Below are positions 1 through 64,000 of a stretch of DNA of 64,000 nucleotides, piece by piece. Made by a program: the position numbers and the translations under genes. Under the pieces are notes generated by a model that worked only from the letters and a program-made list of their open reading frames with translations, made no database searches and had not been told where the DNA came from. The DNA is from an uncultured Bacteroidia bacterium (GTDB lineage Bacteria > Bacteroidota > Bacteroidia > Bacteroidales > UBA932). Numbering within the stretch: position 1 is the stretch's first letter; each line of letters opens with the position of its first letter. Location: assembly GCA_902788095.1 (NCBI GenBank), contig CADAIT010000007.1, forward strand, positions 38,852 to 102,851, in the 5' to 3' direction.

Positions 1-843
1 GGGTGTGGCCAGGGGCTTGAGGGTGATTGGGTGCTTCTTGATTTCATCGGGTCCGGAGCGGGCTACCTTGTACAGCCCCCAGAGGCCGTCTTTCTGCAGC
101 ATGAGTTTGTCGGTTTTGAGGGAGAATTCCACATCCTCCGCCGCAAAAGGAGAGATGATGGTGGCGTGCCCCTTGTAGCACATGCTACCCAGGCCAAATT
201 CATAGACCTGCCATTCCTGCTTTTCTTGTCCTTTTTTGGTCTTTGTCTGGCAGGTGATTGCGAAGGCCTTGCTCATGTGTTCGCCCATATAAATTTGCTC
301 GAACACGGGCTGGAGAATCCAGAAACCGGACGTGGGCTGGGGGTCTCTCTTGTGGTTGAAGACATAGGCGTTGTGCCAGATGCCCTTCTTGCCCGTCTTG
401 GGATCCCGGAGGACAACGCAGGTATGGTCGTCGTCGCTGTAATACTCTGTCTTGAAAGATATTTGGCCGCCGAAGGATTCGTTCCGGTAGTAGTTGTTAT
501 CTCCATGGCTGTGGTCCATGGCACTGGTAATGAGGCTGGAGATAGCGCTGCCTAGAACGGCGGCGCCGGCTCCTATGGTCGCGCCTGTCACCGTAGAGGA
601 AATGGACGAGGAGGAACTACTGCTGGATCCGGATCCGTTACTCCGGTAATAGGGGCACCAGTTTTCATGCTGCCAGGGATAGGTAATATTGCCCATGGTG
701 ATGCCGCAGTGCGGACAATGCTTTTTTCTCTGGGTGGGATTGGCCGTCGTCTGTCCAACCGCCTCTCCATGGCCAAGTCCGGCCTGGGCAAAAATGCTCA
801 CAGTGGTTAGCAGAGCAAAAAAAGAAACAAGAATTCTTTTCAT
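1..843 (-). CDS. Secreted protein with a zinc-ribbon-like CxxC start, 3' end beyond the window
   Basis: An open frame runs 281 codons from the ATG at 843 to the window edge with no stop, so the gene is partial. It starts with a signal peptide (MKRILVSFFALL...SIFAQA). Mature residues then include CPHCGI and, about 15 residues later, CPYY, which resembles a small zinc-binding pair. A serine run and a glycine-zipper-like stretch (TGATIGAGAAVLGSAI) follow, then a soluble-looking region rich in aromatic and charged residues (EYYSDDDHTCVVLRDPKTG). I do not recognise the family. A TACCTTTG box lies 17 nt upstream of the start. Export is well supported; function is unknown. Confidence 0.75.
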   Translation of the reverse strand, partial: MKRILVSFFALLTTVSIFAQAGLGHGEAVGQTTANPTQRKKHCPHCGITMGNITYPWQHENWCPYYRSNGSGSSSSSSSSISSTVTGATIGAGAAVLGSAISSLITSAMDHSHGDNNYYRNESFGGQISFKTEYYSDDDHTCVVLRDPKTGKKGIWHNAYVFNHKRDPQPTSGFWILQPVFEQIYMGEHMSKAFAITCQTKTKKGQEKQEWQVYEFGLGSMCYKGHATIISPFAAEDVEFSLKTDKLMLQKDGLWGLYKVARSGPDEIKKHPITLKPLATP

Positions 844-860
844 AGTCTTCGTGTTTTTCG

Positions 861-868
861 CAAAGGTA
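861..868 (-). promoter_or_regulatory. -7 promoter box for the partial secreted protein
   Basis: The minus strand reads TACCTTTG, matching the Bacteroidetes TAnnTTTG box, and sits 17 nt before the ATG at 843. Confidence 0.6.
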
Positions 869-944
869 AACCTTCTGGAAAACTCTTTTGTGGTGGAATC
901 CGCCACAGGGGCCTGATTTACAAGGTTTTTTCCGGAGGAAGCCG

Positions 945-952
945 TATCTTTG
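945..952 (+). promoter_or_regulatory. -7 promoter box before the broken propeller gene
   Basis: TATCTTTG lies 7 nt before the ATG at 960. This is close enough that the transcript would be almost leaderless. Confidence 0.55.
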
Positions 953-959
953 TAAAGGT

Positions 960-2427
960 ATGACATGCCTTGCCTTCATCATATCTCTGCTGCTTTGCAC
1001 CGCCGCATTTTCTGAACTACAGCGCGGCGGACGGGCTGCCGTCCAATACGGTTTACGCCATAGCGCAGGGGGCCGATGGTGCCCTATGGATAGGCACCCG
1101 GAACGGCCTGGCCCGATTTGACGGCATGCACTTCCAAAGCTGGAAGGAGTACGGCCGGGTGAATGCGCTTACGGTGGATAAGGCGGGCCGATTGTGGGTA
1201 GGGAGCACACAGGGGCTCCGGGTAAGAGATGATGGCATTGCCGGCAACATCCGCGCGCTGCACACGGACGCGAAGGGCTATGTTTGGGCCACCGTGGGCG
1301 ATACGCTGCTGCTGAAACTGTCCTACAAAGACGGTATCCGGGAGGAGGCCCGCTGCGCTTATGAGAAGCGGGATTCTGAAGGCGACTACCCCTACTATCA
1401 AATATATGAGGCGCAGGACGGAAAGCTTCGGATAGCCGGCCGCCTAGTCTCTAACCAGTATGTAGAAGACAAACAGAGCCCGCATATCACCCTCCCCTCA
1501 TGGGAAGGGGTGCTGTGCATCGGAAGCTACGCCGAAACCGGCGGAAAGCTCTACGCGTTTGAGGACCACACCTCCCTCCTTCATACCGTTAAGGCGGGTG
1601 CGACCATCTCCCTGGGCCGGCTTCCCATTGCCCACGCCCGGCTTTTGGCAGACCATAAAGGCCAGCTCTGGGCTGCAGGCTCCTACGGCGTGGGACCGGT
1701 CAATACGGAAAAACCGGAAGACACGCCCGTCTATCAAACGGCCTCCACAGAACTCTACTGCCTCTTCGAGGATCGCCAGGGGAACCTCTGGGTAGGCGGC
1801 GATAACGGCCTCTCGGTCCTCTGTCCTGCCCTGCAGCAGGTGCGAACACTATCGTCGGCCAACATCAAGGCCCTCCTGGAAGACCATACCGGCAAAATAT
1901 GGATGGGCCGGGCCGAAGACCGCGTTTCCAGCCTCTACGAAGACCGTAGCGGCACCGTGTACGTGGGCCTGTGGAACAACACCGGCTGGGAGGTCTGGAA
2001 GGACGGCCGCAAAGCATACAAGGACCGCCTTACCGGTCCGCTCCCCAAGGAGCAGATAGAGGCTCGTTCCCTGGACGGCGCAAACTGGATCTCGGACTTT
2101 CTGGAAGACGGAGAAGGCCGTTTCTGGGTGGTCACTTGGGAAGGTGTTGGCCTCAATGAATGGGATCGCTACGCCCGAAAGAGCCTTCCGCCCCGCTTGC
2201 TCAGCCCCTTCCGCTATCCCTCCCTGCAAACCGATACCAACATTTACCTGAGTTCCCGTCTGGGCAGCCGCCTCATCGAAGATGCCAAGGGAAACCTGGT
2301 CTATGCCACCACGCAGACCGGCAAGGACCTCCCTTCCTTGTACAAGGAGACCTCCGCCGGCGGCCTGGCCATGCAGTACCGCAACAACAACGTCATCCCC
2401 ACCGGCCTGGAGTTCCAGGAGGACTAA
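960..2427 (+). pseudogene. Truncated HTCS-type beta-propeller gene fused to an L-serine dehydratase tail
   Basis: The ATG at 960 opens a signal peptide (MTCLAFIISLLLCTAA), but that frame leaves the propeller frame near 1000-1015. The propeller (FLNYSAADGLPSNTVYAIAQ...) continues in the next frame, open to 2427, so one extra base or two missing bases is implied. The body contains two-component regulator propeller repeats (DGALWIGTRNGLARFDG, DRQGNLWVGGDNGLSVL). The expected Y_Y_Y domain, membrane segment, kinase and AraC domain are all missing. Instead the last 38 residues match the C-terminus of the L-serine dehydratase encoded at 23785-25029. The intact full-length HTCS of this window (19946-23788) shows what has been lost. 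I read it as a dead sensor gene. A sequencing error could explain the frameshift but not the tail. Confidence 0.75.
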
Positions 2428-2430
2428 TCC
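2313..2430 (+). repeat. Second copy of the 3' end of sdaA
   Basis: These 118 bases match the reverse complement of 23782-23899 with three differences, all at third codon positions within the shared reading frame. The match begins abruptly at GCAGACCGG and ends six bases past the first base of the stop (TAATCC). It is a partial duplication or gene-conversion tract of the serine dehydratase 3' end. Confidence 0.9.
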
Positions 2431-2439
2431 ATCCTTGTG

Positions 2440-2570
2440 TGGGCCCGAGTTTAAGGACGAGAGACCCATTTAAGGCCTTTCGTCCTTATTTTCGCCCGAA
2501 TTCAAGGATGACATGCCGGTTTTGGCCTCCTCGTCCTTAAAATCGGCCCAAAACAAGGACGAGAAGCCTA
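2440..2570. repeat. REP-like palindromic repeat array next to the RAYT transposase
   Basis: Alternating TAAGGACGA and TCGTCCTTA arms are separated by about 20-base spacers and by a GGGC/GCCC-containing linker, so the region can fold into two or three hairpins. The last unit (about 2530-2564) is shared, base for base, with the reverse complement of a segment inside aroB (about 50371-50405). It lies immediately downstream of the transposase stop, the usual position of REP elements relative to their RAYT. Confidence 0.85.
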
Positions 2571-3473
2571 TTTGGCGGAGAGGGGGAACAGGTCGTTGAC
2601 AACCCGGATCGGTAAGTTCATGCATCGGGCAATTTGGGCGTTGCCTGCATTGTAATCCCACTTCAGCGTTTTGGCCAATCGCATCTTGTTCTCGTTGGAT
2701 AACACCTTGGGGCCCTCAACATGATATGTATCCCTGCACAGGCGGAAGATAACGCTCCACAACTCTTTATCGTCCAGGAACAACTGTTCACCGTGTCGTT
2801 TGGCAATCTCCAGCTGGGACTCAACGTTCTTTAGGGTCCAGTAAACAAACTCCCGGGCATTTTCAAACAGGGATTCCACGCGCCGATAATCCGTAAAACT
2901 TGACGGCAAGGCCGCACCATTGAGGACACGGATTCTCGGGTCGATTTCCCCATCGCGCTCATGCTTGAACGCCCGGCGCTGGGTCAAAGTCATGGCAGCG
3001 GCCGATTCTCCCTTGGGCATCAGGTCCGGCAAGCCGTTAAAATACAGGTAGCCACTGCACCATTTATAACTGAAAAGATTCACATTCTGCCTGTCCACAA
3101 AGGGGTTTCGGATCACATAAACAATCTCGTCCCTGAGCTGTTTCAGGCTACTGATGGGAATCAACTGCGGCGTAGCAGCCATGACCACCCTTGCCCGCCC
3201 GTCTGTCCGGTGCAGTTTCAGGAGCCGATTCTGCAGGTCGTCATAAAATGCGGCGCAGTCCTCCCTTGCCCCCTCCAGAATGAAATGCAGGTGGTTTTCC
3301 ATGATGGAGAAAGCGAGGAGCGTGCAGCGGCCTCCATAGGTGGCCAGTGCAATGAAGTTGAGCATTTCATTGAGCTCCTCCTCTGTCCGGAACAGCAATT
3401 CGTCCTCAATTGGTTTGGTGCAAAGGTGATAATACTCTCCTCCTTCAAAAAACAGTTGTTCACAGCGATTCAT
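2568..3473 (-). CDS. REP-associated tyrosine transposase (RAYT, Y1/HUH family)
   Basis: A 301-residue protein of the IS200-like Y1 transposase superfamily. The HUH motif is visible as ENHLHFIL (H61 and H63) after a YYHLCTKP strand. It is followed by the family's typical LRDEIVYVIRNPF...YKWCSGYLYF helix region, where the nucleophilic tyrosine is expected. The C-terminus (KMRLAKTLKWDYNAGNAQIARCMNLPIRVV) looks like a helix-turn-helix that could read the repeat. RAYTs cut and rejoin single-stranded REP palindromes. Here palindromic arrays lie directly downstream (2440-2570) and upstream (3611-3795), which fits a REP/RAYT unit rather than an ordinary insertion sequence. A TATCTTG-like promoter (3502-3509, minus) is possible but weak. 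The gene appears intact. Confidence 0.85.
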   Translation of the reverse strand: MNRCEQLFFEGGEYYHLCTKPIEDELLFRTEEELNEMLNFIALATYGGRCTLLAFSIMENHLHFILEGAREDCAAFYDDLQNRLLKLHRTDGRARVVMAATPQLIPISSLKQLRDEIVYVIRNPFVDRQNVNLFSYKWCSGYLYFNGLPDLMPKGESAAAMTLTQRRAFKHERDGEIDPRIRVLNGAALPSSFTDYRRVESLFENAREFVYWTLKNVESQLEIAKRHGEQLFLDDKELWSVIFRLCRDTYHVEGPKVLSNENKMRLAKTLKWDYNAGNAQIARCMNLPIRVVNDLFPLSAK

Positions 3474-3610
3474 ACAATCAGGCAGGACGATTAATTGTCC
3501 CGCCGCAAGATAAGCCTAATTACTGGACTTCATCGTTAGAAACATGAATTATTTCAGAAATTTTTCTACCGATTCGTGTGAAACAACATCCTCATCCTTG
3601 TTTTAGGCCT

Positions 3611-3795
3611 ATTTTAAGGACGAGAAGGGCAAAACCGGCGTCTCGTCCTTGAAAACGGGCATTTTTGAGGACGAGGAGGGTTAAACCCGGGTGTCATCCT
3701 TGAAAACGGGCATTTTTGAGGACGAGGAGGGTAAAACCCGGGTGTCATCCTTGAAAACGGGCATTTTTGAGGACGAGGAGGGCGGTGAAACGGGG
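3611..3795. repeat. Tandem 51-bp REP-like units upstream of the RAYT
   Basis: Three full units and one partial unit follow head to tail (about 3611-3662, 3663-3713, 3714-3764, 3765-3795). Each holds an AAGGACGAG or GAGGACGAG arm, a short G/C-rich middle (GGGT-AAACCCGGG) and a TCGTCCTT or TCATCCTT arm, followed by GAAAACGGGCAT. The two inner units differ by very little, so their tandem expansion is recent. The stretch 3474-3610 between the transposase start and the array holds nothing else recognisable. Confidence 0.9.
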
Positions 3796-3803
3796 AAAAG
3801 GTG

Positions 3804-3811
3804 TATCTTTG
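3804..3811 (+). promoter_or_regulatory. -7 promoter box of queH
   Basis: TATCTTTG lies 7 nt before the ATG at 3819 and begins within ten bases of the end of the repeat array. No good TTG is seen at -33 because the repeat occupies that place. Confidence 0.55.
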
Positions 3812-3818
3812 CAGCGAG

Positions 3819-4391
3819 ATGAAGACACAGGTGCATATTGAGGTGCCGGGCGGGGCACAGCGGGTGCTGCTGCATGCGTGCTGCGCACCGTGTTCCGGCG
3901 CCATCGTGGAATGCCTCATGGAACGGGGCATACGCCCGGTCATCTTCTATTCCAATTCCAATATCTTTCCCCGCGAGGAATACGACCATCGACGCAACGA
4001 GTGCCTCCGTTACGCCCAAAAATGGAACGTCGAGATTGTGGACGACGTCTATGACCACGATGCCTGGCGGCTCTGCGCCAAGGGCCTGGAGAAGGAGCCG
4101 GAACGCGGAAAACGCTGCCTGGAATGTTTCAAGCAGCGTTTGCTTCGGGCGGCACAGTATGCCTCCGACAACGGATTCGACGTTCTTGCCACCACCCTGG
4201 CCAGTTCACGCTGGAAGGACCTCGAGCAGGTGAATGAAGCCGGCCGATGGGCCTGTGAACAAGTTTCCGGCGTTACCTGGTGGGCCCAAAACTGGCGCAA
4301 GGGCGGACTCCAGGAACGTCGGAATCAAATCATTAAAGAAGAGAACTTCTACAACCAGCTGTTCTGCGGCTGCGAGTTTTCCCGGTATTAG
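3819..4391 (+). CDS. queH: Epoxyqueuosine reductase QueH
   Basis: A 190-residue protein that reduces epoxyqueuosine to queuosine in tRNA, the last step of queuosine synthesis. It is the non-cobalamin, iron-sulfur alternative to QueG. Visible hallmarks are the N-terminal HACCAPCSG pair of cysteines, the RCLECFKQRL cysteine pair in the middle, and YNQLFCGCEFS at the C-terminus. Length fits the family (formerly DUF208). An in-frame GTG at 3801 would place the start inside the promoter box, so the ATG at 3819 is preferred. The gene ends by overlapping the stop of the convergent barrel gene (4388). Confidence 0.93.
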   Translation: MKTQVHIEVPGGAQRVLLHACCAPCSGAIVECLMERGIRPVIFYSNSNIFPREEYDHRRNECLRYAQKWNVEIVDDVYDHDAWRLCAKGLEKEPERGKRCLECFKQRLLRAAQYASDNGFDVLATTLASSRWKDLEQVNEAGRWACEQVSGVTWWAQNWRKGGLQERRNQIIKEENFYNQLFCGCEFSRY

Positions 4392-5059
4392 AAACTGACG
4401 CTGATACCGACCTTGATCTGGTGGCGTCCCCTCCCGTAACCCTCAGCCCTGCACATGTTGAGCAGGGTGTGCTCGTATCCTGCATTTAACTGGAAGTGGC
4501 TCACGCCGATGCCGATACCGCCACCCAGAAGGATGTTGAACGGATTGGCGTCGCCGTCTTTTCCATAGTGGTCAAAGGATTCTCCGGCACCGCGACGGAC
4601 GCCGGCGATGGAGAAATCGGCCGAAGCGGTGGAGCTGGCCATTGCGCCATACTGGAAGGTGGGACCGGCATAGACAAAGAAATTCGCGATGTCGCCGAGG
4701 TCGATGTTGAAATTGAAGTTGAGCGGGACGTTGATGTCCAGCTCGGTATAATGATAAGTAGCGGCCGCGGAAATCAAGTAGCCGTCATTGACGCCCTTGC
4801 CCCACTGTGCACCCTGGAAAAGCATATCGACATAGAGACCGGGGGTAAAGCCGAAGTACTCTCCCATGCGGACATTGTAACCGGCACCCACATAGAAACC
4901 GTTCAGGTGCTCGGGATTCCCGACCGCCTTGCCGTCGCTGCTATTATGGGTATGATCGATGGCGTGGAGATAACCGGCGCCTATCACCACCTGTGCGTAT
5001 GCCTGACTGCCGATGAGCAGCATGGCTGCGCCGAAAAGACTTGCAATAATTTTTTTCAT
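4388..5059 (-). CDS. Outer-membrane beta-barrel protein (PorT-like)
   Basis: A 223-residue protein with a clear signal peptide (MKKIIASLFGAAMLLIGSQAYAQ). It has alternating amphipathic strands rich in G, Y and F (VVIGAGYLHAID, FYVGAGYNVRMGEYFGFTPGLYVD) and ends in an aromatic residue (KVGISVSF), as expected of OM barrels. It is a paralogue of the next upstream gene (5085-5807), with the same order of motifs: a GYLxxxxxTH start, a FxPGxYxDMLFQ strand, and GYxHxLLN near the end. The two genes lie 25 bp apart and are probably co-transcribed. Function is unknown; such barrels are usually structural or porin-like. Confidence 0.8.
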   Translation of the reverse strand: MKKIIASLFGAAMLLIGSQAYAQVVIGAGYLHAIDHTHNSSDGKAVGNPEHLNGFYVGAGYNVRMGEYFGFTPGLYVDMLFQGAQWGKGVNDGYLISAAATYHYTELDINVPLNFNFNIDLGDIANFFVYAGPTFQYGAMASSTASADFSIAGVRRGAGESFDHYGKDGDANPFNILLGGGIGIGVSHFQLNAGYEHTLLNMCRAEGYGRGRHQIKVGISVSF

Positions 5060-5084
5060 TTTTCAGAGATTTTTAAGCGGACGC

Positions 5085-5807
5085 TTAGTCCTGTCCGATG
5101 AGAAAGTTGAGGCCGACCTTGAACTGGGAACGGCCGGTGCGTTCTCCGTCGATGCGGGAAACGTTGAGCAGGCTGTGGTCATACCCCGCCATGATGCGGA
5201 TGTCGCCCAGCTGCACACCGACGCCGCCGCCGGCATACATGTTGAACGGACGCATGTCCGGGTTCTCGCCCCACAGGTGGTCATACTTGTAGGTGTTGCC
5301 GGAAGTGGAGTAGAAGATGCGCGCACCTGCGGGGGTGGCGATGGCTCCCGTAGGAGCGGTAAAGCCTTCCCGGTATGTAGTGCGGGCCAAGGGGGCGAAC
5401 TGTGCCACCACGCCGCCATAGACAAAAATTCTCACATTGTCGTTGATTTCAAAGTCGTATGTGAGGTTTACCGGGATATTGAAAGCGAGTTCGCGGTAAA
5501 GACCGTTTTTGAAGGTGAACCCGCCCAAGAATCTGTTCTGGTAGTACGCCGGCTGCTCGCTGTAAAGTTCCTCCTGGAACAACATGTCCAGATAAAAACC
5601 GGGAGCGATTCCGAAGTCTCCGGCCAATTTGATATTGAAGGTGCCGCCCAGGTAAAAGCCGTGCATGGTTTCCCGGAAGGGCTTGGTATCGGGTTTGTCG
5701 TAATGGGTGATTTCCGTAGAATTGAGATATCCCACGCCGATATGGAACTGCGCATGGGCCTGAATGCCAACTAAAAGGGCAGCGACAAGAATTAATACCT
5801 TTTTCAT
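5085..5807 (-). CDS. Outer-membrane beta-barrel protein (PorT-like), paralogue of the next gene
   Basis: A 240-residue protein with signal peptide MKKVLILVAALLVGIQAHAQ, followed by FHIGVGYLNSTEITHY and barrel strands such as GIAPGFYLDMLFQEELY and GYDHSLLNVSRIDG. It is the first gene of a two-gene unit with the shorter paralogue at 4388-5059. The small barrel at 53379-53978 carries the same GYDHxLLN signature, so the family has at least three members here. A TACATTTG box and a palindrome lie upstream. No ligand can be inferred. Confidence 0.8.
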   Translation of the reverse strand: MKKVLILVAALLVGIQAHAQFHIGVGYLNSTEITHYDKPDTKPFRETMHGFYLGGTFNIKLAGDFGIAPGFYLDMLFQEELYSEQPAYYQNRFLGGFTFKNGLYRELAFNIPVNLTYDFEINDNVRIFVYGGVVAQFAPLARTTYREGFTAPTGAIATPAGARIFYSTSGNTYKYDHLWGENPDMRPFNMYAGGGVGVQLGDIRIMAGYDHSLLNVSRIDGERTGRSQFKVGLNFLIGQD

Positions 5808-5838
5808 CTTTCTATTCGCGTTATAAATTATGCAACCT

Positions 5839-5860
5839 AAGTTTCGCGCCTGCGAAAGTT
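5839..5860. promoter_or_regulatory. Palindrome just downstream of the barrel-gene promoter
   Basis: The inverted repeat AAGTTTCGC...GCGAAAGTT (one mismatch) lies between the minus-strand -7 box and the start codon at 5807, near the expected transcription start. The same palindrome occurs twice around 51.0-51.3 kb, so it may be an operator or a repeat end. Confidence 0.45.
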
Positions 5861-5868
5861 AAATTATA

Positions 5869-5876
5869 CAAATGTA
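5869..5876 (-). promoter_or_regulatory. -7 promoter box of the paired barrel genes
   Basis: The minus strand reads TACATTTG, matching TAnnTTTG, about 60 nt before the start codon at 5807. Confidence 0.5.
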
Positions 5877-5941
5877 GCGTTTTTTTCGAAATCTTGTCGA
5901 TTTATCGGTGAGAAATCCGGCAAAATCCCCATTTTTAGGGA

Positions 5942-5972
5942 TTGATTCATTGCCGGTTCCGCCGTATCTTTG
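5942..5972 (+). promoter_or_regulatory. Promoter of feoAB
   Basis: TTG at 5942-5944, a 20-bp spacer and TATCTTTG at 5965-5972 make a full Bacteroidetes-type promoter, leaving a 29-nt leader-side gap before the ATG at 6002. Confidence 0.65.
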
Positions 5973-6001
5973 CGCCCAGCGCAAAAGCAAAACCGACTAC
6001 T

Positions 6002-8398
6002 ATGATACTTTCAGATTTGCAGACTGGCGAACACGCCGTGATTGTTCGGGTGAATGGTCATGGAAGCTTCCGTAAACGCCTGATAGAGATGGGATTCATC
6101 CAGGGAAAAGAAGTCCGGGTGGTTCTTAACGCCCCCCTCAAGGACCCCATCGAATACGAGATTATCGGCTATAAGGTTTCCCTTCGCCGGGAAGAGGCCC
6201 GGCAGATTGAGGTGGTGGCGGACACGGAGGCCCGCGAAGCCCTCAAGACCGACGAGCACCTGCAGGCCCTGCCCGGAGACTTGGAAGAAAAAGAGCGGCT
6301 GGACCGCGCCCTGGCCCATGTGGCCGAAGAGCGGCACCATAATATCCGCGTGGCGCTGGTGGGCAACCCCAACTGCGGCAAAACCTCCCTGTTCAACATG
6401 GCCTCCGGCAGCCACGAACACGTGGGCAACTACTCCGGCGTCACCGTGGACGCCAAAGAGGGCCATTTCCGCTTCAAAGGCTACGACATCACCCTGGTGG
6501 ACCTTCCGGGCACCTATTCGCTGAGCGCCTATTCCCCCGAAGAACTCTACGTCCGCAAAAACCTCCTGGAGGCCATGCCGGATGTGGTCATCAATGTGGT
6601 GGACGCCTCCAACATCGAACGCAACCTGTACCTGACCACCCAGCTTATCGACATGAACCTGCGCACCGTGATGGCGCTGAACATGTACGACGAACTCAAG
6701 CACAAGGGCGACAAACTGGATACCCGGCAGCTGGGATACCTCCTGGGCATGCCCGTTTGCCCCACGGTCAGCCGTGACGGGCAAGGCATCCCGGAGCTCT
6801 TCGACACGGTCATCAAAATTTACGAGCAGTCGGCCCCCAAGCTGGCCCGCCATATCCATATCAACCACGGCGCGGAGCTGGAGAAGAGCATCAAACGCCT
6901 GCAGACGATTCTGTACGGCAACGAGAACCTGCGCTCGCGCTTCTCAACGCGCTACCTGGCCATCAAGTACCTGGAAATGGACAAGGACGTGGAAAACACG
7001 CTGGCCGATATTCCGGAGCGCAAGGCGATGCAGCAGGCCCGCGCAGAGGAAGAGACACGCATCCGGGGGCTGTTGGGAACAAACGTGGAAAGCGCCATTG
7101 TGGATGCCAAATACGCCTTCATCCAGGGCGCCCTGGCGGAAACCTACGAGAAATACCAGGCAGAACGCCCGCGACGCACCATCACGGACCGGATAGACGC
7201 CCTGGTCACCAACCAGTGGGCGGCGTTCCCCATCTTCGTGCTGCTGCTGTGGTTCATCTTCTGGGCCACCTTCACCATCGGCCAGTATCCCATGGACTGG
7301 ATCGATGCCGGCGTGGCGTGGCTGGGCGAAAAAGTGGGCGGTCTCATGCACGACGGCTGGGTGAAAGACCTGGTGGTGGATGGCATCATTGCCGGCGTGG
7401 GCAGCGTGCTGGTGTTCCTGCCCAACATCATGATTCTCTACTTCTTCATTTCCATCATGGAAGACAGCGGTTACATGGCCCGCGCGGCGTTCATCGTGGA
7501 TAAACTGATGCACCGGATAGGCCTGCACGGCAAGAGCTTCATCCCCATGGTGATGGGCTTCGGCTGCAATGTGCCCGCCATCATGGCCACGCGCAGCATC
7601 GAGAGCCGCAAGAGCCGTCTGGTCACCATCGCCATCATTCCGTTCATGTCCTGCGCCGGACGCCTGCCCATCTTCGTGCTTTTTGCCGGCGCTTTCTTCC
7701 CGGGGAACCCCGCCACGGCCCTGCTGGGCATCTACCTGCTGGGCATCGTGCTTGCCATCCTGAGCGCCCTGGTACTGAGCAAGTTCGTCAAGGACGACGA
7801 CCTCCCGTTCGTGATGGAACTGCCGCCCTACCGCATCCCTACCGCCAAGGCCATCTGGCGCCACACCTGGGAAAAAGGCAGGCAGTATCTGGAGAAAATG
7901 GCCACCACCATCCTCATTTTCTCGGTGGCCATCTGGTTCCTGGGATACTTCCCGCGCCATGAGGACGCCTCCACGGCCTATCAGCAGGAACATTCCTACA
8001 TCGGCATGTTGGGCAAGGCTATCGAGCCTATTAACGAACCGCTGGGATTCAACTGGAAGATGGACGTGGGGCTGCTGGCCGGCGTTGGCGCCAAGGAACT
8101 GGTTATCAGCACTATGGGCGTCATGTATGCCCAGGACGGGGAAGAATATGAGGGCTTGGGGAACGAGGACGACACCCAGCTGCAGGCAGCCCTGAAAGCC
8201 ACCGTGCCCACGGCGGCGGCGCTTGCCTTCATGGTGTTCGTGCTGCTCTACTTCCCCTGCATCGCAACGTTCGTCGCCTCCAAAAACGAAACCGGCAAGT
8301 GGAGCTGGGCCATTCTCCTGGCGCTCTACACCATTGCCGTAGCCTGGGTCTGCGCCTTTGCCGCCTACCGCATCGGCCTGCTCGTCTGGCCGGTGTAG
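6002..8398 (+). CDS. feoB: FeoA-FeoB fusion ferrous iron transporter
   Basis: A 798-residue inner-membrane ferrous iron importer. Residues 1-75 are a FeoA SH3-like domain (MILSDLQTGEHAVIVRVNGHG). The G domain begins near residue 115 with Walker A GNPNCGKTS, then VDLPGTYSLSAYSPEE (G3) and NMYD (G4). The membrane part carries FeoB gate and core signatures such as MGFGCNVPAIMATR and PFMSCAGRLPIF, and ends in a hydrophobic helix. FeoA/FeoB fusion is common in Bacteroidetes. An in-frame ATG at 5942 lies upstream of the -7 box, so 6002, at the start of the FeoA homology, is preferred. No iron-regulator site was recognised. Confidence 0.95.
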   Translation: MILSDLQTGEHAVIVRVNGHGSFRKRLIEMGFIQGKEVRVVLNAPLKDPIEYEIIGYKVSLRREEARQIEVVADTEAREALKTDEHLQALPGDLEEKERLDRALAHVAEERHHNIRVALVGNPNCGKTSLFNMASGSHEHVGNYSGVTVDAKEGHFRFKGYDITLVDLPGTYSLSAYSPEELYVRKNLLEAMPDVVINVVDASNIERNLYLTTQLIDMNLRTVMALNMYDELKHKGDKLDTRQLGYLLGMPVCPTVSRDGQGIPELFDTVIKIYEQSAPKLARHIHINHGAELEKSIKRLQTILYGNENLRSRFSTRYLAIKYLEMDKDVENTLADIPERKAMQQARAEEETRIRGLLGTNVESAIVDAKYAFIQGALAETYEKYQAERPRRTITDRIDALVTNQWAAFPIFVLLLWFIFWATFTIGQYPMDWIDAGVAWLGEKVGGLMHDGWVKDLVVDGIIAGVGSVLVFLPNIMILYFFISIMEDSGYMARAAFIVDKLMHRIGLHGKSFIPMVMGFGCNVPAIMATRSIESRKSRLVTIAIIPFMSCAGRLPIFVLFAGAFFPGNPATALLGIYLLGIVLAILSALVLSKFVKDDDLPFVMELPPYRIPTAKAIWRHTWEKGRQYLEKMATTILIFSVAIWFLGYFPRHEDASTAYQQEHSYIGMLGKAIEPINEPLGFNWKMDVGLLAGVGAKELVISTMGVMYAQDGEEYEGLGNEDDTQLQAALKATVPTAAALAFMVFVLLYFPCIATFVASKNETGKWSWAILLALYTIAVAWVCAFAAYRIGLLVWPV

Positions 8399-8402
8399 TT
8401 GC

Positions 8403-8447
8403 GCCCTCCTCCCGTCTCAATTCGGTCCGTTTTTCAGGACGACGGGA
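8403..8447 (-). repeat. Degenerate copy of the RAYT-linked repeat
   Basis: Read on the minus strand, CGTCCTGAAAAACGG followed by TTGAGACGGGAGG resembles the 3.7-kb unit (CGTCCTTGAAAACGG ... TTGAGGACGAGGAGG). It fills the space between the convergent feoAB and 8451-10154 genes and may act as a bidirectional terminator. Confidence 0.45.
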
Positions 8448-8450
8448 CGG

Positions 8451-10154
8451 CTACCAGACCACCACGTGCTCTCGTTCTGCAACGATGTGGCCTTTGTACT
8501 CGTTGAGCTCGGCACCGGAAGGCAGTTCCACCACCAGGATGGCCGTATCGGCCGGAATGTCCAGCGAGACAATGCCGGAAACGCCCTTGGCGAGGTAATT
8601 GCAGCTCACCACGTCAAAGAGATCCGCTTTGGAGGCGGGATAGTAAGACACCGTACGCTTCTCCTCATACGGGTTGTACAGCAGGTGTACGGGATACGGG
8701 CGGGCGGCGTAAAAGTCCGTCGCATTGCAGTCCAGGGACAGGATGCCCTCCACGTCGGTAGTGTTGATGATGGCCCCGAAGATACCCACCGGCGAAGTGC
8801 TGTAGAGGCTGAACATGGTCATGGGCGGGTTGCCGGAGAACCAGGACGGGCCGTCGCCCTCCGCCACCGGCGTAGTGCTTATTTTTCCGTACCGGTCCGT
8901 CTTGCGAAGCCCTTCGTAGCCGATGATGCCATGGGTGATATCCTTGATGTCGGCACATGCCTGGTAGGCATCGTCAATTTCATTGGGGAAGAAAAGTCGG
9001 CTGGCGCTGGCGTTGTTGAGCATCCATTTGCCGATGGTGCGGGCGAACTTGGGCTCGTATTTCACCAGGGGGACCAAAGGCCAGGCCATCTCGTAAGAGT
9101 TCATCTGGAAGGCATATCCGCCGCCGTCGGTGATACTCCCCTGCAGGCCGTACACGTCGTAGGGGCCCCATTTGTCCACAATCACGCCCCAGCCGCGGCG
9201 GCCGTTGGAACGATTGCCGTCGAAGGTCCATTCCAGGAGCTGTTTCACGTCGAAGGACTTGCCCTGCGTAGCGTTGAGGTAAGCGGCGGCATAGGCGCCG
9301 AACGGCAGCAGAATCTCGTAGAAGCGGCTCTCCGTCAGGTTGTCCAGCACCGTGACCGCATTGATGGCCCGCTCCAGGTAACGTTCGTCGCCGAATTTGT
9401 TGTAGGCCTGCAGCAGGACATACGCATGTCCGGCGGCGGCATCCTCCTGCTTGGGGACCTTGGTGTTGAACCCGTGCATGGAGTAGTAGTTGAAGAAGGT
9501 GTAGCTGTAGTTGCTGCCCAGGGTTTCATCGGCCTTGGCGAACTGGTCCGCCACGCTGCGCTGGATGGCATCGGCCCCTTCCACGCCCGGGAAGAGGTCG
9601 CAGACACCGTAGTACAGCAGGTTGGGCAGCACATTGTACCACCAGTCCGTAGCGGAACCGGAGGTGTTGTTGAGCATGATTTGCCAGCGGTCGTCCACCG
9701 AAAAATAGTTCTGCAGCATCTTGGGGTAATTGTACCCGTCCTGCCGCGTCTTGTCAATGCCGACCAAACCGGCTCCCATGACGGCCGCGATGGTGTTGAT
9801 GCCTTCGTGCGAACCACCGCCGCCCTGCCTGGCATCCCCCACGGTGGTTTTGAGGCCGAAGGTTTCCTGGTCGAAATTCTTGCGGGTATTGTCCAGCCAG
9901 ATGAGGGGCCGAACCTCGTCCTGCGCCGTCCAGTCAAATACATACGCGTCATAATCCAGGGCTTTCTGCTTCCAGTCCAGCATTTTGTACCCTTCGGGGA
10001 TGTTGGGCATGGCGATAACCCGGTTGATGTTTACCTGCGGGAAAGAAATGCCCAGGACGGCCTCGGTAAATTCAGCGTCCTTGGGGGTGTCCTGGTTGGC
10101 GGAGTGGCAGGCTGCCAGAAGCAGCAGGGCCATAAGCGGGGCGAACGTTTTCAT
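8451..10154 (-). CDS. Unknown PUL lipoprotein, paralogue of 15799-17526
   Basis: A 567-residue lipoprotein (MKTFAPLMALLLLAAC, cysteine 16) and the last gene of the glycan operon. It aligns along its whole length with the 575-residue protein at 15799-17526. Shared blocks include LDWKQKALDYDAY, WWYNVLPNLLYY, VADQFAKADE, ESRFYEILLP, GLQGSITDGGG, LVKYEP, MFSLYST and TTDVEGIL. The centre is helical with many W/Y/D/E residues and could be an (alpha/alpha)-type toroid, followed by a beta-rich tail (IVSLDIPADTAILVVELP). I do not recognise an existing enzyme family. Its position beside SusD and the LamG protein implies an extracytoplasmic role in binding or cleaving the target glycan; catalysis is inference only. 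Confidence 0.75.
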   Translation of the reverse strand: MKTFAPLMALLLLAACHSANQDTPKDAEFTEAVLGISFPQVNINRVIAMPNIPEGYKMLDWKQKALDYDAYVFDWTAQDEVRPLIWLDNTRKNFDQETFGLKTTVGDARQGGGGSHEGINTIAAVMGAGLVGIDKTRQDGYNYPKMLQNYFSVDDRWQIMLNNTSGSATDWWYNVLPNLLYYGVCDLFPGVEGADAIQRSVADQFAKADETLGSNYSYTFFNYYSMHGFNTKVPKQEDAAAGHAYVLLQAYNKFGDERYLERAINAVTVLDNLTESRFYEILLPFGAYAAAYLNATQGKSFDVKQLLEWTFDGNRSNGRRGWGVIVDKWGPYDVYGLQGSITDGGGYAFQMNSYEMAWPLVPLVKYEPKFARTIGKWMLNNASASRLFFPNEIDDAYQACADIKDITHGIIGYEGLRKTDRYGKISTTPVAEGDGPSWFSGNPPMTMFSLYSTSPVGIFGAIINTTDVEGILSLDCNATDFYAARPYPVHLLYNPYEEKRTVSYYPASKADLFDVVSCNYLAKGVSGIVSLDIPADTAILVVELPSGAELNEYKGHIVAEREHVVVW

Positions 10155-10213
10155 CGGTCTGTCTTGTTTGGAAGCAAGCGGCAGGGTCAGCCGCCGCCTG
10201 CTTAAAGAAGTTG

Positions 10214-11269
10214 TTATTTCTGATCGTTGTACAGTTTGGTCACCTGGCCCTGGCTCAGGGCGATGTTGTACACGGCCAGCTCGTCGATGGCACCATGGAA
10301 GTAAGCGTCCCAGGCTGCGATTTCAGCATTGTCGGCGCCACGCTTCATGTTGATGGTTTCGTCGGAACCGATGGCGAGCTCGACATTCTCCTGGCTGATG
10401 GAAGCGACGACGGCACCCTTTCCGTGCTTGCCGTCATGGTCGGCACCGGTCCAGGTCTTGGTGAGAGCACCGTTCACGTACATGTTGATGTCGCCGGTCT
10501 CGTTGGTCCAGGTAACTACCAGGTGAGTCCACTTGCCAACCTCGACGGAACCGTCGGTCTCATTGTCCATGTCGGTGATGCCCTTGTCGGTAGCGAGGGT
10601 GAAGAAAGGCTTGCCGCCATCCTGGGTCTGGAATTTCCAAACGTGCCAGGTCTGGAGAGAGACGATGTAGTTGGAAGCGCGGAGCTCATCGGGTTTTACC
10701 CAGCAGGAGATGGACATGGCCTTGGTGCCGGTGAGGGCATTGGGCACATAGTCGGCGATGGAAAGGTGGGAAGCGTCTGCAAAGTGCAGGGCCTTGCCGA
10801 CCTTACCGTCCACGAACTCGGGGAGCTTGGTCTCCGGGAAGAGTTCCTCGGCGCCCTTCTGCAGCTTGGCGGTCCAGGCGTACTTGCCGGTGGTCTTCAG
10901 CTCGGTGCCCTTTCCCTCATCGAAGCTCAGCGCGAAGGTGATAGCGTCGGTCTTGATGGCATCCACGGCGGACTCCTCGAAGGTGGTCTTGGCCTCGGTC
11001 AGACGGGTGATAAGGCTGGTCACGGCAGCTTCGGTCTTGGCGGAGGTGGCGGCAGTCTTCACGTCGGAAATTACTTTCTTGAACGCGTCTATAGCTTCCT
11101 GGGGATACTTGGCGGTGGTAGCACCGTTAACCAAGGTCTCGCACTGGGAAACCAGGGTGTTGAGAGCGGTGAGATCTACGTCGGGCGTAGGCTTGGAATC
11201 ATCGTTCTTGTTGCAGGAAACAGCCAGGATGGCCGCTGCAGCAACGAAAAGTGCAAAAAACTTTTTCAT
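10214..11269 (-). CDS. LamG-domain surface glycan-binding lipoprotein (SusE/F position)
   Basis: A 351-residue lipoprotein (MKKFFALFVAAAAILAVSC, then a charged NKNDDSK linker suggesting surface export). Residues about 30-105 form a helical FIVAR-like spacer (LNTLVSQCETLVNGATTAKYPQEA). Residues about 115-350 form a concanavalin/LamG fold: DGKVGKALHFADASHLSIADY, AMSISCWVKPDE, GKWTHLVVTWTNETGDINMYVNGAL and AIDELAVYNIALSQGQVTKLYND. The gene follows susD with a 54-bp gap. In PULs this slot holds the surface glycan-binding protein that hands oligosaccharide to SusCD, and that is the likely role here. No catalytic motif is seen. Confidence 0.82.
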   Translation of the reverse strand: MKKFFALFVAAAAILAVSCNKNDDSKPTPDVDLTALNTLVSQCETLVNGATTAKYPQEAIDAFKKVISDVKTAATSAKTEAAVTSLITRLTEAKTTFEESAVDAIKTDAITFALSFDEGKGTELKTTGKYAWTAKLQKGAEELFPETKLPEFVDGKVGKALHFADASHLSIADYVPNALTGTKAMSISCWVKPDELRASNYIVSLQTWHVWKFQTQDGGKPFFTLATDKGITDMDNETDGSVEVGKWTHLVVTWTNETGDINMYVNGALTKTWTGADHDGKHGKGAVVASISQENVELAIGSDETINMKRGADNAEIAAWDAYFHGAIDELAVYNIALSQGQVTKLYNDQK

Positions 11270-11323
11270 TTGTTTTTGGTTTTAAAGATGAATAATGTTA
11301 TTTGGTTTGGTTTAGTAACTTAT

Positions 11324-12739
11324 TTATTTCTTCAGGGCCGCATTGGCATCGGTTTCCGACTGCGGGATGGGGAAATAGTAGCGGTCGGCGGGCCAGGCGG
11401 CGCTGCCCAGGGCCTCTACGGCATAGTTTTTCCCATAGCGCATCACGTCAAAGAAGCGATGGAACTCGAAACCGAGCTCGCGGCGACGTTCCACGCGGAT
11501 GGCGTCGCGCAGGGCCGACTGGGTGGCAGCGCTGGTTCCGGCCAGGCCTGCACGGTCACGGACCTCGTCCAGGGCGGCGGCGGCAAGCGCCACGTTGTCA
11601 GCCGATGCTTCGTTGAGGGCTTCGGCCTTCAGAAGCAGCACCTCTGCATAGCGGATGCGGTGCTGAGGAATGACGCTCAGGCTCTTGGCCACGCCTTCCA
11701 CCTTGTCCTCATCGTACTTTTTCACCAGATAGCCGGTTACGTTGCCCCAGGAGGCGTCAAACACGGTTCCGTTGAACCAGGGCTCGCCGTCACGGCCGAT
11801 GGAGGCGTCCAGGCGAGGGTCGGTGTCGCCCAGCAGGGTGGTTTCGTTGAAGCAGTCCACAAACGACTGGGTAGGCTGGTTGAAGTGGTAACCGCCCTCC
11901 TCGATGGCCGGCGAGAACCACACGTTCAGGTTGTTGCCGCGGTTGGCGGTGCTGCTGCTGAGGTAACGGATGGCAAAAACACACTCCGGACTGGACTCGG
12001 CGCCGCTGCAGAAAAGGTCGGCGTACACCGGTTCCAGGCTGTAGTCGTGCAGCGCATCGAATGACTGGATGGCGGAAAGGGCCTCGTCCCATTTCTGTTG
12101 GAACACCTTGCTTTTCGCGAGCAGGGCATAAGCGGCCCCCTTGGTGGCACGGCCGTTCTTGAGCTGGGTAAGCCCGGCGGCGGCATCGGTGAGGTCGGCG
12201 TCAATCTGCGCATAGATATCGGCAACGGAACTCAGGCCCACGTGGATATTTTCGGACGTGTTCTGCGGCAGGGTTTTCAGGGGAACGGCGCCGAAGATGT
12301 TCACCAGGTTGAAGTAGGAATAAGCGCGGAGGAATTTGGCCTCACCCAGCAGGCGGGCCTCCAGGGCAGCATCCAGCTTCATGCCGGGGATGTTGGCTAT
12401 CACGTTGTTGGCACGGTTGATGGTCTCGTAGGTGTCCTGCCAGAATACAGCCACGGAGCCGTTGTCGGTAGTGGCGTTGAGGGCGTCCATCTCGTTGATC
12501 TGGGGCTGGTCGCCGTCGTCACCGCCTTTCACGGAATCGTCGGAGGCCACGTCGCCGAACATCCACAGGATATTGTCGTACAGGGAGTTGTAGATAGCGT
12601 TCACCGCCATCTCCGCCTTGCCGGCCGACGTATAATAGTTCTCCGAGGAGTAGGCGCCTTTGAGGCCCTCGTTCAGGAACTTGTCGCAGGAAGCGGTGGC
12701 AAGGACAACCGCAGCCAGTAAGAGAATTCTTGCTTTCAT
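11324..12739 (-). CDS. SusD-like outer-membrane glycan-binding lipoprotein
   Basis: A 471-residue SusD homologue that caps the SusC channel. The signal sequence ends in a lipobox-like cysteine (MKARILLLAAVVLATASC). Typical SusD features follow: DKFLNEGLKGAYSSENYYTSAGKAEMAVNAIYNSL at the N-terminus, TPR-like helices (LLGEAKFLRAYSYFNLVNIFGAVPL) and a C-terminal ERRRELGFEFHRFFDVMRYGK ending in YYFPIPQSETDANAALKK. It begins four bases after the susC stop, so the pair is translated from one message. Confidence 0.93.
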   Translation of the reverse strand: MKARILLLAAVVLATASCDKFLNEGLKGAYSSENYYTSAGKAEMAVNAIYNSLYDNILWMFGDVASDDSVKGGDDGDQPQINEMDALNATTDNGSVAVFWQDTYETINRANNVIANIPGMKLDAALEARLLGEAKFLRAYSYFNLVNIFGAVPLKTLPQNTSENIHVGLSSVADIYAQIDADLTDAAAGLTQLKNGRATKGAAYALLAKSKVFQQKWDEALSAIQSFDALHDYSLEPVYADLFCSGAESSPECVFAIRYLSSSTANRGNNLNVWFSPAIEEGGYHFNQPTQSFVDCFNETTLLGDTDPRLDASIGRDGEPWFNGTVFDASWGNVTGYLVKKYDEDKVEGVAKSLSVIPQHRIRYAEVLLLKAEALNEASADNVALAAAALDEVRDRAGLAGTSAATQSALRDAIRVERRRELGFEFHRFFDVMRYGKNYAVEALGSAAWPADRYYFPIPQSETDANAALKK

Positions 12740-12743
12740 GGAC

Positions 12744-15700
12744 TTAGAATGTTAAATTAAGACCAAATGTCACGCTCTTGGCCACCGGGTAGTTGCCCCA
12801 GTCGATACCGTTGGCGCGGTCGCCTTCGGAGGTGGAATTGGCGTTGACTGTCATTTCCGGATCCAGGCCGGTGTAGCCGGTGATGGTAAAGAGATTGGAA
12901 GCGGCCACGTACAGCCTCAGGTTGGAGATTTTGACTTTCTCAGGCAGGGGCAGGGTATAGCCCAGCTGAATGTTCTTCAGACGCAGGTAGGAACCGTCTT
13001 CCAGGAAGCGGGTGGACACCTTGCGGTTCTGGTTGGCGCCCCAGGCGGCGCGGGGCTGCGTAGTGGAAGGATAGCTCTCCGTCCAGTGCTCGTTGTAATA
13101 ACGCAGCGTAGTGGGGAAGCCCCTGTAGAAACCCTCGGAATCGTTCAGGTACTGGATGTAAATCTTCTGGCCGAAGGCGCCCTGGAAAAACAGGGAGAGG
13201 TCGAAGTTCCGCCAGGTGGCCGAGAGGTTCAGGCCGGTGGTGAACTTGGGAATGGCGCTGCCCACGAAGGTACGGTCCTTGTCGTCGATGACACCGTCCT
13301 CGTTGATATCGGCATAGCGGACATCGCCGGGCTTGGTATTGTCGCCCTGATAGGCGGACAGCAGGATTTCACTCTCGTTCTGGAAGATGCCGTCCATCTT
13401 GTACATATAGAAGGAGCCGATAGGCTGTCCTACCTCGGTGCGGGTGGCATACACTTTGTCGTTCACCAGACCGCCGTACATGGGCGATACCAGGCTGAGG
13501 ACGCGGTTGTGCAGATAACCGCCGTTCCAGGTGACATCCAGCCCCCAGTCGCCCCACTGCTTGCGGTAGTAGAGTTCCAGGTCCACACCGGTATTGAGCA
13601 CGCTGCCGTTGTTAATCCACGGCGTGGCGGTGTGACCGACGGAAGCGGGCAGGGATTCCTGCACCAGCATGTCGCTGGTCACCTTGTAATAGTAGTCCAC
13701 AGAAGCGCCCAGGCTGCCGTCCAGCACTTCCATGTCTATACCGGCATTGAACTGGCGGGAGGTCTCCCATTTGAGGTTCTCATTGCCCAGGGTGGTCTGC
13801 GCATAACCGTCCGCAGCACCGCCGCCGATGTTGTAATAATACTTGCCGGAGTAGCGGTCGGCATAGGCATACAGGCCGATATTCTGATTGCCGATGGCAC
13901 CATAGCCCACGCGGAGCTTCAGTTTGCTGAGCCAGCGGACGTCCTTCAGGAAGGCTTCCTGGTCGGCATTCCAACCGGCAGAAACGGAGTAGAAGGTGCC
14001 CCAGCGGTGTCCCGGGCTGAAGCGGGACGAACCGTCCTCACGCAGGATGCCGGACACATAATAACGGCTGCCGAAGTTGTAGTTGGCGCTCGCGAAGAAG
14101 GAAAGCAGGGCGGAACCGGCGGCTCCGTTGTTGGCGTTGAGGGCTCCCTGGCCCAGGCCGATATAGAGCAGGTCGGGGTCGTTGCCGGCAAAGTTCTCAT
14201 TGCTGGCGGCAATCACGGTTTCGCTGTTCTTGATGGCTTCCGCACCCACCAGATAGGAAACGTGGTGCTCGCCGAAATCCATCAGGTGGTTGAAGGTGCT
14301 GTTCACCGTCCAGTTCAGGTTCTGGTTGGTGCGCACCGTGAGGCCGTTGGTGGAATTGATACGGTTCTCGGTGCCCCAGGTACGGTTGAACAGGCGGAAG
14401 TCGTTGGTGCGGAAATCCAAACCCATCGTGGTCTTCCAGAAAATGTTCTTGGTAAAATTGATTTGGATGTTACCGCTTGCCAGAAGCGTTTTGGTCTTGT
14501 TGGTACGGTCGGTATATTCCGCCAGTCCTTCCGGGCTGTAACCGTTGCCGAAGAAGGAGTTGTACAGCGCGTTGCCATAGTACTCGGACGGAGAATCCAC
14601 GTAATTGCCGTTCTGGTCGTACACGGGGATGGCCGGGTTGCGGAACAGGGCGTAACGCACCACGGAGCCTCCCTGGTCGTTGTTGTAACCGTCACCGGAG
14701 CTGGCCAACAGGCGGTTGTTGGACAGGGAGCCTGTCACATTGAGGCCCACCTTGAGCCATTTCTTCACCTGGGAATTCACGCTGGCGCGGATATTGGCGC
14801 GATTGAAACTGGAATGGCGGATGATACCCTGCTGGTCAAAATAGGATGCGGAGACCAGATACTGTGTCTTGGCCGTTCCGCCGCTTACGGACAGTTCGTG
14901 CTGGTGAATGGGAGCCACGCGGAAGATTTCCTCCAGGTGGTTCACATCGGCAAACTCTTTCAGGTATTCCCCTTCAATGAGCTGACGCTGCACCACAGAC
15001 GCGGCGTTGTCGGCACGGGTGGCCTCGTTGTACAGGGAAATGTATTGCTCGGTATTGGTCATTTTGGGAAGGGCGCCGTGGAACTGGACGCCGGCCTGCA
15101 TGTTATAGGAGACCTTTGCGTTGCCTTCCTTGCCGCTCTTGGTGGTGATGAGCACCACACCGTTGGTGGCACGGGAGCCGTAGATGGCCGCGGACGAAGC
15201 GTCTTTCAGGACGGTGATTTCATCGATATCACTGGCGGCAAGGGTGTTCAGGGCCCCTTCCACCGGAATTCCGTCCACGATATAGAGCGGCTCGTTGCTG
15301 GAGGAGATGGAACCGGTACCGCGGATACGCACGGATACGCCGGCACCCGGTGCACCGGTCTCGGAACTCACGTTTACACCGGCAATCCGGCCCTGCAGGG
15401 ACTGCTGCACGGAGGATACCGGAACTTTGGCGAGTTCTTTTCCGCCCACCTTGCTCACGGCACCCAGGACGTCGCGGCGCTTCATGACGGAATAACCCAC
15501 CACAACCACTTCGTCCAGAAATTCACTGTCCACTTCCAGAAGAATGTCAATAACGCTGCGGCCGTCCGCCGGAACGCTTACGCTCCGGAAGCCGATGCAG
15601 TCGTACACAAGGGTGGCGCCTGCAGGAACACCCGTCAGGTCATAGGACCCGTCGAGGTTGGTAATGGTACCCATGGTGGTGCCCTGCACCATCACGCTGG

Positions 15701-15815
15701 CGCCGATAACCGGTTCTCCGGTGGCTGCCTCCTTCACCGTACCCCTGACGCTGTTCTGCGCAAGGAGGACAAGCGGAAAGAGCAGTCCTGCCAGAATGTT
15801 AATTAGCTTTTTCAT
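12744..15815 (-). CDS. SusC-like TonB-dependent transporter
   Basis: A 1023-residue SusC/RagA-type outer-membrane transporter that imports the oligosaccharide captured by SusD. Order of domains: signal peptide (MKKLINILAGLLFPLVLLAQ), a carboxypeptidase-like N-terminal domain (VRGTVKEAATGEPVIGASVMVQGT), a TonB box region (DEVVVVGYSVMKRRDV), a plug (LQGRIAGVNVSSETGAPGAG, with the family's SNEPLYIVDGIP) and a 22-strand barrel ending in VTFGLNLTF. The start overlaps the end of the upstream unknown lipoprotein by 17 bases, consistent with a tight operon. Confidence 0.95.
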   Translation of the reverse strand: MKKLINILAGLLFPLVLLAQNSVRGTVKEAATGEPVIGASVMVQGTTMGTITNLDGSYDLTGVPAGATLVYDCIGFRSVSVPADGRSVIDILLEVDSEFLDEVVVVGYSVMKRRDVLGAVSKVGGKELAKVPVSSVQQSLQGRIAGVNVSSETGAPGAGVSVRIRGTGSISSSNEPLYIVDGIPVEGALNTLAASDIDEITVLKDASSAAIYGSRATNGVVLITTKSGKEGNAKVSYNMQAGVQFHGALPKMTNTEQYISLYNEATRADNAASVVQRQLIEGEYLKEFADVNHLEEIFRVAPIHQHELSVSGGTAKTQYLVSASYFDQQGIIRHSSFNRANIRASVNSQVKKWLKVGLNVTGSLSNNRLLASSGDGYNNDQGGSVVRYALFRNPAIPVYDQNGNYVDSPSEYYGNALYNSFFGNGYSPEGLAEYTDRTNKTKTLLASGNIQINFTKNIFWKTTMGLDFRTNDFRLFNRTWGTENRINSTNGLTVRTNQNLNWTVNSTFNHLMDFGEHHVSYLVGAEAIKNSETVIAASNENFAGNDPDLLYIGLGQGALNANNGAAGSALLSFFASANYNFGSRYYVSGILREDGSSRFSPGHRWGTFYSVSAGWNADQEAFLKDVRWLSKLKLRVGYGAIGNQNIGLYAYADRYSGKYYYNIGGGAADGYAQTTLGNENLKWETSRQFNAGIDMEVLDGSLGASVDYYYKVTSDMLVQESLPASVGHTATPWINNGSVLNTGVDLELYYRKQWGDWGLDVTWNGGYLHNRVLSLVSPMYGGLVNDKVYATRTEVGQPIGSFYMYKMDGIFQNESEILLSAYQGDNTKPGDVRYADINEDGVIDDKDRTFVGSAIPKFTTGLNLSATWRNFDLSLFFQGAFGQKIYIQYLNDSEGFYRGFPTTLRYYNEHWTESYPSTTQPRAAWGANQNRKVSTRFLEDGSYLRLKNIQLGYTLPLPEKVKISNLRLYVAASNLFTITGYTGLDPEMTVNANSTSEGDRANGIDWGNYPVAKSVTFGLNLTF

Positions 15816-17526
15816 ACGAGATTATGTGATTGTTTACACTCAAATTTCCTTGTTGGTCCCGCTCGATGCGGCTGCCGGCCGGCAGTTCCACCACGACGAC
15901 AGAGGCGTCGGCAGGCAGGGTGACGGAAGCGCTTTCCGTCACGCCTTTGGCCAGATAGGTACGGGAGACGATGTCAAAGAGGTCCTTTCGGCCGTCTTTC
16001 ACGGTGTAGGTGACGGAAGTGGCGCCGAAGGGATTGTACATCAGATATACCGGGAACGGCTTGTCGGCATAGAAATCCGTCGCGTTGCAGTTCAGGCGGA
16101 GAATGCCTTCCACGTCGGTGGTTTCCACGATGGCGCCGAAAATACCCACCGCACCTGTGCTATAGAGGCTGAACATGCTCTCCTTGGGGTTTTTGTCGGT
16201 CCAGCGGGGACCGTCGCCCAGGGCGATGGGATGCAGGCCCTTGTGCGCCTCCACGTCGTAGAGGTTGTCCTCGTAGCGGAGCCCCTCATACCCGACGATG
16301 GAGTTGGTATAGTCCTGCATGCCGGGCAGGCACTGGAGCGAATCCGGCAGCTGGTCCGGGAAGAACAGGCGGCAGTTGTTCACGTTGTTGAGCATCCAGC
16401 GGCCGATGCTGCGGGCATACCGGGGTTCATATTTGACCAGCGGCACAAAAGGCCAGGCCACGTCGATGGAGTTCATCAGGAAGGCGAAGCCGCCACCGTC
16501 GGTGAGGCTGCCCTGCAGGCCGCTGATTTCATAGTCGCCCCACTTGCCGGCCGTGATGCCCCAGCCGGTGCGGCCGTCGGAAGCCGTACAGCCGTCAAAC
16601 ACCCAATCCAGCATTTTGGCGGTGTCAAAGCGGCAGCCCTGCTCCGCATTCAGACGGGCGGCGGTGTAGATGCCCATCGGCAGGAGAATCTCGTAAAATC
16701 GGCTCTCCTTTTGGCCCTCCAGGGCTTTCAGGGCCGATATGGCCCGCTCCAGGTAGCGCTGTTCTCCGTATTTCCGATAGGCGCTGTACAGGACCCAGGC
16801 ATGGCCGCCGGCGGCGTCCTGCTGCTTGGGAATCCAGTTGTTGCAGCCTTTCATCTGCGCATAGTCGAAATAGGTGAAATCGTAGTTGCCGTCCAGCACT
16901 TCGTCCGCGGCGGCGAACTGGTCCGCAACGGTGTGAAGGATTTCATCGGCGCCGTCCACGCCGGGAAAGACTTCGCTCACGGCATAGAACAGGATGTTGG
17001 GATATACGTCGTACCACCAGTCGCGGCCGTAACCGCCACCCAGCAGAGCCACTTCGGGGCAGGTATTGTTCATTACAATGTTCCAGCCGTTGTCGCTGTT
17101 GAAGTAGTTTTGCGACATTTTCACGAAGTTGAAACCGTGCTGGCTGGTTTTGTCGATGCCGTTGAGGCCGGCGCCCAGCAGGGTGTGCAGGATGTTCAGG
17201 CTCTCGTGGAACTCACCGTTGTTGTTATGGGGTCCCTGGCGGCTGTCCTTCATGGCCGTGTACAGGCCGAAGGTCACCTGGTCCACATTGCGGCGGGCGC
17301 TGTCCAGCCAGATTACCGGACCGGCGGGAAGCGTGCTGTTGAAGTCGAAGGCATAGGCATCGAAGTCCAGGGCTTTCTGCTTCCAGTCCAAAATTTTGTA
17401 CGGCTGCGGGAAGGCGGCCATTTTCTCCACACGCGGAATGCTGTACTGGGCAACAGGCTCACCGTAATATGCAGCCGTGCAGGAAAGGGCGGCAAAGCCC
17501 AGGATGGCAAAGCTTAAGCGTCTCAT
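15799..17526 (-). CDS. Unknown PUL lipoprotein, paralogue of 8451-10154
   Basis: A 575-residue lipoprotein (MRRLSFAILGFAALSC). It is clearly homologous throughout to the last protein of the operon, sharing for example ILDWKQKALDFDAYAFD, DWWYDVYPNILFY, FPGVDGADEI, PKQQDAAGGHAW, GLQGSLTDGGGFAF, WMLNNVNN and CNATDFYA. Its ATG overlaps the stop of the MFS gene (ATGA at 17523-17526), and its end overlaps susC, so it sits between the permease and the SusCD pair. No known catalytic family is recognised. Two copies in one PUL could be a hydrolase pair acting on different linkages, or a binding protein and an enzyme; the sequence does not decide. Confidence 0.75.
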   Translation of the reverse strand: MRRLSFAILGFAALSCTAAYYGEPVAQYSIPRVEKMAAFPQPYKILDWKQKALDFDAYAFDFNSTLPAGPVIWLDSARRNVDQVTFGLYTAMKDSRQGPHNNNGEFHESLNILHTLLGAGLNGIDKTSQHGFNFVKMSQNYFNSDNGWNIVMNNTCPEVALLGGGYGRDWWYDVYPNILFYAVSEVFPGVDGADEILHTVADQFAAADEVLDGNYDFTYFDYAQMKGCNNWIPKQQDAAGGHAWVLYSAYRKYGEQRYLERAISALKALEGQKESRFYEILLPMGIYTAARLNAEQGCRFDTAKMLDWVFDGCTASDGRTGWGITAGKWGDYEISGLQGSLTDGGGFAFLMNSIDVAWPFVPLVKYEPRYARSIGRWMLNNVNNCRLFFPDQLPDSLQCLPGMQDYTNSIVGYEGLRYEDNLYDVEAHKGLHPIALGDGPRWTDKNPKESMFSLYSTGAVGIFGAIVETTDVEGILRLNCNATDFYADKPFPVYLMYNPFGATSVTYTVKDGRKDLFDIVSRTYLAKGVTESASVTLPADASVVVVELPAGSRIERDQQGNLSVNNHIISYEKAN

Positions 17527-18764
17527 TTTCCGTCAATTTCTTTAATGATATTCTGGGCAAGGGGCAGAGAAAGCAGCTGCAGGCCGCCTACGATAGGAAG
17601 GGCGAAACGGAGGGCGATGTCCTCGGAGAACGCACTGGCAAGCACGATGAACAGCACCATGCCGAATGCACGGCCGAAAAACAGGCCCACCTCGTGGCTC
17701 ATGATATAGGCATACTCGTCACGACCCTCTATTTTGGATACCGCGTCGATGGTCTTCATCATCGTGGGCATATAGGCAAGGTCGTGGAGGGGCTGGAACA
17801 TCACCTTGCAAAGGATGAAGATGATGACGCCGGCGGCAGAGAAAAGGATGCCGCTGCAAAGGGTGCCTGCAAAGAACACAATCAGACCGAAACCGAAGAT
17901 TTTCATGCGGTCTTCCGGTTTGGCCACACGGCCCAGCACATACACCAGGATGGCCGTGACGGCACCGCCGATGCCCTGAATAAGGCCCAGGGAGCCCTCT
18001 CCGCCGATGAACTTCATGATGAGGATGGCGGGAGCGGTTACCAGAAAGCCCTGCACCATGCCCTTGAGTCCGGCCAGGCCAAGGAGTTTGTTCCACAGGC
18101 GATGGAACTTGAAATAGAAGAAATTCCTGCTCTCCGGAGAACGGAAACTACCGCGGGAAAGGACCAGGCAGGCGGCAAAAGCTATCACCAGGGCCATCAC
18201 GGTAATCACCTTGTATCCGGTGTTCACGGAGAAGACCATTCCCAGGATGGTTTTGCCGTCTATCATGGCCAGGAAACCGCCCACCAGAATGGGAATGACG
18301 ATGTTCCACAGGGAGAAGAAAAACGACTCGAAGCCAAAGAAATAGTTGCGGTTGCTGTCATCGGTGGCGTACAGCGTGAGCAGGTAGCGGTTGGTCCAGA
18401 AGAAACCGGTGGACAGGCCGATGAGGAAACCTGTGGCGCACAGCATGGGCAGGGAGACCGTACGAATGAACATCATCACCATCAGGGAGACGGCCGAGAC
18501 AAGAATGCCGAACGCATACAGCTGATTGGACTTGAAATACTTGAGCAACAAGCCGTTTACCAGGGCCGACAGGACAATGCCCACATACATGCTCAACTGG
18601 TAGATGACCACCCAGGAAGGGCTGCCGGTGTTGCGCATGATGTAGGCGCCCGCAAAAATCTCAATCAGCGGGAGCACCATCGCAAAGAGCAGGTTCGTGA
18701 CCAGCAGGGTGCGGATGGTTTTGGACTGCGTCTTGAAGTACGCGAATTCGCCGAATGCTTTCAT
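17523..18764 (-). CDS. MFS sugar permease of the GH130 locus
   Basis: A 413-residue inner-membrane protein with about twelve hydrophobic segments (LLVTNLLFAMVLPLIEIFAGAY at the start, FALPIVGGLQLLSLPLAQ at the end) and the MFS loop pattern RNYFFGFESFFFSLWN in the middle. It is directly downstream of the GH130 gene (adjacent stop and start at 18764/18765) and upstream of an unknown lipoprotein with an ATGA overlap. In Bacteroides GH130 loci an MFS permease of this kind carries the di- or oligosaccharide into the cytoplasm for phosphorolysis. The same role is inferred here. Confidence 0.85.
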   Translation of the reverse strand: MKAFGEFAYFKTQSKTIRTLLVTNLLFAMVLPLIEIFAGAYIMRNTGSPSWVVIYQLSMYVGIVLSALVNGLLLKYFKSNQLYAFGILVSAVSLMVMMFIRTVSLPMLCATGFLIGLSTGFFWTNRYLLTLYATDDSNRNYFFGFESFFFSLWNIVIPILVGGFLAMIDGKTILGMVFSVNTGYKVITVMALVIAFAACLVLSRGSFRSPESRNFFYFKFHRLWNKLLGLAGLKGMVQGFLVTAPAILIMKFIGGEGSLGLIQGIGGAVTAILVYVLGRVAKPEDRMKIFGFGLIVFFAGTLCSGILFSAAGVIIFILCKVMFQPLHDLAYMPTMMKTIDAVSKIEGRDEYAYIMSHEVGLFFGRAFGMVLFIVLASAFSEDIALRFALPIVGGLQLLSLPLAQNIIKEIDGK

Positions 18765-19814
18765 TTATACGTTCAGGGATTTGAGGATTTCACGGACAGA
18801 GAATTCAGCGCTGCAGATAACCTCGTCGGAGGCACCGTAGAAAATGCGCACGGTGTCCTCGTCAATTTTGTAGCCGCCGTTGGTGAACACCACATTGCCG
18901 AAGAAGCCGGTTTTCTCGTACGGGGCGACGGGCTCCATGATGGGCTCCTCGCTGCGGGCCAGCACCCGGGTAGGGTCGTTCAGGTCCAGCAGCAGGGCTC
19001 CCAGGCAATACCGGTTCTCCTTGTTGGCGCCATGATAGATTTCCAGCCAGCCTTTTTCCGTACGGATGGGAGCGGCACCGGCGCCGACACGCTCGCTGTC
19101 CCACATGCCGGGACGGGTGGTGGCGATACATTTGTGACGGCCCCAGTGGATGCGGTCGGGCGATTCGGCCACCCAAATGTAGTTGCCGCCCAATTCCGGG
19201 CTGCTGGGACGATGGAAAGCGTACCACTTGCCCCCCACCTTTTCTTCAAAGAGGGCGCAGTCCTTGTTATGCGGCGGGAAAATCATGCCTTCACGCTCCA
19301 GCGTCTTGAAGTCGCGGGTGTGGATGAGGCCTACGCCCACGGCAACCGGCGAAACTTCCGTGAAGGTGAGCCAGAAACCGTCTTCCATGGTGGCCACGCG
19401 GCAGTCTTCGATGCCGAAGGACTCCTGGAAGCCTTCCCCGAAAATGGGCTTGACGGCCGGGTCCTCCACAAAATGAACATCGTCCACGGAGCATACCGGA
19501 CGGAGGTAAGACAGGGTAGTAAGGTAATACTGACCTTTATATTTTATAACGCGCGGATCCGAAGCATCCAGCGCCGGGTCGTCCTTGGAAAAGCGGAGCA
19601 CTTCAATCTCACCTTTCTCATTATAGACAGGGAAGCTGATGATGCCTTCTTCCTGAATGGGGCGTTCGGCCACACGGAGCAGCAGCCAGGTTTTTCCGTC
19701 CATGCGGAAAACGCCGGGGTTCAGCAGGCAGGTAATCTCCATGCCGGGGATGCACGGATGAAGGTCCGAGGGACGCAAAATGGGATTGGCGGGGTTGCGT
19801 TTTGCAATATCCAT
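18765..19814 (-). CDS. GH130 family mannoside phosphorylase or mannosidase
   Basis: A 349-residue cytoplasmic protein (no signal peptide) of glycoside hydrolase family 130, a five-bladed propeller. Family signatures include NPILRPSD at the start, CLLNPGVFRMDGKTWLLLRVAE, VGVGLIHTRDFKTLEREGMIFPPHNKDCALFEEK, the HRPS block that in phosphorylases contacts phosphate, and GWLEIYHGAN. GH130 enzymes cleave beta-mannosides, mostly by phosphorolysis to mannose-1-phosphate. The neighbouring permease and SusCD suggest a mannose-containing glycan such as an N-glycan core or mannan. Which linkage is used cannot be read from the sequence. First gene of the operon, divergent from the sensor. Confidence 0.88.
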   Translation of the reverse strand: MDIAKRNPANPILRPSDLHPCIPGMEITCLLNPGVFRMDGKTWLLLRVAERPIQEEGIISFPVYNEKGEIEVLRFSKDDPALDASDPRVIKYKGQYYLTTLSYLRPVCSVDDVHFVEDPAVKPIFGEGFQESFGIEDCRVATMEDGFWLTFTEVSPVAVGVGLIHTRDFKTLEREGMIFPPHNKDCALFEEKVGGKWYAFHRPSSPELGGNYIWVAESPDRIHWGRHKCIATTRPGMWDSERVGAGAAPIRTEKGWLEIYHGANKENRYCLGALLLDLNDPTRVLARSEEPIMEPVAPYEKTGFFGNVVFTNGGYKIDEDTVRIFYGASDEVICSAEFSVREILKSLNV

Positions 19815-19839
19815 GGTTATTCGTTTTTGGTGTCGGCTG

Positions 19840-19847
19840 CAAAAATA
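19840..19847 (-). promoter_or_regulatory. -7 promoter box of the glycan-utilisation operon
   Basis: The minus strand reads TATTTTTG 25 nt before the GH130 start codon. The intergenic region shared with the divergent sensor gene (19815-19945) is the likely binding site of that sensor. The plus strand has a weaker TACCTTG at 19923-19929 for the sensor itself. Confidence 0.55.
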
Positions 19848-19945
19848 GCTCGTTAACCGCCGGCGAAGAGTAAACTATTCTAACATTTTGGTACACTTAT
19901 TTGACAAATCGCTTTTTTTGCCTACCTTGCACAAAATTGTTAAAA

Positions 19946-22900
19946 ATGCTTAAAAAGGTTGTTATATGCCTTTATTTGGTGGTGTACGCTCTATTAACAC
20001 CCCTTCTGGCGCAGGAATACCGCATCCGGAACATCACCAATGCGGACGGGCTGAGCAACAGCTCGGTGAACATGGTGTTTCAAGACCGCAGCGGGCTGGT
20101 CTGGTTTGGCACCTGGGACGGCCTCAACAGCTACAACGGACAGGATTTCCACGTCTTTCTCCCTTCCCCGGGAGACAGTTCCTCCATTGACAACAATGTA
20201 ATCCGGCAAATGACACAGTCGGCCGACGGGACGCTGTGGGTAGCCACCGACCGCGGCGTAAACAGCTTTTCCGCCCGGGAAGGGCAGTTCCAGCGGTACT
20301 TCTCCGGGTCCATGCACGGAACGGGAGTATCCGAATTCAGCTTTCACCTCATTACTTCCCCGGAGGGAGAAATCGGCGCGGTGGTGAGCGGACACGGGGT
20401 CTTCCGTTACAACGCGGACGGTAGTTTCACGCGCATTTCACAAGCGGGGAACCACCGGATAGTAAAAGCGGTTATGGACAGGTCCGGTCGAGTCTGGGTG
20501 CTGGACGTCGAGGGCAACCTGCTCTGCGACGGAGCCATAAAGGAAAGCGGTATCCGCTTCTTCTTTTACGATGCCCCTGAAGACCAACTCTGGGTACAGG
20601 ACGACGCGTCCTATCACCTCCTGGGCACACAAACGGCACCCGACGGCAAAATCGGTCCAGTCCGGGCGGCCGCCACGGACGGCACCAGCCAGTATCTGGG
20701 AACCGAAGAAGGCCTGTACAGATATACACCCCAGGACGGCAGCCTGAGCCTCATTTTGCCCGATGTACCCGTATTGTCGGTCTGCTGCGGGACCCAGCGA
20801 ATCATCTGGGTCGGTTCGGACATGCAGGGCGTCTGGCAACTGTCTCCCCGCCCCTTCGACTTCGGCGCCGTAAGCGGCATGTTCGGGGGCAGCGCCGTAC
20901 GCTGCTTTTCCCGGTCGGCCGACGGAAACCTGGCCGTGGGCACCAAAGGAGCGGGGTTGTTTGTCCTTACCCATGAACGCACCGCAAAGCATATTACCAC
21001 CAGGCAGGGCCTGCTGCACAACAATGTATATTGCCTGGAAGACGACGGAGAGGCGGTATGGATAGGGACGGACGGCACCGGGCTCAACTACATGGAAAAG
21101 GGAAGCCCCAAGCTGCATCGATTGTCCATCCCGGACACCCTCAGGGTATCTTCCGTCTATGCCATCCTGCCGGAAGGAAAAGACACCTTGTGGGTGGGCA
21201 CCAGCGGATACGGCCTCTACCGGCTTCTACTGAACCGCAACACGCGTCCTTATCATGTGCGCGGCGCCACCCACTACCCCCACCTGCAGCTGGGCAGCGA
21301 CGTGATATACAGCCTGCTCCCCTCCTGGAGCGGGCACCTGTTCGTGGGAACGCGCGGAGGCGGACTGCGAATGGTGGACAAACATACCGGCGAGGTACAC
21401 CCTGCCCGGCCGGAACTGCCGGACGACATCCTGTGCCTCAAGCGGGCCTCAGACGGGGCGCTGCTTGCCGGAACCAGCAGCGGACTGTTCCGCTTTGGAA
21501 GCAGTTGGAAGGAGGCCACCCGCTATTCCCGGGAGAACGGCCTCCCCAGCAACACCATCCACGGCATCCTGGAAGACGCCCACGGGCGCATCTGGGCAAG
21601 CACCAACAACGGGCTGGCCCGGATAGACCCGGAAAGCGGACAAGTCACCACTTACCAGGCCGAAGACGGTCTGCAGGACAATGAGTTTTCCGACGGCGCC
21701 TTTTACGAATCGGACGGAGAATTTTTCTTCGGCGGCATCCGGGGCTTCAACTGGTTCGACCCGCTCACGGCAGCGCCGGCCGCTTTCATGCCGTCTCCCC
21801 TGCTGGACGAGATTCGCATCGACCACCAACTGGCCCACTTGAACGAGGAAACGCTGGTGCTGGAACCGCACGTCCGGCAGCTGAGCTTCCGTTTTGTCCC
21901 GATGGACTACCTCTGGGCCAAGCGCTGTTGGATTTCCTATATGCTGGAAGGCTTTACCCAGAAGTGGGTGAATATCCAGGATTCACGCACCATTTCTTTC
22001 TCCAACCTGCCTCCCGGAGACTACACCCTGCGCGTGCGCTGCTCAAACGGCGACCGCATCTGGTCGGAAGAGAGTTTTGTCCTTCCTATCAAAAAGCTTC
22101 CGGAATGGTGGGAGACCACCCTCGCCCGCGTGATGTACGTGCTGCTGGGCCTCCTGCTCCTCTTTTTGCTGGTCCATCAGGCCCGCTACCGCTTCCAGAC
22201 GGAGGCGGAGAAATCCAAGACCGAGGCCGTGCACGAGGCCAAACTGGACTTTTTCACCAACATCGCCCATGAGTTCTCCAACTCGCTCACGCTCATTTAC
22301 GGCCCCTGCGAAGAACTCATGCAGAGCGGGCGCATGGACGGCAAGGAACGGCAGTACCTGGAAAGCATCGAAACCAATTCCAACCGCATGCGCACCCTTA
22401 TCCAGCAGCTCATCAGCTTCCGCAAGGCGGAAACCGGCCACCTGAGCATCCGAATCGGCAAGGTGGACCTGCTCGCCCTCACCGCCCAGGAGCGCAGTTA
22501 TTTCCAGGACGAGATGAGCCGCCGGGGCATTCACTTTCAGCTGGACGCCCCGGAAGACGGACTCATCTGGACGGCCGACGGCGACTCCATGGAGAAACTC
22601 CTGTTCAACCTGCTCTCCAATGCCGTGAAATACACGCCGGACGGCGAACGCATCACCGTAAGCCTGGTTCCGGAGCAGTCTTGGCTGGACATAAAGGTAA
22701 CCAACACCGGCGTGGGCATTGCAGAAGAACAGCGGCTGAAAATCTTCGACCGCTACGAAGTCCTGAACCGATTCGAGCGGGCCCTTTCCAAAGGGCGCAC
22801 CTCCAGCGGAATCGGCCTGGCGCTTTGCAAGAGCCTGGTGGAACTGCACAAAGGCAGCATTGAGATTCTGAGCGACGGCCAGAGTTACACCTGCTTCCAC

Positions 22901-23788
22901 GTGCGGCTTCCGGAACTGGAACTGGAAGATACGGGGGCGCCCTATACGAGGAAAGACGCCCGCACACCCGAGAAAACGAGCCTCGGGGAAAAACCCGTAG
23001 AGGAACCCGTATCGGCCTATAAACAAGACGTGGTGCTGGTGGTGGATGACGACGCCTCCATCCGCAGTTTCATTTCCGGCATCCTGTCTCCCCGCTTCAG
23101 CGTTTTGGAAGCGGCCGGCGGGCAAGAAGCCTTGGAACGGATGGAACAGACCGAGCCGCGCATCGTCATTTCCGACCTTAAAATGCCCGGCATGGACGGC
23201 CCTGCGCTTTTGAAAGCCCTCCGGGAAAATCCGAAAACCCGGCATATCCCCTTTATCCTGCTCTCCGGTCAAGGGACGGACAATACGCCGTTCGAAGCGC
23301 TGGAAACCGGGGCCGATGCTTATCTGGAAAAACCCTTCCATCCCCGTCACCTGCTGGCGCGAATCGACCGCCTGCTGGGGCGCGACGCGGAGGTCATCGC
23401 CTACAGCCAGTCCGGGCGCTCGTCCGTGGAACAGTTTGCCGGCCGCGAAATGAAAAAAGCTGACCGTCAGCTCCTTGCTGCGATCAGCGATGCCATTGTG
23501 GAAAACATGGCCAGCGACACCCTCTCTCCCGACAGCATTGCCGACGCCGTTTCCATCAGCCGGATGCAACTGTATCGCAAACTGAAGGAACTCACAGGCA
23601 TGACACCTACCGGTTTTATCCGGAAAATGCGCCTGGAACGTGCCGCACACCTGCTCGTCTCCAGCAACAAGACGGTTCAGGAAATCATATTCGCCTGCGG
23701 TTTCGGTACCAAGACCTACTTCTATCGGGAATTTTCCAAACAGTTCGGCGTGACGCCGGGAGAATACCGCGCGGCCCGGAAGGATTAG
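19946..23788 (+). CDS. Hybrid two-component system sensor/regulator (HTCS) of the PUL
   Basis: A 1280-residue one-protein sensor. Order: signal peptide or N-terminal anchor (MLKKVVICLYLVVYALLTPLLAQ), two periplasmic propellers of regulator repeats (SSVNMVFQDRSGLVWFGTWDG), a Y_Y_Y domain (YMLEGFTQKWVNI), one membrane helix near 729-750, and a kinase with phospho-acceptor His775 in NIAHEFSNSLTLI. Then come N, G1 and G2 boxes (LLSNAVKYTPDG, NTGVGIAE, SSGIGLALCKS), a receiver with Asp1077 (VISDLKMPGMDG), and an AraC-type DNA-binding domain (SIADAVSISRMQLYRKLKELTG). The H box has SNS where most HTCS proteins have RTP. The ATG at 19946 is chosen because it begins the signal sequence. Divergent from the GH130-SusCD operon, which it presumably controls. 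Confidence 0.93.
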   Translation: MLKKVVICLYLVVYALLTPLLAQEYRIRNITNADGLSNSSVNMVFQDRSGLVWFGTWDGLNSYNGQDFHVFLPSPGDSSSIDNNVIRQMTQSADGTLWVATDRGVNSFSAREGQFQRYFSGSMHGTGVSEFSFHLITSPEGEIGAVVSGHGVFRYNADGSFTRISQAGNHRIVKAVMDRSGRVWVLDVEGNLLCDGAIKESGIRFFFYDAPEDQLWVQDDASYHLLGTQTAPDGKIGPVRAAATDGTSQYLGTEEGLYRYTPQDGSLSLILPDVPVLSVCCGTQRIIWVGSDMQGVWQLSPRPFDFGAVSGMFGGSAVRCFSRSADGNLAVGTKGAGLFVLTHERTAKHITTRQGLLHNNVYCLEDDGEAVWIGTDGTGLNYMEKGSPKLHRLSIPDTLRVSSVYAILPEGKDTLWVGTSGYGLYRLLLNRNTRPYHVRGATHYPHLQLGSDVIYSLLPSWSGHLFVGTRGGGLRMVDKHTGEVHPARPELPDDILCLKRASDGALLAGTSSGLFRFGSSWKEATRYSRENGLPSNTIHGILEDAHGRIWASTNNGLARIDPESGQVTTYQAEDGLQDNEFSDGAFYESDGEFFFGGIRGFNWFDPLTAAPAAFMPSPLLDEIRIDHQLAHLNEETLVLEPHVRQLSFRFVPMDYLWAKRCWISYMLEGFTQKWVNIQDSRTISFSNLPPGDYTLRVRCSNGDRIWSEESFVLPIKKLPEWWETTLARVMYVLLGLLLLFLLVHQARYRFQTEAEKSKTEAVHEAKLDFFTNIAHEFSNSLTLIYGPCEELMQSGRMDGKERQYLESIETNSNRMRTLIQQLISFRKAETGHLSIRIGKVDLLALTAQERSYFQDEMSRRGIHFQLDAPEDGLIWTADGDSMEKLLFNLLSNAVKYTPDGERITVSLVPEQSWLDIKVTNTGVGIAEEQRLKIFDRYEVLNRFERALSKGRTSSGIGLALCKSLVELHKGSIEILSDGQSYTCFHVRLPELELEDTGAPYTRKDARTPEKTSLGEKPVEEPVSAYKQDVVLVVDDDASIRSFISGILSPRFSVLEAAGGQEALERMEQTEPRIVISDLKMPGMDGPALLKALRENPKTRHIPFILLSGQGTDNTPFEALETGADAYLEKPFHPRHLLARIDRLLGRDAEVIAYSQSGRSSVEQFAGREMKKADRQLLAAISDAIVENMASDTLSPDSIADAVSISRMQLYRKLKELTGMTPTGFIRKMRLERAAHLLVSSNKTVQEIIFACGFGTKTYFYREFSKQFGVTPGEYRAARKD

Positions 23789-25029
23789 TCCTCCTGAAAC
23801 TCCAGGCCGGTGGGAATGACGTTGTTGTTGCGGTACTGCATGGCCAGGCCGCCGGCGGAGGTCTCCTTGTACAAGGAAGGGAGGTCCTTTCCGGTCTGCT
23901 TCATCACTTCCACCACATGGTCGAAGGAAATGCGGTGACGGCCGTCGGAGAAAGTGGAATAGATATTGGCGTCCAGGGCACGGGTGGCGGCGAAGGCGTT
24001 GCGCTCGATGCAGGGAATCTGCACCAAACCGCATACCGGGTCGCAGGTCATGCCCAAATGGTGCTCCAGGCCCATCTCGGCCGCATATTCAATCTGGAAG
24101 GGACTGCCGCCGAAGAGCTGGCAGGCGGCGGCCGATGCCATGGCGCACGCGACGCCCACTTCTCCCTGGCAACCCACCTCCGCTCCGGAAATGGAAGCGT
24201 TGTGCTTCACCACATTGCCGATTAAGCCGGCCGTGGCCAGCGCATGCAGGATGCGTTCGTCACTGAAACCATGTCCACGGGCCAGGTGATACAGGACTCC
24301 CGGCAGCACGCCGCAGGAGCCGCAGGTGGGAGCCGTCACAATGCGGCCGCCGGATGCGTTTTCCTCGCTCGCGGCCAGCGCATAGGCGAATACCAGGCCG
24401 CGGGAACGCAGGCTGGGCTGGTAGCCCATGGCCTTCACATGATAAACGGCGGCCTTGCGGGGCAGGTTGAGCGGACCGGGCAGCCGGCCCTCTGCATTGA
24501 GGCCGCGTTCCACCGTGGCTTTCATGGCATTCCACACATCCTGCAGATAGGCCCAGATTTCCGGTCCCTCCTGCAGGTCCACGTATTCCCACATGCTCCG
24601 GCCATTCGCATCGCACCAGGCGATGATTTCCGTGAGGGAATTCATGTCATATACCTCGCCGGACTTCGACATCTCCTTGCCGGGGCCTTCCGACAGCGCT
24701 CCGCCGCCTATCGAATACACCGTCCAGTCCTCCAGCAGGGCGTCATCGGCCCCGAAAGCCTTGAACTGCATGCCGTTGGAATGGTATTCCAGGAAAATCT
24801 TGGGCAGCCAGTGCACCTTGACGGGGGCAACGGGTTCCAGGGCATCCAGGATGGCGACATCCGTCATGTGACCTTTGCCGGTGGCGGCCAGGGAGCCGTA
24901 CAGCGTTACGTCAAAACGGGCGGCATCCGCATGACGGGAAGCAAACAGGGTGGCAGCAGTGTAAGGGCCCATCGTATGTGATGACGACGGGCCCCTGCCA
25001 ATTTTGTAAAGTTCTCTGAGCGAATACAA
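23785..25029 (-). CDS. sdaA: L-serine dehydratase, iron-sulfur type, single chain
   Basis: A 414-residue enzyme that deaminates L-serine to pyruvate and ammonia using a 4Fe-4S cluster. The beta domain comes first (YKIGRGPSSSHTMGPYTAA...GSLAATGKGHMTD). The alpha domain follows with cluster cysteines in TAPTCGSCGVLPG and CDPVCGLVQIPCIERN, and the C-terminal tail reaches back toward the active site. The stop overlaps the stop of the convergent HTCS gene. It lies three bases downstream of mdh, so the two genes form an operon. The last 118 bases have a near-identical copy at 2313-2430. Confidence 0.95.
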   Translation of the reverse strand: MYSLRELYKIGRGPSSSHTMGPYTAATLFASRHADAARFDVTLYGSLAATGKGHMTDVAILDALEPVAPVKVHWLPKIFLEYHSNGMQFKAFGADDALLEDWTVYSIGGGALSEGPGKEMSKSGEVYDMNSLTEIIAWCDANGRSMWEYVDLQEGPEIWAYLQDVWNAMKATVERGLNAEGRLPGPLNLPRKAAVYHVKAMGYQPSLRSRGLVFAYALAASEENASGGRIVTAPTCGSCGVLPGVLYHLARGHGFSDERILHALATAGLIGNVVKHNASISGAEVGCQGEVGVACAMASAAACQLFGGSPFQIEYAAEMGLEHHLGMTCDPVCGLVQIPCIERNAFAATRALDANIYSTFSDGRHRISFDHVVEVMKQTGKDLPSLYKETSAGGLAMQYRNNNVIPTGLEFQED

Positions 25030-25032
25030 GAC

Positions 25033-26019
25033 TTACAGATTTGCGTTCATCTTATTCCAGTCCTGGGTGGCGGGAACGATACCCAGGGAGATAATCTCGT
25101 CGCGCATTTTCACGAGGTGCTCGTAAGAGGCGTCCAGGGCAGCCATTTCCTCGGCGGTACCCTTGGGAGCGGTGAAGTGGCAGCCGGTGGCGTCGATGGT
25201 GGTGGGCATGGCCATCATCACGTTCCTGTACTTGCCTTCGTTCACGTAAGTACCAGCAGGCCAGGTGAATTTGTCACCGCCCATGGAAGCCTCGATCATC
25301 TTCACGGCCTGGTATGCGGGGCTCTGGAAGGAGCTGCGGCCACGGAGTTTGATGATGTTGGAACCACCCTGGATGGTGTTGTGCTTGATTTCGGCAAAGC
25401 GTTCTTCGCTGAGACCCATCTCCGCGAGGGGCTTGCCGTCCACCTTCACCTGGGAGGCGAATACGGCCATGGCCTCGCCGTGACCGCCGTAGGTGTGGGC
25501 GCCGGTGACTTTGTACTGAGGCACGCCGAACTCCTGGGCCAGGGCTTCCTGCAGACGGGTGCTGTCCAGAGCGGCCAGGGAGGTGAGCTGGGAAGGCTTG
25601 AGACCGGAGTGGATGAGGGCCGTGAGGGCTGTGACATCGGCCGGGTTGAAGATAACCACCACGAACTTGGCATCCGGGCAGTACTTCTTGATGTTGTCGC
25701 CGAATTCAGCGGCAATCTGGCAGTTGCCCTTGAGAAGGTCTTCGCGGGTCATGCCCTCTTTGCGGGGCGCACCGCCGGCGGAAACGATGTATTTGGCATC
25801 CTTGAACGCCACGGCAGGGTCGATGGTGGCGGTAAGGTTGATGCCCTCGAAGGCGCAGTGGTCCATCTCCGCCAGAACGCCCTTGAGGCCGGGCTCGAAG
25901 ATATCGTACAGGCAGATGTTGGGTGTAAGACCGAGCATGGCGGCTGTCTGGGCCATGTTGGAACCAATCATGCCGGCTGCGCCGACAATGAGGAGCTTTT
26001 CATCAGTAAGGAACTTCAT
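25033..26019 (-). CDS. mdh: Malate dehydrogenase
   Basis: A 328-residue NAD-dependent lactate/malate dehydrogenase family enzyme of the form common in Bacteroidales. The Rossmann fold is seen in KLLIVGAAGMIGSNMAQ. The substrate loop contains APRKEGMTREDLLKGN, the central LAALDSTRLQEALAQ supplies the conserved D-x-x-R, and the catalytic histidine is in VTGAHTYGGHGEAM. It interconverts malate and oxaloacetate in the cytoplasm. First gene of the mdh-sdaA unit. Its leader carries a CHSERSEES-type repeat. Confidence 0.93.
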   Translation of the reverse strand: MKFLTDEKLLIVGAAGMIGSNMAQTAAMLGLTPNICLYDIFEPGLKGVLAEMDHCAFEGINLTATIDPAVAFKDAKYIVSAGGAPRKEGMTREDLLKGNCQIAAEFGDNIKKYCPDAKFVVVIFNPADVTALTALIHSGLKPSQLTSLAALDSTRLQEALAQEFGVPQYKVTGAHTYGGHGEAMAVFASQVKVDGKPLAEMGLSEERFAEIKHNTIQGGSNIIKLRGRSSFQSPAYQAVKMIEASMGGDKFTWPAGTYVNEGKYRNVMMAMPTTIDATGCHFTAPKGTAEEMAALDASYEHLVKMRDEIISLGIVPATQDWNKMNANL

Positions 26020-26038
26020 GATATTGTTTGGTTTAAAA

Positions 26039-26063
26039 GATTCTTCGTTTCACGCGGAATGAC
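26039..26063. repeat. CHSERSEES-type repeat in the mdh leader (diverged)
   Basis: GATTCTTCG...CGGAATGAC matches the ends of the family consensus found at 43.8, 45.3, 47.1 and 47.9 kb. It lies between the mdh promoter box and start codon. Confidence 0.65.
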
Positions 26064-26081
26064 AAAAGGCATTCGGGACTG

Positions 26082-26089
26082 CAAAGATA
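26082..26089 (-). promoter_or_regulatory. -7 promoter box of mdh-sdaA
   Basis: The minus strand reads TATCTTTG, giving a leader of roughly 60 nt that contains the repeat at 26039-26063. Confidence 0.6.
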
Positions 26090-26108
26090 CGAAATTCCCG
26101 GGAAAGAT

Positions 26109-26140
26109 TTGTTGGATTTGCAAAAAATGCGTTATCTTTG
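26109..26140 (+). promoter_or_regulatory. Promoter of the structured RNA/leader
   Basis: TTG at 26109-26111, a 21-bp spacer and TATCTTTG at 26133-26140. Confidence 0.6.
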
Positions 26141-26144
26141 TACC

Positions 26145-26292
26145 GATATATTGTAACGATTAACATGGAGCCTCCCAGTCAGGTCAAATCTAACCAGGTA
26201 ACGGCCGTCGGCTCAGACGACCCTCTGTTGCGATTGTACATTTGATACGTTGAAAGGAACCGGTACCCGCGGGTATCCGGCGGCTTTTTGTT
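26145..26292 (+). ncRNA. Structured small RNA or regulatory leader upstream of the phosphopantetheinyl transferase
   Basis: About 150 nt run from a good promoter to an intrinsic terminator with no convincing ORF. An eight-pair outer stem (ATTGTAAC near 26151 with GTTGCGAT near 26227) encloses a GAGCC/GGCTC helix and an inner CAGTCAGG...ACCAGGTAACGG segment. The inner segment looks slightly like the signal recognition particle loop, but the SRP apical stem and GGAA tetraloop are absent. The terminator ends about 20 nt before the next start codon, so this could be a free small RNA or an attenuating leader. The family is not identified. Confidence 0.55.
26260..26290 (+). terminator. Intrinsic terminator (or attenuator) before the phosphopantetheinyl transferase gene
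   Basis: CCGGTACCC pairs with GGGTA-TCCGG across a two-base loop with one bulge, followed by a T run (CTTTTTG). Confidence 0.7.
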
Positions 26293-26312
26293 GTCGTTCA
26301 AAACCACCTTAT

Positions 26313-26951
26313 ATGGGCCTATATTTAAAGAAGAAACTTGAAAACGAAGCCACCATCGGCGTGTGGCAAATCACGGAAACGGAGGAAGAGCTGGTCAAAC
26401 TGGCCTCCACCCCCACGGACGAGATGGAAGAAATCTCGTTCATCCGCAGCGAATCGCTGCGCAAACAGCGGCTCGCCGTCCGCGCCCTGCTGAACACCCT
26501 TTTTGACGAAAAGGTGTACCTGAGCCATCACGACAACGGCAAGCCCTATCTGGAGAACAACCCGGTGAATATCTCCATTACCCATACGGATAAATTCGTG
26601 GCCGTTATCCTGCACGAGGAGGATGACTGCGGCATAGACGTGGAGTCCCTGGACCGCGACTTTTCCGCCGTGGAGAAAAAGGCCCTGAGCGAGGACGAAA
26701 TCGAAGACCTGGAGGAAGAGAAGCGCAACGAGCAGCTGGCCATCTACTGGTGCGCCAAGGAGGCCATCTTCAAACTGCTGAGCCGCTACAACGTGGATTT
26801 TGCCGAGCAAATCGAGATTGAGCGCTTCCGCCCCCGCGGAGAGGGTGAACTGGAGGCCACCTTCATCGACAAAGACGGCGACGAAGAAGAGTTCGATCTG
26901 GAATACATGACCTTCGACCGCCACGTGCTGGTCTGGGTTGTAGGAGACTAA
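26313..26951 (+). CDS. 4'-phosphopantetheinyl transferase superfamily protein
   Basis: A 212-residue protein of the Sfp-like superfamily, which transfers the phosphopantetheine arm of CoA onto a serine of carrier proteins. The two family blocks are visible: NISITHTDKFVAVIL...CGIDVESLDRD, where the Asp binds Mg2+, and IYWCAKEAIFKLLSR with the conserved W-KE-K. The C-terminus is strongly acidic. The ATG at 26313 gives the normal family start; the frame upstream runs through the terminator. Its only apparent promoter is the one before the structured RNA, so read-through past the terminator may control it. Confidence 0.88.
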   Translation: MGLYLKKKLENEATIGVWQITETEEELVKLASTPTDEMEEISFIRSESLRKQRLAVRALLNTLFDEKVYLSHHDNGKPYLENNPVNISITHTDKFVAVILHEEDDCGIDVESLDRDFSAVEKKALSEDEIEDLEEEKRNEQLAIYWCAKEAIFKLLSRYNVDFAEQIEIERFRPRGEGELEATFIDKDGDEEEFDLEYMTFDRHVLVWVVGD

Positions 26952-27002
26952 CCTGCGCCCTTTTTGGTTCATAACCGACTGCAACGCCGTCGTTTGATAA
27001 TT

Positions 27003-27031
27003 CCGGGCGCACCTGCAAGCGCCCGGTTTTT
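27003..27031 (+). terminator. Intrinsic terminator after the phosphopantetheinyl transferase
   Basis: CCGGGCGC and GCGCCCGG form a perfect eight-pair stem over an eight-base loop, followed by TTTTTC. Confidence 0.85.
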
Positions 27032-27111
27032 CGTAAGCGCATGTGTCACCACCTTGCACGCCAGAAGGAATATGGACCTGTTTTGGACTTTGAATAAACC
27101 TTAAATGATAC

Positions 27112-27159
27112 GCGGGCCTTGCCAAGATTTGCAAATGCCCGCAAGGTCTTTTATATTTG
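27112..27159 (+). promoter_or_regulatory. Promoter and possible operator of the RhuM/Doc gene
   Basis: TTG at 27129-27131, a 20-bp spacer and TATATTTG at 27152-27159 form the promoter, five bases before the start codon. An inverted repeat GCGGGC...GCCCGC (27112-27117 and 27137-27142) spans the TTG and could be an operator. Confidence 0.55.
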
Positions 27160-27164
27160 CACCC

Positions 27165-28169
27165 ATGGAAAAGAGGAATGACATAGTAATCTATCAGTCA
27201 GAAGACGGGCTGGTGAAAATGGAGGCCATGGTGGACCCTGCCGGAGAGACCATTTGGGCTACACAAAAGGCAATTGCAGCGTTGTTTGGCGTAACAATTC
27301 CAAACGTCTCGTACCATTTCAGGCGAATCTTCGAAAGTGGAGAATTGAAGCGTGATACGGTAATTAAAGAATATTTAAATACCGCGCAGAGTGGTGCCAG
27401 AGGCCTTTCTGAAGAAAAGGTCATGTATTATAATCTGGATGCCATTATCTCTATTGGGTATCGAATAAACTCAATTCGGGCTACATCATTCAGAATATGG
27501 GCAACATCTGTTTTAAAGCAATATATGCTGAAAGGCTATGCAGTGAATCAGAATGCAGTTGCCTCACAGAAGTACGAGGACCTCAAACGGGCGATGGGCC
27601 TTCTTGAGAATGTCTTCAGCAAAGAGCTGCTTCTAACTTCAGATCAAGCAACGGACTTGTTCGGCGTCATTCGGGACTATACCTATGCCCTTGATACCCT
27701 TGACGCGTATGATTATCAGAGCCTCCAAATCGAGAGTACTACTGCTCCCGAGCGATTCCACGCAACCTATGACAATGCCATGGAGGCAATCAAAAGCCTG
27801 AAAAACAAGTTCGGCGGCAGCGACCTTTTCGGCGTAGAGAAGGACGCTTCGTTCCACAGCAGCATCGGCCAGATTTATCAGACCTGGGACGGGAAAGACC
27901 TCTATCCCAGCATTGAGGAGAAGGCTGCCATGTTGCTTTACTTGGTTGTAAAGAATCATTCGTTTGTGGACGGCAACAAACGCATTGCCGCCACCTTGTT
28001 CCTGTGGTTTATGCAGAACAACGGCATTCTTTATCGGCCCGATGGCGCCAAGCGTATTTCAGACGCCTCTCTTGTGGCACTGACCCTGATGATTGCAGAA
28101 AGTCACACAGAGGAGATGGACACGATGGTGAAGGTGGTGGTGAGCCTGATTAACAGGAAGAACCAGTAA
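27165..28169 (+). CDS. RhuM-family protein with a Doc/Fic-type C-terminus
   Basis: A 334-residue protein. The N-terminal half is the RhuM domain, with a helix-turn-helix-like IWATQKAIAALFGVTIPNVSYHF and IRATSFRIWATSVLKQYMLKGYAVN. The C-terminal third is Fic/Doc-like with the motif NHSFVDGNKRIAATLF, matching HxFx(D)xNKR, so AMP-transfer or kinase chemistry on a protein target is possible. The start at 27165 follows the promoter by five bases; an earlier in-frame start lies upstream of it. Base composition is lower in GC than the neighbours, and a Fic remnant lies 0.75 kb downstream, suggesting acquired DNA. The cellular target is unknown. Confidence 0.88.
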   Translation: MEKRNDIVIYQSEDGLVKMEAMVDPAGETIWATQKAIAALFGVTIPNVSYHFRRIFESGELKRDTVIKEYLNTAQSGARGLSEEKVMYYNLDAIISIGYRINSIRATSFRIWATSVLKQYMLKGYAVNQNAVASQKYEDLKRAMGLLENVFSKELLLTSDQATDLFGVIRDYTYALDTLDAYDYQSLQIESTTAPERFHATYDNAMEAIKSLKNKFGGSDLFGVEKDASFHSSIGQIYQTWDGKDLYPSIEEKAAMLLYLVVKNHSFVDGNKRIAATLFLWFMQNNGILYRPDGAKRISDASLVALTLMIAESHTEEMDTMVKVVVSLINRKNQ

Positions 28170-28175
28170 ATTTCG

Positions 28176-28183
28176 TATCTTTG
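28176..28183 (+). promoter_or_regulatory. -7 promoter box of the nuclease-like secreted protein
   Basis: TATCTTTG is eight bases before the ATG at 28192. Confidence 0.55.
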
Positions 28184-28191
28184 CAACCTCT

Positions 28192-28875
28192 ATGACTCTC
28201 AAGGGGTTGCATATTTTGTCTCTCGTTGTCCTGACCATGGTTTTTCCGGGCGGGGAGCTTTCGGCACAGGAAACCCTTAAGGCTTCGCGTGTGGAGGCCA
28301 GGAGGGCAAGGAGGCACCTTCCAGCCCTGGGCCTTCCGATTAAGGCAGATGGCGGCATAGACCATCTTGTCCGCTACGATGTCCCTGTCTGGACCGGCAG
28401 GGAAGACGGAAAGGCGGCCCCCAAATGGCTCATGTGTGAGTTGAGGCCGGGCAGTCCGCTTCCCGGCGGAATTCCGGAAGAGGTTCGGCCTCTGTGCCAA
28501 AAGTGGCTCTCGGAGAGTCCCAAAGCGGCGAGGCTTTCCATAGTTTTCGGCCCATACGGGAAGGGAACTTTTGTTGCCCTTTGCCGAAAAACACCCAAGA
28601 GCCTGGGGTGGAAATCCATCGGCTTCCTTATCCCCGGAGAGGGAATCCCGAGCGGGGTGAGCATATATCGTAACTCCATGAGCGTCAATCGTCTTGAGCG
28701 AATGACAGGGTACGACTTTTTCCCAAAACTCCCTTCGCATCTTCAGGAAATCGTTGAGGAGATGACTTCCACGGAACTTCTTTCCCCGGTTCAGGAGTTC
28801 GATATCCCTGAGGCCGATGGAATAGAGCAGGAAAGGGAGTGGGACATGGAAGAGGACTACCGGGAGATGGGGTAG
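28192..28875 (+). CDS. Secreted protein resembling the C-terminal half of a DNA/RNA non-specific endonuclease
   Basis: A 227-residue protein with a signal peptide (LHILSLVVLTMVFPGGELSAQ). The part from about residue 120 onward (KGTFVALCRKTP...WKSIGFLIPGE, then SVNRLERMTGYDFFPKLPSHLQEIVEE) closely follows the end of NucA/EndA-type nucleases. The N-terminal section carrying the DRGH active site is absent, replaced by PVWTGREDGKAAPKWLMCELRPG. It is therefore probably not a nuclease as it stands. It could be a binding relative or a decayed enzyme with an open frame. Strong acidic C-terminus. Confidence 0.6.
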   Translation: MTLKGLHILSLVVLTMVFPGGELSAQETLKASRVEARRARRHLPALGLPIKADGGIDHLVRYDVPVWTGREDGKAAPKWLMCELRPGSPLPGGIPEEVRPLCQKWLSESPKAARLSIVFGPYGKGTFVALCRKTPKSLGWKSIGFLIPGEGIPSGVSIYRNSMSVNRLERMTGYDFFPKLPSHLQEIVEEMTSTELLSPVQEFDIPEADGIEQEREWDMEEDYREMG

Positions 28876-28915
28876 CACCGTGAAGGTCTCCCTGTGGGGT
28901 GTGATACATGTTATA

Positions 28916-29071
28916 TCAATCCGAGAGGATGCCCATGAGCTCTGTATTGAACCAAATGAATTCCTTGCCAACCTTATCCTTGCTGAGCATTCCGAAAGAT
29001 TCCAACTCCGTCAAATACTTCTTTGCGGTCGTATGCGTCCATTTTTTGATAAGTATTCGTTCAAGTGTCAA
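28916..29071 (-). pseudogene. Remnant of the C-terminal winged helix of a Fic-family gene
   Basis: On the minus strand the frame ending at the TGA at 28916-28918 reads KKWTHTTAKKYLTELESFG, followed by MLSKDKVGKEFIWFNTELMGILSD. This is the winged-helix end typical of Fic-family proteins (TAxxYLxxLExxGxLxxxKxGxxxxxxN). The frame is closed by a TAG near 29107, and no start or Fic core is present, so only the tail survives. Confidence 0.6.
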
Positions 29072-29101
29072 AAATAGCAAAATTTTGACAGGAACGAAAG
29101 G

Positions 29102-29373
29102 ATTTGTCTAAAAATACAATCTCCACTATAAAAGAGGACTACCCGTTTCGCTTGTTGAAAACTTTTCCCAAAAAGAAACAAAGAAGTTATACTTTAGAAT
29201 TTTTCCAAATAACTTTTTCTTGTATCCGTTTGTTAATCAGCATATTAACACGCGAATGCGCTTTTTGTTGATAACTTTTTCCGGGAAAACTTGGCGAAAG
29301 TCAAAACTAATTATTTAACTTTGTCTTCAGCCGGAATCCGCCGGCGGCTTAAACCGAATAAAATAGAAGCCTT
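29102..29373 (+). other. AT-rich intergenic region with the nrdD promoter
   Basis: No ORF is supported here. A TAACTTTG box at 29316-29323 sits about 50 nt before the nrdD ATG, and a GC-rich inverted stretch (AGCCG...CGGCT) lies in the leader. No NrdR box or cobalamin motif was recognised. Confidence 0.5.
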
Positions 29374-31581
29374 ATGGTTAAACGTGTGCTAAAGCGCGAC
29401 GGGCGTCGTGTTGACTTTAATAATCAGAAAATTGTAGCGGCCATCCTGAAGGCGATGGACGTAACGGACAACGGTGAAGACATCGTTCTTGCCGCCCAGA
29501 TTGCCCAGGCCATCTCCGAACTGGACAAGGACGAGATGACCGTGGAGGAAATCCAGGATGTGGTGGAGAACCACCTCATGAACAGCCCCCGCCAGGAAGT
29601 GGCCAAAGAGTATATCCGCTACCGCAACAAGCGGAATATCGCCCGCAAGGCCAAGAGCAACGAAATTTTCGAGACCATCATCCAGGCCCAGGCCAACGAT
29701 ATCACCCGCGAGAACGCCAACATGAATGCGGACACACCTGCCGGCATGATGATGAAGTTCGCGTCGGAGGCTACCAAGAGCTATGTGGACGAGTGTCTGC
29801 TGAGCGACCCTGTCCGTGAGGCCGTGGCCGGCAACTACATCCACATCCACGACAAAGACTATTACCCTACCAAGAGCCTCACCTGCATCCAGCACCCGCT
29901 GGACATCATCCTGGAGCACGGTCTCAGGGCCGGTCACGGCGAATCCCGTCCCGCCAAGCGTATCGAGACCGCCAGCGTGCTGGCCTGCATCTCCATGGAA
30001 ACCGTACAGAACGAGATGCACGGCGGACAGGCCATCCCCGCCTTCGACTTCTACCTGGCACCGTACGTGCACAAGACCTTCGAGGAAGAGGTGGATAAGG
30101 TGAGCGAGATGGAGAACGTGGACTACAGCGCGCTCAAGACCGCCCATATCGACGACTATCTCAAGCGCGACCTCACCGGCCTGCAGGGCAAGGACCGCGC
30201 CTTCCAGCACGCCATCAACCAGACCGTGGGCCGCGTACACCAGGCCATGGAGGCTTTCGTGCACAACATGAACACCATCCACAGCCGCGGCGGAAACCAG
30301 GTGGTCTTCTCCTCCATCAACTACGGTACGGACACGTCGGCGGAAGGCCGCTGCGTCATCCGCGAAATCCTGAACACCACCTATGAAGGTGTGGGCAACG
30401 GCTCCACCGCCATCTTCCCCATCCAGATTTGGAAGAAAAAACGCGGCGTGAGCTACCTCCCGGAGGACCCGAACTATGACCTGTACAAGTTTGCCTGCAA
30501 GGTGAGCGCCCGCCGTTTCTTCCCCAACTTCCTGAACCTGGACGCCACCTACAACCAGGATCCGGAATGGAAAGCCGACGACCCCAAACGCTACGTCCAC
30601 GAAGTTGCCACCATGGGCTGCCGCACCCGCGTGTACGACAACCGCTTCGGCCCCAAGACCTCCATCGGCCGCGGCAACCTGAGCTTCACCACCATCAACA
30701 TCGTGAAGCTGGCCATCGAGTGCATGGGCATCAAGGACAAGGACCTGCGTATCGGCAAGTTCTTCGAGCGGCTGGACTGGGCCCTGGAAATCAGCGCCCG
30801 CCAGTTGGACGAACGCTTCCAGTTCCAGAAAACCGCCCTCAAGAAGCAGTTCCCGCTGCTGATGAACGGACTGTGGCTGGGCAGCGGCAAACTGGACCCG
30901 AACGACACCATCGAAAGCGTCATCAACCAGGGAACGCTGGCCATCGGTTTCATCGGTTTGGCGGAATGCCTTATCGCCCTTGTCGGCAAGCACCACGGCG
31001 AGAGCGAAGAAGCACAGGAACTGGGCCTGCGGATTGTTTCCTTCATGAAAGACAAAATCAACGGCTTCAGCGAAAAGTACCAGCACAACTACTCCTGCTT
31101 CGCCACGCCTGCGGAAGGGCTGGCCGGCAAGTTCACCAAACGCGACAAGAAGACCTTCGGCATCCTGCCCGGCATTACGGACAAGGACTACTACACCAAC
31201 TCCAGCCACGTGCCCGTGTACTATCACTGCACGCCGGAGCACAAGGCCAAGATTGAGGGTCCGTACCACCAGTACGAGGGTGCCGGCCACATCTTCTATG
31301 TGGAAATTGACGGCGACGCCACCCACAATCCGGAAGCCATCATGCGCATCGTGGACCTGATGGACAAGTACAACATCGGTTACGGCTCCGTGAACCACAA
31401 CCGCAACCGCTGCCTGGACTGCGGCTACGAGAACGCACAGGACGGAATGGAAGAATGTCCGCACTGCCACGGTCACCACATTGACACCCTGCAGCGCATC
31501 ACCGGTTACCTGGTGGGCACTACGGACCGCTGGAACGGCGGCAAGCTGGCCGAACTTCACGACAGAGTGGTGCACAAATAG
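29374..31581 (+). CDS. nrdD: Anaerobic ribonucleoside-triphosphate reductase
   Basis: A 735-residue class III reductase that makes deoxynucleotides from NTPs without oxygen. An ATP-cone occupies about residues 3-95 (VLKRDGRRVDFNNQKIVAAILKAM). The catalytic barrel follows, then a zinc site near the end (CLDCG and CPHCHG), and the glycyl-radical loop RITGYLVGT with Gly711. The activase NrdG follows 45 bp downstream in the same direction. Length and motif order are normal for the family. Confidence 0.96.
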   Translation: MVKRVLKRDGRRVDFNNQKIVAAILKAMDVTDNGEDIVLAAQIAQAISELDKDEMTVEEIQDVVENHLMNSPRQEVAKEYIRYRNKRNIARKAKSNEIFETIIQAQANDITRENANMNADTPAGMMMKFASEATKSYVDECLLSDPVREAVAGNYIHIHDKDYYPTKSLTCIQHPLDIILEHGLRAGHGESRPAKRIETASVLACISMETVQNEMHGGQAIPAFDFYLAPYVHKTFEEEVDKVSEMENVDYSALKTAHIDDYLKRDLTGLQGKDRAFQHAINQTVGRVHQAMEAFVHNMNTIHSRGGNQVVFSSINYGTDTSAEGRCVIREILNTTYEGVGNGSTAIFPIQIWKKKRGVSYLPEDPNYDLYKFACKVSARRFFPNFLNLDATYNQDPEWKADDPKRYVHEVATMGCRTRVYDNRFGPKTSIGRGNLSFTTINIVKLAIECMGIKDKDLRIGKFFERLDWALEISARQLDERFQFQKTALKKQFPLLMNGLWLGSGKLDPNDTIESVINQGTLAIGFIGLAECLIALVGKHHGESEEAQELGLRIVSFMKDKINGFSEKYQHNYSCFATPAEGLAGKFTKRDKKTFGILPGITDKDYYTNSSHVPVYYHCTPEHKAKIEGPYHQYEGAGHIFYVEIDGDATHNPEAIMRIVDLMDKYNIGYGSVNHNRNRCLDCGYENAQDGMEECPHCHGHHIDTLQRITGYLVGTTDRWNGGKLAELHDRVVHK

Positions 31582-31626
31582 CCCGCGTCAGCCCCCTGCT
31601 TTCGGCCTGCGGGCACAATCCTATTT

Positions 31627-32133
31627 ATGAAGATCAGAGTATTGGATATACTGCACCAGACCATGGCCGACGGACCGGGGCTGCGTACCTCCATCTATTG
31701 TGCGGGATGCAAACACGCCTGCAAGGGGTGCCACAACCCCCAGAGCTGGGACTTCAAGGGCGGCAAGGAGATGGACGTAGAGGAACTGCTGGACATCGTC
31801 AAGGCAGATGAACTCTCAGACGTCTCCTTCTCCGGCGGAGACCCGTTCTATCAGGTGGAAGGCTTTACGGAGCTGGCGCGCCGCATCAAGGAGGAAACCA
31901 CCAAGACCATCTGGTGCTGGACCGGCTTCACCCTGGAAGAGATACAGGCCGATGAAAAACGCGCGCAGTTGCTCCCCTATCTGGATGTATTGGTGGACGG
32001 GCCCTTCATCCTGGAGCAGCGGGACACGGACCTGCTGTTCCGCGGCAGCCCCAACCAGCGCATCATCTACCTCCACGGTGCTCCGCCGGAAGACATCATC
32101 CCCGGCACAGTGGCCCTGGAGCCGCTGCGCTAG
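31627..32133 (+). CDS. nrdG: Anaerobic ribonucleotide reductase activase
   Basis: A 168-residue radical SAM enzyme that installs the glycyl radical on NrdD. The cluster motif is CKHACKGC (CxxxCxxC), within GLRTSIYCAGC...CHNPQSW. SFSGGDPF is the SAM-binding GGDP block. It follows nrdD as expected. Its stop is directly abutted by a CHSERSEES-type repeat. Confidence 0.95.
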   Translation: MKIRVLDILHQTMADGPGLRTSIYCAGCKHACKGCHNPQSWDFKGGKEMDVEELLDIVKADELSDVSFSGGDPFYQVEGFTELARRIKEETTKTIWCWTGFTLEEIQADEKRAQLLPYLDVLVDGPFILEQRDTDLLFRGSPNQRIIYLHGAPPEDIIPGTVALEPLR

Positions 32134-32160
32134 GTGTCATTCTGAACGAAGTGAAGAATC
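32134..32160. repeat. CHSERSEES-type repeat between nrdG and the convergent barrel gene
   Basis: GTCATTCTGAACGAAGTGAAGAATC fills the whole 27-bp gap between the two convergent stop codons. Confidence 0.75.
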
Positions 32161-33372
32161 TTATTTCCCTAAGCTGAATCGCAGGCCGGCTTCGATGTCG
32201 AAGCGGAGCGGCTGGATGGTACGCAGGGAGCGGGGCTGCAGGTCCGGACGGAAGTAATAGCGGAAGGCCGGATCCAGATACAGGCCCAACCAGGGCGTGA
32301 GCTTGAATTCCACACCCAGGCCCAAACCCGCGGAGAACTGCGGAGGCGTGGCGCCGCGCTGATGGAAATGGATGTCTTTCTGGGCACCATGTATCAGGTA
32401 ATTGTTGTCGGCCAAAAACTCCACGCTGCCGCCGGCGAAAGTGTGCACGCGCCAACGGCCGCTGTCCACGAACACGTAATATACATTGAGCGGAATTCCC
32501 AGCCAGTGCTGGTGGTTGTCGATATCTGTCTGGGTGCAACGGAAGCCGTTCCCGACATAGTCGCCCACAAACGTTCGGCTGAGATTGGTGTAACGGAGAC
32601 CCACGCCCACGGCCCAGTGCCGGTGGAACTGCCAGTTGACGCCGATACCCGCAGAGAACGGCAGGCTGAAACTCACTTCCGGGCTTTCGTTGTAAATGCC
32701 CTCCTGCGCACCAAGCGGCGGCGCGCTGTAAAAATGGGGCGCGACGGACGATTTCACCGTTCCGCGGCGTTTGTCTTCCAGGTTGCCTGAAACAGCCAGC
32801 GACCAGTCCTGGTCGAAACGGTTCTTACTGTCCTCGTAGGCCAGCCGGTTGAACAAAGACTGGTCCGCCGACTCCTCTATCTGTTCAGGAACGGCGGCTT
32901 CAGGAACCGCTTCAACGGCAGCGGCCGGCGCAGCGGTGACGGCAGGTGAAGCATCGGCAGCGGGCGTCACCTCAGCGGCAGGAGTTTCATCGGCAGCGGG
33001 AATTTCCGGGGCCGATGCCTTTACCATCTGCGCCAGGCGCACCGGACGCCTGACAGGCACCTGTTCAACTACGGTTTCCTCCGCCGGAAAGACATCCTCT
33101 TGTACGACAGGCGACTCAAGGATATCTTCCGGAGAGGTTTCTGCAATTATAATAGGGTTAGAATGATTCGGTTCCGCAACGGGCCACAGGAGCACGACGC
33201 CCGAGAAAATGGCGGCTGCGGCGGCCACGGCCCCCGTCCAGCGCCAGAAGGCCGCAGCGCGGCGTTTCCGTGCCAATCCGGCCTGCACCCCCTCCCAAAC
33301 GGAAGGAGATACGCTTTCCTGTGCATCCTGTAAGATGTTTCTTACCTGTATGTCAAATTCGTTCTTGTTCAT
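32161..33372 (-). CDS. Anti-sigma-like inner-membrane segment fused to an outer-membrane barrel domain
   Basis: A 403-residue protein. Residues 1-35 are a short cytoplasmic part (FDIQVRNILQDAQESVSPSVWEGVQAGLARKRR), residues about 42-63 a membrane helix, and residues about 65-165 an A/P/E/V-rich periplasmic linker. The C-terminal 200 residues form a PorT-like barrel (PFSAGIGVNWQFHRHWAVGVGLRYTNLS ... FDIEAGLRFSLGK). Its start overlaps the stop of the ECF sigma gene (33369-33372), so it is most likely that sigma factor's regulator. The layout could link an outer-membrane barrel physically to a sigma factor in the cytoplasm. The classical zinc anti-sigma motif is not seen. Confidence 0.78.
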   Translation of the reverse strand: MNKNEFDIQVRNILQDAQESVSPSVWEGVQAGLARKRRAAAFWRWTGAVAAAAAIFSGVVLLWPVAEPNHSNPIIIAETSPEDILESPVVQEDVFPAEETVVEQVPVRRPVRLAQMVKASAPEIPAADETPAAEVTPAADASPAVTAAPAAAVEAVPEAAVPEQIEESADQSLFNRLAYEDSKNRFDQDWSLAVSGNLEDKRRGTVKSSVAPHFYSAPPLGAQEGIYNESPEVSFSLPFSAGIGVNWQFHRHWAVGVGLRYTNLSRTFVGDYVGNGFRCTQTDIDNHQHWLGIPLNVYYVFVDSGRWRVHTFAGGSVEFLADNNYLIHGAQKDIHFHQRGATPPQFSAGLGLGVEFKLTPWLGLYLDPAFRYYFRPDLQPRSLRTIQPLRFDIEAGLRFSLGK

Positions 33373-33965
33373 TGTTGTCCTTTCATCATTTCCTGCAAGC
33401 GGAGCCTGGCCCTTTGCAACTTGGAACGGGAAGTGGCTTCTGTACAGCCCAGTTCCTTGGCAATCTCCTTGTGGGAGAAGCCCTCCACCACATACATGTT
33501 AAACACGGTTCTGGCGTCGGCCGGAAGGGAGGATATCATCCGCATCAAATCTCTGTATCCCATTTTTTGCACGGGCGTGGGTTCATGGGTGAACACGCCG
33601 CGGGCCTCCTCGATATCGTCGCTCAGGCCCAACGCATCCGTGCGTCTGAGATGCATGAGTGCAGTATTGACAAAGATCCTTCTCGCCCAGCCTTCAAAGG
33701 AGCCCGCTCCCTGATAGCTGTCTATTTTGGTGAACAGGCCGATGAATCCCTCCTGCAAAACGTCTTCTGCTTCTTCCCGCACTCCCATGTACCGCAGGCA
33801 CACGGCCATCATTTTGGGAGAAAGGGCATCGAACAGACGTTTCTGCGCCCGCGCATCTCCCTCCCGGCAGGCAGCGGCGAGCTGCTCCAGGGACGAGGAT
33901 GCGGCAGGGGACGCTTCGTCCCTTGTCCATGTAATAAGATGCAATTTTCCCAAAAAACGTTTCAA
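33369..33965 (-). CDS. ECF RNA polymerase sigma factor
   Basis: A roughly 198-residue sigma-70 family member. Region 2 is seen in CLRYMGVREEAEDVLQEGFIGLFTKIDSYQGAGSFEGWARRIFVN. Region 4 is seen in VVEGFSHKEIAKELGCTEATSRSKLQRARLRLQE. No in-frame ATG exists before residue 51, so translation probably begins at the TTG at 33965 or a nearby alternative codon; the true start is uncertain. It is followed, with a four-base overlap, by its likely membrane regulator. A TAAATTTG box lies about 30 nt upstream. Confidence 0.88.
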   Translation of the reverse strand: MKRFLGKLHLITWTRDEASPAASSSLEQLAAACREGDARAQKRLFDALSPKMMAVCLRYMGVREEAEDVLQEGFIGLFTKIDSYQGAGSFEGWARRIFVNTALMHLRRTDALGLSDDIEEARGVFTHEPTPVQKMGYRDLMRMISSLPADARTVFNMYVVEGFSHKEIAKELGCTEATSRSKLQRARLRLQEMMKGQQ

Positions 33966-33993
33966 AGAAGCACGGATTTTGTTTCTATCGACA

Positions 33994-34001
33994 CAAATTT
34001 A
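33994..34001 (-). promoter_or_regulatory. -7 promoter box of the ECF sigma operon
   Basis: The minus strand reads TAAATTTG 28 nt before the TTG start. Confidence 0.5.
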
Positions 34002-34029
34002 TGCGTAAACGAGGCAGAAAACAAATTAT

Positions 34030-34060
34030 TTGTATGTTTTTTGTAAAACCCGTATTTTTG
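34030..34060 (+). promoter_or_regulatory. Promoter of the TPR-envC operon
   Basis: TTG at 34030-34032, 20 bp, then TATTTTTG at 34053-34060, only five bases before the start codon. Confidence 0.65.
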
Positions 34061-34065
34061 TACTG

Positions 34066-35703
34066 ATGAAAAAAACTGTCCTGGCGCTTGCGCTGTTTCT
34101 CCTGGTTCCGGTGGTGGCTTTGGCCCAATCCCTGGAAAGCAATCTGATAGATGCCGTTACCTTGTATGGAAACGGCCAGTACACGCGTGCCCGGGACATC
34201 CTCCACAGCTTGTCCGTCGCCGCACCGGAAAACGACGCCGTGTGGTATTATCTGGCGCAGACGCAGTGGCAGACATCGGACAAAGAAGCCGCGGAAACTT
34301 CCCTGAAAAAAGCCATTGCCCTGGACAGCACCAATTTCTGGTACCGCCGCCTGCTGGGACGCATGTATCTGATGCAAAACCGCACGGAGGAGGCCATGAC
34401 CACCTACGAAGGCCTGGTGAAAGCCTTCCCGGACAAAAACTCGGCCGTGTACGAGCTGCTGGACATTTACCTGGCGCGGAAAGAATTTGAGAAGGCACTG
34501 GCCACCCTGAACGAGATTGAAGGCCAGCGCGGTCCTTCGGAAGAAGTCACCCGCACCCGCTACGACATTTACACGGCCATGGGCAAGCAGGAAGAAGGCA
34601 TTGCGCAGCTGGAGAAGTTCAACGAAAAATACGCTTCTCCCTCCATCCTGTCCATGCTGGGAGACTACTACGTGCAGGATTTCGCCGACTCCGTCGCCCA
34701 GGTGCGCTATGAGGAAGCCCTGGCGCTGGACAGCAGTTACATGCCTGCCATCCTGGGCATGTCGGAAGTGTATCGGCACACCCGCCGCTACCCGGAATAC
34801 TTCCGGACGCTGGACAAGTTTTTTAGCTCGGATGAAATTCCCGCCGGCAGCAAAACCCTGTACCTGAACAACCTCACCCGTGCCATAGACCCCAAAATCC
34901 TGCAGCTGCACCGGGCCGGGTTCGACAGCCTGGTACAGAGAACGGCGCAGGTGCACCCCGGGGACAGCACCGTACTGGCCGCCGTCGGCAGTTACTATTA
35001 CGGGACCGGACGGGAGGCCGAAGCCGGCAAATGGTTCCGGGAGGCCGCCGACCGCTTCCCCGCCAGCCTGGGACAGACGGCCACCTACGTCCAGTATCTG
35101 TCGCTGCAAAAAACGTGGCCGGAACTGCAGGTGCGCGCCACGGAGGCCTACAGCCGCTTCGACGAACTGGCTTTCCTGGACTATGCCAACCTGGCCAACT
35201 ATGAGCTGAAAGAGTACGAGCCCATCGTAAGGAACTGCCGGAATGTGCTCTCCCGCTACCCAAAGGACAAAGACATCTGCCTGGGCGCGCTGTCCATGAT
35301 GGGCGACGCCTACCACGCCATGGGAGAGAGCAAACAGGCGTTCAAAACCTACGAGAAAGCCCTCAAGCTGAAGCCGGACTACGCGCCGGTGTTGAACAAC
35401 TACGCCTACTACCTGAGCCAGGAAGGGAAAAAACTGAAAAAGGCCTATGCCATGTCCAAGAAAACCGTGGAGGCGGAACCGGACAACGCCACCTATCTGG
35501 ACACCTTCGCCTGGATTTTGCACCTGATGGGCAAAGACCTGGAAGCCAAGCCTTTCTTCAAGCATGCCATGCTGTATGGCGGCAAGGAAAGCGCCGTCAT
35601 CCTCCGGCACTACGCCACGGTCCTGGATGCCCTGGGAGAGCCTGAAACCGCCGAGGTATATCGCAAACAGGCCGAGCGCCTGGAACCTACTGAACAGCCA
35701 TGA
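34066..35703 (+). CDS. Secreted TPR-repeat protein
   Basis: A 545-residue protein with a signal peptide (MKKTVLALALFLLVPVVALAQ), then tetratricopeptide repeats along its length. Examples are AVTLYGNGQYTRARDILHSL, AVWYYLAQTQWQTSDKEAAETSLKKAIALDSTNFWYRRLLGRMY and AFKTYEKALKLKPDYAPVLNNYAYYLSQEGKKLKKA. It probably works as a scaffold in the periplasm or at the outer membrane. The stop overlaps the ATG of the next, EnvC-like gene (ATGA at 35700-35703), so the two are coupled and may act together in the envelope. In-frame codons before 34066 lie within the promoter. Confidence 0.88.
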   Translation: MKKTVLALALFLLVPVVALAQSLESNLIDAVTLYGNGQYTRARDILHSLSVAAPENDAVWYYLAQTQWQTSDKEAAETSLKKAIALDSTNFWYRRLLGRMYLMQNRTEEAMTTYEGLVKAFPDKNSAVYELLDIYLARKEFEKALATLNEIEGQRGPSEEVTRTRYDIYTAMGKQEEGIAQLEKFNEKYASPSILSMLGDYYVQDFADSVAQVRYEEALALDSSYMPAILGMSEVYRHTRRYPEYFRTLDKFFSSDEIPAGSKTLYLNNLTRAIDPKILQLHRAGFDSLVQRTAQVHPGDSTVLAAVGSYYYGTGREAEAGKWFREAADRFPASLGQTATYVQYLSLQKTWPELQVRATEAYSRFDELAFLDYANLANYELKEYEPIVRNCRNVLSRYPKDKDICLGALSMMGDAYHAMGESKQAFKTYEKALKLKPDYAPVLNNYAYYLSQEGKKLKKAYAMSKKTVEAEPDNATYLDTFAWILHLMGKDLEAKPFFKHAMLYGGKESAVILRHYATVLDALGEPETAEVYRKQAERLEPTEQP

Positions 35704-36908
35704 GAAAACTCCTGTACAGCCTCCTGTTGACCTTGTGCGTCTGTCTCCCCGTCCAGGGACAGAAAAAGACCTCCATGAAAACGCTGGAGAATCAGCGGGC
35801 GCAGCTGGAGAAGGAAATCGCCACCCTCAACCGGCAGCTGGCCCAAAACGCCAAGAACAGCTCGGAGGCCATCAGCAGCCTTGCCCTGGTGCGCAGCAAA
35901 ATATCTGCCCGGGAAAAACTCATTGCCGGCTGCGACCAGACGTTGCACGTGCTGAACGACTCCATCCGTACCTGTCAGGGGGAAATCGACCGGCTGCAGG
36001 ATCGCCACGACACCCTTTCGCTGTACTACGCCCGCCTCATCCGCGGCTCCTACAAGAACCGTGACAGCCGCCTGTGGTACATGTACCTGCTGTCCAGCGA
36101 GTCGTTGGGACAAGGTTTGCGCCGCTTCGGATACCTGCGCAGCCTCTCGTCCCAGATGAGTGAGCAGGCGGTAAAAATTCAGGAAACCCAGGCGCAGCTG
36201 GAGGTGGAACGGGAACGTCTGTCGGCGCTGAAAGGACAGGCGGAAACGATGCGAAAAAAGGTGGTGCAGGAGCGCAGCAGCCTGCAAAGCGAGGAGGCCG
36301 AGCACAACCGCCTGGTGGACCGCCTGCACAAAGACCGCAAAAAATACCAGCAGCAGCTGAAGGAGAAAAACCAGCAAAAGGAGGCGCTGAACCGTAAAAT
36401 CGCAGACCTCATCCGGCAGCAGCAAAAGGCCGCCGCATCCCAGGCCAAGAAGGGCAAGGGCGGCGCCAAAACCACCTCCACGGAGATTGACTCCAAGCTG
36501 TCCAACGAATTCACCGCCAACAAAGGCCGATTGCCGTGGCCGGTGGAAGGCGCCATCATTGAACGCTTCGGCAAGCACAAGCATCCGGTCTATCAAAACG
36601 TGGACCTGCCGCATAACAACGGCGTCACCCTGGCCGTCAAACGCGGCGCGCAGGCAAAAGCCGTGTTCAACGGAACCGTAACGCAAATTGTGGTGCTGCC
36701 CGGTTACAACCAGTGCGTACTGGTGAACCACGGCGCATACTTCACCCTGTACAGCAAGCTCAAGAGCGTGGCGGTAAAAGTGGGGCAGAAAGTCACTACC
36801 GGTCAGGTGGTGGGTACGGTAGATACCATCGCCGGCGAAGACCTGTTCCACTTTGAACTGTGGAACGGCTCCACGCCGCAGAATCCGGAAAACTGGTTAC
36901 GCCGCTAA
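35700..36908 (+). CDS. EnvC-like murein hydrolase activator with a degenerate LytM domain
   Basis: A 402-residue protein: signal peptide (MRKLLYSLLLTLCVCLPVQGQ), a long coiled coil over about residues 25-250 (ENQRAQLEKEIATLNRQLAQ) and a C-terminal LytM/M23 fold from about 275. The catalytic positions are changed. The first HxxxD is replaced around KHPVYQNVDLPHNN, and the last HxH appears as LFHFELW. This is the pattern of EnvC/NlpD proteins, which activate amidases rather than cut peptidoglycan. It is translationally coupled to the TPR gene and ends one base before the convergent ispE stop. Confidence 0.88.
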   Translation: MRKLLYSLLLTLCVCLPVQGQKKTSMKTLENQRAQLEKEIATLNRQLAQNAKNSSEAISSLALVRSKISAREKLIAGCDQTLHVLNDSIRTCQGEIDRLQDRHDTLSLYYARLIRGSYKNRDSRLWYMYLLSSESLGQGLRRFGYLRSLSSQMSEQAVKIQETQAQLEVERERLSALKGQAETMRKKVVQERSSLQSEEAEHNRLVDRLHKDRKKYQQQLKEKNQQKEALNRKIADLIRQQQKAAASQAKKGKGGAKTTSTEIDSKLSNEFTANKGRLPWPVEGAIIERFGKHKHPVYQNVDLPHNNGVTLAVKRGAQAKAVFNGTVTQIVVLPGYNQCVLVNHGAYFTLYSKLKSVAVKVGQKVTTGQVVGTVDTIAGEDLFHFELWNGSTPQNPENWLRR

Positions 36909-36909
36909 G

Positions 36910-37746
36910 CTATTCCTTGGGAAATATCCCGAAACAGGCGCTGCCGCTGCCGCTCATGGCTGCGTACAGCGCACCCCGTTCATACAGGGACGCCTTCACC
37001 TTTGCAAGCGCGGGGTGGGCGGCGAACACTGTTTGCTCAAAGTCGTTTTTCAGCGCCTCCTTCCAGGTGGAAACAGGCTGCCGAAGCACCTCCCGCAGCG
37101 CTTTCTCCGGAACACGGGGCACAATGCCACGGTAAGCCTCGGCGGTAGAAACGGCTATGCCTTCCGGCACCACCACCTCCAGTTTATAAGGACTCAGGTC
37201 CACGGAAAAAGGCTCCAGCACCTCTCCGCGGCCGCTGCCGAACATGGGCCGGTTGTACACGAAGAAGGCACAGTCGCTGCCCAGACGGGCGGCATAAGCG
37301 GCCAGGGCGGCATCGTCCAGGGCCAGTCCGCAGAGTTCCGCCATGGCGCGGAGGGCAAAGGCGGCATCGGCGCTTCCTCCTCCCAGGCCGGCACCCACCG
37401 GAGAGCGTTTCTCCAGGAAAATCTTCATGGGCGGCAGGTCATAATCGGCGGCCAGCAGCATATACGCCTTGGCCGTCAAGTCTTTGAGCGGTTCCCAGTC
37501 CACGCCTTCCTTCCGGGCGATGGTAATCATGAGCTTGCCGTCGGGTGAGATGGCCTGCGCAAGGGCGCCGTACCGTTCCTTCAGGCCGGCCAGGGTGCGG
37601 CTGTAGTCGTCGGCCCGGATGAGTTCCAGGCAGTCGCTGATTTCCGGGTACGGGACAAAGAGCGTTTCCAGGTCGTGGAAGCCGTCCGGGCGGCGGCGGA
37701 GCACATGGAGCCCGAGGTTGATTTTGACGTTGGGATAGCAAATCAT
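36910..37746 (-). CDS. ispE: 4-diphosphocytidyl-2-C-methyl-D-erythritol kinase
   Basis: A 278-residue GHMP kinase of the MEP isoprenoid pathway. Signatures are YPNVKINLGLHVLRRRPDGFHDLET at the N-terminus, the ATP loop SPVGAGLGGGSADAAFAL and the C-terminal AAMSGSGSACFGIF. The in-frame frame continues far upstream, but the ATG at 37746 begins the family homology and lies just after the promoter box. Slightly short of the E. coli enzyme but complete. Confidence 0.93.
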   Translation of the reverse strand: MICYPNVKINLGLHVLRRRPDGFHDLETLFVPYPEISDCLELIRADDYSRTLAGLKERYGALAQAISPDGKLMITIARKEGVDWEPLKDLTAKAYMLLAADYDLPPMKIFLEKRSPVGAGLGGGSADAAFALRAMAELCGLALDDAALAAYAARLGSDCAFFVYNRPMFGSGRGEVLEPFSVDLSPYKLEVVVPEGIAVSTAEAYRGIVPRVPEKALREVLRQPVSTWKEALKNDFEQTVFAAHPALAKVKASLYERGALYAAMSGSGSACFGIFPKE

Positions 37747-37750
37747 GCTA

Positions 37751-37758
37751 CAAAGATA
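37751..37758 (-). promoter_or_regulatory. -7 promoter box of ispE
   Basis: The minus strand reads TATCTTTG four bases before the start codon. The rest of the gap to the divergent lipoprotein gene (37759-37872) shows nothing clear. Confidence 0.6.
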
Positions 37759-37872
37759 CGGTTGAAATCGGTAGAAACAGCAAAAAAACATGTGAAACAA
37801 CACTTTTTTTCTTACGATTGTAGGTTTTTCGGCCCTTGTTTCCCATCTTGCCGCCCATAAAAAGTGAATGTC

Positions 37873-39081
37873 ATGTGCAAGTTGATTCGATGGGTTCTTT
37901 TCTTTTTGGCTGTTTGCTCCTGCCAGGCTCCTTTGTTTGACACCGCTCCCCGCTCGGGAAATCCTTATTCCGCCCACCCGCCCGTCCGGCCCGGGGAAAG
38001 CACGGACTCCCTGTCCACGCTGCCGAGCCTGTATGCGACGGCCGTCTGCTACCCCGACAGCGTGGACTGGCGGGCAGGCGAGGATGGCGCCGCCATGCTG
38101 TTCCTCCTTAGGGAGGGCAAGGAAGTGCTCCGTGTTCCCGTCAGCGGACGGGCGTCGGCTTATCGGCACCGGATTATGAAGGGGCAACTGTGGACCGATT
38201 ACTGCGAAAAGGGCCAGACGGTGGTTTGCTGCAATGGGGAGGAACGCTTCCGCTTTGCCGGAGAGGAGGTGCTCGGCGGCTTCTGGGTACAGGACGACCG
38301 CGTGTACACCCTGGGGCAACGCGCAGGCGGAGGCGGCATCTCGTTCCGCATCGACGGGACAGAGTGTTTCTCGTCACAAAACGGCGTACTTATGAACGCG
38401 GCCGACGGAGGCGGATGGGAGGGCGGCGCATTTTCCATAGACACGACCGGCATATATTATGCCTACGGCGTCCCTGTCCGGAAACAGGAGGCCGTAACAT
38501 GGGAATACCGTATTATGAAAGAAGACCGGGTGGAAAAAATCCTGCCTCCCAGCGCCGATTGCCGGGTGTATGACATCCGGGTCTGGAACGGCATGGTTTA
38601 TCGCTTCGAAGACCGTGGCGGCGTCCTGTGCCTGGTAAAAGGAGAGACCTACCTGAACCTGTCGTTCCTGCCCGGCGAGGTTCCTCACTACTGCAAATTG
38701 GTGCCCGCGGGAGACCGCATGCTGCTCAAGGGATACAGTTATCGGCCCCATTTCACGTACTGGCTGCGCGACCAGGACGACCTGGTATGCGCGGTGTCCG
38801 GCGGGCATGCCGTAAGCGAACTGGCCATGGACGGGGACGACTACGGCTATTTGCTGGAAAACGACGACGGAAGCGTGCTGGGCGTCTATCTGGGGCAGGA
38901 GGCCGTCGTGCTCTCCAAGGGCCGGCACGTGCTCACGTCGTCCCGTTGCGTGCAGTACCGGAAACAGCTGTTCGGAGCGGCGCTCACCGCCGCCCAGGGA
39001 CAGCGGCACCTCCTCGTCCGCGACCGCGACACCCTGGCGCTGCGTTTCAACGGTTATTTTACTTCCATTCAAATCGACTGA
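37873..39081 (+). CDS. Lipoprotein of unknown function with propeller-like repeats
   Basis: A 402-residue lipoprotein (MCKLIRWVLFFLAVCSC, lipid cysteine after VCS). The mature part is beta-rich with recurring aromatic-aspartate strands (GGFWVQDDRVYTLGQRAGGGG, AFSIDTTGIYYAYGVPVRK, DIRVWNGMVYRFEDRGGVLCLVKG, MDGDDYGYLLENDDGSVLG), compatible with a beta-propeller. No catalytic motif is seen. It precedes comM with a three-base gap, so it is probably co-transcribed, which does not explain its role. A GTG at 37864 is an alternative start, but the ATG gives the standard short lipoprotein signal. Confidence 0.7.
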   Translation: MCKLIRWVLFFLAVCSCQAPLFDTAPRSGNPYSAHPPVRPGESTDSLSTLPSLYATAVCYPDSVDWRAGEDGAAMLFLLREGKEVLRVPVSGRASAYRHRIMKGQLWTDYCEKGQTVVCCNGEERFRFAGEEVLGGFWVQDDRVYTLGQRAGGGGISFRIDGTECFSSQNGVLMNAADGGGWEGGAFSIDTTGIYYAYGVPVRKQEAVTWEYRIMKEDRVEKILPPSADCRVYDIRVWNGMVYRFEDRGGVLCLVKGETYLNLSFLPGEVPHYCKLVPAGDRMLLKGYSYRPHFTYWLRDQDDLVCAVSGGHAVSELAMDGDDYGYLLENDDGSVLGVYLGQEAVVLSKGRHVLTSSRCVQYRKQLFGAALTAAQGQRHLLVRDRDTLALRFNGYFTSIQID

Positions 39082-39084
39082 ACC

Positions 39085-40644
39085 ATGATTGTTTATATTC
39101 GCAGCGCAAAATGCCTGGGTATCCGGGCTGTTCCGGTTACCGTAGAAGTCAATATCACCCTGGGTATCGGAATCCATTTGGTCGGACTGGCCGATGCCGC
39201 CGTAAAAGAAAGCCTCCTGCGGACGGTAACGGCCCTGCAGGCGAAAGGCTTCCATATTCCGGGCAAGCGTATTGTCATCAACCTGGCACCGGCCGACATG
39301 CACAAGCAAGGCAGCGGTTACGATTTGCCCATTGCCCTGGGCGTCATTGCCGCGTCGGGCCAACGCGCCCTTCCGGGACTGGACAAATACCTGATTATGG
39401 GAGAGTTGGGCCTGGACGGAAGCATTCGCCCGGTAAGCGGAGCCCTTCCCATGGTGGAGCTGGCCATGCAAGAAGGCCTACGGGGGTGTATCCTGCCCGA
39501 AGAAAGCGCCCTGGAGGCCGCCGACTTCACGCATACACAGGTGTTCGGCGTCAAATCCCTGGAGGAGGTGCTGCTGATTCTGGAAGAGCGGGAGGACCCT
39601 TCGCATCTGCTGGTATGGAACACGGAGCGTTACCGGCTGGCCCTCGCGGAACCGGCCCGCCCTTCGGGTTCGTTTATGGATTTTGCCGATATCATCGGCC
39701 AGCAAGGGGCCAAGCGCGGCGTGGAAATTGCCGCAGCCGGCGGGCACAACGTACTGCTGATAGGCGCGCCCGGAAGCGGAAAAAGTTCCATCGCAAAGGC
39801 CATGGCGGGCATTCTCCCGCCCATGAGCCTGGAGGAAAGCGTCCTTACATCCAAAGTGTATTCCGTGGCGGGACGCCATACGGGACGGCCCGGACTCCTG
39901 CGCACACGGCCCTTCCGGGCGCCGCACATATCGGCCTCCAAGGCGGCCATGCTGGGCGGCGGAAGCGGAGAAAACATCCTGCCGGGAGAGGTGTCGCTCT
40001 CCACCGGCGGCATCCTGTTCCTGGACGAGTTCTGCGAGGCGCCCAAAAGCACGCTGGAAGCACTCCGGGCGCCGTTGGAAGACCGGAAAGTGTGCATTTC
40101 GCGGCTCAAGGCCAAGATTGAATACCCCGCTTCTTTCATGCTGGTGGCGGCCTCCAACCCCTGCCCCTGCGGCTACTACGGGGAAGGCGAACGCTGCACC
40201 TGCACGCCCGGCCAGCGGCTGGCCTACCTGTCCAAACTGTCCGGTCCCATCATGGACAGAATTGACATTCAGCTGCTTTGCAGGCCGGTCCAGACCACGG
40301 CCCTCATCCGGGGCGAGAAGGCCGAGCCGTCGGCTGCCATCGCAGAAAGAGTGCTCCGGGCGCGCGAAGTGCAGCGCCAGCGCTTTGCCGGGAGCGGCAT
40401 TTTCACCAATGCAGAGATGGACAGCAAGCAGTTGGAACGCTTCTGCCCGCTCTCGGACGCCTGCAAGGAACTGCTGGAGCAGATTATCGACAAGATGGGC
40501 CTGAGCGCCCGCGCCTATACGCGCATTGTCAAGATTGCCCGTACCATTGCCGATTTGGCCGGCGCCCCCGACCTTGAACCCGCCCACCTGGCCGAGGCCG
40601 CCAGTTACCGCTTCCTGGACCGTCGCAATGTGCTGGATTTGTAA
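39085..40644 (+). CDS. comM: YifB/ComM-family Mg-chelatase-like AAA+ ATPase
   Basis: A 519-residue protein. The N-terminal S5-like domain (IVYIRSAKCLGIRAVPVTVEVNITLGIGIHLVGLADAAVKES) precedes the AAA+ core. The core has Walker A GAPGSGKSS near residue 227, Walker B ILFLDEFCEAP, and a cysteine cluster NPCPCGYYGEGERCTCTPGQ. The C-terminal chelatase helical domain (GLSARAYTRIVKIARTIADLAG) completes it. In competent bacteria ComM is a branch-migration helicase that extends heteroduplexes during transformation. The role here is inferred from the family. Confidence 0.93.
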   Translation: MIVYIRSAKCLGIRAVPVTVEVNITLGIGIHLVGLADAAVKESLLRTVTALQAKGFHIPGKRIVINLAPADMHKQGSGYDLPIALGVIAASGQRALPGLDKYLIMGELGLDGSIRPVSGALPMVELAMQEGLRGCILPEESALEAADFTHTQVFGVKSLEEVLLILEEREDPSHLLVWNTERYRLALAEPARPSGSFMDFADIIGQQGAKRGVEIAAAGGHNVLLIGAPGSGKSSIAKAMAGILPPMSLEESVLTSKVYSVAGRHTGRPGLLRTRPFRAPHISASKAAMLGGGSGENILPGEVSLSTGGILFLDEFCEAPKSTLEALRAPLEDRKVCISRLKAKIEYPASFMLVAASNPCPCGYYGEGERCTCTPGQRLAYLSKLSGPIMDRIDIQLLCRPVQTTALIRGEKAEPSAAIAERVLRAREVQRQRFAGSGIFTNAEMDSKQLERFCPLSDACKELLEQIIDKMGLSARAYTRIVKIARTIADLAGAPDLEPAHLAEAASYRFLDRRNVLDL

Positions 40645-40669
40645 AATAGTATCATTTTTAGTATCTTTG
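40639..40669 (+). promoter_or_regulatory. Promoter of hicA-hicB-tsaE
   Basis: TTG at 40639-40641, a 20-bp spacer, then TATCTTTG at 40662-40669, two bases before the hicA ATG. Confidence 0.65.
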
Positions 40670-40671
40670 CC

Positions 40672-40923
40672 ATGTCAACGAAAGACAAACTGATAGAGCG
40701 GTTCAAAAAACTGCCGAAAGACTTTACTTTTGATGAGTTGATTGCTGTTTTTAACACCTTTGGCTTTACGGTAAATAACAAGGGCGCAACTTCCGGGTCA
40801 CGCGTTCGTTTGGAAAGAGGAAATGATTATTATAATTTTCATCGGCCCCACCCTTCTCAGATTATAAAGCCGGCAAGTTTAAAAGCAGCTTATGTTTACT
40901 TGCGAGATTTAAACTTACTATGA
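40672..40923 (+). CDS. hicA: HicA-like mRNA interferase toxin
   Basis: An 83-residue protein with the double-stranded RNA-binding-like HicA fold. It has a helix (LIERFKKLPKDFTFDELIAVFNTFGF), then SGSRVRLERGNDYYNFHRPHPSQIIKPASLKAAYVYL. The histidine in FHRPHPS is at the position of the HicA catalytic histidine. The gene is AT-richer than its neighbours. It sits directly upstream of the antitoxin (one base apart), the usual order. Confidence 0.88.
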   Translation: MSTKDKLIERFKKLPKDFTFDELIAVFNTFGFTVNNKGATSGSRVRLERGNDYYNFHRPHPSQIIKPASLKAAYVYLRDLNLL

Positions 40924-40924
40924 T

Positions 40925-41254
40925 ATGGGACAACTGCATTACAAGGGCTACACCGGGTGTGTAGAATATGACGAAGAGAATAATTACTTCTACGGACATG
41001 TCCTCGGGCTCCATCGGGATGGTATCAGCTATGAGGGAACTACGGCCGATGAGCTGAAAAAAGACTTTCAAGACGGGATTGAGGACTATTTGGCACACTG
41101 TAAGGAAAATGGGAAGAAACCGGAGAAATCCTTCAGCGGGAAAACCGTTGTCAGGATGTCTTCTCTTTTACACGAAAAGGCTGCCGTCATAGCACGGGAA
41201 CGAGGAATCAGCCTGAATGAATTCATTAACCAGGCTATCGCTGCTGCTTTATGA
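40925..41254 (+). CDS. hicB: HicB-like antitoxin
   Basis: A 109-residue protein with an N-terminal partial RNase H-like HicB fold (YKGYTGCVEYDEENNYFYGHVLGLHRDGISYEGTTADELKKDFQDGIEDYL). A C-terminal ribbon-helix-helix-like DNA-binding tail follows (LLHEKAAVIARERGISLNEFINQAIAAAL). It should neutralise HicA and repress the operon. The TGA stop overlaps the ATG of tsaE, coupling the antitoxin to an essential gene. Confidence 0.9.
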   Translation: MGQLHYKGYTGCVEYDEENNYFYGHVLGLHRDGISYEGTTADELKKDFQDGIEDYLAHCKENGKKPEKSFSGKTVVRMSSLLHEKAAVIARERGISLNEFINQAIAAAL

Positions 41255-41676
41255 AACACCAGATTCAGATTACCGGGCTCCAAGACCTGGAGCGGGCAGC
41301 GAGGGAGTTCCTCGGGCTGCTGGGGAGCCACACGCTGGTGGCGTTTTATGCACCTATGGGTGCCGGAAAAACCACTTTTACCACGGCCGTTTGCAAGGTG
41401 CTGGGAGTAGAGGAAGATGCCATTTCCTCCCCTACCTTCGCCATTGTGAACGAGTACAGGGGGAAGGGAGGACGGCCCATTTTCCACTTCGATTTTTACC
41501 GGATAGACAAGCCGGCGGAGGCCTTGGACATCGGCCTGTACGACTACTTGGATTCCGGGGAACTGTGCTTGATGGAATGGCCCGAGAACGTGGAAGACCT
41601 CTTGCCGGAGGAGACCTTGCGTGTGCAGATTTCCGTGCAGCCAGATGGCAGCCGCCTGCTGGCCTGGGAAGACTAA
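41251..41676 (+). CDS. tsaE: tRNA threonylcarbamoyladenosine synthesis ATPase TsaE
   Basis: A 141-residue P-loop protein required, with TsaB and TsaD, for t6A37 modification of tRNAs decoding ANN codons. Visible features are Walker A FYAPMGAGKTTFTTA, SSPTFAIVNEYRG, FHFDFYRIDKPAEALDIGLYDYL and LMEWPENV. The start overlaps hicB (ATGA), and no separate promoter is seen, so it appears to be translated from the toxin-antitoxin message. The end overlaps the convergent CotH gene by four bases. Confidence 0.94.
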   Translation: MKHQIQITGLQDLERAAREFLGLLGSHTLVAFYAPMGAGKTTFTTAVCKVLGVEEDAISSPTFAIVNEYRGKGGRPIFHFDFYRIDKPAEALDIGLYDYLDSGELCLMEWPENVEDLLPEETLRVQISVQPDGSRLLAWED

Positions 41677-43280
41677 AGCTGCGCCTGCATTACCTGCAGG
41701 TGCTTCCTGTAATTGTGCTTGAGGCGCTGCACGGCCTCGTGAAAGGACAGGTTTTCGTCCCCGTTGATGATCTGGCCACCGTTCAGGCTGCGGTCATCGG
41801 CCGGGTTCCACAGCTTAAAGTTCAGTTTGGCACTCTCCGTGAGCAGCGCTTCCCATTCGTCCATGTAGGCGGGAATGGTTTCCAGCTGCGGCAGAAGCTC
41901 GCTGAAACGGGCTTTTACTTTGGCCGCGAAGGCGGGATCCTGGAACAGGCGCTCGTACCAGATGGCCTTGCCGTTTACCAGCCGCGTTTCCCCTGCCGAC
42001 GTATAGAAGGACAGGATGCCCCAGTCAAAGTCCCAGCAGGGACCGGCCATGAGCTTGCCGTCCCGCGTCTTGTTCATGAACACGCTGCCCGGATTCCCCA
42101 GTTCATGGTTACACATAATCTCAAACACCAGCCAGTAGTCCACAAACGAATCCACGTCTATATAGTGGGCATAGCCGGTTTCCGGATGGGCGAAATCGGC
42201 CCCGTAAATGGCATTGGCGGTGAGGCTGATGTACGACTTTATGAGCGAAAGCTGCTCGGAGGTAATCTCGTCCGGATCCGGGTTCTTTACGCCGAACGGG
42301 ATTCCGTTCACCTTTCCGTTCATCCCATAGTAATACCCGTGCGGATCCAGCCACTGCACCTGGTTGTCATAATGCCAGTCGCACTCCAGCAGATAGCCGT
42401 CGTCCCCGACATTCACCCGATGGCCGTCCACCCGTACCTGTTCGATAAGCAGGTAGTTTCCAAGGTGCTTCCCGTCCAGGACCAGCTCCACCGGCACGCA
42501 GCCGGGCGTCCAGGCAAGGCTAGTCATGGACGACACCTTCATGGACACAAGGTTTCGCATGAGGGTCCGATCACAAAAGTTCGCCAGCAGCACCCAGCGT
42601 TTATGTTTGGGAAGGCCGAAAATGGACGCTTTCTCGTCCAGTTTTATCAGGTAGGGCTTCTTGGGCCAGGACCAGGTAGAATTACCGCGCCCGCGCACCC
42701 GGCATGAAACCGGCTGCAAGCTTTCGTACGCACCCGCGCCCTTGATATACAGACTGGCCGGCACTTCCTCTGTCTTGGAATGGACGCCCTTTCCGCCTTC
42801 CGTATCCAGATACACTACCGGCAGGCCCGTATTTACTTGTACACGAACCGTTTGCTGCTCGGAGCGGACAGTAAAAAAGAGAGAGGTCACATAGGAAGTC
42901 TGGCCCGTTTCCGCATTACTGAGCGGAACCACCAGGCAAACCTGGGTGTCGTACACCTCTTCCACTCCCATGTCTTTCAGGACGGCCACATACTCCCCTT
43001 CCCGCCCGGTACGGTGGAACCTTTCCAACGAAAAGGCCGCAGGCGCCTCTCCGATCCCGTCTTGCAAGGTCAGGGATGTGATAACATAAGCAGGGTCCTT
43101 CACCGTGAAGGCCAGTTCTGCACGGCCTCCTGCCGGAAGGACCAGACTGCGTTGGGAAACAGTAATGGAATGCAGGCGAACCTCCGTGGGCGTGGGCGCT
43201 TCCGGGTCGATTTCCTCCCTGGTACAGGCCGCGAGGACCAGGCAGACCGCTGACAGTATGAGCAGCACCCTACTCCGCAT
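41673..43280 (-). CDS. CotH-like kinase-fold lipoprotein
   Basis: A 535-residue lipoprotein (MRSRVLLILSAVCLVLAAC). Residues about 20-150 are an Ig-like stretch (VRLHSITVSQRSLVLPAGGRAELAFTV). The CotH domain follows with RGRGNSTWSWPKKPYLIKL, KHKRWVLLANFCDRTLMRN, GNYLLIEQVRV and the metal-site motif GPCWDFDWGI. CotH proteins are secreted atypical protein kinases in spore formers; Bacteroidetes homologues are surface proteins of unknown target. The ATG at 43280 begins the signal peptide; the one at 43301 is deeper inside the end of sufD. It follows the suf cluster with an overlap and is probably read from it. Confidence 0.88.
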   Translation of the reverse strand: MRSRVLLILSAVCLVLAACTREEIDPEAPTPTEVRLHSITVSQRSLVLPAGGRAELAFTVKDPAYVITSLTLQDGIGEAPAAFSLERFHRTGREGEYVAVLKDMGVEEVYDTQVCLVVPLSNAETGQTSYVTSLFFTVRSEQQTVRVQVNTGLPVVYLDTEGGKGVHSKTEEVPASLYIKGAGAYESLQPVSCRVRGRGNSTWSWPKKPYLIKLDEKASIFGLPKHKRWVLLANFCDRTLMRNLVSMKVSSMTSLAWTPGCVPVELVLDGKHLGNYLLIEQVRVDGHRVNVGDDGYLLECDWHYDNQVQWLDPHGYYYGMNGKVNGIPFGVKNPDPDEITSEQLSLIKSYISLTANAIYGADFAHPETGYAHYIDVDSFVDYWLVFEIMCNHELGNPGSVFMNKTRDGKLMAGPCWDFDWGILSFYTSAGETRLVNGKAIWYERLFQDPAFAAKVKARFSELLPQLETIPAYMDEWEALLTESAKLNFKLWNPADDRSLNGGQIINGDENLSFHEAVQRLKHNYRKHLQVMQAQL

Positions 43281-43911
43281 GGCTTCTGAGCACCTGTTCA
43301 ATCTCTTCCTCGCGGCCCGCAGGAATCACCGGGGACAGGAAGGAGAGCATCTGCAGCGTCCTGGCCTCCGCTTCGGGAATGCCACGGGAGCGCATATAAA
43401 AAAGTTCGTCGGCGTTCAGCTGTCCTACGGTGGCGCCGTGGGAGCACTTGACATCATCGGCATAAATTTCCAGCTGCGGACGCGTATCCACCTTGGCGCT
43501 TTCCGAAAGCACGATATTGTGGTTTTCCTGGAAGGCTTCCGTCTGCTGGGCATCCGGTGCGACGACGATGGTGCCGCTGAAATTCACCTGCGCCTCTCCG
43601 CCGGCTATGCCCTTGATAAGCTGGGTGCTCCGGCAGCCGGGCGCACGATGATGCATCACGATATGGAAATTCACCTTTTCCGCGCCCATGGCAAGGTACA
43701 AAGCCTTGACATGCGCTTCCGCTCCCGGGCCCACCAGGTCAATGTTTACGTCGATATCCCTGCTTTCACCGGGCAGCACCACATACTCCAGGTCGAGGGT
43801 TTCCCCCGCCCGGACGCGGTAGGGCGATTCTTCGCTTCGCTCAGAATGACAGCGCCTGTCATCCTGAGGGGCGACGGTGCCGAACGGATCCAAATATTTA
43901 CCGTGTCCCAT
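43270..43911 (-). CDS. sufD: N-terminally shortened SufD-like iron-sulfur assembly protein
   Basis: A 213-residue protein, about half of a normal SufD. It keeps the SufB/SufD beta-helix core (GETLDLEYVVLPGESRDIDVNIDLVGPGAEAHVKALYLA ... LEIYADDVKCSHGATVGQLNADELFYMRSRGIPEAEARTLQMLSF). The usual N-terminal helical domain of roughly 200 residues is absent. In its place are about 18 residues followed by CHSERSEES, which is the translation of a dispersed repeat. The gene starts two bases after sufC. It may still pair with SufB through the conserved core; activity is unproven. Confidence 0.85.
   Translation of the reverse strand: MGHGKYLDPFGTVAPQDDRRCHSERSEESPYRVRAGETLDLEYVVLPGESRDIDVNIDLVGPGAEAHVKALYLAMGAEKVNFHIVMHHRAPGCRSTQLIKGIAGGEAQVNFSGTIVVAPDAQQTEAFQENHNIVLSESAKVDTRPQLEIYADDVKCSHGATVGQLNADELFYMRSRGIPEAEARTLQMLSFLSPVIPAGREEEIEQVLRSHAE
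43826..43871. repeat. CHSERSEES-type repeat inside the sufD coding region
   Basis: GATTCTTCG...CAGAATGAC at 43826-43850 is followed by a three-base centre and an inverted arm CTGTCATCCTGA, so the element is a near palindrome translated as part of SufD (QDDRRCHSERSEES). Confidence 0.88.
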
Positions 43912-43913
43912 GG

Positions 43914-44648
43914 CTAAAACTGGTCAAAGCCCTTGGATTCAATGGCATCGATGAGCTCACGCCCGCCGGTGCACACGATGCGGCCGGCCTTAAGCACATG
44001 CACCACGTCCGGCTGTACATACTCCAGCAGCTTGTGGTAGTGCGTGATGATGATGGCGCTCTTCTCCGGGCTCTGGAGGGTGTTCACGCCGTCGGCCACA
44101 ATCCGGAGGGCGTCCACGTCCAGGCCGCTGTCGGTCTCGTCCAGGATGGAGAGGTCCGGTTCCAGCAGGGCCATCTGGAATATCTCGCTGCGCTTTTTCT
44201 CGCCGCCGGAGAAGCCCACGTTCACTTCCCGTTTGGCGAATTCCGCTTTCATCTGCACCAGGGCCATCTTTTCCTTCATGAGCTTGAGGAAATCGCCGGT
44301 CTTGAGTTCGGCTTGTCCCATCGCCTTGCGCCGCGCGTTCACCGCCGCTTTCATGAAGGCCGTGATGGTAACGCCGGGAATCTCTATCGGATACTGGAAA
44401 CTGAGGAAAAGGCCAGCCCAGGCACGTTCCTCGGGCGTTTTTGCCAGAAGGTCCTCTCCCTTGTACAGGATGCTGCCTTCCGTGACTTCGTAGTCCGGAC
44501 GCCCGGTGAGGACGGCACTCAGCGTGCTCTTTCCCGCCCCGTTGGGGCCCATCACGGCATGCACTTCGCCAGGGCCGATATGAAGGTCTATCCCTTTCAG
44601 GATTTCTTTGTCGCCGATTTTGGCATGAAGATTTATAATGTCCAGCAT
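43914..44648 (-). CDS. sufC: Iron-sulfur assembly ATPase SufC
   Basis: A 244-residue ABC ATPase that powers the SufBCD scaffold. Walker A is GPNGAGKSTLSAVL, the Q loop is FLSFQYPIEIPGV, the signature is GFSGGEKKRSEIFQ and Walker B is LSILDETDSGLDVD, followed by HYHKLLEYV. The start at 44648 (MLDIINLHAKIG) is the family start; the open frame upstream is not needed. It is separated from sufB by pnuC. Confidence 0.95.
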   Translation of the reverse strand: MLDIINLHAKIGDKEILKGIDLHIGPGEVHAVMGPNGAGKSTLSAVLTGRPDYEVTEGSILYKGEDLLAKTPEERAWAGLFLSFQYPIEIPGVTITAFMKAAVNARRKAMGQAELKTGDFLKLMKEKMALVQMKAEFAKREVNVGFSGGEKKRSEIFQMALLEPDLSILDETDSGLDVDALRIVADGVNTLQSPEKSAIIITHYHKLLEYVQPDVVHVLKAGRIVCTGGRELIDAIESKGFDQF

Positions 44649-44691
44649 AGGCGTGAAATGTATCTTCCTTATTATCTGTCGTATATCAAAA

Positions 44692-45327
44692 CTACGCTGT
44701 ATCGGGCGCCTGCTTTTCACGCCGATAAAGCTTTAACCAGGTAAACAATGACCACAGGCCGTTCACCAGGTATAGGGCGCTCACGATGGACATGAGCACA
44801 TTGCCCACACTCAGGTGCAGGACGATTTGCGTCACGTTCACCAGCAGCCAGGCAATCCAGCAATCCCACTTCTTGAGGGCGCTCAGCAGCTGTGCCAACA
44901 GGATGAGCACCGTGACACAGGAGTCCAGGTACGGATGCGGGTCCGACGGGAAAAGGCGGTCCAGCGACCATCCCCACAGTCCCGCGACGATAAGAACGCC
45001 CACCACGCAGTAAACGCGCCAGGTCCAGTTTAACGAGCTCACATTCAGCGTTTTTCCGTCACTGGTCTCTTCCGGCTTGGGATGCGTCCAGCGGTAGTGG
45101 CCCAGGATGTTGATAACCAGCGACACCGGCTGCAGAAGCAGGCTGGCGTACAGGTTCCGGTGCATGAACAGCAGGAACAGGGCGGCCGTGTACAGGTAGC
45201 CTACCCAGAAGTTGTATTTGGAATTGCGGCCTGCCAGGAAAACGCAAGTGAGCCCCAGGACCGAACTGATGAGGTCCAGCAGAAGCACCGGATGGCCGGC
45301 CAGGGTGAATATGACGGTATCAAACAT
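44692..45327 (-). CDS. pnuC: PnuC-family nicotinamide riboside/vitamin transporter
   Basis: A 211-residue inner-membrane protein with about seven hydrophobic helices. Family features include GLTCVFLAGRNSKYNFWVGYLYTAALFLL and, near the end, KKWDCWIAWLLVNVTQIVLHL, the W-xx-W-xx-VN signature that lines the vitamin path. It could carry nicotinamide riboside or another vitamin of this family; no riboswitch is seen to tell which. It is unusually placed between sufB and sufC, and the spacer before it is almost entirely a repeat. Confidence 0.88.
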   Translation of the reverse strand: MFDTVIFTLAGHPVLLLDLISSVLGLTCVFLAGRNSKYNFWVGYLYTAALFLLFMHRNLYASLLLQPVSLVINILGHYRWTHPKPEETSDGKTLNVSSLNWTWRVYCVVGVLIVAGLWGWSLDRLFPSDPHPYLDSCVTVLILLAQLLSALKKWDCWIAWLLVNVTQIVLHLSVGNVLMSIVSALYLVNGLWSLFTWLKLYRREKQAPDTA

Positions 45328-45328
45328 T

Positions 45329-45355
45329 CAGATTCTTCACTTTGTTCAGAATGAC
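45329..45355. repeat. CHSERSEES-type repeat forming the sufB-pnuC spacer
   Basis: CAGATTCTTC...TTCAGAATGAC occupies nearly all of the 30 bp between the pnuC start codon and the sufB stop. Confidence 0.78.
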
Positions 45356-45357
45356 AA

Positions 45358-46794
45358 TTATCCTACACTCCCTTCCAGGGAAACCTGCAGGAGTTTCTGC
45401 GCCTCCACGGCAAACTCCATGGGCAGCCGGCTCAGGACCTCGCGGGCATACCCGTTCACGATAAGTCCCACGGCCTCTTCCGGGCCGATGCCCCGCTGGT
45501 TGCAGTAAAACAACTGATCTTCAGATATTTTTGACGTGGTAGCTTCGTGTTCCACTGTCGCACGGGGATTCTGCGACTGGATGAGCGGGAACGTGTGGGC
45601 GCCGCAGCGGGAGCCGATCAGCAGGCTGTCGCACTGGGAATAATTGCGGGCGCCGTCGGCATTTTTACCCATCCGCACCAGACCCCGGTAGCTGTTCTGG
45701 CTCACGCCTGCCGATATGCCCTTGGACACGATGCGGCTCTTGGTGCCCCGGCCCAGATGAATCATCTTGGTGCCCGTATCGGCCTGCTGATGGTTGTTGG
45801 TGACGGCCACGGAATAGAATTCCGAGCTGGAATAGTCGCCCTTCAGTATGGTTGAGGGGTATTTCCAGGTGATGGCGCTGCCGGTTTCCACCTGCGTCCA
45901 GCTCAGGTGGCTGCCGCTGCCCTTGCAGATGCCGCGCTTGGTCACCAGGTTCAGGATACCGCCCTTGCCGTCCGCGTCGCCGGGGTACCAGTTCTGGACG
46001 GTGGAGTATTTTACGTCGGCGTCTTTCTCGACGATAATCTCCACCACGGCGGCATGGAGCTGCTGTTCGTCGCGCATGGGGGCGGTGCAGCCTTCCATGT
46101 AACTGACGTAGGAACCTTCATCGGCCACGATGAGCGTACGTTCGAACTGCCCCGTCCCGCGCGCGTTGATGCGGAAGTAGCTGCTGAGCTCCATGGGACA
46201 GCGTACGCCTTTGGGGATGTAGCAGAAGGAACCGTCGGAAAAGACGGCGGAATTGAGCGCGGCGAAGTAATTGTCCGATGCGGGCACCACGGTGGCCAGG
46301 TACTTGCGCACCAGGTCCGGATGTTCCTTGACGGCCTCCGAGAAAGAACAGAAAATGATGCCTTTGTCGGCCAGGGTTTTCCGGAAGGTGGTAGTTACCG
46401 AGACGGAGTCGAAGACGGCGTCCACCGCCACCACGCCGGCCAGCACTTCCCGCTCATGCAGCGGAATGCCCAGTTTGTCGAAGGTCTCCGCCAGCTTGGG
46501 GTCTATCTCCTTGGGACGATCCTTGTCCTTCTTGGGCGCCGCATAATAGATAATGTCCTGGAAATCAATTTCCGGCATATCCAGATGCGCCCAGTCCGGC
46601 CGTGGCATGGCCTGCCACTTGCGGAAGGCGTCCAGGCGGAACTCCAGCAGCCACTGCGGCTCCTCTTTCCGTTTGGAAATAAGCCGGACAATGTCCTCGT
46701 TGAGCCCCTTGGGAATGAATTCCTGCTCTACATCCGTCACAAAACCCTCCTTGTATTCCCCGGAGGTGACTTGCTGTATGATATCTTCTGCCAT
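45358..46794 (-). CDS. sufB: Iron-sulfur assembly scaffold SufB
   Basis: A 478-residue SufB of normal length. Recognisable blocks are [97 protein letters not shown] and [25 protein letters not shown]. It assembles Fe-S clusters with SufC and SufD. First gene of the cluster, with its own promoter box seven bases upstream, separated from aroC by 35 bp. Confidence 0.96.
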
Positions 46795-46801
46795 AGAGGT
46801 G

Positions 46802-46809
46802 CAAAGATA
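46802..46809 (-). promoter_or_regulatory. -7 promoter box of the suf cluster
   Basis: The minus strand reads TATCTTTG seven bases before the sufB start. Confidence 0.6.
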
Positions 46810-46829
46810 CGATTTTTAGCCGACTTAAC

Positions 46830-47906
46830 CTACAGGGCCAGGTCCACCAGCACGATGGCGGCCATGGCCTCCACGATGACGGGGGTACGCAGTGCGAAGC
46901 AAACGTCGTGGCGGCCGGGAATTCCGGATTTGGCGATGCTGGACGTGGGTTTGAAGGCCACGCGGAACACCAGTGCGTTGCCGTTGGTGATGCCGCCGTT
47001 CACGCCGCCGGCATGGTTGGTCACGGGCGGCTGGGGACGCTTGTGGCGGCCGCAGCAGTGATGCGCTCCCCCTTCCTCGTGGTGGCAGCCGCCTTCGCCA
47101 TGACAGCATTCATGAGATTCTTCGCCGTCCTCAGAATGACAGTGGCACTCCCGGCCGTCCTCGTGCTCCCCGTGGCAGCAATGGTGCTCCGGGAAAGGGT
47201 CGTTGTGCTCGGAGCCGCGCATGGCGGCAGCGGCAAAACCATCGCCGAATTCAATGCCCCGGACGCCCGGAATGGCAAAAACGGCATGGGAAATCTGACT
47301 TTCAACGCTGTTCCAGAAAGGTTCTCCCAGGCCGATGGGGATGTTCTCCACCACACATTCCACCACGCCGCCCAGCGAGTCGCCGTCGGCCTGCGCGGCG
47401 TCCAATGCGGCCTTCCAAGCCTCGGGGTCCTTGAGGCCGCCCACTTCGGTGAGCCGGGCATGGAACTGCGCGAAGTAGAGCATTTTCTTGGCCACCACAC
47501 CTGCTGCGACGATGCCCAGGGTGAGCCTTCCGCTGAAATGTCCGCCGCCGCGGGGGTCGTTGAACCCGCCGAACTTGAGGTTGGCGATGAAGTCCGCATG
47601 ACCCGGACGGGGATGCTGCCGGAACTGCTCATAATCCTCGCTGCGGACGTTTTCGTTGCGGAACAGGATGGTGAGCGGCGCGCCGGTGGTGTGGCCGTCA
47701 TAAACGCCGGAAACAATTTCCGGGAGGTCGGACTCCCGGCGGGGCGTAGTGCCCGGGGCGCCGGCCTTGCGGCGGCCCAAGTCTTCGGCAAAGTCGTCCG
47801 CGCCGAGCGGAATGCCGGGCAGCACGCCGTCCAGCGTTACGCCGATCCGCTCGCCGTGAGATTCTCCAAAAATACTGACTCTGAATTTATTACCGAATGT
47901 GTTCAT
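46830..47906 (-). CDS. aroC: Chorismate synthase with a His/Cys-rich insertion
   Basis: A 358-residue enzyme that converts EPSP to chorismate with reduced FMN. Signatures are GNKFRVSIFGESHGERIGV, RPGHADF, DPRGGGHFSGR, the MRGSEHNDPF region, TNHAGGVNGGITNG and GRHDVCFALR. Between MRGSEHNDPF and TNHAGG lies an extra stretch of about 57 residues (239-295) with 13 histidines and 9 cysteines (for example HHCCHGEHEDG, ECCHGEGGCHHEEGG). It includes CHSEDGEES, a translated repeat. Other chorismate synthases have only a short loop here. The reading frame is intact. Third gene of the aro operon. Confidence 0.93.
   Translation of the reverse strand: MNTFGNKFRVSIFGESHGERIGVTLDGVLPGIPLGADDFAEDLGRRKAGAPGTTPRRESDLPEIVSGVYDGHTTGAPLTILFRNENVRSEDYEQFRQHPRPGHADFIANLKFGGFNDPRGGGHFSGRLTLGIVAAGVVAKKMLYFAQFHARLTEVGGLKDPEAWKAALDAAQADGDSLGGVVECVVENIPIGLGEPFWNSVESQISHAVFAIPGVRGIEFGDGFAAAAMRGSEHNDPFPEHHCCHGEHEDGRECHCHSEDGEESHECCHGEGGCHHEEGGAHHCCGRHKRPQPPVTNHAGGVNGGITNGNALVFRVAFKPTSSIAKSGIPGRHDVCFALRTPVIVEAMAAIVLVDLAL
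47116..47140. repeat. CHSERSEES-type repeat inside the aroC insertion
   Basis: GATTCTTCGCCG...CAGAATGAC matches the family at both ends. It is translated in AroC as CHSEDGEES, around residues 255-264. Confidence 0.8.
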
Positions 47907-47921
47907 ATCGTTGCTTTATTA

Positions 47922-47957
47922 GATTCTTCGCTGCGCTCAGAATGACAGGAGGCTGTC
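47922..47957. repeat. CHSERSEES-type repeat across the aroDA stop codon
   Basis: AGATTCTTCG...CAGAATGACAG is followed by a GAGG spacer and CTGTCA. The last six residues and the TGA stop of AroDA (DSLLSF-stop) are written by this repeat. Confidence 0.82.
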
Positions 47958-49916
47958 AAACATTTCGTTAAAAGCAGGAAAGGACTTGGATACGCAGGCC
48001 ACGTCATCTATTTCAACGGGGCTGTCGGCCCCCAGGGCGGCCAGTTTGAGCGCCATGACCATGCGGTGGTCGGAGTGGGAGGCGAAGCGGCCGCCTTTCA
48101 GCAGATGGCCGGTGGCCAGGCGCCGGGACAGGCCCATGCCCTCCACCACCATCTCGTCTTCCTCCACGCGGACGGGAACGCCCATCTTGGAGAGCATCGC
48201 CTCGATGGCGGCGGCGCGGTCCGTCTCCTTGTGGCGCAGGCGCTCCACCCCCAGGAGATGGCTCTCGCCGGGGCAGAAGGCCGCCAGGACAGCCACGACG
48301 GGGAAAAGGTCCGGACAGTTGTTCAAATCGGCCCGGAAAGGACTCAGCGGAGCGCGTTTTACGTGAATGGGGCCGTCGGGGCCGTCCAGCTGGGACATGC
48401 TGGCACCGGCCTCCATGAGGATGTCCATGACGGAGATGTCGGCCTGCAGGGAGCGGGTGTCCAGGCCCGTTACTTCCACGTCGCCGAAGACGGCGCCCGC
48501 CACCAGGAACGGGGCGGCGCCGGACCAGTCGGCCTCGATGGAAAAATCGGCCGCCTGATAATGCTGATTGCCCTTTATGCGGAAATTCACCCCCGTGCAC
48601 AGGCTCCAGTCCTGGGTTTCCAGGAAAGCGTCGTCGCCCTCCATCTCGGAGCCTATCCTGATGCCGAATTTCTTGAGCACGTCCACCGTGATGAAAAGGT
48701 AGGGGAGGCTCCGGGGTTCGTGCACATAGAGGACGGATTTGCCGCCGGTCAGCGGCAGGGCGGCCAGGAGGCCGGAGAGAAGCTGCGAGCCCCCCTTGCC
48801 GGAGACGTCGGCCCGGCCGGGGTTGAGCGGTCCTGCCACCTTGAGCGGCAGACAGCAGTCGGTTTTCCGGGAGGCGCTGTTCTCCGGATACAGCCGCACC
48901 CCATAGGCGGCCATGATGTCATGGGCGTCCGTGAGGGGGCGCGTCAGCAGTGTCTTTTCTCCGGTAACCCGCACCGGTTCCGCGGAAAGGGCCGCCAGAA
49001 GGGGAATGGTCAGACGCGTCAGGAATCCGGACTCGCCGGTGTGCATTTCCGGGAGATGCAACGCTCCTTCCCGGGCATTGATTCCTTCTATAATGAGCTG
49101 TGAACCATTTACTTGCACCTTTGCACCCAGGACCCTGGCGAGCTGCAGCGCGCTTTCGTTGTCGCCGCAATCGGAGTAGCCGCCAAGGTGCGAAGTGCCT
49201 TCCGCAAGGGCCGCGGCGATGATGGCCCGCTGGGCAAAACTCTTGGAGGAGGGCATGGGCAGCGACGACGCCTTCACGAAATGGAAATCCCCATACAGCG
49301 CCTTCCGCATGCTTTCCGCGGTCCACTGCCCGGGAGCGGTGGCCTCTTCTTCGGAAAGACAGGCATACGTAAAGGGTGCACCCTGCCTTAACGCCTCCAG
49401 CCGCGAGGCCCGTCCCTTTTCGCCCATGCAAAAGGCGACCAGGGTGCCGGAATCCGCCTCCCGATACAAGTGGGCAATGACGGCATTATCGGCCTCCGAA
49501 GTGGCCGTGGTAGCTATTTTCACGAGGTCCGATCCGAACTGGCGGGCCCGGTCCACAAGGGACTGCAGCACCGGAAGGGACGGCGTGTTCTCGAAATTGT
49601 GGTAAGAACGGATGAGCATGGTGCCCCACTCGCGGCAGGCTTCGCGGATACGGCGTCCCACGGCAGCGGGGGCTTCCATCTCCAAATCCACATATTTGGC
49701 GCCGGAACGGATGGCCAGCTCCAGAAGCTGCGGCGCCTGCGGCTCTTCGTTCAGGCGGCAGGTAGCGATGAGGGGGACATCGGAATCGGAAAACAGCTGT
49801 TCTATCTCCTCGTCTTCCAGGGCACAGCGGTCCAGGCGGATTTCCGCCATTTCCACGGTCTCCAGAATCCGCAGAATCTCCTGATACTCTTTATTTTGTA
49901 TGCTGACGCAAATCAT
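47937..49916 (-). CDS. Fused type I 3-dehydroquinate dehydratase and EPSP synthase
   Basis: A 659-residue bifunctional shikimate enzyme. Residues 1 to about 212 are type I AroD: EIRLDRCALEDEEI, catalytic histidine in SYHNFENTP and Schiff-base lysine in LVKIATTATS. From about 213 the AroA domain follows: SLPMPSSKSFAQRAIIAAALAEG with the PEP-site lysine, GGYSDCGDNE, HTGESGFLTRLTIPLLAAL, DWSGAAPFLVAGA, RHKETDRAAAIEAML and SHSDHRMVMALKLAAL. The two activities flank shikimate dehydrogenase (AroE) and shikimate kinase, which are not in this window. The start lies inside the end of aroB (26-base overlap). The stop is contributed by a repeat. Confidence 0.92.
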   Translation of the reverse strand: MICVSIQNKEYQEILRILETVEMAEIRLDRCALEDEEIEQLFSDSDVPLIATCRLNEEPQAPQLLELAIRSGAKYVDLEMEAPAAVGRRIREACREWGTMLIRSYHNFENTPSLPVLQSLVDRARQFGSDLVKIATTATSEADNAVIAHLYREADSGTLVAFCMGEKGRASRLEALRQGAPFTYACLSEEEATAPGQWTAESMRKALYGDFHFVKASSLPMPSSKSFAQRAIIAAALAEGTSHLGGYSDCGDNESALQLARVLGAKVQVNGSQLIIEGINAREGALHLPEMHTGESGFLTRLTIPLLAALSAEPVRVTGEKTLLTRPLTDAHDIMAAYGVRLYPENSASRKTDCCLPLKVAGPLNPGRADVSGKGGSQLLSGLLAALPLTGGKSVLYVHEPRSLPYLFITVDVLKKFGIRIGSEMEGDDAFLETQDWSLCTGVNFRIKGNQHYQAADFSIEADWSGAAPFLVAGAVFGDVEVTGLDTRSLQADISVMDILMEAGASMSQLDGPDGPIHVKRAPLSPFRADLNNCPDLFPVVAVLAAFCPGESHLLGVERLRHKETDRAAAIEAMLSKMGVPVRVEEDEMVVEGMGLSRRLATGHLLKGGRFASHSDHRMVMALKLAALGADSPVEIDDVACVSKSFPAFNEMFDSLLSF

Positions 49917-50946
49917 CGATAGCCTCGTTAACCGTTATTTCCTGCATGACAGGCTCCCCAGGGCCTTTCAGCAGGATGAATTTCACTTTTTCTCCGGCAG
50001 CCTTCTTGTCGTTCCGCATGGCTTCCCCCAGCGCCTGGAGCGGATAGGGGCACTGCACCGGAAGGCCGATGGCTTCGAAATCGGCCCGCAACTTGTTCGC
50101 AAGGCCGACGGGGGCCAGGTTTCTGCGCTCCGACAGGCGGGCGGCCAGGACGATGCCCATGGCTACCGCCTCTCCGTGGTGAATGTCGTCCCCCCATTGC
50201 TGCGCCAGATGCTCGATGGCGTGGCCGAAGCTGTGGCCCAGGTTCAATTTGGCGCGTTCGCCATACTCCTGAGGGTCCCTGGCCACTATATCGGCCTTGA
50301 TGGCCGCCGCCCGCCGGATGTCGTCCTCAAATTGGGCCGATTTTAAGGACGAAGTGCCCATTTCGGCCCTCTCGTCCTTGTTTTGGGCCGATTTTAAGGA
50401 CGAGACGAGGGCGGCATAGGCCGGACCGTCGCCAATAAGGAAGGTCTTGAGCAGTTCCGACAGGCCGCATCGCCAGTCCCGCTCCGGCAGCGTACGCAGG
50501 AACGACGCCTCCAGCACCGTGAATTCCGGCATGCGGAAGGCTCCCAGCATGTTTTTGTAGCCGTCCAGGTTTACGCCCGTTTTCCCGCCGATGGCAGCGT
50601 CCACCTGCGCAAGGAGGGTGGTGGGAAAATTGGCATACCGGATGCCCCTTTTGTAAATGGCCGCCGCAAAGCCCGCCAGGTCCGTGGTGATGCCGCCGCC
50701 GACGGCCAGAAGAAAAGCCTGGCGGGAGGCCCCTGCTTCCAAGAGCCGTCGGCATAGTGCCTGCACCGTTTCCAGGGTTTTCCCCTGTTCGGAGGCATCC
50801 AGGCCGAACGCGCCCTTTACAGGCACGGCCGACTGCACCTCCCGGGCCTGCCGGTCCACGTTCCGGTCAAAGACCAGATACAGCTCCGGCTCCGCCTGCA
50901 GGCGGGCGATGGCGTCAGGAAGGGATATAATCACAGGAGTGGACAT
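49891..50946 (-). CDS. aroB: 3-dehydroquinate synthase with a repeat-encoded segment
   Basis: A 351-residue NAD-dependent enzyme for the second step of the shikimate pathway. Landmarks are LAVGGGITTDLAGFAAAIYKRGI, FPTTLLAQVDAAIGGKTGVNLDGYKNMLGAF, the metal-site region LNLGHSFGHAIEHL and HHGEAVAMGIVLAA. Residues about 179-206 (SSLKSAQNKDER..., SSLKSAQFEDD) are encoded by two arms of the RAYT-linked repeat and replace the helix that normally joins the two halves. The frame is unbroken. An alternative start one codon upstream (50949) is equally possible. First gene of aroB-aroDA-aroC. Confidence 0.93.
   Translation of the reverse strand: MSTPVIISLPDAIARLQAEPELYLVFDRNVDRQAREVQSAVPVKGAFGLDASEQGKTLETVQALCRRLLEAGASRQAFLLAVGGGITTDLAGFAAAIYKRGIRYANFPTTLLAQVDAAIGGKTGVNLDGYKNMLGAFRMPEFTVLEASFLRTLPERDWRCGLSELLKTFLIGDGPAYAALVSSLKSAQNKDERAEMGTSSLKSAQFEDDIRRAAAIKADIVARDPQEYGERAKLNLGHSFGHAIEHLAQQWGDDIHHGEAVAMGIVLAARLSERRNLAPVGLANKLRADFEAIGLPVQCPYPLQALGEAMRNDKKAAGEKVKFILLKGPGEPVMQEITVNEAIDDLRQHTK
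50330..50412. repeat. RAYT-linked REP-like element inside aroB
   Basis: Arms TTTTAAGGACGA and CTCGTCCTTG alternate with GGGCCGA linkers. The reverse complement of about 50371-50405 matches, base for base, about 2530-2564 beside the transposase at the other end of the window. Confidence 0.92.
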
Positions 50947-50964
50947 CATACGGCGTTCAGTCCA

Positions 50965-50972
50965 CAAAGATA
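50965..50972 (-). promoter_or_regulatory. -7 promoter box of the aro operon
   Basis: The minus strand reads TATCTTTG about 15-18 bases before the aroB start. Confidence 0.6.
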
Positions 50973-51044
50973 GCGGAAAACCTATAAGATTCCAAGGAGG
51001 GCGCCCGTGGGCTCCCTCCTTTTTCGTACAAAGAATCCTTATTT

Positions 51045-51254
51045 AAGTTTCGCATGTGCGAAATACCTTGTTTCGGAGGCCTCGGGCCGACAGCCTTTCA
51101 CCTCCCAGAGGGAGGGGAAACGGGAAAGGGGTGGGGTAAATTGAAGAAATTATCCACGTTACCCTCTCCTCCCAACCTCCTCCCCTCGGGGAAGGAGGCT
51201 TCCTATCGCCCCTGCGGGGCTCCATATAGGGTAACTTTCGCATGTGCGAAAGTT
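51045..51254. repeat. 210-bp element bounded by two copies of a palindrome
   Basis: Palindromes AAGTTTCGC...GCGAAAT (51045-51066) and AACTTTCGC...GCGAAAGTT (51233-51254, perfect over 22 bp) enclose a G/C-skewed stretch. That stretch has opposed runs (CTCCCAGAGGGAGGGG and CCTCCCCTCGGGGAAGGAGG) and no ORF. It looks like a non-coding mobile or repeated intergenic element between aroB and tRNA-Leu. Confidence 0.5.
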
Positions 51255-51281
51255 GATGAATCCTTAAAAGTGGGGATTTTG

Positions 51282-51312
51282 TTGCAAGTTCGTAATTTTT
51301 GCCGTATTTTTG
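51282..51312 (+). promoter_or_regulatory. Promoter of tRNA-Leu
   Basis: TTG at 51282-51284, 20 bp, TATTTTTG at 51305-51312, 12 bases before the tRNA 5' end. Confidence 0.65.
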
Positions 51313-51324
51313 CAGTCCATCCCT

Positions 51325-51408
51325 GCCCGGATGGCGGAATTGGTAGACGCGCTGGACTCAAAATCCTGTGGTAGCAATACCGTGCGGGTTCGATTCCCGC
51401 TCTGGGCA
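51325..51408 (+). tRNA. tRNA-Leu (CAA)
   Basis: The acceptor stem GCCCGGA/TCTGGGC, a D arm with TGGCGGAATTGGTAGACGC, an anticodon loop CTCAAAA (anticodon CAA), a long variable arm (TGGTAGCAATACC) and the T arm GCGGGTTCGATTCCCGC are all present. The anticodon stem has one U-U mismatch. CCA is not encoded. Confidence 0.95.
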
Positions 51409-51411
51409 CGC

Positions 51412-51438
51412 AAAAAAGGACCGGATCGGTCCTTTTTT
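51412..51438 (+). terminator. Intrinsic terminator after tRNA-Leu
   Basis: GGACCG and CGGTCC pair over GAT, with an A run before and a T run after. Confidence 0.88.
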
Positions 51439-51554
51439 GGTGCCCGGGTCTTCGACTCACGGGGGAAGTTTTCCCCGACACCCCCTCGGTCGGCCTGCGG
51501 CCTCCGCTTTCCCGGTCCTTTTCTACTTCCTTTCATTAAAAACGTAAAATTCAT

Positions 51555-51562
51555 TATCTTTG
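51555..51562 (+). promoter_or_regulatory. -7 promoter box of the outer-membrane barrel gene
   Basis: TATCTTTG is five bases before the GTG start at 51568. Confidence 0.55.
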
Positions 51563-51567
51563 TACCC

Positions 51568-53382
51568 GTGAAAATTCTCCGGCATATTGTTACGCTTGCA
51601 CTGCTGCTACTGGCGGCGGGGACATCCCGGGCACAGCAGTGGTACGGGAACGTGGACGGCGCCGGGGGCTTCGGCTGGATGAGAAGCCTGCGGGGAGAGC
51701 TGTTTGAGGGCGTGGACCCCAACATCATCCACGCGCTGGGACAGGGAAATGTGGGCTTCGGCTATAAAAGCCCCACGTTCCAGTGGAACGCCAAACTGAA
51801 CACCAGCTATGAACCCAAAACGGCGGAACGATACCGCGTGGAAGCGAAGACCGAAAAGAAGGAGGAAGACCTGAATCTGCACGCCCTCATCAAATCCACC
51901 AACACCCGCCCCCTGGACCTGGGGTTCCGGACCGACTTTACCTGGACGCCCGCGGCCAAAACACGCTACAACGCCTGGTTCAACTTTCGCTGGCAGAATG
52001 ACCGGAACGATGCGGAAACCGCCAACGGCGCCATCCGCTCGCTGGATTACACCGAGGAATGGGCCCTCCGCAAGCGCCTTACCTACACGGGCGGTTTCAA
52101 CACCTCCCATGCGATAGGCCGCAGGACCCTGATGAGCAGCCTTACCCTGGAATTCAAGACAGACAGCCGACACAACCAGTGGAACACGCTGGGAGCCACG
52201 GGAAACACGGTTTGGGAAACGCAAGACCCCAAGAACCTGGATTTGTGGGCCAAGGTGTACAAACTTACGCCTTTTTCCGGCAACTTGTCGATGGACGGCG
52301 TCGTGCATCTGCGGGACACCGTACTTCGCACCCGTCACAAACTCATCCTAGACCCGGGCATCCGCCTCGACATCAAATACACCTATGACGAGAACAGCGG
52401 CGCAACCATGATTAATCCGCTCTCCGACCAATACGAATGGAGAGACTCGACCAGCATCCGGGAACACTTTCTCTTCTTTACCACGCAGGCGGAGCCCTAC
52501 ATAGCGGCGGAGTACACCTACGGCCCCCTGAGGATAAAGGCCGATTATAGCCTGCAGATATATGCCCGACAGCTGCAGAACGAAAAACACCTGGACACGC
52601 CCACCACGGTGGTTCCGCACCTGCTCGGCAATTCCTCCCTGATGTGGAAAATCCATCCTTCCCACGAGTTGGGCCTGTCCCACTCCAGTACGGTAAAGCA
52701 CCCTACCTATCTGCAAATTTGCTCCTTTGACCGGCCCGGCGCTTTCATCAACCAGATATGGAGGGGAAACACGGATCTCAAATCCAGCACGTCCAACACA
52801 TCCAGCATAGACTACAAATTCACCTGGAAGAAGCTCTCGGTCGGTTTATCTACCTTCTATACCCGCAAGCTCGACGAAGTGGACCAGACTTTCCGCATAG
52901 AAAAGATTGACGGGCGCGAGTACAAGGTGTTTACCTGGATGAATTCTTCCAACAGCCACGTCGGCGGCATCAACAACTGGATTGCCTGGTCGGGAAAATG
53001 GGTGGATGCCAAGCTGAACGTAAAATACGAGCACACCTACCGCCTGGCGGAGCAGGAGGACAAGAAGCAGCACACCGACGACTGGCGCATCCAGGCGGAT
53101 TTCCTGCTCAAGCTGGGGAACGGCTGGAGCATCGGGGCCGACTTAAACTACAAGAGCCCCAAGATGACGCTGCACACGTTGATGACGGACTACTGGACCC
53201 TGAACGCCCGCGTGCAGAAAAAATTCAAGGACTTTACCGTCTATTTCCAGGGCAAGGATCTGCTGGAGCACATGCAGCAGAACCAGTACACGTCCGTATA
53301 TGGGGACAACATCTGGGTGGAGCGGCTCTATCAGAACCGCCGCCTCCTCATTCTGGGTTTCAGCTGGAATTTCCGGATTTAG
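51568..53382 (+). CDS. Large outer-membrane beta-barrel protein without a plug
   Basis: A 604-residue protein with a signal peptide (KILRHIVTLALLLLAAGTSRAQ). It then consists of repeated amphipathic strands typical of the C-terminal barrel of TonB-dependent receptors (FRTDFTWTPAAKTRYNAWFNFRWQ, SSLTLEFKTDSRHNQW, KFTWKKLSVGLSTFYTRKLDE) and a final LLILGFSWNFRI. No carboxypeptidase-like domain, TonB box or plug is seen, so it resembles the outer membrane beta-barrel family related to SusC barrels. Start at GTG 51568: the longer frame runs through tRNA-Leu. The ligand is unknown. The end overlaps the convergent small barrel gene. Confidence 0.8.
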   Translation: MKILRHIVTLALLLLAAGTSRAQQWYGNVDGAGGFGWMRSLRGELFEGVDPNIIHALGQGNVGFGYKSPTFQWNAKLNTSYEPKTAERYRVEAKTEKKEEDLNLHALIKSTNTRPLDLGFRTDFTWTPAAKTRYNAWFNFRWQNDRNDAETANGAIRSLDYTEEWALRKRLTYTGGFNTSHAIGRRTLMSSLTLEFKTDSRHNQWNTLGATGNTVWETQDPKNLDLWAKVYKLTPFSGNLSMDGVVHLRDTVLRTRHKLILDPGIRLDIKYTYDENSGATMINPLSDQYEWRDSTSIREHFLFFTTQAEPYIAAEYTYGPLRIKADYSLQIYARQLQNEKHLDTPTTVVPHLLGNSSLMWKIHPSHELGLSHSSTVKHPTYLQICSFDRPGAFINQIWRGNTDLKSSTSNTSSIDYKFTWKKLSVGLSTFYTRKLDEVDQTFRIEKIDGREYKVFTWMNSSNSHVGGINNWIAWSGKWVDAKLNVKYEHTYRLAEQEDKKQHTDDWRIQADFLLKLGNGWSIGADLNYKSPKMTLHTLMTDYWTLNARVQKKFKDFTVYFQGKDLLEHMQQNQYTSVYGDNIWVERLYQNRRLLILGFSWNFRI

Positions 53383-53978
53383 AACATGTAATACACCGCC
53401 GCCTTGACCACACCGCTGTGAACGCTGCTGTTCGCCGTGGCAACGCGGTTGAGGAGACCATGGTCATAGCCCACGGCAACGCGGATGTGGCGGATGATTT
53501 CCGCGCCTACGCCGCCGCCCAGCATGAGGTCGAAGCGCCGCAGGTCCGGATTGGTCTCGTAATTGTTGGTGCTCGCTTTTGCGTGAAAGTCCGCGGAGAG
53601 CAGATTCAACGAGGCAACCGGGCCGGCAAAAACATACAGGTCCACCTGAGAGCCCAGCGGGATGTATAGTTTGGCGCGAACCGGGGCTTCCAGATAAATC
53701 TCGCCCAGGTTCTTGCTTTTGTCGTTCATAAAATGGTAAGCGGCCACCCCGGCGACATCCGCGCCTACGGAAACGCCCCAAAGACGGGAAAGCCGGAAAT
53801 TGGCCTCAAACTCCACCGAGAGGGTGAATGTGGAGCCCGGCATCGAGACGCCCTGGGCATCCTGGAATGTATAAATACGGCTTCCGATGCCGGCACCGAC
53901 GCTGATTTGAGCGTGAGCGGTCTGCGTTGCAGCGAACAAAAGCGTCGCCAAGGCAAGGAAAAATGCAATCTTCTTCAT
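53379..53978 (-). CDS. Small outer-membrane beta-barrel protein (PorT-like)
   Basis: A 199-residue protein with signal peptide MKKIAFFLALATLLFAATQTAHAQ and barrel strands (ISVGAGIGSRIYTF, LYIPLGSQVDLYVFAGPVASLNLL). GYDHGLLNRV near the end is the motif shared with the two barrels at 4.4-5.8 kb. It ends in an aromatic residue (VYYMF). It is therefore a third member of that family. Divergent from the phosphodiesterase gene. Confidence 0.78.
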   Translation of the reverse strand: MKKIAFFLALATLLFAATQTAHAQISVGAGIGSRIYTFQDAQGVSMPGSTFTLSVEFEANFRLSRLWGVSVGADVAGVAAYHFMNDKSKNLGEIYLEAPVRAKLYIPLGSQVDLYVFAGPVASLNLLSADFHAKASTNNYETNPDLRRFDLMLGGGVGAEIIRHIRVAVGYDHGLLNRVATANSSVHSGVVKAAVYYMF

Positions 53979-54019
53979 CTTTCAGTTTGTTTATCGTCGC
54001 AAATATACGAGAATTTTCG

Positions 54020-54027
54020 TATTTTTG
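54020..54027 (+). promoter_or_regulatory. -7 promoter box of the phosphodiesterase operon
   Basis: TATTTTTG lies 19 bases before the ATG at 54047. Confidence 0.55.
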
Positions 54028-54046
54028 CTCTTCAAGAGAATTCGCC

Positions 54047-55264
54047 ATGAAAAAAACCTTCCTGTTCCTCGTTCTCCTGGCCGGCCTCACGGCATGCAAA
54101 AGCCGCCCCGCCAACTACACGGTAATCATCTCCCTGGACGGAAGCCGATGGGACTACCCCGACTACTACGACATGCCCTTCTTCGACTCCCTGGCCACAG
54201 TGGGCGTCAAGGCACGCATGGAGCCGTCGTTCCCCTCTTCCACCTTCCCCAACCACTATACCATGGCCACCGGCCTGGTCCCGGACCATCACGGCCTGGT
54301 GAACAACAGCTTCTGGGATCCGGAGACGGACAGCGACTACGCCATCAAGGACAACGACACCCGCTATGACCCGCACTTTTACGGCGGAGAGCCCATCTGG
54401 ATTACCGCCCAGAAACAAGGCGTGAAATGCGGCGTGGTGTACTGGGTGGGCTCGGACATCGCGATAGGCCCGGAAAGAAACGAATATCCCACTTACTGGC
54501 GCCACTGGGACAAGAAGCCGCATTGGGACTTCGAGGAGCGGGTGAACGAGATTGTGCGCCTGATGAGCCTCCCAGAAAAGGAACGCCCGCAGCTGGTCAT
54601 GGGCTATTTTGACGAGCCGGACCACCAGGGGCATGTATATGGCCCCTTCTCCCCCGAAACCAAAGAAATGGCGGAACGCATGGACAGGCTCATGCACAGC
54701 CTCTACCTGCGCCTGAAAGCCCTGCCGCACGGAAACCGCATCAACTTTATCCTGGCCGGAGACCACGGCATGACGGAAATCTCACCGGAACGCTTTATCG
54801 GCTGGTACGACGTCATGCCGCCGGAGTGGACCCAAAAAGTGTCCGGGAGCCTCCCTACCAGCATTTGGGCCAAGGAGGGCTATGTGGACAGCCTGTACAA
54901 GCGCCTGTCCAAGGTGCAACACCTTTCCGTATGGAAACACGGCGAAGTACCTGAATATCTGCACTATGGCACGTCCAATCGCCTGGGGGACCTGATCGTG
55001 AGCCCGGACCTGGGCTGGCAGTTCAACTTCGCCCCCTCCCGCAACCACGGCACCCACGGCTACGACTGCAAGGAGACGGACATGATGGTGGCTTTCCGCG
55101 CGGTGGGACCGGACTTCAAGGTGGGTTATGACGCCCCGTACACGGCGGGCGAAAAGTCGTCGTTCCGCAATATCGACCTGTATCCCATGCTGTGCAAACT
55201 GCTGGGCGTTAAACCGGCGCCGGTAGATGGAAAACTGGAACGTATTCAACACATCCTCAAATAA
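54047..55264 (+). CDS. Alkaline phosphatase superfamily phosphodiesterase (NPP-like) lipoprotein
   Basis: A 405-residue lipoprotein (MKKTFLFLVLLAGLTAC). The two-zinc site of ectonucleotide pyrophosphatase/phosphodiesterases is complete: SLDGSRWDY, nucleophile threonine in SSTFPNHYTMATG, YFDEPDHQGH, GDHGM and NHGTHGYD. It should cleave phosphodiester or pyrophosphate bonds of nucleotides or phospholipid-like substrates in the periplasm or at the surface. The ATG at 54047 begins the signal sequence. The next gene (NagB-like/PIG-L) starts two bases after its stop, so the two are co-transcribed. Confidence 0.9.
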   Translation: MKKTFLFLVLLAGLTACKSRPANYTVIISLDGSRWDYPDYYDMPFFDSLATVGVKARMEPSFPSSTFPNHYTMATGLVPDHHGLVNNSFWDPETDSDYAIKDNDTRYDPHFYGGEPIWITAQKQGVKCGVVYWVGSDIAIGPERNEYPTYWRHWDKKPHWDFEERVNEIVRLMSLPEKERPQLVMGYFDEPDHQGHVYGPFSPETKEMAERMDRLMHSLYLRLKALPHGNRINFILAGDHGMTEISPERFIGWYDVMPPEWTQKVSGSLPTSIWAKEGYVDSLYKRLSKVQHLSVWKHGEVPEYLHYGTSNRLGDLIVSPDLGWQFNFAPSRNHGTHGYDCKETDMMVAFRAVGPDFKVGYDAPYTAGEKSSFRNIDLYPMLCKLLGVKPAPVDGKLERIQHILK

Positions 55265-55266
55265 TT

Positions 55267-57192
55267 ATGGCCAAACACTTCACTTTGCCCTATGACGGCG
55301 GGCTCATTGAAAAAGATTTGCCCGCAGGTATCCTGCACACGTACGAAAAAATCTGGACGCATGTCTATGCGGAATCCCGCCCGGCGTCCTATGCCATTGC
55401 CGATTTCATTGTCAATGCCATCAACGCGCACAAGGACGGTCTTTTCCGCCTGGGCCTCACCACCGGCTCCACCCCCATGTCGCTGTACAACGAGCTGGCC
55501 CGTCGCTGCGCCGCCGGAAAGGTCTCCTTCAAGAACGTGGAGGTGGTTTCCATCGACGAGTATTATCCCTCGTCCAAGGATGAGGCGCAGAGCCGCAACC
55601 ACCGTATCCACGAGGCCCTGCTGGACAAAGTAGATATCGACAAGGAGAACGTTCACCTGCCGGACGGCACCATTCCCAAGGAGCGGCTCTCGGAATATTG
55701 CGTCAACTTCGATGAACGGGCCCGCAACCTAGACCTCCTGGTAATCGGCATCGGCGAACAAGGACAGGTCGGGTTCAACGAGGCCGGCTCCAATGAAAAG
55801 ACCCGCACGCGCGTGGTGCGCCTCTCCTACGGCTCCCGCAAGCGTCAGTCCGTCAATTTCAACGGCGATATCACCGCCACGCCGGACAAGGCCATCACCA
55901 TGGGCATCAGCACCATGCTCAGCGCCAAACGCATCATCCTCATGGCCTGGGGCGAAGACAAGGCCCAAGCCGTAAAGGCCATCACGGAGGGCCCCGTCAC
56001 CACCGACTGCCCGGCCTCCCTGCTGCAGCGCCACGACCACATCTCCTTCTATGTGGACGAAACCGCCGCCGGCCTGCTCACCCGCAGCGTGGCTCCCTGG
56101 CTGGTGGGACCCTGCGACTGGACGCCCAAGTTCATCCGCAAGGCCGTCGTATGGCTGTGCGAAGTCACCGGAAAACCCATCCTCAAGCTCACGGAGAAGG
56201 ATTATCTGAACAACAACCTGAGCGAACTGCTGGAAAAGGCCGGCCCCTTCGACAAAATTAACATCGACGTCTTCAACGACCTGCAGCACACCATCACTGG
56301 CTGGCCCGGCGGCAAGCCCAATGCCGATGACAGCACGCGTCCCGTCAAGGCCCGCCCCTTCCCCAAGACGGTGCTCATCTTCTCGCCCCACCCGGACGAC
56401 GACGTCATTTCCATGGGCGGTACCTTCATCCGGCTGGTGTCCCAAGGCCACAACGTACATGTCGCCTACGAAACGTCCGGCAACGTGGCCGTTCACGACG
56501 ATGTGGTGCTCCAGCACATGGACTGCGCCTTCCAGCTGGGCTTTGCCGACCAATTCGACCACGTGAAGAAACTGGTGGAGAGCAAGATCCCCGGCGAACC
56601 CGAACCCCGCGAACTGCTGGAAATGAAGGGCGCCATCCGTCGCAGCGAAGCCCGCGGCGCCGTGCGTTCCTTCGGCCTCAACGACAACACCAACGCCCAC
56701 TTCCTGAATCTCCCGTTCTACGAAAGCGGCGGCATCAAGAAGAATCCCCGCACCCAGGCCGATGTGGACATTATCAAGCAACTCATCCTCGAGCTGAAGC
56801 CGCACATGATTTTCATGGCCGGCGATCTGGCAGACCCGCACGGCACGCACCGCGTATGCACGGAAGCGGCCCTGGATGCCCTGGACCAGCTGCGCGAAGA
56901 AGGAAACGACTGGATGAAAGACCTCCACGTGTGGCTGTACCGCGGCGCCTGGATGGAATGGGAGCTGGGACGCGTGGACATGGCCGTTCCGCTGTCCCCG
57001 GACGAGGTGGTGAAGAAACGGCATGCGATTTTCCGCCACCTTTCCCAGAAGGACATCGTCCCCTTCCCGGGCGAGGACCCGCGCGAATTCTGGCAGCGCG
57101 CAGAGGAACGCACCTCCAATACCGCCCGCCTGTACGACCAGTTGGGCATGGCTGAGTATCAGGCTATCGAAGTTTTCTTGAAATTATATTAG
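55267..57192 (+). CDS. NagB-like protein fused to a PIG-L deacetylase
   Basis: A 641-residue cytoplasmic protein. Residues about 30-270 are a glucosamine-6-phosphate deaminase fold (LGLTTGSTPMSLYNELARR, VVSIDEYYPSS), but the catalytic loop reads GIGEQGQVGFNEAG where active NagB has GxGEDGHIAFNEP. The proton-shuttling Asp and His are thus both Gln. Residues about 380-640 are a PIG-L/LmbE deacetylase with the zinc motif FSPHPDDDVISMGG and DPHGTHRV. Bacteroides encode proteins of this layout, annotated as glucosamine-6-phosphate deaminase-like. A likely role is deacetylating an amino-sugar substrate, with the NagB half as a binding module. It precedes a true nagB. Confidence 0.9.
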   Translation: MAKHFTLPYDGGLIEKDLPAGILHTYEKIWTHVYAESRPASYAIADFIVNAINAHKDGLFRLGLTTGSTPMSLYNELARRCAAGKVSFKNVEVVSIDEYYPSSKDEAQSRNHRIHEALLDKVDIDKENVHLPDGTIPKERLSEYCVNFDERARNLDLLVIGIGEQGQVGFNEAGSNEKTRTRVVRLSYGSRKRQSVNFNGDITATPDKAITMGISTMLSAKRIILMAWGEDKAQAVKAITEGPVTTDCPASLLQRHDHISFYVDETAAGLLTRSVAPWLVGPCDWTPKFIRKAVVWLCEVTGKPILKLTEKDYLNNNLSELLEKAGPFDKINIDVFNDLQHTITGWPGGKPNADDSTRPVKARPFPKTVLIFSPHPDDDVISMGGTFIRLVSQGHNVHVAYETSGNVAVHDDVVLQHMDCAFQLGFADQFDHVKKLVESKIPGEPEPRELLEMKGAIRRSEARGAVRSFGLNDNTNAHFLNLPFYESGGIKKNPRTQADVDIIKQLILELKPHMIFMAGDLADPHGTHRVCTEAALDALDQLREEGNDWMKDLHVWLYRGAWMEWELGRVDMAVPLSPDEVVKKRHAIFRHLSQKDIVPFPGEDPREFWQRAEERTSNTARLYDQLGMAEYQAIEVFLKLY

Positions 57193-57210
57193 TTTCTTTC
57201 GAAATTTTAA

Positions 57211-57256
57211 TAACTTTGTACTCCGGAATTCCTGCCGCCGTTGTATGGAATTCCGG
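57211..57256 (+). promoter_or_regulatory. nagB promoter and leader hairpin
   Basis: TAACTTTG at 57211-57218 is followed by a perfect inverted repeat CCGGAATTC (57223-57231) and GAATTCCGG (57248-57256), then TTTAATTTTTT. The hairpin plus T run in the leader, 30 bases before the nagB ATG, could be an attenuator, or an operator at the transcription start. It could also terminate the upstream gene. Confidence 0.55.
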
Positions 57257-57286
57257 TTTAATTTTTTACTTTAATACTTTAAGGGT

Positions 57287-58081
57287 ATGAAAATTATCAT
57301 TAGACAGAACTCCGCCGAGGGTTCTCTGTGGGCTGCCCACTACATCGCAGCCAAAATCAAAGAAAAAGCCGCACGTACCGACGAGCCTTTCGTGATAGGC
57401 CTTTGCACCGGCTCCACCCCCATCGAAACCTATGCAGAACTCATCCGCATGGTGAAAGCCGGGGAACTTTCCTTCAAAAACGTCATCTCCTTCAACATGG
57501 ACGAGTATGTGGGGCTTCCCGTGGAACATCCGGAGAGCTACCACAGCTTCATGCACCGCTACCTGTTCGACCATATCGACGAAAAACCCGAAAACATCCA
57601 TATCCTGGACGGCAACGCCAAGGACATCGAGGCCGAATGCGCCGCTTATGAAGAGGCCATTGTGAAGGCCGGCGGCTTCGACCTGTTCCTGGGCGGCGTG
57701 GGCGAAGACGGTCACATTGCCTTCAACGAGCCCTTCTCCTCCCTGAGCAGCCGCACCCGCGTAGTCACCCTCACCCAGGACACCCGCGAGGTGAACGCCC
57801 GCTTCTTCGGGGGAGACCCTGAATCCGTGCCCGCACAGGCCCTCACCGTGGGCGTAGCCACCGTGCTCGGCGCCAAGGAGGTGGTCATCCTGGCCTTCGG
57901 CTCCAAGAAAGCCCGCGCCCTGCAGGCGGCCATCGAGGGCCCCATGAGCCACTACTGCACCCTGAGCGGCCTGCAGAACCACCCCGCCGGCACCATCGTG
58001 TGCGACGAGAACTCCATCAGCGAGGTGAAGGTAAGCAGCTACCGCTACTTCAAGGCCGTAGAGGCTGCGGAAAACCGCTGA
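57287..58081 (+). CDS. nagB: Glucosamine-6-phosphate deaminase
   Basis: A 264-residue enzyme that converts glucosamine-6-phosphate to fructose-6-phosphate and ammonia. The active-site elements are all present: GLCTGSTPIETYAELI, FNMDEYVGL (Asp72 equivalent) and GVGEDGHIAFNEPFSSL with the Asp-Gly-His and Glu. Length and motif spacing match E. coli NagB. It is transcribed in the same direction as the NagB-like/PIG-L gene but has its own promoter-like box and hairpin. Confidence 0.96.
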   Translation: MKIIIRQNSAEGSLWAAHYIAAKIKEKAARTDEPFVIGLCTGSTPIETYAELIRMVKAGELSFKNVISFNMDEYVGLPVEHPESYHSFMHRYLFDHIDEKPENIHILDGNAKDIEAECAAYEEAIVKAGGFDLFLGGVGEDGHIAFNEPFSSLSSRTRVVTLTQDTREVNARFFGGDPESVPAQALTVGVATVLGAKEVVILAFGSKKARALQAAIEGPMSHYCTLSGLQNHPAGTIVCDENSISEVKVSSYRYFKAVEAAENR

Positions 58082-58082
58082 A

Positions 58083-58195
58083 CAGTGTGACAGCCAAGTA
58101 ACTGACCATCAGAAGATTACCGTATAATCCTCGTTCGAAATTCGAACGAGGATTATTATATAATTGGCTGAGGGACAGAGAGATAGCTGTCACTG
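58083..58195. repeat. Palindromic element at the 3' side of the btu operon
   Basis: A perfect 16-bp-arm palindrome (58124-58156, ATAATCCTCGTTCGAA around one A) lies in a 113-bp segment. Its ends are an imperfect inverted repeat (CAGTGTGACAGC and GCTGTCACTG). The right end includes the TGA stop of the TonB receptor gene. A sister copy is at 61620-61732. It probably also serves as a bidirectional terminator for nagB and btuB. Confidence 0.7.
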
Positions 58196-60163
58196 CCAGC
58201 GGAAGGCGGCGGAGAGGCGGAGGCTGATGCCGGGCATGGGGTAGCCCTGGACTATCTGGTAGGAGGTATTGAACACATTGTCGATATTGACGCCCAGCAG
58301 CAGCGTCCGGCCGACGGTACCCTGGCCGGGCAGATGCACGGTATAGTGCGCCGCCGCGCTGCTCAAGCTCCACGGCGCCAGATAGTAGTCGGGGATGTTG
58401 GCCGTGCGGGACCAGCGTCCGCCGGTAAACGAGCTGTCCCAGTTGACAGTCAGGTCCTTCCATCCCAAAACCAGCGAAACGCTCCCGCTATGGCGCGGAA
58501 TATAGGGAATCTGGTTCCCCCAGGTGCGGCTGTCGGCCGTGCTGTGGTCCAGCGCCTGCTGGAAACTGTAACGCAAGGTCCCGGAAACCCGCCACGGCCC
58601 GCCGTGCCAATCGGCAGAAGCCTTCACGTCCGTGCCGGTGATATCCGCCAGGCCGATATTGAGCATGGTCCAGCGGAACTGCGAAAGGGTGGGGATGGCC
58701 ACAATTTTGTTGCTCACGCGGTTATAATAAGGCGAGACGCGAAGTTCCAGCTGCCAGGCGCCCGGGCGGGCGGAGAAGCGAAGGTCGGCCCCCGTCTGCA
58801 ACGCCGCTTCCGGTACCAGGTTCGCGTTTCCCATGAGGCTGTAATAGAGGTCGTTGAAGGAAGGGAGCCGATAAGACCGCTTCACAAACGCATCGACTTC
58901 GAGCCAGGACAGCGGCGTCCAGAAAAGGCTTAACGAGGGCATCCAGCTGTCACGATACGTGTCGGCCCGGCTCCAACCGCCGGCGGAGGGCGTGTCGAAC
59001 CTGTCCCAGGCTCCTACATACACCAGGTGCGCGGCCGCCCGGAACTTTTGCCACACCACACGCGTCGCCAGCGCACCGGTAAGCGTGGTTCGGCGCGGAG
59101 TAACAAACTGCCCGACGTCTGAGTCCAGGGCGTTCCGCTGCACATCCGTGCTCAAATCCACCGACCAGGGCCCCGCCAGCACCAGGGACTGGGCGATGGA
59201 CAGGTACCCCGACTGCTGCCGATAATGCAGGTTGTAGGGCAGCGCCATGGGGTTTTTCTCCGGATGGGTGTTGTAATGGGTGTAGTTGTTGGCGTATTTG
59301 AAACGAACGGCCGTGCTGTATCGTCCCGTCCATTCCTGCGTCCAGCCACCTTGCACAAAGAGGTCCTGGTCGGCCTGGCGTTCTGCGCTGAAGGGGAAGG
59401 ATGTTCCGCGGCGGATGACCGGCCCCGGAAAACCCCGTTCGGAGCCGTAACTGTATATCCGCGCCTGCCACTGCCCGCCCGGTACCTGCCCGAAGAGCTG
59501 CGCCTCTACCCGAAGGCTCCGGATATCGCCGTTCTCCCGCACCAGGGTGGTGTCGAAGTAAGGATATTTGTATCGGCCGCTGCTGTAGAGAAATTCCGCC
59601 GCGGCACGCAGCATCAGCCGGGAACCCAGCCGATGCGACCAGTCCGCCGACGGATTCACCGTGGCAAAGGAGCCGCCCCGGAGGCGCACTTGCCCGCCGG
59701 AAACGGAAGGCACGGCCGATTCCAGGTGCACGGCCGCCCCGCTGGCATATTCTTTTGCCGTTTGCAAACGGCTGGTTTTCTGACCGTTATAGAGCGAAAC
59801 GGTTCCCAGTCCGTCCGTGGAAAACCGGCCCAGATCCACCTGCATGTTCTGGGCGTTATCTACCTGGATGCCGTCCAGGAAAATGCCCACATGCTCGCTG
59901 CCCAGGCTGCGTACGTTCACGGTTTTGAGGCCGCCCGCGCCGCCATAGTCCTTCACCTGCACACCCGTAAAAGCCCGCAGCAGGTCTGCCACGGCCTGCG
60001 GTGCGGACACCAGCGTATCCACGCGCACCACCTCCGCAGCCCGCACCACCGGCAGTTCCTTCACGGAGTACACGGCAGCGGGAGCCAGGGTGTCCGGCGC
60101 CTGCAGGAACAGGGCAATGACGGCCGCCGGAATCACTTCCAGACCGCAAAATGGCCCGGGCAC
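58190..60163 (-). CDS. btuB: BtuB-like TonB-dependent cobalamin transporter
   Basis: A 657-residue outer-membrane receptor. It has an N-terminal signal-like segment (GLEVIPAAVIALFLQAPDTLA), a TonB box region (VYSVKELPVVRAAEVVRV), and a plug (VADLLRAFTGVQVKDYGGAGGLKTVNVRSLGSEHVGIFLDGIQVDNAQ). The barrel ends in GISLRLSAAFRW. It lies downstream of the BtuG-like gene, overlapping it by 31 bases, under a cobalamin riboswitch. Hence the substrate is vitamin B12 or another corrinoid. The exact start is uncertain because the overlap leaves no clear ribosome site. Confidence 0.9.
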   Translation of the reverse strand: MPGPFCGLEVIPAAVIALFLQAPDTLAPAAVYSVKELPVVRAAEVVRVDTLVSAPQAVADLLRAFTGVQVKDYGGAGGLKTVNVRSLGSEHVGIFLDGIQVDNAQNMQVDLGRFSTDGLGTVSLYNGQKTSRLQTAKEYASGAAVHLESAVPSVSGGQVRLRGGSFATVNPSADWSHRLGSRLMLRAAAEFLYSSGRYKYPYFDTTLVRENGDIRSLRVEAQLFGQVPGGQWQARIYSYGSERGFPGPVIRRGTSFPFSAERQADQDLFVQGGWTQEWTGRYSTAVRFKYANNYTHYNTHPEKNPMALPYNLHYRQQSGYLSIAQSLVLAGPWSVDLSTDVQRNALDSDVGQFVTPRRTTLTGALATRVVWQKFRAAAHLVYVGAWDRFDTPSAGGWSRADTYRDSWMPSLSLFWTPLSWLEVDAFVKRSYRLPSFNDLYYSLMGNANLVPEAALQTGADLRFSARPGAWQLELRVSPYYNRVSNKIVAIPTLSQFRWTMLNIGLADITGTDVKASADWHGGPWRVSGTLRYSFQQALDHSTADSRTWGNQIPYIPRHSGSVSLVLGWKDLTVNWDSSFTGGRWSRTANIPDYYLAPWSLSSAAAHYTVHLPGQGTVGRTLLLGVNIDNVFNTSYQIVQGYPMPGISLRLSAAFRWQ

Positions 60164-61320
60164 ACGCCTGCCGTCACGCTCCAGAGCAAACGTTCTCCGG
60201 AAGGACCTATCAAGTAACTGCTCAGAGTCCCAGGATTAAAATAATCGGCAGCATCGCCCACCAGAAGCAGGTATTCGTTGAGCGCCAGCCCCTTCAGGGC
60301 GCACAGTCCGTACGGATTTCCGCTCAGCGTGCTTCCATACCAGGATATCACGCCCGGAGCCTTCACGGACCAGATGGAATAGATGCGTGCAGCGCCCCAC
60401 ACAAATTCCGACGTCGTGCCGATGCAGAAGATTTCGTCGCCCAACTGGCATGACGCGCTCACCAACGTGGGGTGCCCATACGACTCGACGCGCGATACAT
60501 TCTGGGGGGTGGAGGCCGGGAAGCTGTACAGGCCCGACGACACGTCGCCATAATTTCCCATCGATGTCACATAAATGGTGCCCATGCTGTCGGCATACAC
60601 GCTTTTCAGGTTCACCTGCACCCTTACGGTCCGGGTGACGGTAAAGCTTTTGGTGTCGATGATACTCACCGTATTGTCGTACGCATAAGCAGGCGGAAGC
60701 TGGCTGGAAATGCCGCCGGAATTGGCAACGTACAGTTTGCCGTCATGATAAGCGATGCCTTCCGGCTGATAACCCACCTCCACGGTATCGGCCACTTTAT
60801 ACGTATTCAGGTCCACGCGGTACACGCAGCCTTTCGGATTGGCGGAGTCCGTGACGGAATTGTCGGCCCCGTACGTAGCGAAAGCGCCCGCCCAGGAGGT
60901 TACATAGGCGTATTTGTCGTCAAAAGCGATGTTGCGGGGCGTCGGAATTTCGATGACGGCCAGCTCCTGCTCGTTTTCGGCCGAAATCACCTCGACGATG
61001 CCAGAATTGTTGATGACCATCCACACCTTGTCACCGTTTACGGCGATGTCGTTGCCCACGTCGCCCAGCCCGGCCGCTGCCGAGGGGTTCATTTTCCTGA
61101 AGGCGCCGGCGACGTACCGGCCGTCTGTCAGGCGCAGGAAATCCAACGTGGCGTTGTTGGCTCCCATCTGGCCTTCGTTGAGGACGAAAATTTTCTTAAC
61201 CTCCCCGGGAAATTCGTAAACAGCCACTTCGCGTCCTGCCAATGCATCGTCAACAGGGGTTTTCTGGCACGCCACCACCGTGAGCATGCCTAGCGTAAAA
61301 AGCATCAGGCTTTTTTTCAT
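60133..61320 (-). CDS. btuG: BtuG-like surface cobalamin-binding beta-propeller lipoprotein
   Basis: A 395-residue lipoprotein (MKKSLMLFTLGMLTVVAC). Seven-bladed propeller repeats resemble YncE: KIFVLNEGQMGANNATLDFLRL, DIAVNGDKVWMVINNSGIVEVIS, NIAFDDKYAYVTSWAG, EGIAYHDGKLYVANSGG, YDNTVSIIDTKSFTVTRTV and SVYADSMGTIYVTSMGNYGD. In Bacteroides BtuG binds corrinoids with very high affinity and caps BtuB. The riboswitch upstream and the btuB downstream support the same role. The open frame extends upstream through the riboswitch, which argues for the ATG at 61320. Confidence 0.9.
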   Translation of the reverse strand: MKKSLMLFTLGMLTVVACQKTPVDDALAGREVAVYEFPGEVKKIFVLNEGQMGANNATLDFLRLTDGRYVAGAFRKMNPSAAAGLGDVGNDIAVNGDKVWMVINNSGIVEVISAENEQELAVIEIPTPRNIAFDDKYAYVTSWAGAFATYGADNSVTDSANPKGCVYRVDLNTYKVADTVEVGYQPEGIAYHDGKLYVANSGGISSQLPPAYAYDNTVSIIDTKSFTVTRTVRVQVNLKSVYADSMGTIYVTSMGNYGDVSSGLYSFPASTPQNVSRVESYGHPTLVSASCQLGDEIFCIGTTSEFVWGAARIYSIWSVKAPGVISWYGSTLSGNPYGLCALKGLALNEYLLLVGDAADYFNPGTLSSYLIGPSGERLLWSVTAGVCPGHFAVWK

Positions 61321-61379
61321 GAAAATTATAGTATTAACGTTAGCGCACCTGCTTGTCCCCGAGCCCGGATACTTAACTT

Positions 61380-61546
61380 GACTCAGGCAGGTCTTCTGAC
61401 TTCTCCCGGCCCCGGCCTTCTCGGGGTTGCCCCCAATGGCAATGGATACGGAGCCGTTGCGGATAACACAGCTGCGGGCACAGTTCCGGCTTCTCACCGG
61501 CTTCCCTTTTGAGCACTCTGCTGAGAGGCACCTGAATCTGGCTGCA
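61380..61546 (-). ncRNA. Cobalamin riboswitch
   Basis: On the minus strand the conserved core GGGAAGCCGGTGAGAAGCC is followed by GGAACTGTGCCCGCAGCTGT. The B12 box AGTCAGAAGACCTGCC comes later, in the order expected of AdoCbl-type riboswitches. It lies in the leader of btuG-btuB, about 60 nt before the ATG, and should shut expression off when cobalamin is plentiful. Confidence 0.95.
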
Positions 61547-61552
61547 AATTTA
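61545..61552 (-). promoter_or_regulatory. -7 promoter box of the riboswitch-controlled btu operon
   Basis: The minus strand reads TAAATTTG immediately upstream of the riboswitch. Confidence 0.6.
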
Positions 61553-61619
61553 CGAAAAAAGGGGCACACACGAAATGTTTCCCGGCTCTTTTCCATCGGC
61601 CCAGTCAGGGCGCCACAGT

Positions 61620-61727
61620 CAGTTGTGACAGTCAACTCCTTGTGAGACAATATATTATACAATAATCCTCGTTCAAAATCTGAACGAGGATTATACAGGA
61701 AACGTCTGTTAGTCAGGCGATTAGCGA

Positions 61728-61732
<5 letters not shown>
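61620..61732. repeat. Palindromic element at the 5' side of the btu operon
   Basis: ATAATCCTCGTTCA and TGAACGAGGATTAT (61662-61694, five-base loop) repeat the palindrome of 58124-58156. The flanks again carry GTGACAG on the left, and the right end holds the TGA stop of marR. A probable terminator for gpx-marR. Confidence 0.7.
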
Positions 61733-62168
<436 letters not shown>

Positions 62169-62174
62169 ACCCGA

Positions 62175-62741
62175 TTAGAGCATGGCTTCTACGTCCTTGG
62201 CGAAGTCCTTGGGCTCGGCCACGGGGGCGAAACGCTTAACAATGGTACCGTCGCGGGACACCAGGAACTTGGTGAAGTTCCACAGGATGTCGCTGTCTTT
62301 TTCTACGCTCTTGCTCAGGCCTTTGAGCAGTTTCTGGGTAGCCTTGGCCTTGAGGCCGTTGTACTCCTCGGTGGGGGCCTGGGCCTTCAGGAACTCGAAG
62401 ATGGGCTCCGCGTTGGCGCCGTTCACATCGGTCTTGGCCATGAGGGGGAAGGTGACGCCATGGTTCAGGCGACAGAATTCCTCGATTTGCTCGTTGGTGC
62501 CGGGCTCCTGGCCTGCAAACTGGTCGCAGGGGAATCCAATCACCACCAGGCCTTTGTCCTTGTACTGCTGATACAGGGCCTCCAGGCCGTCGTACTGCGG
62601 GGTAAACCCACATTTGGAAGCGGTGTTCACAATGAGGAGCACCTTGCCTTCATAGTCCTTGAAGGAAACTTCCGCACCCTTGTTGTTCAGGGTTTTGAAA
62701 TCGTAAATGCTTGCCATATCTTGTTCGTTTTGTGCGTTCAT
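62175..62741 (-). CDS. Glutathione peroxidase-family thiol peroxidase
   Basis: A 188-residue protein of the GPx family, which reduces hydrogen peroxide and organic hydroperoxides, usually with thioredoxin in bacteria. Motifs: LLIVNTASKCGFTPQY with the peroxidatic cysteine, VIGFPCDQFAGQEPG with the partner Gln and a possible resolving cysteine, and WNFTKFLVSRDG with the conserved Trp. The ATG at 62741 is chosen for its position after the promoter; MASIYDFK at 62717 is an equally plausible start. Operon with the MarR-type regulator. Confidence 0.93.
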   Translation of the reverse strand: MNAQNEQDMASIYDFKTLNNKGAEVSFKDYEGKVLLIVNTASKCGFTPQYDGLEALYQQYKDKGLVVIGFPCDQFAGQEPGTNEQIEEFCRLNHGVTFPLMAKTDVNGANAEPIFEFLKAQAPTEEYNGLKAKATQKLLKGLSKSVEKDSDILWNFTKFLVSRDGTIVKRFAPVAEPKDFAKDVEAML

Positions 62742-62766
62742 CGTATGTTGTATTTTGGTTTTATTT

Positions 62767-62818
62767 ATATCGTTTACGACGCAAATATACGACATTTATT
62801 TTATATCGCAAGCGATAT
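62767..62818 (-). promoter_or_regulatory. gpx-marR promoter with palindromic operator
   Basis: On the minus strand TTG (62809-62811), 19 bp, and TATATTTG (62782-62789) make the promoter. A palindrome ATATCGC-AA-GCGATAT (62803-62818) covers the TTG. A second, imperfect half site ATATCGTTTACGAC (62767-62782) lies just downstream. This is a good candidate binding site for the MarR protein. Confidence 0.65.
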
Positions 62819-62895
62819 TTTATGTTTTTTCGTCTTTTTTGCACATTTGACACAAGATTTTGCGCGGGTGGGACATCCACACGCGTTTTATGATG

Positions 62896-62903
62896 TACTT
62901 TTG
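62896..62903 (+). promoter_or_regulatory. -7 promoter box of the small-peptide operon
   Basis: TACTTTTG is about 20 bases before the ATG of the 46-residue ORF. Confidence 0.5.
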
Positions 62904-62923
62904 CCATTGAAAACAAAACAAAA

Positions 62924-63064
62924 ATGGATATGGAAAGAAAAACCTACTGTGTCCCCTGCTGCGAAGTGGTGGAACTGCGGCTGGAGAATGCCGTATTACA
63001 ATCGTCCGTGAAAGGATACAAGCCCGGCTACGGAGACTGGATAACCAACGAATGGGGGAACTAA
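62924..63064 (+). CDS. Small 46-residue protein of a type common before Bacteroidales surface lipoproteins
   Basis: The peptide MDMERKTYCVPCCEVVELRL continues ENAVLQSSVKGYKPGYGDW and ends TNEWGN. Short proteins with this pattern (a KxYxxPxxEVVEL start, then a hydrophobic-LQSS turn and an aromatic, acidic tail) often precede surface lipoprotein genes in Bacteroidales. No signal peptide. It stops three bases before the next ATG, so it is probably co-transcribed with the following gene. Function unknown. Confidence 0.65.
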   Translation: MDMERKTYCVPCCEVVELRLENAVLQSSVKGYKPGYGDWITNEWGN

Positions 63065-63067
63065 GCT

Positions 63068-64000
63068 ATGAAAAAATACTGGATGATTGCCGCGGCCCTT
63101 GTGCTGGCCGCCTGCGCCAAAACGGAAGTGGAAGCGCCCGTAGAGAAGGAAAATCCTTCTGAAAAAGTATGGACGGGACGGCGATGCGGCCGAAACCAAG
63201 TCCCTGGACAATTCCGTCGAAAGCCGGATAGACTTTTATTGGAGCACGAAGGACTATGTGGAGGTGTATCGAATCGACAATAACGGAGAAGCCCTGGAGA
63301 AGGTGGGCACCCTGTCGCCTGTCGGTGTCGGCGGCTCTTCCACAACGCTCCGAGGTGAAATCACGGGCCGCTTCTGGGTGGGCGATCCACTGGCGCTTTT
63401 CTTTCCCAAACTTCCCGCCGATGAAAAGACCCGCTACGCCAATCAGAAAGGCACGGTGGCCGACATTGCCAAGAATTTTGACTATGCCGTGGCATTTATG
63501 AAGGTTGCGTCAATTGATGAGCCTGTTGCTGGTGCTCTGCAAAGCGGCGAAATCCTCACGTTGGAAAACCTTAACGGCGGTTCCTCGGCCGAGTTCGAGA
63601 ACGCACAGAGCATCACCAAGTTCAGTTTCAGCTATGCCAGCGTGAATTCCGAGGGCATCGTGAAACTCACCATCACCGCGCCCTATATGGCGGGGGAGGT
63701 GACCGTGATTCCGGATGCCCCGGGCACGGAGTTTTACGTGGCCATTCCGGATTCCGGCCTGGACCAGAAACTGACCTACACCTTTATGGCCGAGACCGAG
63801 AGCGGTAAAATCTACGAAGCCACCAGGAAGGCCAACCTCGTAGCCGGCAAATACTACAAGGCCCTTGTAAGCGGTATGGCCGAGTACAAACCTGTAGAGA
63901 CCCCCCTCACCATCGAGGCGCGGGAGGCCGGCACGATTACCATCCTCAACCCGCTGAACCGGCGCATCATGTACAACGCCGAAGGATATGGATTTACCCA
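63068..64000 (+). pseudogene. Frameshifted surface lipoprotein gene, 3' end beyond the window
   Basis: The ATG at 63068 gives a lipoprotein signal (MKKYWMIAAALVLAAC) and a charged linker up to SEKVWT, then runs off frame to a stop near 63283. From about 63180 the next frame continues the protein (GDAAETKSLDNSVESRIDFYW, GRFWVGDPLALFFPKLPADEK, ISKxSFSYA-like strands). It stays open to the end of the window at TPLTIEAREAGTITILNP, which begins a beta-sandwich domain of BspA/fimbrillin-type surface proteins. One extra base or two missing bases between about 63160 and 63180 would explain it. It may be a true mutation, phase variation or a sequence error. Confidence 0.65.

What the first reader, a model, noticed from the sequence alone, without database searches (positions are those of the whole stretch)
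2440..3795. A REP/RAYT unit with its own repeat arrays in a Bacteroidales chromosome
The HUH transposase at 2568-3473 is bracketed by two differently organised arrays of the same palindromic arms (AAGGACGAG/CTCGTCCTT): hairpin-type downstream, 51-bp tandem upstream. Related copies lie tens of kilobases away (aroB at 50.3 kb and a degenerate copy at 8.4 kb). This is the arrangement of a transposase that mobilises or maintains short non-autonomous palindromes. The arms, linkers and spacing look specific to this lineage and may be an undescribed REP family.
Basis: partly seen in the sequence, partly recalled or inferred. Interest (0 to 1): 0.85.

Follow-up and report, generated by a model that had tools for sequence, protein, structure and literature searches.

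The report
Palindrome arrays flanking a REP-type transposase
A Bacteroidales genome carries a single-strand-DNA transposase-like gene bracketed by its own 51-bp palindromic repeats, copies of which are scattered through the genome and sit in frame inside some essential genes; many related genes each have a differently 'lettered' repeat built on the same 51-bp plan.

Summary
The gene at 2568-3473 (-) encodes a 301-aa HUH/Y1 protein; its predicted fold best matches E. coli TnpA-REP bound to a REP hairpin. Both flanks carry the same 51-bp-step array of near-palindromic 32-bp units (4 and 3 units).

The repeat is dispersed: 33 units in 13 clusters in this draft genome, all 20 neighbour spacings exactly 51 bp. 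Three genomes with orthologous RAYTs have 31-59 units; 142 of 149 other sampled genus genomes have 4 or fewer, G005 (20, no close RAYT found) being the main exception. aroB holds two units in frame; relatives have 0, 2 or 3.

Larger result: in 96 related RAYT loci the top flank periodicity is ~51 bp (or twice that) in 82, against 7 of 78 distant flanks, while arm sequence changes from RAYT to RAYT; 27 of 30 same-genome pairs share no repeated 8-mer. A GTAG tag is not evident. Matches occur in 13 of 25 genera of the family, none outside the own genus at a stricter cut-off in an order sample. I call it a new, diversified variant of the REP/RAYT kind. Transposition is inferred, not shown.

The parts
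2568..3473 (-). RAYT-like HUH/Y1 gene, 301 aa, long C-terminal extension after the catalytic region
   Evidence: ORF; H61, H63, Y119, N123 invariant in 41 aligned relatives; model pLDDT 93.1, best PDB match 4er8 TnpA-REP/REP complex
2429..2562 (.). RAYT-downstream array: three 32-bp near-palindromic units at 2429, 2480, 2531 (51-bp step)
   Evidence: own-genome listing C7:41280-41413
3592..3776 (.). RAYT-upstream array: four units at 3592, 3643, 3694, 3745 (51-bp step)
   Evidence: own-genome listing C7:42443-42627
3474..3590 (-). leader between upstream array and start codon, conserved in three orthologues, one of which has a different upstream neighbour gene
   Evidence: 89.7% over 117 bp (L065), 78.2% over 101 (L066, feoB upstream), 82.7% over 104 (L067)
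2526..3500 (-). tract 95-100% identical to L065 in 75-nt windows while windows outside it are 77-95%: probable recent lateral exchange of the RAYT
   Evidence: sliding identity; gene-by-gene identities
50321..50403 (-). two-unit copy in frame in aroB (residues SSLKSAQNKDERAEMGTSSLKSAQFEDD); exact insertion boundary not determined
49891..50967 (-). aroB (3-dehydroquinate synthase) carrying the copy
   Evidence: PF01761 and PF24621
8399..8453 (.). degenerate single unit 3' of feoB; same site has three units in L065
   Evidence: not significant alone

Best explanation
It is a REP/RAYT-type system (a 'REPtron'). The RAYT is a single-strand-DNA HUH endonuclease that recognises its cognate near-palindrome, presumably on one strand and on the lagging-strand template, and cuts and rejoins it, so that a unit of typically two palindromes 51 bp apart (about 84 bp) is copied or moved to new sites, intergenic or in frame inside genes. 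Arrays then grow and shrink in 51-bp steps by slippage or recombination. The 51-bp step and an A/T-rich, GCC-containing loop are common to the family; the arms are the changeable, RAYT-specific part. Shown: gene, motifs, predicted fold, arrays, dispersal, co-occurrence with the RAYT, different unit numbers (0, 2, 3) at aroB, constant period with changing arms. Inferred: that the RAYT does the moving, strand preference, arms as specificity determinant.
For: Fold: 4er8 top, E 4.1e-4, prob 1.00, TM by target 0.62 (by query 0.36, rmsd 12.4 over 181 columns), the only match at E<=0.001. Motifs: H61, H63, Y119, N123, Q280 invariant in 41. Dispersal: 33 units, 13 clusters, 20 of 20 neighbour spacings = 51. 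Co-occurrence: 33/55/59/31 copies with an orthologous RAYT (reversed-pattern control 3/2/0/2); 142 of 149 others 4 or fewer. A second family (CCAAGTGCA arms) occurs in 3 of 151 genomes: G140 (16, genome of RAYT L022 with these arms), G139 (8), G147 (1); control 0. aroB: 2 units in window, G005, G151, 3 in G037; of 30 aroB loci fetched 27 have no unit of this family, and one of these (G139) has a pair of the CCAAGTGCA family at the same place. Period: 82 of 96 loci vs 7 of 78 distant flanks vs 3 of 96 gene bodies; 13 of 20 in other genera. Arm-RAYT linkage: 16 of 22 pairs at 70% identity or more share a repeated flank 8-mer; 5 of 57 at 55-70%; 262 of 5,916 below 55%.
Against: No movement observed. 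G005 carries 20 copies and G139 8 of the second family with only distant RAYT matches in their drafts; six further genomes without an orthologous RAYT have 5-11 matches. Conversely the RAYT locus of G084 repeats CAAGTGCA four times but its genome scores 0 with the strict pattern, so patterns undercount. The 32-nt unit shows no compensatory pairing: at most variable positions Watson-Crick pairs are at or below the shuffled mean (104 units), which polarity (C8/A25 or T8/G25) explains but which is not support for a conserved stem. Adjacent polar units mostly point the same way (20 of 24, not all independent), unlike the inverted doublets of REPINs. One joined-flank empty-site test was uninformative: right flank found in all 12 genomes, left flank only in the source genome. 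In 14 of 96 loci and 7 of 20 loci of other genera the top period is not about 51 or twice it. Sequence profiles of solved structures match only weakly (best E 0.013 IS200-type 2xm3; 4er8 0.75).
Confidence: 0.8

Rival explanations
1. Domesticated enzyme with passive repeats: the RAYT has a host role and the arrays are its binding or regulatory sites; copies spread long ago and are now shuffled only by host recombination.
For: In G000 the next RAYT relative is only 28% identical, so this one is single-copy there; an inversion of the queH-porin-feoB segment between window/L065 and L066 with ends at repeats can be host recombination; many repeat sites are shared between G000 and G151.
Against: Unit number differs at the same site (window vs L065 arrays, aroB 2 vs 3, C12 3 vs L126 2, C4 1 vs L116 2), though slippage alone could do this; repeats nearly absent in most genomes without the RAYT.
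Confidence: 0.3
2. The RAYT plus its flanking inverted arrays is itself a mobile element (IS200-like) that relocates as a unit.
For: In L067 feoB abuts its neighbour with no repeat while in L066 the whole RAYT unit lies between the two; the RAYT ORF is 97.3% identical to L065 while queH is 86.6% and feoB 87.9%, with the identity drop at or near the arrays.
Against: Single copy in G000; an inversion through repeats explains much of the rearrangement; homologous exchange explains the identity tract; the ancestral gene order was not settled. [quoted passage not shown]
Confidence: 0.2
3. Ordinary transcription-terminator or mRNA-stability hairpins amplified by tandem duplication, with the RAYT a bystander.
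For: Some copies lie at gene 3' ends (feoB, nhaC-like); single-strand folding is strong for the aroB copy and the downstream array (z -5.5, -6.4), weaker for the upstream array (z -2.3).
Against: No Rfam match in 2300-3900 at gathering score; in-frame copies inside aroB, tilS and a PF01168 gene; arm identity tracks RAYT identity.
Confidence: 0.07

Closest known systems
REP/RAYT (TnpA-REP) systems of Proteobacteria: E. coli REPtron; Pseudomonas REPINs (passages of PMC3116915, PMC2817692, PMC8266576)
   Same: HUH/Y1 enzyme bracketed by its own palindromes, dispersed copies usually as doublets, one repeat family per enzyme, fold like 4er8
   Different: No GTAG tag evident (0 of 202 short loops, 3 of 159 long); about 51-bp step shared by many families; polar neighbours mostly same orientation; tens rather than hundreds of copies; protein about 300 aa
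TnpA-Y1 subclass 2.6 / RAYT group 5 (Bacteroidetes; passages of PMC6006769)
   Same: Mostly Bacteroidetes, NH[LIV]H motif, no GT[AG]G, atypical structures around the gene with copies elsewhere
   Different: Published median length 179 aa and a WQ motif; here about 300 aa and no conserved W between HUH and Y; a constant step was not mentioned in the passages I read. Member sequences were not compared
TIRYT / TIRtrons (passages of PMC3733652)
   Same: RAYT-like genes flanked by long inverted repeats unrelated to GTAG REPs; resembles paralogues L002 and L004
   Different: The window locus has periodic palindrome arrays, not single long TIRs
Rickettsial palindromic elements and intragenic REPs (passages of PMC3733652)
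   Same: Short palindromic repeats inserted in frame, often dimers or groups encoding 20-30 residues
   Different: The CGTC-type repeats described there lack a dedicated transposase; here a cognate RAYT is present

Membership tests
REP-associated tyrosine transposase (RAYT/TnpA-REP) | HUH motif plus single catalytic Tyr followed by Asn | tested here: met
   H61, H63, Y119, N123 invariant in 41; catalysis itself not tested
REP-associated tyrosine transposase (RAYT/TnpA-REP) | Profile membership at curated cut-offs (PF01797, NF047646) | tested here: not met
   14.5 bits vs 23 and 19.5 vs 80 for the window protein; hits in 28 and 30 of 41 relatives at E<=1, best E 1.6e-5 and 2.7e-8
REP-associated tyrosine transposase (RAYT/TnpA-REP) | Y1 transposase fold | tested here: met
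   predicted model; 4er8 top hit, E 4.1e-4, then IS200-type transposases at E 0.003 and above
REP-associated tyrosine transposase (RAYT/TnpA-REP) | Gene flanked by inverted palindromic repeats that recur in the genome | tested here: met
REP-associated tyrosine transposase (RAYT/TnpA-REP) | Cuts and rejoins cognate single-stranded repeat | not testable with these tools
   needs biochemistry
GTAG REP superfamily | GT[AG]G tag next to the hairpin | tested here: not met
   GTAG in 0 of 202 short and 3 of 159 long loops between repeated arms, background 5%; GTGG and the outer ends of arrays were not counted
CGTC REP superfamily | Unpaired CGTC tag, no dedicated transposase | tested here: inconclusive
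   CGTC in 10 of 202 and 19 of 159 loops vs 8% background of short-loop length; position next to a stem not tested; in this family CGTC lies inside the arm, and a cognate transposase is present
REPIN (inverted REP doublet) | Doublet is the dispersed unit | tested here: met
   12 of 13 own-genome clusters have two or more units
REPIN (inverted REP doublet) | Two units in inverted orientation | tested here: not met
   20 of 24 polar neighbour pairs same orientation; the other neighbour pairs contain a symmetric or unclassed unit
TnpA-Y1 subclass 2.6 (group 5) | NH[LIV]H, WQ, YIH[QN]NP, median 179 aa | tested here: inconclusive
   HUH fits, Y motif is YViRNp, no conserved W before Y, about 300 aa; no subclass 2.6 sequences were aligned

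The most novel reading that the evidence does not exclude
A clade-wide 'address system': one family of single-strand transposases, up to 12 matches per genome, reads palindromes built on a near-invariant frame (51 bp step, about five helical turns, shared A/T-GCC-A/T loop) while the arm letters are an exchangeable address co-evolving with the enzyme, so that co-resident systems do not cross-react; their two-unit copies also seed 28-residue in-frame modules in essential proteins such as AroB and TilS, lengthening in 17-residue steps.
Probability: 0.35. Interest if true: 0.78.

Novelty: new variant of a known kind. Interest (0 to 1): 0.62.

Why it matters
RAYT-REP specificity has been dissected for a few enzymes (three duos in PMC8266576, abstract). 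Here nature offers around a hundred enzyme-repeat duos with one geometry and different arms, some side by side in one genome: a direct test of how an HUH enzyme reads a hairpin and how such systems diversify without cross-talk. The in-frame copies in aroB, tilS and a PF01168 gene show a repeat whose 51-bp step (17 codons) lets arrays lengthen inside genes without frameshift. Such repeats may also break assemblies and mislead annotation (inference).

Tried and rejected
Reading the two arrays as different structures: rejected, same 51-bp step. Hairpin with compensatory arms: not supported; the units have polarity instead. Classical inverted REPIN doublets: not met. GTAG tag: not met; CGTC tag: inconclusive. 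Rfam: nothing at gathering score in 2300-3900. The feoB outgroup search did not settle which gene order is ancestral; feoB 3' neighbours vary between species. The single joined-flank test was uninformative. The 8.4-kb copy is not significant alone. The 8-mer enrichment is weak taken locus by locus, because 17 of 193 control windows reach 4-5. A first recount of aroB loci used too strict a motif and missed ORFs; one search replaces it.

Literature: searched for RAYT, REPIN, REPtron, TnpAREP, Bacteroidetes/Bacteroidales, Cryptobacteroides, 51 bp and Rickettsia terms. Passages read: PMC6006769, PMC3733652, PMC2817692, PMC3116915, PMC8266576 (also abstract and outline). No paper was read whole. 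The held library is open-access only; the Bertels 2017 classification was seen only as cited in PMC6006769. PMC2996958 was seen in a search listing only.

Full report
WHAT IS THERE. The gene at 2568-3473 (-) encodes 301 aa with an HUH motif (MENHLHF) and a Y-x-x-x-N motif (YVIRNPF). It falls below the curated cut-offs of Pfam Y1_Tnp (14.5 vs 23 bits) and NCBIfam REP_Tyr_transpos (19.5 vs 80 bits). In 41 aligned relatives H61, H63, Y119, N123 and Q280 are invariant. AlphaFold2 gives pLDDT 93.1 and pTM 0.88, and Foldseek's best PDB match is 4er8, TnpA-REP bound to a REP hairpin (E 4.1e-4, prob 1.00, TM by target 0.62, by query 0.36), followed by IS200-type transposases at E 0.003 and above. By sequence profile the best solved relatives are weak (2xm3 E 0.013, 4er8 0.75).

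THE ARRAYS. Both flanks carry units 5'-TCRTCCTY-N16-RAGGAYGA-3' (up to 2 mismatches) every 51 bp: 2429, 2480, 2531 and 3592, 3643, 3694, 3745. Many units have polarity (C8/A25, or T8/G25 on the other strand); 20 of 24 polar neighbour pairs point the same way (sites shared between genomes are counted more than once). Variable positions do not covary as Watson-Crick pairs (104 distinct units), so the unit is a polar near-palindrome rather than a perfectly maintained stem. As single-stranded DNA the aroB copy, the downstream array and part of the upstream array fold with z -5.5, -6.4 and -2.3.

DISPERSAL AND CO-OCCURRENCE. The draft genome (2.16 Mb, 83% complete) has 33 units (up to 1 mismatch; reversed-pattern control 3) in 13 clusters; 12 of 13 have two or more units and all 20 neighbour spacings are exactly 51. 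The genomes of the three closest RAYT relatives have 55 (RAYT 98% aa, L065), 59 (87%, L066 = G037) and 31 (88%, L067). Among 151 genus genomes sampled the two with an orthologous RAYT (86% or more), G000 and G037, have 33 and 59; of the other 149, 142 have 4 or fewer; the exceptions are G005 20, G056 11, G085 8, G104 7, G146 7, G119 6, G125 5. The reversed-pattern control gives 0-9 per genome, highest in G105. G005 had one distant RAYT match (E 1.1e-16), so it is either an orphan population or an assembly gap. A second family was tested: CCAAGTGCA-N14-TGCACTTGG (up to 1 mismatch) occurs in 3 of 151 genomes (G140 16, G139 8, G147 1), control 0; G140 is the genome of the RAYT (L022) whose arrays have these arms. 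G139 has only a distant RAYT match (E 5.2e-14), and G084, whose RAYT locus L012 repeats CAAGTGCA, scores 0, so the strict pattern undercounts.

INTRAGENIC COPIES. aroB was found in 135 of 151 genus genomes; the best 30 loci were fetched. Of these 30, three hold units of this family in the open frame: the window's own and G005 two, G037 three (one more 17-codon step); 27 hold none. G151's aroB (L115, not among the 30) also holds two. One of the 27, G139, holds a pair of CCAAGTGCA units, 52 bp apart, at the same place in the protein: different families have hit one site. Several others have other extra residues there, and L049 a short SSLKKAVFAD stretch that the DNA pattern does not score. TilS (insert between PF01171 and TilS_C) and a PF01168 protein carry in-frame two-unit copies in both G000 and G151; no relatives without them were examined for these two. 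So 3 of 13 clusters in G000 are intragenic by this evidence; the others were not all examined gene by gene.

CHANGE AT SHARED SITES. Unit number differs between G000 and G151 at the RAYT arrays (upstream 4 vs 2, downstream 3 vs 4), at C12/L126 (3 vs 2) and at C4/L116 (1 vs 2). Two G000 clusters (C2, C13) had no counterpart with both flanks among the 19 G151 loci compared, and C21 matched on one flank only; absence at the orthologous place was not shown. In L066 the queH-porin-feoB block is inverted relative to the RAYT compared with the window and L065, with ends at repeats; in L067 feoB abuts its neighbour gene with no repeat, where L066 has the RAYT unit. The RAYT ORF is 97.3% identical (nt) to L065 although queH is 86.6% and feoB 87.9%; against L066 and L067 it is 80%, lower than queH (88%) and feoB (86%) but higher than a porin-like gene nearby (77%). 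High identity to L065 spans about 2526-3500: probably a recent lateral exchange.

THE FAMILY RULE. 123 of 151 genus genomes have a relative at E<=1e-10, up to 12 matches in one genome. I took 96 RAYT loci: 4 of the own genome, 29, 60 stretches that I picked down its ranked list and 3; they are related, not independent. The most frequent repeat distance in 500+500 bp of flank is 50-52 or 101-103 bp in 82 of 96, against 7 of 78 distant flanks long enough to score and 3 of 96 RAYT gene bodies. In 20 loci picked from other genera of the family it is 13 of 20 (104 was also counted there). Arms differ: pairs of RAYTs at 70% identity or more share a repeated flank 8-mer in 16 of 22 cases, at 55-70% in 5 of 57, below 55% in 262 of 5,916 (110 of 116 loci have repeated 8-mers; pairs with too short an overlap were dropped). 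Same-genome RAYT pairs share none in 27 of 30, though some of these loci have only 0-2 repeated 8-mers. Loops (short and long) are enriched in AAA (61% and 76% vs 25%) and GCC (62% and 64% vs 39%; background matched to short-loop length), and GTAG is absent or rare. The core AAAATCGGCCCAAAA is seen between different arms in G000 and G140.

DISTRIBUTION. With the 41-member profile, 118 of 199 genomes and 13 of 25 genera of the family have a match at E<=1e-6. In an order sample of 344 genomes and 194 genera only the own genus matched at E<=1e-15 (2 genomes; not all first-look candidates were scored, and two members of another genus of the family, negative there, were positive at the looser cut-off), so restriction to the family is likely but not proven. 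No call names the genus; Cryptobacteroides is my inference. Named relatives are 'Bacteroidales bacterium UBA3764', isolate RUG331 and others.

INTERPRETATION. The best account is a REP/RAYT system in which the enzyme moves or copies two-unit palindromes through single-stranded DNA, as suggested for proteobacterial REPs (passages of PMC3116915, PMC8266576). The closest published group is TnpA-Y1 subclass 2.6, mostly Bacteroidetes, without GT[AG]G and with atypical structures (passages of PMC6006769); length and the missing W separate the present family, but no 2.6 sequences were aligned here. What I did not find in the passages read or the listings is a constant repeat step held across many RAYTs whose arms differ. 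In-frame intragenic REPs and several RAYTs per genome are already known (passages of PMC3733652, PMC2817692). Hence: new variant of a known kind.

Noticed in passing
L002 (1293-1447 and 3507-3653), L004 (1182-1358 and 3392-3557): Two RAYT paralogues of the same genome are bracketed, together with what reads as one neighbouring gene each, by about 150-180-bp inverted copies unlike the 51-bp arrays (TIRtron-like).
   Followed up: partly
L003 1079-1127 and 2440-2488: Third paralogue flanked by an inverted 49-bp repeat with a GGGCCGATTTTGC core; its top lag is 51 but with a low score of 8.
   Followed up: partly
L222, L224, L232 downstream of feoB: The feoB 3' end carries what look like other repeat arrays in other species, suggesting a recurrent insertion place.
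   Followed up: no
G000:C7:36513-36748 (L266), just left of the window: Five-unit cluster between DNA matching L065's nhaC-like gene and an extra feoB 3' fragment of about 195 bp; a 304-bp stretch there is 96% identical to L065 while the intact feoB is 88%.
   Followed up: partly
L119, L123, L262, L002: Another short repeat containing TCATGCCCGG, in places palindromic with CCGGGCAT, recurs beside several of these sites (seen by eye).
   Followed up: no
loci such as G144:C101, G116:C9, G018:C31, G135:C43: Several RAYT relatives carry one in-frame stop, suggesting decay of some copies.
   Followed up: no
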